From: Candidatus Dadabacteria bacterium
GTDB lineage: Bacteria > Bdellovibrionota_C > UBA2361 > J135
Direction of reading: 5' to 3'
DNA length: 14,929 bases
Assembly (NCBI GenBank): GCA_003694225.1
Contig: RFKT01000112.1
Location: forward strand, 1 to 14,929
The notes below the pieces were generated by a model. The model saw nothing but the letters and a program-made list of their open reading frames with translations, had not been told where the DNA came from and did not search any database. Both the position numbers and the translations under genes were made by a program. Positions 1 through 14,929 of the stretch are shown in pieces. Position 1 is the first letter of the stretch, and every line of letters begins with the position of its first letter.

Positions 1-1202
1 ATGCGGGGCATACCCTTGTGGTAAATGGGACTACCACAAAGCTAAGTGTTATACCTTCGGGGGTGCTTCGTGAAAGTGCGCACGGACTTATAGGAGCCGG
101 TGTGGTTCTTAACCCGTGGGTGTTTGAGAGTGAGGTTCAGGAGCTTCGGGACAGAGGGGTCCACCTTACTCCTAAAAGGCTTACAATAGATAGAAGCTCC
201 CATCTGATACTTGATTACCATATAGCAATAGATAAGGCTCGGGAAAGGGCGAGGGGGGACAGTAAGATAGGGACGACGGGTAGAGGGATTGGCCCTGCAT
301 ATGAGGATCGTGCGCACCGCACAGGCGTTGCTGTGGCAGAGCTTTGCGATTTAAAGACTCTAAAAATCAAGCTTCAAAAGGTTGTAGCGGAAAAAAACCT
401 CTATTTAAGCCGTGTTTTAGGCAGTGACGAGGAGGTGAGTTTTGACGCTCTATGGGGCAGGCTTGAGCGGGTGGCAGAGGTTATAGTGCCTTTTATCGGG
501 GATGTAAGTCATATCATAAACAGGGCTGTTGTGCAGGAGAAGAAAGTGGTGTTTGAGGGAGCTCAGGGAACGCTCTTAGATCAGACGTTTGGCACACTCC
601 CTTATGTTACCTCTTCAAATACCATTGCCGGAGCGATTACTACAGGATGTGGAATAGGCCCTCACTGTATAAATTATGTGTTGGGTGTGGCTAAGGCATA
701 CTGCAGCAGGGTAGGCGCAGGGCCATTTCCTACTGAGCTGAAGGGTGAAATGGGAGATCTTTTGCGGGATAAAGGTAATGAATACGGCACTGTAACGAAC
801 CGTCCCAGAAGGTGCGGCTGGTTTGATTGTGTAGCTATGAAAAGATCTGTAGGATTAAACGGTCTAAATTCACTTGCTATTACAAAGCTTGATGTGTTGT
901 CAGGGATAGAGAAGTTACATATCTGTGTAGCGTATAAACTTGATGGGAGAGAATGTGTTGATTTTCCGGCACTTGTCCAGGATTTAGAGAGGGTTGAGCC
1001 TGTGTATATGAGTCTTAACGGATGGGAAGAGGATATTTCATCTGCCCATAAATGGCAGGATCTCCCTGCTAATGCAAGGCTCTATTTAAGCACTATTTCT
1101 GAGATAATAGGCGTTCCGATAAGTTTGGTTAGCGTTGGGGCAGAGAGAAGGTGTACAATACTTTCAAAAAGTGCGAGGTATATAAGCAATTTTATGGAGT
1201 AA
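1..1202 (+). CDS. purA: Adenylosuccinate synthetase PurA, 5' end outside the window
   Basis: PurA joins IMP and aspartate using GTP to give adenylosuccinate, the first committed step from IMP to AMP in the cytosol. The reading frame is already open at the first base: bases 1-2 finish a codon and the next codons read A-G-H-T-L, part of the family motif NAGHT that carries the catalytic His. About 38-40 N-terminal residues, including the GDEGKGK nucleotide loop, therefore lie upstream of the window, and the GTG at 18 is not the real start. About 399 residues are visible. They include the IMP-binding IGTTGRGIGPAYED segment, FEGAQGTLLD, YVTSSNT, GAGPFPTEL, the RPRRCGW loop and the guanine-binding TKLDVLSG. 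All are in the usual order, and the C-terminus is full length compared with the roughly 430-residue family. The stop TAA is 9 bp before the next start, so the two genes are probably co-transcribed. Confidence 0.97.
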   Translation, partial: AGHTLVVNGTTTKLSVIPSGVLRESAHGLIGAGVVLNPWVFESEVQELRDRGVHLTPKRLTIDRSSHLILDYHIAIDKARERARGDSKIGTTGRGIGPAYEDRAHRTGVAVAELCDLKTLKIKLQKVVAEKNLYLSRVLGSDEEVSFDALWGRLERVAEVIVPFIGDVSHIINRAVVQEKKVVFEGAQGTLLDQTFGTLPYVTSSNTIAGAITTGCGIGPHCINYVLGVAKAYCSRVGAGPFPTELKGEMGDLLRDKGNEYGTVTNRPRRCGWFDCVAMKRSVGLNGLNSLAITKLDVLSGIEKLHICVAYKLDGRECVDFPALVQDLERVEPVYMSLNGWEEDISSAHKWQDLPANARLYLSTISEIIGVPISLVSVGAERRCTILSKSARYISNFME

Positions 1203-1208
1203 AGGAGG
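1203..1208 (+). promoter_or_regulatory. Ribosome binding site of the receiver-LpxC fusion gene
   Basis: AGGAGG lies directly after the purA stop and 3 bases before the ATG at 1212. The motif is strong but closer to the start than usual. It fixes ATG 1212, and so the receiver domain, as a genuinely translated N-terminus. Confidence 0.7.
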
Positions 1209-1211
1209 GAG

Positions 1212-2585
1212 ATGAGCGCTATCGGCTGTAATTTAGATCAAAAGGCCAGCCCGCCTGTCATATTGATAGTTGATGACGAGGAAGGTATCTGCAAAGCCTT
1301 TGAGGGGATATTCTCGGATGAGGGGTATATAACTGTTTCTGCGGGAAATGCGGAAGATGCGTTTGATCTTATAGAATCCATGTCACCTTCCCTTGTGTTT
1401 TTGGATATATGGCTTCCGGGTAAGGATGGGATAGAAACGCTGGTTGAGATTAAGGACAAATACCCAAATCTGCCTGTGGTAATGATTAGCGGTCACGCAA
1501 CAATAGCCTCGGCTATGAAAGCAACAAAATTAGGCGCCGCAGATTTTATAGAAAAGCCTCTTGATCTTAATCTTGTCCTGGATGCGGCTAAAAGATGCAT
1601 AGAAAATGGAGGGAAAGGGCGTTGGCAACAAAAACAGCCTAGGAAAATTGCAAAGGAAAAGGCTGGGATGGGTAAGGGCATACCGAAGATAGGCACGAAT
1701 CCTCTTACGAAAGCCGCCTTTGGCAAACGGTCTTGGCGGGGAAGGCGCATACCGCAGAGGACTCTTAAAAACAGCGCTCTTCTGTATGGTCAAGGGCTTC
1801 ATAGTGGTGCAAAGAGCGGTTTGATATTTGAGCCTCTTCCGCCTAATAGCGGTATTCACTTTGCTGAGCTCTCTTCAATGTCTGTTGTGCCGGCTTATGT
1901 CGATTTTGTTGAGTCTACGGGTTATGCCACTACTCTTAAATGCGGCGATGCGCAAGCTAGCACTGTAGAGCATCTGATGTCAGCGCTTCATGCTTATGGC
2001 ATATGCAATTTGCTGGTAAAATGCAACGGCGAAGTTCCGGTTATGGACGGTTCTGCAATAAAATTTTGCGAGCTGATAGAAGATGTTGGCATTGAGGAGC
2101 AGGACGGTGAGTGGTATGAAATTGATGTGCGGAAGCCCGTCAGGGTGGATAATGGCAAGGAATTTATTGCTATAGAACCAGCAGACAGTTTTATTATTGA
2201 CTATACCCTAAAATACCCTTTCCCCCTTGGAGAACAGCGGTATGTGTTTGAGCTTAGTGGAGGGGTTGAAGGATATAAGACAGAGATTGCAAAAGCTCGC
2301 ACATTTGGGTTTGTGAGAGATGTGGAACACCTTCAAAAGCAGGGTCTCGCATTAGGAGGGCGGTTTGATAACTTTGTGCTTTTTGGCGAAAATGGCCCAA
2401 TTAACTGCGACTTAAGGTATACTGACGAGCCTGTAAGGCATAAAATTTTGGATGTGATAGGGGATTTGTACCTCTTGGGAAGGCCTATTAAAGGCAAGGT
2501 TTCAGCCAGCATGAGCGGCCATTCTGACAACATTTCCCTCCTTTGCGCCCTTAAAGAGGCTATGCTTGATGAGGCCGAGGTGTGA
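1212..2585 (+). CDS. lpxC: Receiver domain fused to UDP-3-O-acyl-GlcNAc deacetylase LpxC
   Basis: One 457-residue ORF holds two domains. Residues 16-130 are a CheY-like receiver close to the NtrC/NtrX group: acidic pair D21-D22, phospho-acceptor D65 in FLDIWLP, S93 in MISGHA, and K115 in EKP. Residues 131-182 are a very basic, probably flexible linker. Residues 183-450 are LpxC, the zinc deacetylase that makes the committed step of lipid A synthesis in the cytosol. Its metal and catalytic residues are all present: E253-H254 (TVEHL), H410 and D414 (HKILDVIGD), H437 (SGHSDN), plus T364-F365 (RTFGF). These match E78, H79, H238, D242, H265 and T191-F192 of E. coli LpxC. E. coli LpxC is about 305 residues, so the extra length is the receiver plus linker. 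Both halves look functional. I infer that phosphorylation at D65 may control LpxC activity, stability or location, but the sequence alone does not show this. A weaker internal ATG at 1668 in the linker could give LpxC alone. Confidence 0.93.
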   Translation: MSAIGCNLDQKASPPVILIVDDEEGICKAFEGIFSDEGYITVSAGNAEDAFDLIESMSPSLVFLDIWLPGKDGIETLVEIKDKYPNLPVVMISGHATIASAMKATKLGAADFIEKPLDLNLVLDAAKRCIENGGKGRWQQKQPRKIAKEKAGMGKGIPKIGTNPLTKAAFGKRSWRGRRIPQRTLKNSALLYGQGLHSGAKSGLIFEPLPPNSGIHFAELSSMSVVPAYVDFVESTGYATTLKCGDAQASTVEHLMSALHAYGICNLLVKCNGEVPVMDGSAIKFCELIEDVGIEEQDGEWYEIDVRKPVRVDNGKEFIAIEPADSFIIDYTLKYPFPLGEQRYVFELSGGVEGYKTEIAKARTFGFVRDVEHLQKQGLALGGRFDNFVLFGENGPINCDLRYTDEPVRHKILDVIGDLYLLGRPIKGKVSASMSGHSDNISLLCALKEAMLDEAEV

Positions 2586-2645
2586 TGTTCATGCTTTCTG
2601 CTAATGGCAGGACGAGTAATTTTTACCCTAGGCGCTTAGTGGCTT

Positions 2646-2690
2646 GAGAATGAAAATCTTCATTTTTTCTCGAAAAAATCGCTTTTTTTT
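2646..2690 (+). terminator. Possible weak terminator after lpxC
   Basis: GAGAA (2646-2650) pairs with TTCTC (2667-2671) around an inner TGAA/TTCA stem, with a four-T bulge on one side. An eight-T run ends at 2690. The stem is short and AT-rich and the T run is 11 bases away, so termination here is uncertain. Confidence 0.35.
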
Positions 2691-2691
2691 A

Positions 2692-2720
2692 TTGATCTCT
2701 TATTAAATGATCCCTATATT
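2692..2720 (+). promoter_or_regulatory. Predicted sigma70-type promoter for the HU gene
   Basis: TTGATC (2692-2697, 4/6 match to TTGACA) and TATATT (2715-2720, 5/6 match to TATAAT) are exactly 17 bp apart. Transcription would begin near 2727 and give an untranslated leader of about 210 bases before the HU start. A second, weaker pair, TTGCAG (2769-2774) and TGTAAT (2791-2796) with 16 bp between, is an alternative. Confidence 0.4.
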
Positions 2721-2811
2721 TCATATCGGTGAATACTAACGCATTTAGAATTCACTTATAGCAGACCGTTGCAGGCTATGGGTAATAACCTGTAATTGGT
2801 GTGCTAGTTGG

Positions 2812-2883
2812 GTAAAGCTCCAGTTGGTTTGGAGGCTTACCTGAGATTCCCAGCTTGCTGAGCATGTTCTTGGCTGTTGGGAA
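2812..2883 (+). promoter_or_regulatory. Hairpin-rich 5' leader of the HU gene
   Basis: Two adjacent inverted repeats lie between the predicted promoter and the HU start. The first pairs 2812-2821 with 2831-2840 (GTAA and CTCC pair with GGAG and TTAC around a 2x2 internal loop). The second pairs TTCCCA (2847-2852) with TGGGAA (2878-2883), with a possible inner GC/GC extension. I do not recognise a known riboswitch or ribosomal-protein leader. It may be a regulatory leader, or simply incidental structure. Confidence 0.3.
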
Positions 2884-2936
2884 ATGTTAGTGGGTAATTA
2901 GTTATTGAACATTTAGAATTAAATGAGGGAGTGCAA

Positions 2937-3425
2937 ATGGCAAGAAAAGTGGCCAGAAAATCAACTAAGACAAAACGCTCTACAGGTAGAGCCGCCTCTA
3001 GGAAGACAACTGCTAAGAGGGCATCTGCCAAAAGAGCTACCAAAAAAACAACTACAAGGGCAACATCCAGGGCTGCCAAGAAAGCTACTAAGCCCGTTAT
3101 AAGGAAGGTCAGGAGAGCTTCTGTTCCGAAGAACAGGGCAACTCTAAGCTATACCTTAACAGAGTGGTATGACAATGTAATGGGCTTTTGTGGCCTTGAG
3201 AAGCGCTCTCAAGCTAAGGAGCTCTGTGAGGATCTTAATGCCCTTATCTCTGAATGCCTAAAGAAGGGGTATAGGATACCTCTTATGGGGCTTGGAAAGA
3301 TGTATGTAAGGAAGTCAAAGGCAAGAATGGGTAGGAATCCTGCTACAGGAGAGCCGATCCATATTCCTGCAAAGAAGAGGATTAAATTTACGGCTTCTAA
3401 AGCGTTAAAGGAAGCTGTACTGTAA
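2937..3425 (+). CDS. HU-family DNA-binding protein with long basic histone-H1-like tail
   Basis: The protein has 162 residues from the ATG at 2937, chosen because GAGGGA at 2925-2930 lies six bases upstream; a GTG at 2931 is in frame but overlaps this site. Residues 1-67 form a low-complexity tail of Lys, Arg, Ala, Thr and Ser: 25 of the first 60 residues are Lys or Arg and there is no acidic residue before E76. This resembles histone H1 and bacterial Hc1-type tails. Residues 70-162 match HU/IHF: the helical dimer part, then GLGKMYVRKSKARMGRNPATGE with the intercalating proline P135, and the closing FTASKALKEAV. HU proteins bend and compact DNA as dimers in the nucleoid. Tails like this occur on some HU homologues, such as the N-terminal extension in Deinococcus and the C-terminal one in Mycobacterium. 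The tail presumably adds sequence-independent DNA binding. The gene stands alone, with its own predicted promoter and a strong terminator. Confidence 0.93.
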   Translation: MARKVARKSTKTKRSTGRAASRKTTAKRASAKRATKKTTTRATSRAAKKATKPVIRKVRRASVPKNRATLSYTLTEWYDNVMGFCGLEKRSQAKELCEDLNALISECLKKGYRIPLMGLGKMYVRKSKARMGRNPATGEPIHIPAKKRIKFTASKALKEAVL

Positions 3426-3473
3426 ATCCTTATCGCAATTCCCACTGCAGCTATCTGCTTGTAGCTGGGATAT

Positions 3474-3512
3474 CGCAAGAAAAAGGGCTTCTTTGAAGCC
3501 CTTTTTCTTGCG
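3474..3512 (+). terminator. Strong intrinsic terminator after the HU gene
   Basis: Bases 3474-3491 pair perfectly with 3495-3512, an 18-bp stem with a TTT loop. The GC-rich GGGCTTC/GAAGCCC core is followed by five Ts inside the descending arm and preceded by five As in the ascending arm. The structure can therefore stop transcription from either strand. No gene is close enough on the minus strand to need it. Confidence 0.9.
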
Positions 3513-3525
3513 CCGTGAACAACCC

Positions 3526-3564
3526 GTCACATGTGTAACAGATTATGCCGGAGATATATGTAAG
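3526..3564 (+). repeat. Copy 1 of CCGGAG-type degenerate repeat
   Basis: The segment reads CACATGTGTAACAGATTATG then CCGGAGATATATGTAAG. It aligns in the same orientation with 3881-3916, with one base of length difference and about two thirds to three quarters identity. The pair flanks about 315 bp. The motif resembles what I recall from terminal regions of some IS481-type elements, but that is memory rather than a search result. Confidence 0.5.
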
Positions 3565-3790
3565 AAATTTATAGCAAAGTGACCTCGCACCTTCATCTAT
3601 GAAGCGCTAGACTCTTGTCTGCATATAGAGCTTTGAGGAGGCAAGATGCTAGCAGTTTGCAATCAGCTACAGCAATGGTCTGTCAGCAGCAGAAGCTGAA
3701 AGCTGACGGTGGAAAGCTGATCTCTATTCACTGGCTCAGGGACTGGCTAGCTTCTCTTCTTTAGCAAAGGACTGCCGCATCCCCACCTAT

Positions 3791-3814
3791 GGAGCACAGG
3801 CTTCTAGCCTGCAG
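3791..3814. repeat. Palindromic dispersed repeat, copy 1
   Basis: The first 17 bases read GGAGCACAGGCTTCTAG and the unit continues CCTGCAG. CAGGCT (3797-3802) pairs with AGCCTG (3806-3811) across a TCT loop. It matches 20 of 23 bases of the copy at 9341-9363. One pair at the top of the stem is switched from A-T to T-A, so pairing is kept. Confidence 0.65.
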
Positions 3815-3872
3815 AGGTAGCTTCGGGCAGGTAGGGTGCGCGCATTCTGCAATCAGCAATCTGCAGCGGTAC

Positions 3873-3920
3873 ATACCGGCCACATAGGTGACAAATATAC
3901 CGGAGGCATAGGTAGCACGG
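3873..3920 (+). repeat. Tandem 24-bp repeat, two units
   Basis: Unit 1 (3873-3896) begins ATACCGGCCACATAGGTGAC and unit 2 (3897-3920) begins ATACCGGAGGCATAGGTAGC, so 16 of the first 20 positions agree. Part of this array is copy 2 of the degenerate repeat also found at 3526-3564. Confidence 0.6.
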
Positions 3921-3960
3921 CTATATTAGAAAGAAGGAACCTAAGCGTGACTATTGACAG

Positions 3961-6147
3961 CTAGAGCCTTTCAGCTACTATCTCAGCGATATCTTTTACT
4001 TCCATCTTTTCTTCTGCATCAAGCAGCTTCAATCCGTCTTGGAGCATATGTTTGCAGAATGGGCATCCGGTCGCTATGCAGCTCGCTCCTGTACCTACGG
4101 CCTGTTTTGCCCTTTCTGTATTTATCCGCTCACCTATTTTAAGGTCCATCCAAAAATGCCCGCCTCCCGCCCCGCAGCACATCGCATCTGATTTAGACAT
4201 AGGCATCTCTTTCGGGGCAGATATTGTTGCGGCAGAAATGACGGCTCTTGGGGCATCATAAATCCCATTATGCCTCCCTAGATAGCATGGATCATGAAAC
4301 GTTACAGAGTTATCGCTATTAGGTGATAATTTTAACTTCCCTTCAGATAAGAGTCTTTCAATTAGAGCGGAGTGGTGAATCACAGGTATATTTTTACGTA
4401 ACCCGTAGTCAGGGTATTCCTTAAGGAGCGTGTTATAACAGTGAGGGCAGTTAGTGACAATCGAACTACATTTAATGGAATTTAATACAGCTATATTTTC
4501 CTTTGCGAGAGTCTGAAACAAATTCTCTTCTCCCAATCTCCTTGCATGATCTCCCGTGCACCTTTCCTTTGTGCCTAGTATTCCAAAATTTATACCTGAA
4601 GCCCTCATTATCTTAACCAAAGCTCTGCCTATCTTTTGTTTTTCAGGATCAAAGGCTGTAGCGCATCCTACCCAGTAAAGCACATCACAGCTTCCACCTT
4701 CTTCAATAACAGGGACATCAAGCCCCTCGCACCACTTTGTCCTGTCTTCCTGAGGCCCATACGGGTTGCCCCTATTTTCAAGTGCCCTAAGCATACTTTG
4801 TGCTTCTCTGTTAACCTCACCCCCAATCATTACTGAATACCGCCGGTTTTGTATTATATGATCTATGTGGTCAATTCCAGCAGGGCATACCTCTACGCAG
4901 GCTCCGCAGGTGGTGCACGATTCAAAGCTTTCCCGGGAGATAACTTCACCGCAGATTAGTGCTTCAGAGTTAGAGCCGGCCGAGATGAGGCTTTTTTGCA
5001 CCCCTTCATTGTCTGCTCTGTGTTTTCCCCCGTTTTTTGACACAAATGCGCCGTTTCCATCTTCTGTAAGGCCGCTAAGGGGAAGCTCAAGCCTTCTAGT
5101 TAGCATAGAATCTATATTGTTGAGGAAGCGGGGGAGTGATGTCTCTTCATTTTTCGCTGCAATGGCACGCATATGGCTTTTGGTATCTAAAATAACCCAT
5201 TTTGGAGATAGGGGCTTTCCTGTGGCATATGCCGGGCATGCATCTTGGCATCGCCCGCATTCTGTGCAGGCATCCAGATCCAGTAGGTTTTTCGATGAAT
5301 AGTCAGTTATCTTTCCGTATCCAAGAGAAAAGTCTTCCTCTTCAGCTTCCTCAATAAGTGTGCTGATATCCGCCATAGGAGGAAGCTTTCCCTTAACGTT
5401 TGATGCGTTTGCCATAAGGTTTAGCGGGGTGGATATAATATGAAAGAGCTTTGTGTAAGGAAATATCGCAATTGAAACGAAGACCGTGATTGTATGGAAC
5501 CACCATGTATAAAAGTGAATTGAGGAAAGCGCCTTTTGTGAAAGTCCTGATAGTGGTACGGACATAATGTATCCAACCGGAGACCAAAGCTTCCACGGAT
5601 CAGAAGTTGCTGCTATTCTCGCTCCTTCTAAAACAAACCCTTGAATTATCAGAAGTCCTAGCAGGGCTATTACAAGGAGATCCGAGCCGGGGTTGTGGAG
5701 CATCTTTTGTTTAGAGATATACCGCCTATATGCGGCTATAATAAGGCCAACTAAAAGGCCAAATCCAAGCACATCGCTTAGCAGTGTTATAACAAGGTAA
5801 TAATTGCCTCTATAAATCTCTATCCCAAGATCGTGCTCTATGAAAACAGATGTAGTTGCTATGAGAAGAACTATAAAGCCAATAAATATAAGGGAATGCA
5901 TGATACCCTGTATGGGAGCAGAGAGGGTTTTTGCTTGACCCAATACATATATTAAGAAAGCCTTTATATAGGCTAAAGGGTTATCTTGAAAGATTTTTCC
6001 ATTTCCACCTTGCCATACCTTTATTCTCTTTATTACTCCCACTGCTGCAATACACAGTGAAATTGTCATAAGGAGGTACATTGTGATTATATTGGCGGGG
6101 TGTGTGATATTCCACAGGATCTCTCTTGAAGGAATCTGCTCAGTCAT
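3961..6147 (-). CDS. EMO-like membrane iron-sulfur oxidoreductase (HdrD/NarI-type fusion)
   Basis: The 728-residue protein begins with a NarI-like membrane domain: hydrophobic spans at about 20-40, 63-103, 116-140, 155-173 and 213-231, with candidate haem-ligand histidines H84, H211, H218 and H236. Two 4Fe-4S motifs follow, C294-C297-C300-C304 and C411-C414-C417-C421, each followed by Pro. Then come two CCG (HdrD/GlpC) domains: C495, C530, C567-C570, and C621, C657-C658, C695-C698. The second has the full Cys-Cys pattern; the first has Cys-Thr at 530-531. This order matches the EtfAB:(mena)quinone oxidoreductases that pass electrons from acyl-CoA dehydrogenases through ETF to quinone in fatty-acid- or aromatic-degrading anaerobes. 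The start is supported by AGAGGA at 6152-6157, four bases upstream. No etfAB or acyl-CoA dehydrogenase gene lies in the window, so the donor is inferred from architecture. A heterodisulfide- or lactate-linked role is possible. TTTAAGC occurs twice upstream (6173-6179 and 6192-6198). Confidence 0.88.
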   Translation of the reverse strand: MTEQIPSREILWNITHPANIITMYLLMTISLCIAAVGVIKRIKVWQGGNGKIFQDNPLAYIKAFLIYVLGQAKTLSAPIQGIMHSLIFIGFIVLLIATTSVFIEHDLGIEIYRGNYYLVITLLSDVLGFGLLVGLIIAAYRRYISKQKMLHNPGSDLLVIALLGLLIIQGFVLEGARIAATSDPWKLWSPVGYIMSVPLSGLSQKALSSIHFYTWWFHTITVFVSIAIFPYTKLFHIISTPLNLMANASNVKGKLPPMADISTLIEEAEEEDFSLGYGKITDYSSKNLLDLDACTECGRCQDACPAYATGKPLSPKWVILDTKSHMRAIAAKNEETSLPRFLNNIDSMLTRRLELPLSGLTEDGNGAFVSKNGGKHRADNEGVQKSLISAGSNSEALICGEVISRESFESCTTCGACVEVCPAGIDHIDHIIQNRRYSVMIGGEVNREAQSMLRALENRGNPYGPQEDRTKWCEGLDVPVIEEGGSCDVLYWVGCATAFDPEKQKIGRALVKIMRASGINFGILGTKERCTGDHARRLGEENLFQTLAKENIAVLNSIKCSSIVTNCPHCYNTLLKEYPDYGLRKNIPVIHHSALIERLLSEGKLKLSPNSDNSVTFHDPCYLGRHNGIYDAPRAVISAATISAPKEMPMSKSDAMCCGAGGGHFWMDLKIGERINTERAKQAVGTGASCIATGCPFCKHMLQDGLKLLDAEEKMEVKDIAEIVAERL

Positions 6148-6536
6148 TTAGTCCTCTAAAGACAAAAATGTGTTTAAGCGCATATTCGCATTTTAAGCAA
6201 AATCTGACAGCCATAAAAATTCCTTTGAAGACGCTTTTGGGGAGATGCAGCTAATTTGTTGCGGCTGCTAGAGTTTTTTATATCTTTTCAAAGCGATACA
6301 ATAAGTGGCATCACAATACGATCGCAACTAATTGGATTAACAGCTATTTTCCGGATCTTGGTATTTTCTCACACAGTTTTATTATGGGATAATGTTGACA
6401 ACATATCGCCTTTCCAATCATCATATAATTATAGTTATGTGTGAGGGTTATACTAATCAATGCGCCTTTCAATCGATATCCCTAATAATTGGGTTTCAGG
6501 TTTTATTATTTCCGCACAGGATTTATTTAAAAGCCG
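6148..6536. other. Divergent intergenic region between the EMO-like and CorC-like genes
   Basis: These 389 bases must hold the promoters of two divergent genes. I see no convincing gene. A 13-base inverted repeat, ATGTTGACAACAT (6392-6404), is the clearest candidate operator. A TATAAT at 6424-6429 is 23 bp from a TTGACA at 6395-6400, too far apart to be a standard promoter. Confidence 0.4.
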
Positions 6537-7880
6537 ATGGAAAGTGACAGTACGAGCTTAATCTGGATAGGGCTTTTGGCGCTTCTGCTTATTGGGCTTT
6601 ATATTTTCTTCGTTATATCCACTATAGCTATATCACGGAGCAGCACAGCCGTTATAGAGAAGATCAAAAAGAAAAAATCACCATTTTCTAGGTTAAGCAA
6701 TGAAATACTGGACCAAGCAGACAGTTATCTTGTGATGTGCAGCTTTTATATATGGATATGTGTGCTGCTTTTAGGGTACATAGTAGCGCAATTGCCTTAT
6801 CTCTCTGGAACTTTTGTGTCTTGGGGATATAAGGGAATCCCTTCTCTGGCCCTTTCATTGGTCGGATTGTTGGCTGTTGGGCTCTCAGTTTTTGTGGTGT
6901 TACAGGTAGCAAAAGCTCTCTTTTCTCATAGGCCTGAGAGGACTCTCTGCTATGTTTCCCCGTTACTCAAGTTATTTTTTTGGTTATATATCCCTCTGGG
7001 AAAAGTGATTTCTCAAGGTGCTGGGGCTATATACAGATCCTTTGGGCTTCGCCCTCCCGTTGAGAAGGAAACAGCGATATCTGCGGAGGAGATTAGTGAA
7101 ATCATTGAACATAGTGAGGAAGCTGGTGAGATTGAAGAAGATGAAGCGGACATGATCCAAGGGGTTTTTGCTTTTTCAGACACCTTGGTGGAAGAGGTGA
7201 TGACACCTAGAAAAGATATCGTTGCGATAAAGGTAACCGATAGCATTGAGCATCTAAAAGAGCTTTTTATTGATAGCGGTTTTTCACGGTTGGTGGTTTA
7301 TGGAGAAAACCTCGATGATATTCGCGGCGTTGTTTACGCAAAAGATCTGATACATTATGTCGGGCAAGAGCTACGTTCTGCTTCCATAGATCACCTTGTT
7401 AGATTGCCTTATTTTGTCCCCGTTACCATGAAAATAGGGGATCTCTTGCAGGAGATGAAGAGGCGTGCTGTTCATTTGGCTGTCGTGCTTGATGCACACG
7501 GAGGCGTTGATGGAATAGTCACTATTGAGGATCTGCTGGAAGAGATCGTAGGGGAGATCTCAGATGAATTTGATGTTAATGGTGACACCCCAGAGATTGA
7601 AATGATAGGGGCTGGCGAATACTTGGTTGACGGGAGTTATTCCATTTATGATCTAAATGAAGATTATGGCTTTGATTTCCCCGAAGGGGAGTATCATACC
7701 ATTGCGGGCTTTATATTGAATGAGTTGGGTAAGATACCTCTCTTAAATGAAGAAATTTCATTCAATGGGGTTTCTATTAGGGTAGAGGGGGTTGAGAATA
7801 ATAGGATTCTTAAGGTGAGACTACTTAAAAGAGCAAAAAAAATCGAATCCGAATCAGCTTCTACTGAGTCGAAAGAATAG
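6537..7880 (+). CDS. CNNM (DUF21)-CBS-CorC_HlyC membrane protein
   Basis: The 447-residue inner-membrane protein has the standard order of the hemolysin C/CorC (UPF0053) family. An N-terminal CNNM/DUF21 domain has hydrophobic spans at about 8-33, 65-87, 101-127 and 140-158. A conserved acidic helix runs from about 182 (EEISEIIEHSEEAGEIEEDE) to the signature VMTPRKDIVAI. A CBS pair occupies about 220-340, ending DGIVTIEDLLEEIVGEISDE. The C-terminal CorC_HlyC (transporter-associated) domain is at about 355-432. Relatives are linked to magnesium or cobalt export, and the CBS pair probably binds ATP-Mg. The old 'hemolysin' name is not evidence of toxicity. The ATG at 6537 lacks a clear Shine-Dalgarno site. 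The gene leads a run of plus-strand genes; its stop is followed by two overlapping inverted repeats. Confidence 0.9.
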   Translation: MESDSTSLIWIGLLALLLIGLYIFFVISTIAISRSSTAVIEKIKKKKSPFSRLSNEILDQADSYLVMCSFYIWICVLLLGYIVAQLPYLSGTFVSWGYKGIPSLALSLVGLLAVGLSVFVVLQVAKALFSHRPERTLCYVSPLLKLFFWLYIPLGKVISQGAGAIYRSFGLRPPVEKETAISAEEISEIIEHSEEAGEIEEDEADMIQGVFAFSDTLVEEVMTPRKDIVAIKVTDSIEHLKELFIDSGFSRLVVYGENLDDIRGVVYAKDLIHYVGQELRSASIDHLVRLPYFVPVTMKIGDLLQEMKRRAVHLAVVLDAHGGVDGIVTIEDLLEEIVGEISDEFDVNGDTPEIEMIGAGEYLVDGSYSIYDLNEDYGFDFPEGEYHTIAGFILNELGKIPLLNEEISFNGVSIRVEGVENNRILKVRLLKRAKKIESESASTESKE

Positions 7881-7883
7881 GGA

Positions 7884-7918
7884 CAGAATCTGACCTTGTC
7901 GATTCTGCCAACTTGGCA
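7884..7918 (+). promoter_or_regulatory. Two adjoining inverted repeats between corC-like and coiled-coil genes
   Basis: CAGAATC (7884-7890) pairs with GATTCTG (7901-7907). TGCCAA (7906-7911) pairs with TTGGCA (7913-7918). The two overlap by two bases. There is no T run, so this is a poor terminator and may be an operator or mRNA-processing site. Confidence 0.4.
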
Positions 7919-7929
7919 AAATCACAGCA
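7914..7929 (+). promoter_or_regulatory. Weak sigma54-like promoter candidate
   Basis: TGGCA and a GCA are arranged GG-N10-GC, the spacing needed by sigma54. The -24 half matches well, but the TT before GC is CA. Transcription would begin near 7940, a plausible distance before the coiled-coil gene start. No enhancer site was identified. Confidence 0.2.
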
Positions 7930-7978
7930 TAATCTACGTTAGGGTGACGTTACCGTTATTTTCTCGAGGTTTTTGAGA

Positions 7979-8503
7979 GTGAGTGAACAGGAAAGAGGTT
8001 TAGAGACAGGAGCAAAGGGATCTTCTTCTGAGGAGAGTGAAGAAACCACAGTCTCTTCTGCTGGTGTTGATCTCAGCAAGCTGGGCAAGGCGCGGGAAAG
8101 CTTAGAGCAACTATTACAAGCAAGGACCCGAGAGAAGAGCGACGTAAATTTTTCCTCTCTCTTTAAGCTTATAGGTCTTGAAAATGCCATACCTAAAGGA
8201 GATGCAAGCGTGCTGGCATTTATTAAGATGGCATCCCTTCCCACCTCTACAGAAATTAAGGTTTTAGAAGGAAAAATCGATCTTTTAATGAGCAAAATAG
8301 GGGCAATGTCTACCAAGCTTTCGAGGGTAGCTGAGAGTCTTTCGGATATTCCTAGTGGAAGCGATGTGGAAAGAATTGAAGCTCAAATAATAGAGCTTCG
8401 TTCTGCGGTAAAGAGCCTCCTCAAGGAAAAGGGGAGTGATGAGAACGGTGCTGAGGCGGCTACGAAGGCAAAGCTCAAGTCTTTTAGAGAAAAGAACAGT
8501 TAA
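7979..8503 (+). CDS. Unrecognised coiled-coil protein
   Basis: I do not recognise a family. From the GTG at 7979 the protein has 174 residues; GAGG at 7966-7969 is nine bases upstream, which suits this start better than the in-frame TTG at 7973 (176 residues). It has no signal peptide or membrane segment. The first 25 or so residues are acidic and Ser-rich (SSSEESEETTVSS). A middle part holds predicted helices (DLSKLGKARESLEQLLQAR, then SSLFKLIGLENAIP). From about residue 100 on there are heptad-like stretches (IKVLEGKIDLLMSKIGAMS and VERIEAQIIELRSAVKSLL) typical of coiled coils. The tail is Lys-rich. Only 21 bp separate it from the PHP-like gene, so the two proteins are probably made together. 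I infer a structural or adaptor role. Confidence 0.7.
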   Translation: MSEQERGLETGAKGSSSEESEETTVSSAGVDLSKLGKARESLEQLLQARTREKSDVNFSSLFKLIGLENAIPKGDASVLAFIKMASLPTSTEIKVLEGKIDLLMSKIGAMSTKLSRVAESLSDIPSGSDVERIEAQIIELRSAVKSLLKEKGSDENGAEAATKAKLKSFREKNS

Positions 8504-8524
8504 TTTTGTTGCTCAGAGAGTGCT

Positions 8525-9280
8525 ATGGCGGGTAGAAAGAGAAGCTTGAGAGGTAAAATTGAAAAAAAAGTTGTATCTTCAAGACGCAGCAAGAGGCGGA
8601 AGAGCTATACTGTCGATTTAAGAGTTCATACTCCTGCTTCTAGTGGTTACTTTGGCATTGAAGGGCTGGATACCGCGCCAGCCATGATAAGCCTGGCCAA
8701 GGTAAAGGGAATTGATGTAATAGCTGTAACGGATTTTTACTCTGGGGCGTATGTGGATCGGTTAATTGAGGCTTCGCAGGGAAGTCCAATCACTATTATA
8801 CCGGGGGTCGATATTAGGTGCAGTCTCAATGTATGTCGGGATATGGTATTGACCTGCTTATTTCAGGAGGATTTTGGTTCAGCTCAGATTAATGCTCTGT
8901 TGACACGTTTGGGCGTACCTGAAAGTGCCTATGGGGATAGAAGTTATATAGTTCAACGTGAGTTTGACGAAATAGTTAATGAAGTTGAGAAGGTTGGAGG
9001 TAGAGTCATTCCAAGCAGAATGGATAAAACACCTCAAAGGCTGTCTGTGTTGCCGCTACTAGTAGAAAAGTATGGATTTCGGACATTTGATCTTGCCTAT
9101 GCAGATTCTAAAGAATATTTTAAGAAAAGATGGCCGAGGATTAAATTTAATCTTTTCAGTTTTTCTAATGCAAACTCCCTTGCACAGCTTGGAAGCCGCA
9201 CTGCAAAGTTAATGATGCATGTAGAAGGCTTTGTGGGGATTAAGGATCTTGTTGCGAGAGAGGCGAGACTTGCCCGTTGA
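8525..9280 (+). CDS. PHP-fold protein with degenerate metal site (probable pseudoenzyme)
   Basis: The 251-residue protein has a basic leader (residues 4-27, many Lys and Arg) and then a PHP-domain backbone like that of TrpH-type PHP phosphoesterases. Landmarks are DLRVHTPAS at 31-39, KGIDVIAVTDFY at 61-72, IIPGVDI at 91-97, GGRVIPSRMD at 158-167 and FSNANSLAQLG at 213-223. In active relatives the matching motifs are DLHxHT, TDHN, PGxE, SHxD and SDAH, whose His, Asp and Glu bind metals. Here His33 is Arg, His71 is Phe, Glu96 is Asp, His165 is Arg, and Asp215 and His217 are both Asn. Overall length and hydrophobic core are kept and the frame has no breaks, so the protein seems maintained but unlikely to be a metal hydrolase. 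It may be a binding or scaffold protein working with the coiled-coil gene just upstream. AGAGAG at 8515-8520 serves as a modest ribosome site. Confidence 0.75.
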   Translation: MAGRKRSLRGKIEKKVVSSRRSKRRKSYTVDLRVHTPASSGYFGIEGLDTAPAMISLAKVKGIDVIAVTDFYSGAYVDRLIEASQGSPITIIPGVDIRCSLNVCRDMVLTCLFQEDFGSAQINALLTRLGVPESAYGDRSYIVQREFDEIVNEVEKVGGRVIPSRMDKTPQRLSVLPLLVEKYGFRTFDLAYADSKEYFKKRWPRIKFNLFSFSNANSLAQLGSRTAKLMMHVEGFVGIKDLVAREARLAR

Positions 9281-9304
9281 CAGGAGAGCATACTAGTTTC
9301 CTGT
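9280..9304 (+). repeat. Inverted repeat at the end of the PHP-like gene
   Basis: ACAGGA (9280-9285) pairs with TCCTGT (9299-9304) over a 13-base loop, starting at the last base of the stop codon. There is no T run; any termination would be weak or Rho-dependent. Confidence 0.3.
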
Positions 9305-9340
9305 AGAGAAAAGGATCCGCGGCTCTCTTATGCTTTATAT

Positions 9341-9363
9341 GGAGCGCAGGCATCTTGCCTGCA
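9341..9363. repeat. Palindromic dispersed repeat, copy 2
   Basis: GCAGGCA (9346-9352) and TGCCTGC (9356-9362) form a perfect 7-bp stem with a TCT loop, preceded by GGAGC. The related copy is at 3791-3813. GCAGGCATCTTGCCTGC-type units are, as I recall, frequent intergenic repeats in several environmental bacterial genomes. The rest of the 279-bp gap 9281-9559 shows no gene. Confidence 0.65.
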
Positions 9364-9559
9364 CGAACTACCCTCATGATTCGTATTATAAAGCTAAAAA
9401 TACAATAAAGACGCGCAGATCCCTCTGGGGAAAAGTCACTGCCTTTTATGAGAACAGCCCCTGACTCTGCCCAGATGCCCCCAACAAACTTAGATCCAAC
9501 TGTCAAAAGCCCTGTGATTTGATATACTGCCCTATTGCCCCCTTAGAGAGATTAATAAG

Positions 9560-10702
9560 ATGTATTCTGCTATTTATACAGAAACTAAAGAGAGAGAGAT
9601 TAGATCCTATCTCCACTCTGTAATACAGAAAGCATCAAGAAGAGATGTAGAAGATGTTTTGTCAAAAAATTATATCTCTTTTGCTGACTTTTTAGTTTTA
9701 ATATCTCCAGCGGCAGAGCCGTTTTTGGAGGAGATGGCTCAAAGGGCTAGACAGGTAGCCTTAAGCAGATTTGGGAAGAATATCTTTCTTTATTGTCCTC
9801 TGTATATTTCTAATGAATGTGTGAATACCTGCACATATTGCGGATTCTCAAGGCCCAACAAGATCAGGAGGAGAACTTTAACCCTTGATGAGGTTTTCAG
9901 AGAAGGAGAGGTGATAAGAGGGAGTGGAATACGGAATTTATTGCTTTTAACGGGTGAATCTCCCAAGAGGGCGCCAGTGTCGTATATAAAAGATGCAGTC
10001 TGTGTGTTGCGCCCCCTTTTTGATTCTATTCACCTTGAGGTATTTCCTGTAACAGTTGATATTTATCGAGAATATCTCGAAGCGGGAGTTGATGGTATAT
10101 CCGTTTACCAAGAGACTTACAACAGAGATACATACAAAACTGTGCATACCGGCGGATTTAAAATGGATTTTGATTACAGATTGGATTGCCCTGACAGGGT
10201 TGCGGCGGCTGGTATTAGGAATATCTCCATAGGGGCGCTTTTCGGTCTCTCTCCTTGGAGAGAAGAAGCTGCAGTACTGGCACATCACCTCCGTTATCTG
10301 GAAAAGACGGCGTTTAGATCAGCTATTTCTCTCTCTTTCCCAAGGCTTAAGGAGGCTTACGGGGCAGAGAGCGGTTCGCATCCGATTACGGATAGGGAGT
10401 TTGTCCAGATGGTGTGTGCGTTTCGAATTTTTTCACCAGATGTTGGAATAAATATATCAACAAGAGAGCCCCAATGGCTTAGGGATGGTTTGATATCTGT
10501 TGGAATCACAGCTATGTCTGCTGGATCTCGCACAGATGTCGGTGGTTATTCAATGGAGCCTGAATCTGACGCGCAATTTTCACTTGACGATACCCGCTCT
10601 CCGCGGGAAGTTGCTGAGGCGATAGCAAGCAAGGGATATCAGCCGGTATTTAAGAATTGGGATGCCGCATTTTTACCTTCTGCAATGAGAGTCGGCTTAT
10701 GA
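9560..10702 (+). CDS. thiH: 2-iminoacetate synthase ThiH (radical SAM)
   Basis: ThiH cleaves tyrosine with S-adenosylmethionine to give dehydroglycine (2-iminoacetate) for the thiazole ring of thiamine, passing it to ThiG. The 380 residues match the usual length of about 375. The radical-SAM cluster motif is C87-x3-C91-x2-C94 followed by GF (NECVNTCTYCGF). Further family landmarks are LLLLTGESP, IHLEVFPV, GVDGISVYQETYNRDTY, FDYRLDCPDR, IGALFGLSPWR, SISFPR-type (SLSFPRLKEA), STREPQWLRDG and the conserved MSAGSRTDVGGY. HydG is ruled out because its C-terminal Cys-rich extension is absent. No other thi gene is present, so the gene is separated from its pathway here. AGAGAG at 9545-9550 supports ATG 9560. 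The stop interlocks with the stop of the opposing TerB-like gene (TTATGA), so the ends overlap by six bases. Confidence 0.93.
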   Translation: MYSAIYTETKEREIRSYLHSVIQKASRRDVEDVLSKNYISFADFLVLISPAAEPFLEEMAQRARQVALSRFGKNIFLYCPLYISNECVNTCTYCGFSRPNKIRRRTLTLDEVFREGEVIRGSGIRNLLLLTGESPKRAPVSYIKDAVCVLRPLFDSIHLEVFPVTVDIYREYLEAGVDGISVYQETYNRDTYKTVHTGGFKMDFDYRLDCPDRVAAAGIRNISIGALFGLSPWREEAAVLAHHLRYLEKTAFRSAISLSFPRLKEAYGAESGSHPITDREFVQMVCAFRIFSPDVGINISTREPQWLRDGLISVGITAMSAGSRTDVGGYSMEPESDAQFSLDDTRSPREVAEAIASKGYQPVFKNWDAAFLPSAMRVGL

Positions 10703-11149
10703 GGTTTTACTAAGCCCAAGCATCTCTTTGAATTTTTCCCTTAAATATATTTCGTACCCATCTTCTTTCCCATCAGCCATAATTACTTCATTTATTAGAT
10801 CCATTATCGCTTTTCGCTCTGTTTCGGGCAGGTTCTTGCGCAATAGCTCTCCAAAACGGGATGTGCCGCGAAGCTGTTTAAGCACCCGATTTGCCCTGTT
10901 GACCATCTCTTGCACTTCTTCATGGGTAGTGCCAAATATTCGATTTAGCCCGTTTACTATTGCTTGATATTCAACCATGTCAAAGTTCTGATCGATTGAA
11001 GCAAGGTCAACTAAGAGCACTGCTGCCGCAAACTCTAGATCCTGCACAGGCACTGAAGAGGATATCTTGGATTTGCGGTTGGCAGCAAATGATTGTGCAA
11101 ATAAATTATGTACTGATTTCTGAAGAAATGCTTGATTAGAATCGTTCAT
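10697..11149 (-). CDS. TerB-like (DUF/COG4103-type) protein
   Basis: The 150-residue soluble, mostly helical protein resembles the TerB/COG4103 group. It has two symmetrical helical halves carrying acidic motifs: LLVDLASIDQNFDMVEYQAI at about 45-64 (D53, D57, E60) and INEVIMADGKEDGYE at about 119-133 (D126, E129, D130, E133). In TerB these acidic sites bind metal at the membrane face. The family name comes from tellurite resistance, but most members have unknown or stress-related roles and none is proven here. The N-terminal 35 residues are variable. AGG about eight bases before the ATG at 11149 is a weak ribosome site. It converges on thiH and overlaps its end by six bases. A 14-base direct repeat lies upstream (11186-11199 and 11287-11300). 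Confidence 0.75.
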   Translation of the reverse strand: MNDSNQAFLQKSVHNLFAQSFAANRKSKISSSVPVQDLEFAAAVLLVDLASIDQNFDMVEYQAIVNGLNRIFGTTHEEVQEMVNRANRVLKQLRGTSRFGELLRKNLPETERKAIMDLINEVIMADGKEDGYEIYLREKFKEMLGLSKTS

Positions 11150-11331
11150 GTTACAAACCTATATAAAAACTTGAGTTCCAACAGCTAGCTCAAAGCATAA
11201 ACCGCAAGAAGTTTCCTTCTAGGTGTTGATCCACTGTAGACACATAAAAGTTATTGTATAAAACCATAAAATGGTGCTGCAAAAGGTAGCTCAAAGGATA
11301 TTTCTGCAATTACAAACCCTGTAATTACAAT

Positions 11332-11359
11332 GTGTTAGCTATGTCGTGTTAGCTATATC
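11332..11359 (+). repeat. Tandem 14-bp repeat at the kdsD stop
   Basis: GTGTTAGCTATGTC is followed immediately by GTGTTAGCTATATC, a 13/14 match, and the second unit runs into the kdsD stop codon on the minus strand. It is probably a small slippage duplication. Confidence 0.6.
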
Positions 11360-12341
11360 ATCTGATGCTCATAATGTCTTGAATATCCAATAACCCCAAC
11401 GGCTTGAAATCTTTGCTTACAACTATTAACTGATCGATCTTGTGCTTAGAGATAATGTTTAAGGCCTCTTCAACGAGACTGTCAGGGGCTACTGTTTTGG
11501 GGTTTCTTCCCATTACTTCTTTTATGGGTTTATCTAGGAAATCCTTCCCGCTTTCTAGGCATCTCCTTAAATTCCCATCTGTAAATACCCCCTTTAATAT
11601 GCCTGATGAATCTACCACAGCACATGCTCCCGGCCGCCCTTTTGTGGTTGTGATGACATGTATTGCCTCCCTTACCGTCACATTTTCTTCTACTACCGCA
11701 TTTTCCTCACCGGTTCTCATAAGGTCTTTTACCTTCATAAGCTTCCTTCCGAGACTTCCCCCCGGATGATAAAAGGCAAATTCTTCCTTTGAAAAGCCTT
11801 TGTGTTCCAGCACTGCCATAGCCAAGGCGTCTCCAACTGCAAGCATTACAGTTGTGGATGTAGTGGGTGCTAGCCCCAATGGCCCGGCTTCCTTAATATT
11901 TCCGATCTCAATTACAACATCGCTATGCTTTGCAAGGCTTGAATCTGCCGTAGATGTAATGCTTATTATTGGACAGCCAACCCTTTTTATAGCTGGAAGG
12001 ACCCTTAATATCTCAGGAGTTTCCCCAGAGGTTGAAAGCACTAACGCTATGTCATCTTGAGAGTATCTTCCCAAATCTCCGTGGACAGCCTCTGCTGGAT
12101 GCAAGAAGAAAGACGAGGTGCCTGTACTGGCTAATGTGGCTGAGATCTTCATCGCTATAAAGCCGGCTTTTCCCATCCCTGACACAACAATTCTTCCTGT
12201 GGGTGGAGCATTCAAAATTGTGTGTACGGCTTTTACGAATGGCTCTCCAAGAGTTTCAGCGACGGTATTGATAGCTTCTGCTTCCGCTTGTAGAATCCTC
12301 CGCCCTATTTCAGCTATATCAGTGGAGCTATCTTTGTTCAT
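11358..12341 (-). CDS. kdsD: Arabinose-5-phosphate isomerase (KdsD/KpsF)
   Basis: KdsD interconverts ribulose 5-phosphate and arabinose 5-phosphate, the first step to Kdo for the inner core of lipopolysaccharide, in the cytosol. The 327 residues have the typical layout: a SIS sugar-isomerase domain at about 35-185 and a pair of CBS domains at about 205-325. The active-site residues known from E. coli KdsD (K59, E111, E152, H193) are all present as K58 in GMGKAG, E110 in SGETPEI, E151 in KEAGPLG and H192 in FYHPGGSLGRK. HPAEAVHGDLG and LAPTTSTT are also conserved. The sequence cannot tell KdsD from its capsule paralogue KpsF or GutQ. No lipopolysaccharide gene is adjacent, though lpxC is in the same window. 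The ATG at 12341 has no clear Shine-Dalgarno site, but a good promoter lies about 50 bp upstream and the family length fits. Confidence 0.95.
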   Translation of the reverse strand: MNKDSSTDIAEIGRRILQAEAEAINTVAETLGEPFVKAVHTILNAPPTGRIVVSGMGKAGFIAMKISATLASTGTSSFFLHPAEAVHGDLGRYSQDDIALVLSTSGETPEILRVLPAIKRVGCPIISITSTADSSLAKHSDVVIEIGNIKEAGPLGLAPTTSTTVMLAVGDALAMAVLEHKGFSKEEFAFYHPGGSLGRKLMKVKDLMRTGEENAVVEENVTVREAIHVITTTKGRPGACAVVDSSGILKGVFTDGNLRRCLESGKDFLDKPIKEVMGRNPKTVAPDSLVEEALNIISKHKIDQLIVVSKDFKPLGLLDIQDIMSIR

Positions 12342-12388
12342 CTGCAGAGAATAGTGTAATGGCTTTATTCATTTTTAATAGATAGTGC

Positions 12389-12417
12389 AATATATCATAC
12401 AGGATGTGTGATAGCAA
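12389..12417 (-). promoter_or_regulatory. Predicted sigma70-type promoter for kdsD
   Basis: On the minus strand TTGCTA (12412-12417, 4/6) and TATATT (12389-12394, 5/6) are exactly 17 bp apart. Transcription would begin near 12382, giving a leader of about 40 bases. It lies in the 96-bp gap after the hydrolase gene, so kdsD may be expressed on its own. Confidence 0.4.
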
Positions 12418-12421
12418 AAGA

Positions 12422-12443
12422 AATGGCTATAGAATGGTTATAG
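12422..12443 (+). repeat. Tandem 11-bp repeat over the hydrolase stop
   Basis: AATGGCTATAG and AATGGTTATAG follow each other directly, with one mismatch. The second unit contains the stop codon of the minus-strand hydrolase gene. Confidence 0.5.
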
Positions 12444-13472
12444 AAATAGATCTGCCCTAGAAGAAATCCATCTTATTACCAACTGTTTAAAATCCTCTTC
12501 AGAAGGGCCGTGCATGCATGAGTGGCGTCCCTTGTCCAGTAGTGCTAAAGAGAGATCATCTGAGCCTACCCGGCTTGCTGTCTTTTTTAGATAGTTGGGA
12601 TCTACTAATCTATCTTGCATTCCTTGCACAAATAACACAGGCTCGATAAGTTCTTCCAATGAATTCAGGGCCTGATTTCGTGTTTGGTCCATTTGCACTA
12701 AAGCAGTAATTGGCAGATACCTACAACAACATAATGACCCGTTAACCCCGTTTATTTTTAGGACATTTTCCAGATCAAATTTAGCACCCATATTGTGCCA
12801 CCCTCTCCATGCTGGGTGTTCTGTGACAGGTTTTGATACTATTTTAAGTCCCATAGAGTGCTTGAATTTTTTCAATCCGAAAGGCGGGGCTACTGCTATT
12901 ATTCCTCCAAAGAGCGGTTCCCCGTATTCACGTCTATGCCTCACGGATGCAACTATAGCAGCTGTAGCGGCAGTTGAGTGGACACAAGCTATAGGTGATT
13001 TTCCGTTGACGGCCAAAGCTTGAGCGCGCGCTGTGAAGAAATCGTACCAATCATTAGCTGTAACAGATACAAGGCTTGACCAGTAACCATCATGTCCTGG
13101 AAGTGAGTACACCTCCACACTTTGGTCGGTTGTCTGATGCAGGAAATCGGCGAAAGCCTTCCAATCACTCCTGCCAGTCACTCCTAAGCCACTGACCATC
13201 AGGACAGAAGAGGCATCTTCTCTTCCCTGAAGGAGGTACGGCATAGAACTTTGGCGGTATGTATTTTGATCTGGGTAAAATACTTCCTCTAAAGGTACTT
13301 TTTTTGTGATTTCAGGGAAAAGTCTCGTTATCCTGATAAGTGTCCTGTAAAATGCATGAGGCGGGCGGGCGACATATGGCAATGAGGCCCTTGCAAGTCC
13401 TTCAGAATGGAGTGCTCTGTCACGGATACTCGCATTATCACGCCCTATGCCTTCTATCTGAGGCAGCTCCAC
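12438..13472 (-). CDS. Alpha/beta-hydrolase, esterase/lipase-like
   Basis: The 344-residue protein has an alpha/beta-hydrolase core at about 87-340. Likely landmarks are VLMVSGLGVTG at 90-100 (oxyanion strand), YSLPGHDGYWSSL at 122-134, a nucleophile elbow at S166 (CVHSTAAT), the acid D287 in VQGMQDRLVDP and the base H317 in DKGRHSC. This order resembles the carboxylesterase/monoacylglycerol-lipase group. The elbow lacks the usual Gly-x-Ser-x-Gly (it reads V-H-S-T-A), so activity or substrate cannot be named. There is no signal peptide; the first 85 residues are an extra N-terminal extension. The GTG start at 13472 is supported by AAGGAG (13481-13486) eight bases upstream. It is followed after 96 bp by kdsD on the same strand. 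Its codons and base composition look like those of its neighbours. Confidence 0.72.
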   Translation of the reverse strand: MELPQIEGIGRDNASIRDRALHSEGLARASLPYVARPPHAFYRTLIRITRLFPEITKKVPLEEVFYPDQNTYRQSSMPYLLQGREDASSVLMVSGLGVTGRSDWKAFADFLHQTTDQSVEVYSLPGHDGYWSSLVSVTANDWYDFFTARAQALAVNGKSPIACVHSTAATAAIVASVRHRREYGEPLFGGIIAVAPPFGLKKFKHSMGLKIVSKPVTEHPAWRGWHNMGAKFDLENVLKINGVNGSLCCCRYLPITALVQMDQTRNQALNSLEELIEPVLFVQGMQDRLVDPNYLKKTASRVGSDDLSLALLDKGRHSCMHGPSEEDFKQLVIRWISSRADLFL

Positions 13473-13702
13473 TTTTCTATCTCCTTCATGTAACTGTATC
13501 TTAGGGTCAAAAATGCAGCAGACCCTTGCCTCTATGAGTGCTTATAACTATGCTCAGTGAAAGATCAGATAAAAAAGCAGGCTAGAACCAAGCGTACTAT
13601 GGGTATTTTACCAATTGTAATAGCGCTTGTTAAGGCGTTTTGGGCTAGTGGGTGGATGTACGTAAAACTCGGATGCTAATATGAGAAATTTGAATTTTTA
13701 TT

Positions 13703-13731
13703 TTGGATCTCTCTTATACACTTTATATAAT
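13703..13731 (+). promoter_or_regulatory. Orphan promoter-like site
   Basis: TTGGAT (13703-13708) and a perfect TATAAT (13726-13731) are 17 bp apart on the plus strand, but no plus-strand gene follows. It could drive a small RNA that includes the hairpin at 13801, or be chance in AT-rich DNA. Confidence 0.25.
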
Positions 13732-13800
13732 TTAATTGTAGAGTTATAACTGTTAAAAGTGGTTGTAATCGGGAATTTTTAGTCACGTTCCGTATGGAAG

Positions 13801-13833
13801 TTATCTGGGAGCAGTTTGTTAGCTGTCAGATAA
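13801..13833 (+). other. Hairpin in intergenic region
   Basis: TTATCTG (13801-13807) pairs with CAGATAA (13827-13833), and inside it AGC (13810-13812) pairs with GCT (13822-13824). There is no T run. It lies about 70 bp after the orphan promoter-like site. Confidence 0.3.
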
Positions 13834-14004
13834 TCATATGCTTGGCTTATACTCCCTGCTAATTACCTAGTTGGGGATTGATTCTACTCCAATAACTGTA
13901 TTGAACCTACAACTTTATAATTTCATGCACTCAAGGTAGGACTAGTTTGCCAATAAAATAATTAAAGAAATTTTTGGGGAGAAAAGTTGCCAATGAAACA
14001 TCGC

Positions 14005-14205
14005 TTATATCTTATGAGCCCTTTCCGGCTCTGCAATTATGTGATGCGCATTATTCAGAGAGATTAAAGGCGTTTCTTCGTTTTTAATATAGTGATCTAC
14101 AAGATAACAGACGTAGCCGTTTTCGGTGAGTATATGAAACAATTGAGGGATTGAATCACAAAGATTTCTGTGCAGTTCACAGATGATGATAGTCTTTTGT
14201 TTTTT
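14005..14205 (-). pseudogene. Detached C-terminal part of the FkbM methyltransferase
   Basis: Reading on past the TAA of the FkbM gene in the same frame gives 66 further codons without a stop, ending at TAA 14005-14007. The translation includes TIIICELHRN, LFHILTENGYVCYLVD and HHIIAEPE. This is the expected FkbM C-terminus: a last strand with an acidic-His motif, a helix, the YxVY-type strand and a closing I-x-A-x-P motif. The stretch has no start codon or ribosome site of its own near the break, so it is the lost end of the upstream gene. Restoring it gives 289 residues, a normal length for the family. Confidence 0.8.
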
Positions 14206-14874
14206 TTATATGCTCACCATGCCTTGGATGACCTTGAATTCATGTCCTTCAACGTCAATCTTAATTACATCAGGTAATGGATTGTGTTGTTTAAAAACAA
14301 AATCATCTAGAGAGAGAGATAATAGAGGGCTAATTTTATGATGCCTTGATAGACAGTCCTCTTCAACTATTCTACCCGAAAAACTCCCTCCTCTATGGTC
14401 GAACAATTTGGTTCCGGAAATGTTCGATACACAACGTTCAATAATAACGAGATTGTCGATTTGATTTTGTCGCTTGGTTTTTATCAGACACCTGACATTA
14501 TTTCTTTCTGGTTCGAATGCAAAGACCTTTCCATTAGTAGAGATTTTAAAACTACACAGTATAGAAAAGATGCCCACATTTGCTCCAATATCATAGACAG
14601 TCATTCCTTTTTTAACAATTTTATTTAATATGGCCCTTACATTTTGCTCATATTTGAGAATGGCTTTTTCGGTGGCAAACTGGCCGTGATATATTGGATT
14701 TATGCATAAGTTTATCCCTTCCGGTGTTTTGACCCAGATAGCCTGTCTTGCAAAGAGTTTAGAGATTAGAAAATAAAAAAAGCGATTATCAACAATTGCC
14801 CTGAATAACCGGTAATTCTTGCGCCGTATGGTTAATATGAGCTCATTGATAATTTTATAAAAGCATCTCTTCAC
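14206..14874 (-). CDS. FkbM-family methyltransferase, cut short by an in-frame stop
   Basis: The 222-residue product is an S-adenosylmethionine-dependent methyltransferase of the FkbM group, which often modifies O-antigen, capsule or other sugars. Visible motifs are the SAM loop VYDIGANVGIFS at about 93-104, the acidic FAFEPERNN at about 118-126 and VIKIDVEGHEFKVIQG at about 204-219. The ORF then stops at TAA (14206-14208), directly before a run of As, whereas the family continues for some 60-70 residues. The missing part is present downstream in the same frame (14005-14205). A single change from TTA (Leu) to TAA would explain the break. The start is GTG 14872-14874, with an in-frame stop 12 bases upstream; no clear Shine-Dalgarno site is seen. 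The gene is visibly richer in A and T than purA to kdsD, which suggests a glycan-type gene gained by transfer. Without the C-terminal strands it is probably inactive unless the stop is misread or is a sequencing error. Confidence 0.82.
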   Translation of the reverse strand: MKRCFYKIINELILTIRRKNYRLFRAIVDNRFFYFLISKLFARQAIWVKTPEGINLCINPIYHGQFATEKAILKYEQNVRAILNKIVKKGMTVYDIGANVGIFSILCSFKISTNGKVFAFEPERNNVRCLIKTKRQNQIDNLVIIERCVSNISGTKLFDHRGGSFSGRIVEEDCLSRHHKISPLLSLSLDDFVFKQHNPLPDVIKIDVEGHEFKVIQGMVSI

Positions 14875-14929
14875 AGTTTTATTTTATGTAAAAAATGAAG
14901 ACAGATTTGTCCCCCTGCTGTGTATACTA

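Follow-up and report, generated by a model that had tools for sequence, protein, structure and literature searches.

Lipopolysaccharide synthesis has to be matched to the needs of the envelope, and how this is done is known mainly from enterobacterial proteolysis through LapB and FtsH. The committed enzyme of lipid A synthesis, LpxC (UDP-3-O-acyl-GlcNAc deacetylase), also occurs in nature as LpxC-FabZ (PRK13188, NF009667), a fusion that joins two enzymes and carries no receiver. Response regulators, for their part, include forms with enzymatic output—CheB and the GGDEF and HD-GYP regulators—in which an N-terminal receiver drives a C-terminal enzyme of signalling or modification.

Two-component control of lpxC has been described at the level of transcription. 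The NtrYX system acts on lpxC in alphaproteobacteria (PMC7240162, PMC12444477, PMC13001219): it is reported to inhibit lpxC transcription in R. sphaeroides and Caulobacter (PMC12444477), and in R. sphaeroides without NtrYX the lpxC transcript is reported to rise 8.8-fold, an effect judged indirect (PMC7240162). A D. vulgaris regulator, DVU2934, is reported to have lpxC as its single target, and in S. fumaroxidans lpxC is said to adjoin an operon orthologous to that of DVU2934 (PMC3333781). Bordetella genetics reportedly support PlrP, whose domain is DUF4390, as the third component of an NtrYX-type system (PMC13001219).

Here we describe a bacterial locus that encodes an NtrX-type receiver and LpxC as one protein. 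As in NtrY-NtrX systems, including PlrSR with PlrP, the receiver is of NtrX type, the candidate kinase combines NtrY_N, HAMP, PAS, HisKA and HATPase domains, and a DUF4390-like gene adjoins the kinase gene; unlike the described NtrX proteins, which are transcription factors, the output is a lipid A enzyme, and the form studied here has neither the AAA+ nor the DNA-binding part. The enzyme half shares with other LpxC proteins the full catalytic domain, its residues and the best fold matches, whereas the regulation described for LpxC elsewhere, in those parts of the literature that were accessible, is by proteolysis or transcription. DVU2934 likewise represents two-component control of lpxC, but of a transcriptional kind, with regulator and enzyme as separate proteins. 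The arrangement of N-terminal receiver and C-terminal enzyme is that of CheB and its like, but here the enzyme belongs to outer-membrane biosynthesis and is present once per genome of the class.

Control of lpxC transcription by NtrYX is thus already known; the receiver-LpxC fusion appears to be new among response regulators with enzymatic output. No naming of such a fusion was found in the titles and abstract openings of the open-access literature searched, although an older mention is possible; 'LpxC' is absent from a response-regulator census (PMC1183210), and 'response regulator' and 'receiver' are absent from a review (PMC12444477). A first-pass annotation, made from the DNA alone, had guessed that similar fusions lie unremarked in databases, and many such proteins are indeed there, mostly unnamed or labelled plain LpxC.

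Materials and Methods

The window is the whole stretch of DNA that was analysed, 14,929 nucleotides of the forward strand of contig RFKT01000112.1 (NCBI GenBank assembly GCA_003694225.1, Candidatus Dadabacteria bacterium), and all positions without a locus or contig label refer to it. A protein search with the window protein scored 8,000 candidates and returned 7,835 proteins at E ≤ 0.001. The class sample comprised 45 genomes including the window's own (G000), 40 of them with LpxC; the search for fusions covered 382 genomes, 337 of them outside the class.

The LpxC tree was built by a quick method with SH-aLRT support from 101 domains, one per genome, taken from 126 distinct domains; its unfused rows were those fetched, and the contig-cut rows L063 and L069 were left out together with a set of near-duplicate Nitrospinota genomes. 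Values of dN/dS are pairwise medians by the Nei-Gojobori method.

Results and Discussion

The fused protein

The fusion is a single open reading frame of 457 amino acids at 1212-2585 (+ strand), with an ATG start and zero internal stops. It begins 9 bases past the stop codon of purA (adenylosuccinate synthetase, identified by NCBIfam and the neighbour survey; 3-1202, + strand, 5′ end lost at the contig end), which also precedes the fusion at most other class loci surveyed (16 of 19, counting the window's), and a consensus Shine-Dalgarno sequence, AGGAGG, can be read between the two (1203-1208, + strand). Pfam assigns residues 17-125 (1260-1586, + strand) to a receiver (Response_reg, PF00072; 93.6 bits, cut-off 30.2) and residues 182-448 (1755-2555, + strand) to the LpxC deacetylase domain (PF03331; 277 bits, cut-off 27); the NCBIfam model for lpxC, TIGR00325, also passes (246.3 bits, cut-off 187.25). 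With both domains above cut-off in one frame, the first-pass claim of an in-frame junction between receiver and LpxC stands.

So does the claim that the five receiver residues and the LpxC active site are complete. In an alignment of the window protein with the best 119 others of the 7,835 matches, D21, D22, D65, S93 and K115 are invariant (120/120), Asp65 being the phospho-acceptor (codon at 1404-1406, + strand). The same alignment holds E253, H254, T364, F365, H410, K411, D414, D418 and H437 of the LpxC part invariant in all 120 proteins; we take these to correspond to E. coli LpxC E78, H79, T191, F192, H238, K239, D242, D246 and H265. The domain score and the intact zinc and catalytic residues predict deacetylase activity. 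Between the domains lies a linker (residues 132-175; 1605-1736, + strand), and positions 131-180 are weakly conserved in the alignment.

The receiver called by the first-pass annotation is real, but its assignment to the NtrC type gives way to NtrX. The best NCBIfam receiver family is NtrX (NF051870, 109.1 bits), the top two PDB receiver chains are 4d6x and 5m7n, presumably both Brucella NtrX, and fused receivers cluster with NtrX in a receiver tree that, with 113 columns and weak resolution, serves as support only. The curated cut-off of NF051870, 600 bits, is not reached; judged by its sequence, the window protein is a descendant of NtrX, yet one not filed as NtrX under that cut-off. AAA+ and Fis-type DNA-binding domains, present in relatives, have no Pfam match in the window protein. 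Identity as a bifunctional LpxC-FabZ was considered and rejected (NF009667, 192.5 bits vs a cut-off of 465), there being no Pfam match to a C-terminal FabZ in the window protein.

A predicted structure of the window protein (mean pLDDT 85.0, pTM 0.71) has a full receiver of five alternating strands and helices at residues 16-131, a stretch with pLDDT below 50 at 137-162, and the LpxC fold from 176 on. All 50 listed Foldseek matches of the model are LpxC structures, including 8v24 (LpxC with the LapB cytoplasmic domain), and none of 60 listed PDB sequences matches both halves of the protein. As modelled, the long linker would fit altered pairing, location or proteolysis of LpxC at least as well as tight allostery.

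Distribution and origin

Both domains are present in all of the best 120 of the 7,835 homologues, and within the class a single match crosses the receiver-LpxC junction in 39 of the 40 LpxC-bearing genomes, the fortieth (G036) being cut by a contig end. An assembly join between two genes, raised by the first-pass annotation as a possible artefact, is ruled out, as is chance, by this recurrence of one architecture on many separate contigs. No second LpxC was seen in any class genome, the two places in G021 lying at two contig ends. A scan of contigs with the window protein gave 48 loci at which the matched residues shown stop by residue 167, within receiver and linker, and so yielded no named fusions; the window's own genome holds no second place above 73.5 bits. 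Some NCBI records in this group are variously labelled Deltaproteobacteria, Ca. Dadabacteria, Oligoflexia, Proteobacteria and Pseudomonadota.

Mapping the spread of the architecture, as the first-pass annotation had proposed, placed it in the class and in several other, mostly uncultured lineages. Outside the class, 19 of 337 genomes carry a fusion among the matches listed, a count based on architectures checked on fetched loci, so that very diverged fusions could be missed. Four of these have receiver-LpxC (G202, G214, G351 and G348) and fifteen have an AAA+ domain between receiver and LpxC. Such NtrX-LpxC fusions, in which receiver and AAA+ are in most cases followed by a Fis-like tail before LpxC, occur in metagenome-assembled genomes of Nitrospinota, Schekmanbacteria and Tectomicrobia; the first found, in G049, is a protein of 757 amino acids with receiver, Sigma54_activat, AAA lid and LpxC. 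The phylum of G049 (77 genomes) is Nitrospinota, with relatives named Nitrospina sp., Nitrospinaceae and Ca. Nitromaritima. Two further searches gave LpxC, Sigma54 and receiver in 120 of 120 and again 120 of 120 proteins among the matches listed, and JGI records label several NtrX-LpxC proteins NtrX. For the receiver-AAA-HTH part of the G305 protein, too, the best NCBIfam family is NtrX (NF051870, 401.7 bits over 28-472), under the cut-off of 600.

Counted as distinct LpxC domains, the fused forms fetched comprise 44 receiver-AAA-HTH-LpxC, 11 receiver-AAA-LpxC, one receiver-HTH-LpxC and 41 receiver-LpxC, where HTH means the Fis-like tail as recognised by a profile built from Nitrospinota sequences. 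Two further fused frames show no receiver only because their contigs start inside them, and every frame of the fused clade fetched with an intact start has one. The single receiver-HTH-LpxC protein (G057, L202) has lost the AAA+ part and kept the tail.

The GAFTGA-like pattern of the sigma54 loop is found in 0 of 58 AAA-bearing fused frames (56 genomes), all 58 of which keep the Walker A pattern; among stand-alone NtrX proteins adjoining NtrY in other genomes, 7 of 10 keep a GAFTGA-like loop. The loss alone is no proof that DNA-related work has ceased, because Caulobacter NtrX, a transcription factor, is reported also to be without GAFTGA (PMC10274813); betaproteobacterial NtrX is reported to have no AAA+ at all (PMC13001219). 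In two genomes, G176 (L307) and G204 (L308), an unfused lpxC is followed on its own strand by ntrY and then ntrX, which likely represents the arrangement that preceded fusion.

A fully supported branch of the LpxC tree separates 77 fused rows from 24 unfused ones; G028 and G055 are among the rows on long branches. A single clade of all 41 AAA+-free rows is rejected (p-AU 0.0018), so the AAA+ domain was lost more than once or, less plausibly, gained more than once. A three-row test uniting G079 with G123 and G124 gave p-AU 0.0011, but its rows were picked after inspection of the tree and it is not independent.

D65 and D22 are retained throughout a set of 97 fused genomes, D21 in 92 (Glu in five), S93 in 96 (Thr in one) and K115 in 96 (Arg in one); the LpxC residues are kept in 97 of 97, save the F365 position, kept in 96. 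Median dN/dS in genus g36 is 0.033 for the receiver, 0.100 for AAA, 0.141 for HTH and 0.035 for LpxC (59-63 of 66 pairs usable); the same four values are 0.022, 0.121, 0.139 and 0.021 in genus g60 (9-15 of 15 pairs usable), and 0.070, 0.167, 0.146 and 0.046 in family f44 (2-6 of 6 pairs usable). For genus g11 of the window's class they are 0.031 for the receiver, 0.184 for the linker and 0.045 for LpxC (10, 13 and 3 of 36 pairs, respectively, in the usable dS range). Receiver values thus span 0.022-0.070, LpxC 0.021-0.046 and AAA+ 0.100-0.167, the AAA+ parts evolving at roughly two to six times the rate of receiver and LpxC. By these estimates the receiver is under strong purifying selection.

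The candidate kinase

Outside the class, a histidine kinase frame lies directly upstream of the fusion on the same strand in 18 of the 38 fused loci fetched, with gaps of −62 to +276 bases between the two frames; all six fusion-linked kinases tested have NtrY_N above cut-off together with HAMP, PAS, HisKA and HATPase. Two of the 18 kinase-linked fusions, in G123 and G124, are AAA+-free. NtrY is absent beside the fusion in the other 20 of the 38 loci, including those of G103, G066 and G065, relatives of G049; in these three genomes and in G049 and G058 it lies elsewhere, with no receiver gene within 1.5 kb.

An NtrY ortholog scoring at least 390 bits is found in 32 of 40 fused genomes vs 16 of 78 genomes with unfused LpxC, a descriptive comparison with no formal test, since the profile was built from 16 fusion-linked kinases and the genomes are related. 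The 78 are each at least 90% complete with LpxC confirmed (80 of 80 checked), though long frames such as that of G218 (626 aa) might hide a receiver in the same frame. Among the remaining fused genomes, NtrY is split over two matches in G002 and partial in G006 and G037, and no ortholog is found in G011, G028, G044, G214 and G351 (completeness at least 92% for G214 and G351, at most 88% for the other three). Directly downstream of ntrY, 14 of the 16 unfused genomes with such an ortholog encode a stand-alone NtrX; G142 has none there and G258 is cut.

Some receiver-LpxC proteins from NtrY-less genomes are unusual: that of G214 (L169) has Arg at the conserved Lys and that of G028 (L184) has Glu at D21 in a very diverged receiver, while G351 (L168) has all five residues. 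A connection between the absence of NtrY and unusual receivers was considered and set aside, because the sample is too small for a claim and the receivers of G011 and G351 are intact.

Within the class, the kinase gene is unlinked to the fusion: none is seen beside it in the window, where purA occupies the place directly upstream, and in all 22 class genomes examined, some of them cut by contig ends, the available 1.5 kb to either side of NtrY contains neither a receiver gene nor LpxC. Class NtrY is therefore an orphan, and its pairing with the fusion there rests on orthology. The first-pass annotation had advised looking for an orphan histidine kinase in the same genome, and one of NtrY type is present in G000, which is 70% complete, at G000:C250 6662-8512. 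This NtrY has NtrY_N, HAMP, PAS and HisKA above cut-off, and the contig stops past HisKA. Named after the syntenic locus L262, the genes run in the order penicillin-binding protein (other strand), yebC, ruvA, ruvB, a 184-aa frame and ntrY. With 23.2 bits, the 184-aa frame falls short of the DUF4390 cut-off of 27; among its counterparts, that of G001 clears it (45.9 bits), that of G003 scores 15.0 bits, and eight of the nine aligned match at E ≤ 1.

Proposed mechanism and alternatives

We propose, with a probability of roughly 70%, that the window protein is an NtrX-derived response regulator in which LpxC has taken the place of the DNA-binding machinery, and that NtrY controls LpxC directly through Asp65. 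On this proposal, an in-frame fusion joined an ancestral NtrX to the LpxC N-terminus; its AAA+ and Fis-like parts would have lost the sigma54 loop and been deleted more than once, leaving receiver, linker and LpxC. The membrane kinase NtrY and its periplasmic DUF4390 (PlrP-like) partner would sense the state of the envelope, NtrY would phosphorylate or dephosphorylate Asp65, and the phospho-receiver would alter the output of the tethered LpxC through its activity, pairing, membrane placement or stability. Both the phosphotransfer from NtrY to the receiver and a resulting change in LpxC output are steps that we infer. That the change is a lowering of output is a guess, to which we lean by analogy with R. 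sphaeroides, where lpxC transcripts rise once NtrYX is lost. Weighing against the proposal are the unlinked kinase of the class, the 20 fused loci elsewhere with no NtrY beside them, the five fused genomes lacking an ortholog, the PAS-type kinase near the fusion in G010 and G016, the very low confidence of the modelled linker and the indirect nature of the lpxC effect in R. sphaeroides.

The strongest argument is gene position: the slot after ntrY is filled by NtrX, by NtrX-LpxC or, in two genomes, by receiver-LpxC, and an NtrY-type kinase is thus the likely partner of the fused receiver. Taken with the retained receiver under purifying selection, the orphan NtrY and the 18 of 38 upstream kinases, this keeps two-component control of LpxC through its own receiver, as the first-pass annotation read it, the best reading, and suggests that membrane signals act on the LpxC enzyme itself rather than only on its gene. 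We hold with somewhat less assurance, though still on the side of belief, the broader claim that lipid A synthesis in these bacteria is set by direct phospho-control of LpxC via NtrY and its DUF4390 partner, a transcription factor having fused to the product of a gene probably once under its control and lost its DNA-binding parts, so that a transcriptional circuit became post-translational in several deep lineages, including the nitrite-oxidising Nitrospinota. If true, whole lineages would use a separate solution to matching LPS synthesis to envelope need, with the committed lipid A enzyme as the response regulator itself. The genomes would also keep the likely steps—the lpxC-ntrY-ntrX order, NtrX-LpxC fusion, AAA+ loss and receiver-LpxC—as a rare record of a transcriptional regulator becoming an enzyme's regulatory domain, which bears on how NtrYX came to rule the envelope.

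The rival that survives best, unlikely but deserving serious weight, is that LpxC would be handed to a protease or spared according to the phosphorylation state of its receiver, a substitute for the LapB/FtsH route that leaves catalysis unchanged. Proteolysis is described as controlling LpxC in other bacteria, the linker of the model is of low confidence, and 9 residues follow the LpxC match in the window protein vs 28 in 4mqy_A, an E. coli chain of 305 residues. PF18073 matches none of 20 class genomes, and a query with E. coli LapB gives no match there that reaches its C-terminal end (best 40.4 bits); the lack of a recognisable LapB there would leave room for another control of LpxC. PF18073, a zinc ribbon, is however not specific to LapB, with matches in 10 of 14 control genomes (B. 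subtilis, for example), near-full-length LapB-like matches occur in fused genomes outside the class (G123, G103, G066, G182 and G348), and no adaptor or degron for a stability route was identified. PF18073 presumably also marks RadA-like proteins, so that its absence from the 20 class genomes may, as a separate matter, point to a lost or altered RadA in the class.

Somewhat less probable is a role in location rather than catalysis: as a docking module, the receiver would bind NtrY and so keep LpxC at the membrane, and release triggered by phosphorylation would tune LPS synthesis. NtrY, with NtrY_N and HAMP, is taken as membrane-bound, and the long linker suits docking, but near-complete conservation of the phosphorylation residues suggests more than that.

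More doubtful again is that the class, in part or as a whole, relies on a kinase other than NtrY, or that several kinases cross-talk to the receiver. Two genomes of class genus g11, G010 and G016, encode a PAS-HisKA-HATPase kinase lacking NtrY_N at a distance of about 1.1 kb, on the strand opposite to the fusion and separated from it by an HDOD gene (L099:11314-13547 and L098:7326-9548), and 5 of 40 fused genomes have no NtrY ortholog; against this, none of the other 17 fused loci of the same set, 16 of them from the class, shows a kinase within 3 kb, and NtrY is the fusion-linked kinase in 18 other genomes. An HDOD gene is also found near the NtrX-LpxC of G049 (L087:12640-13440).

Two further readings are highly improbable. 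Decaying parts do exist in these fusions, whose AAA+ and Fis-like regions change faster and are lost in places, but a receiver that was a mere relic of the NtrX fusion, or at most a folding aid, would hardly evolve about as slowly as LpxC, keep D65 in all 97 fused genomes and be present in every frame fetched with an intact start. Separate products, made from an internal start or by cleavage and freeing LpxC from its receiver, could draw on the purine-rich stretch upstream of linker residue M153 and on the fact that LpxC works alone in other bacteria, but M153 lies in a weakly conserved stretch with 30% gaps in the 120-protein alignment and a separate receiver product would leave retention of the fusion unexplained.

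Other genes on the contig

Several other genes of the window merit mention. An HU-family protein (PF00216; 2931-3422, + strand) has a long, histone-H1-like N-terminal tail rich in Lys, Arg, Ala and Thr. At 3964-6147 (− strand), a protein of 728 amino acids combines a nitrate-reductase-gamma-like membrane part, 4Fe-4S centres and CCG domains and resembles oxidoreductases of the heterodisulfide-reductase type. Frames of 176 amino acids (7973-8500) and 150 amino acids (10700-11149) have no Pfam match and no NCBIfam match, respectively. A KpsF/GutQ-type arabinose-5-phosphate isomerase (TIGR00393, above cut-off; 11361-12341, − strand), a step towards Kdo, is encoded on the same contig as the fusion.
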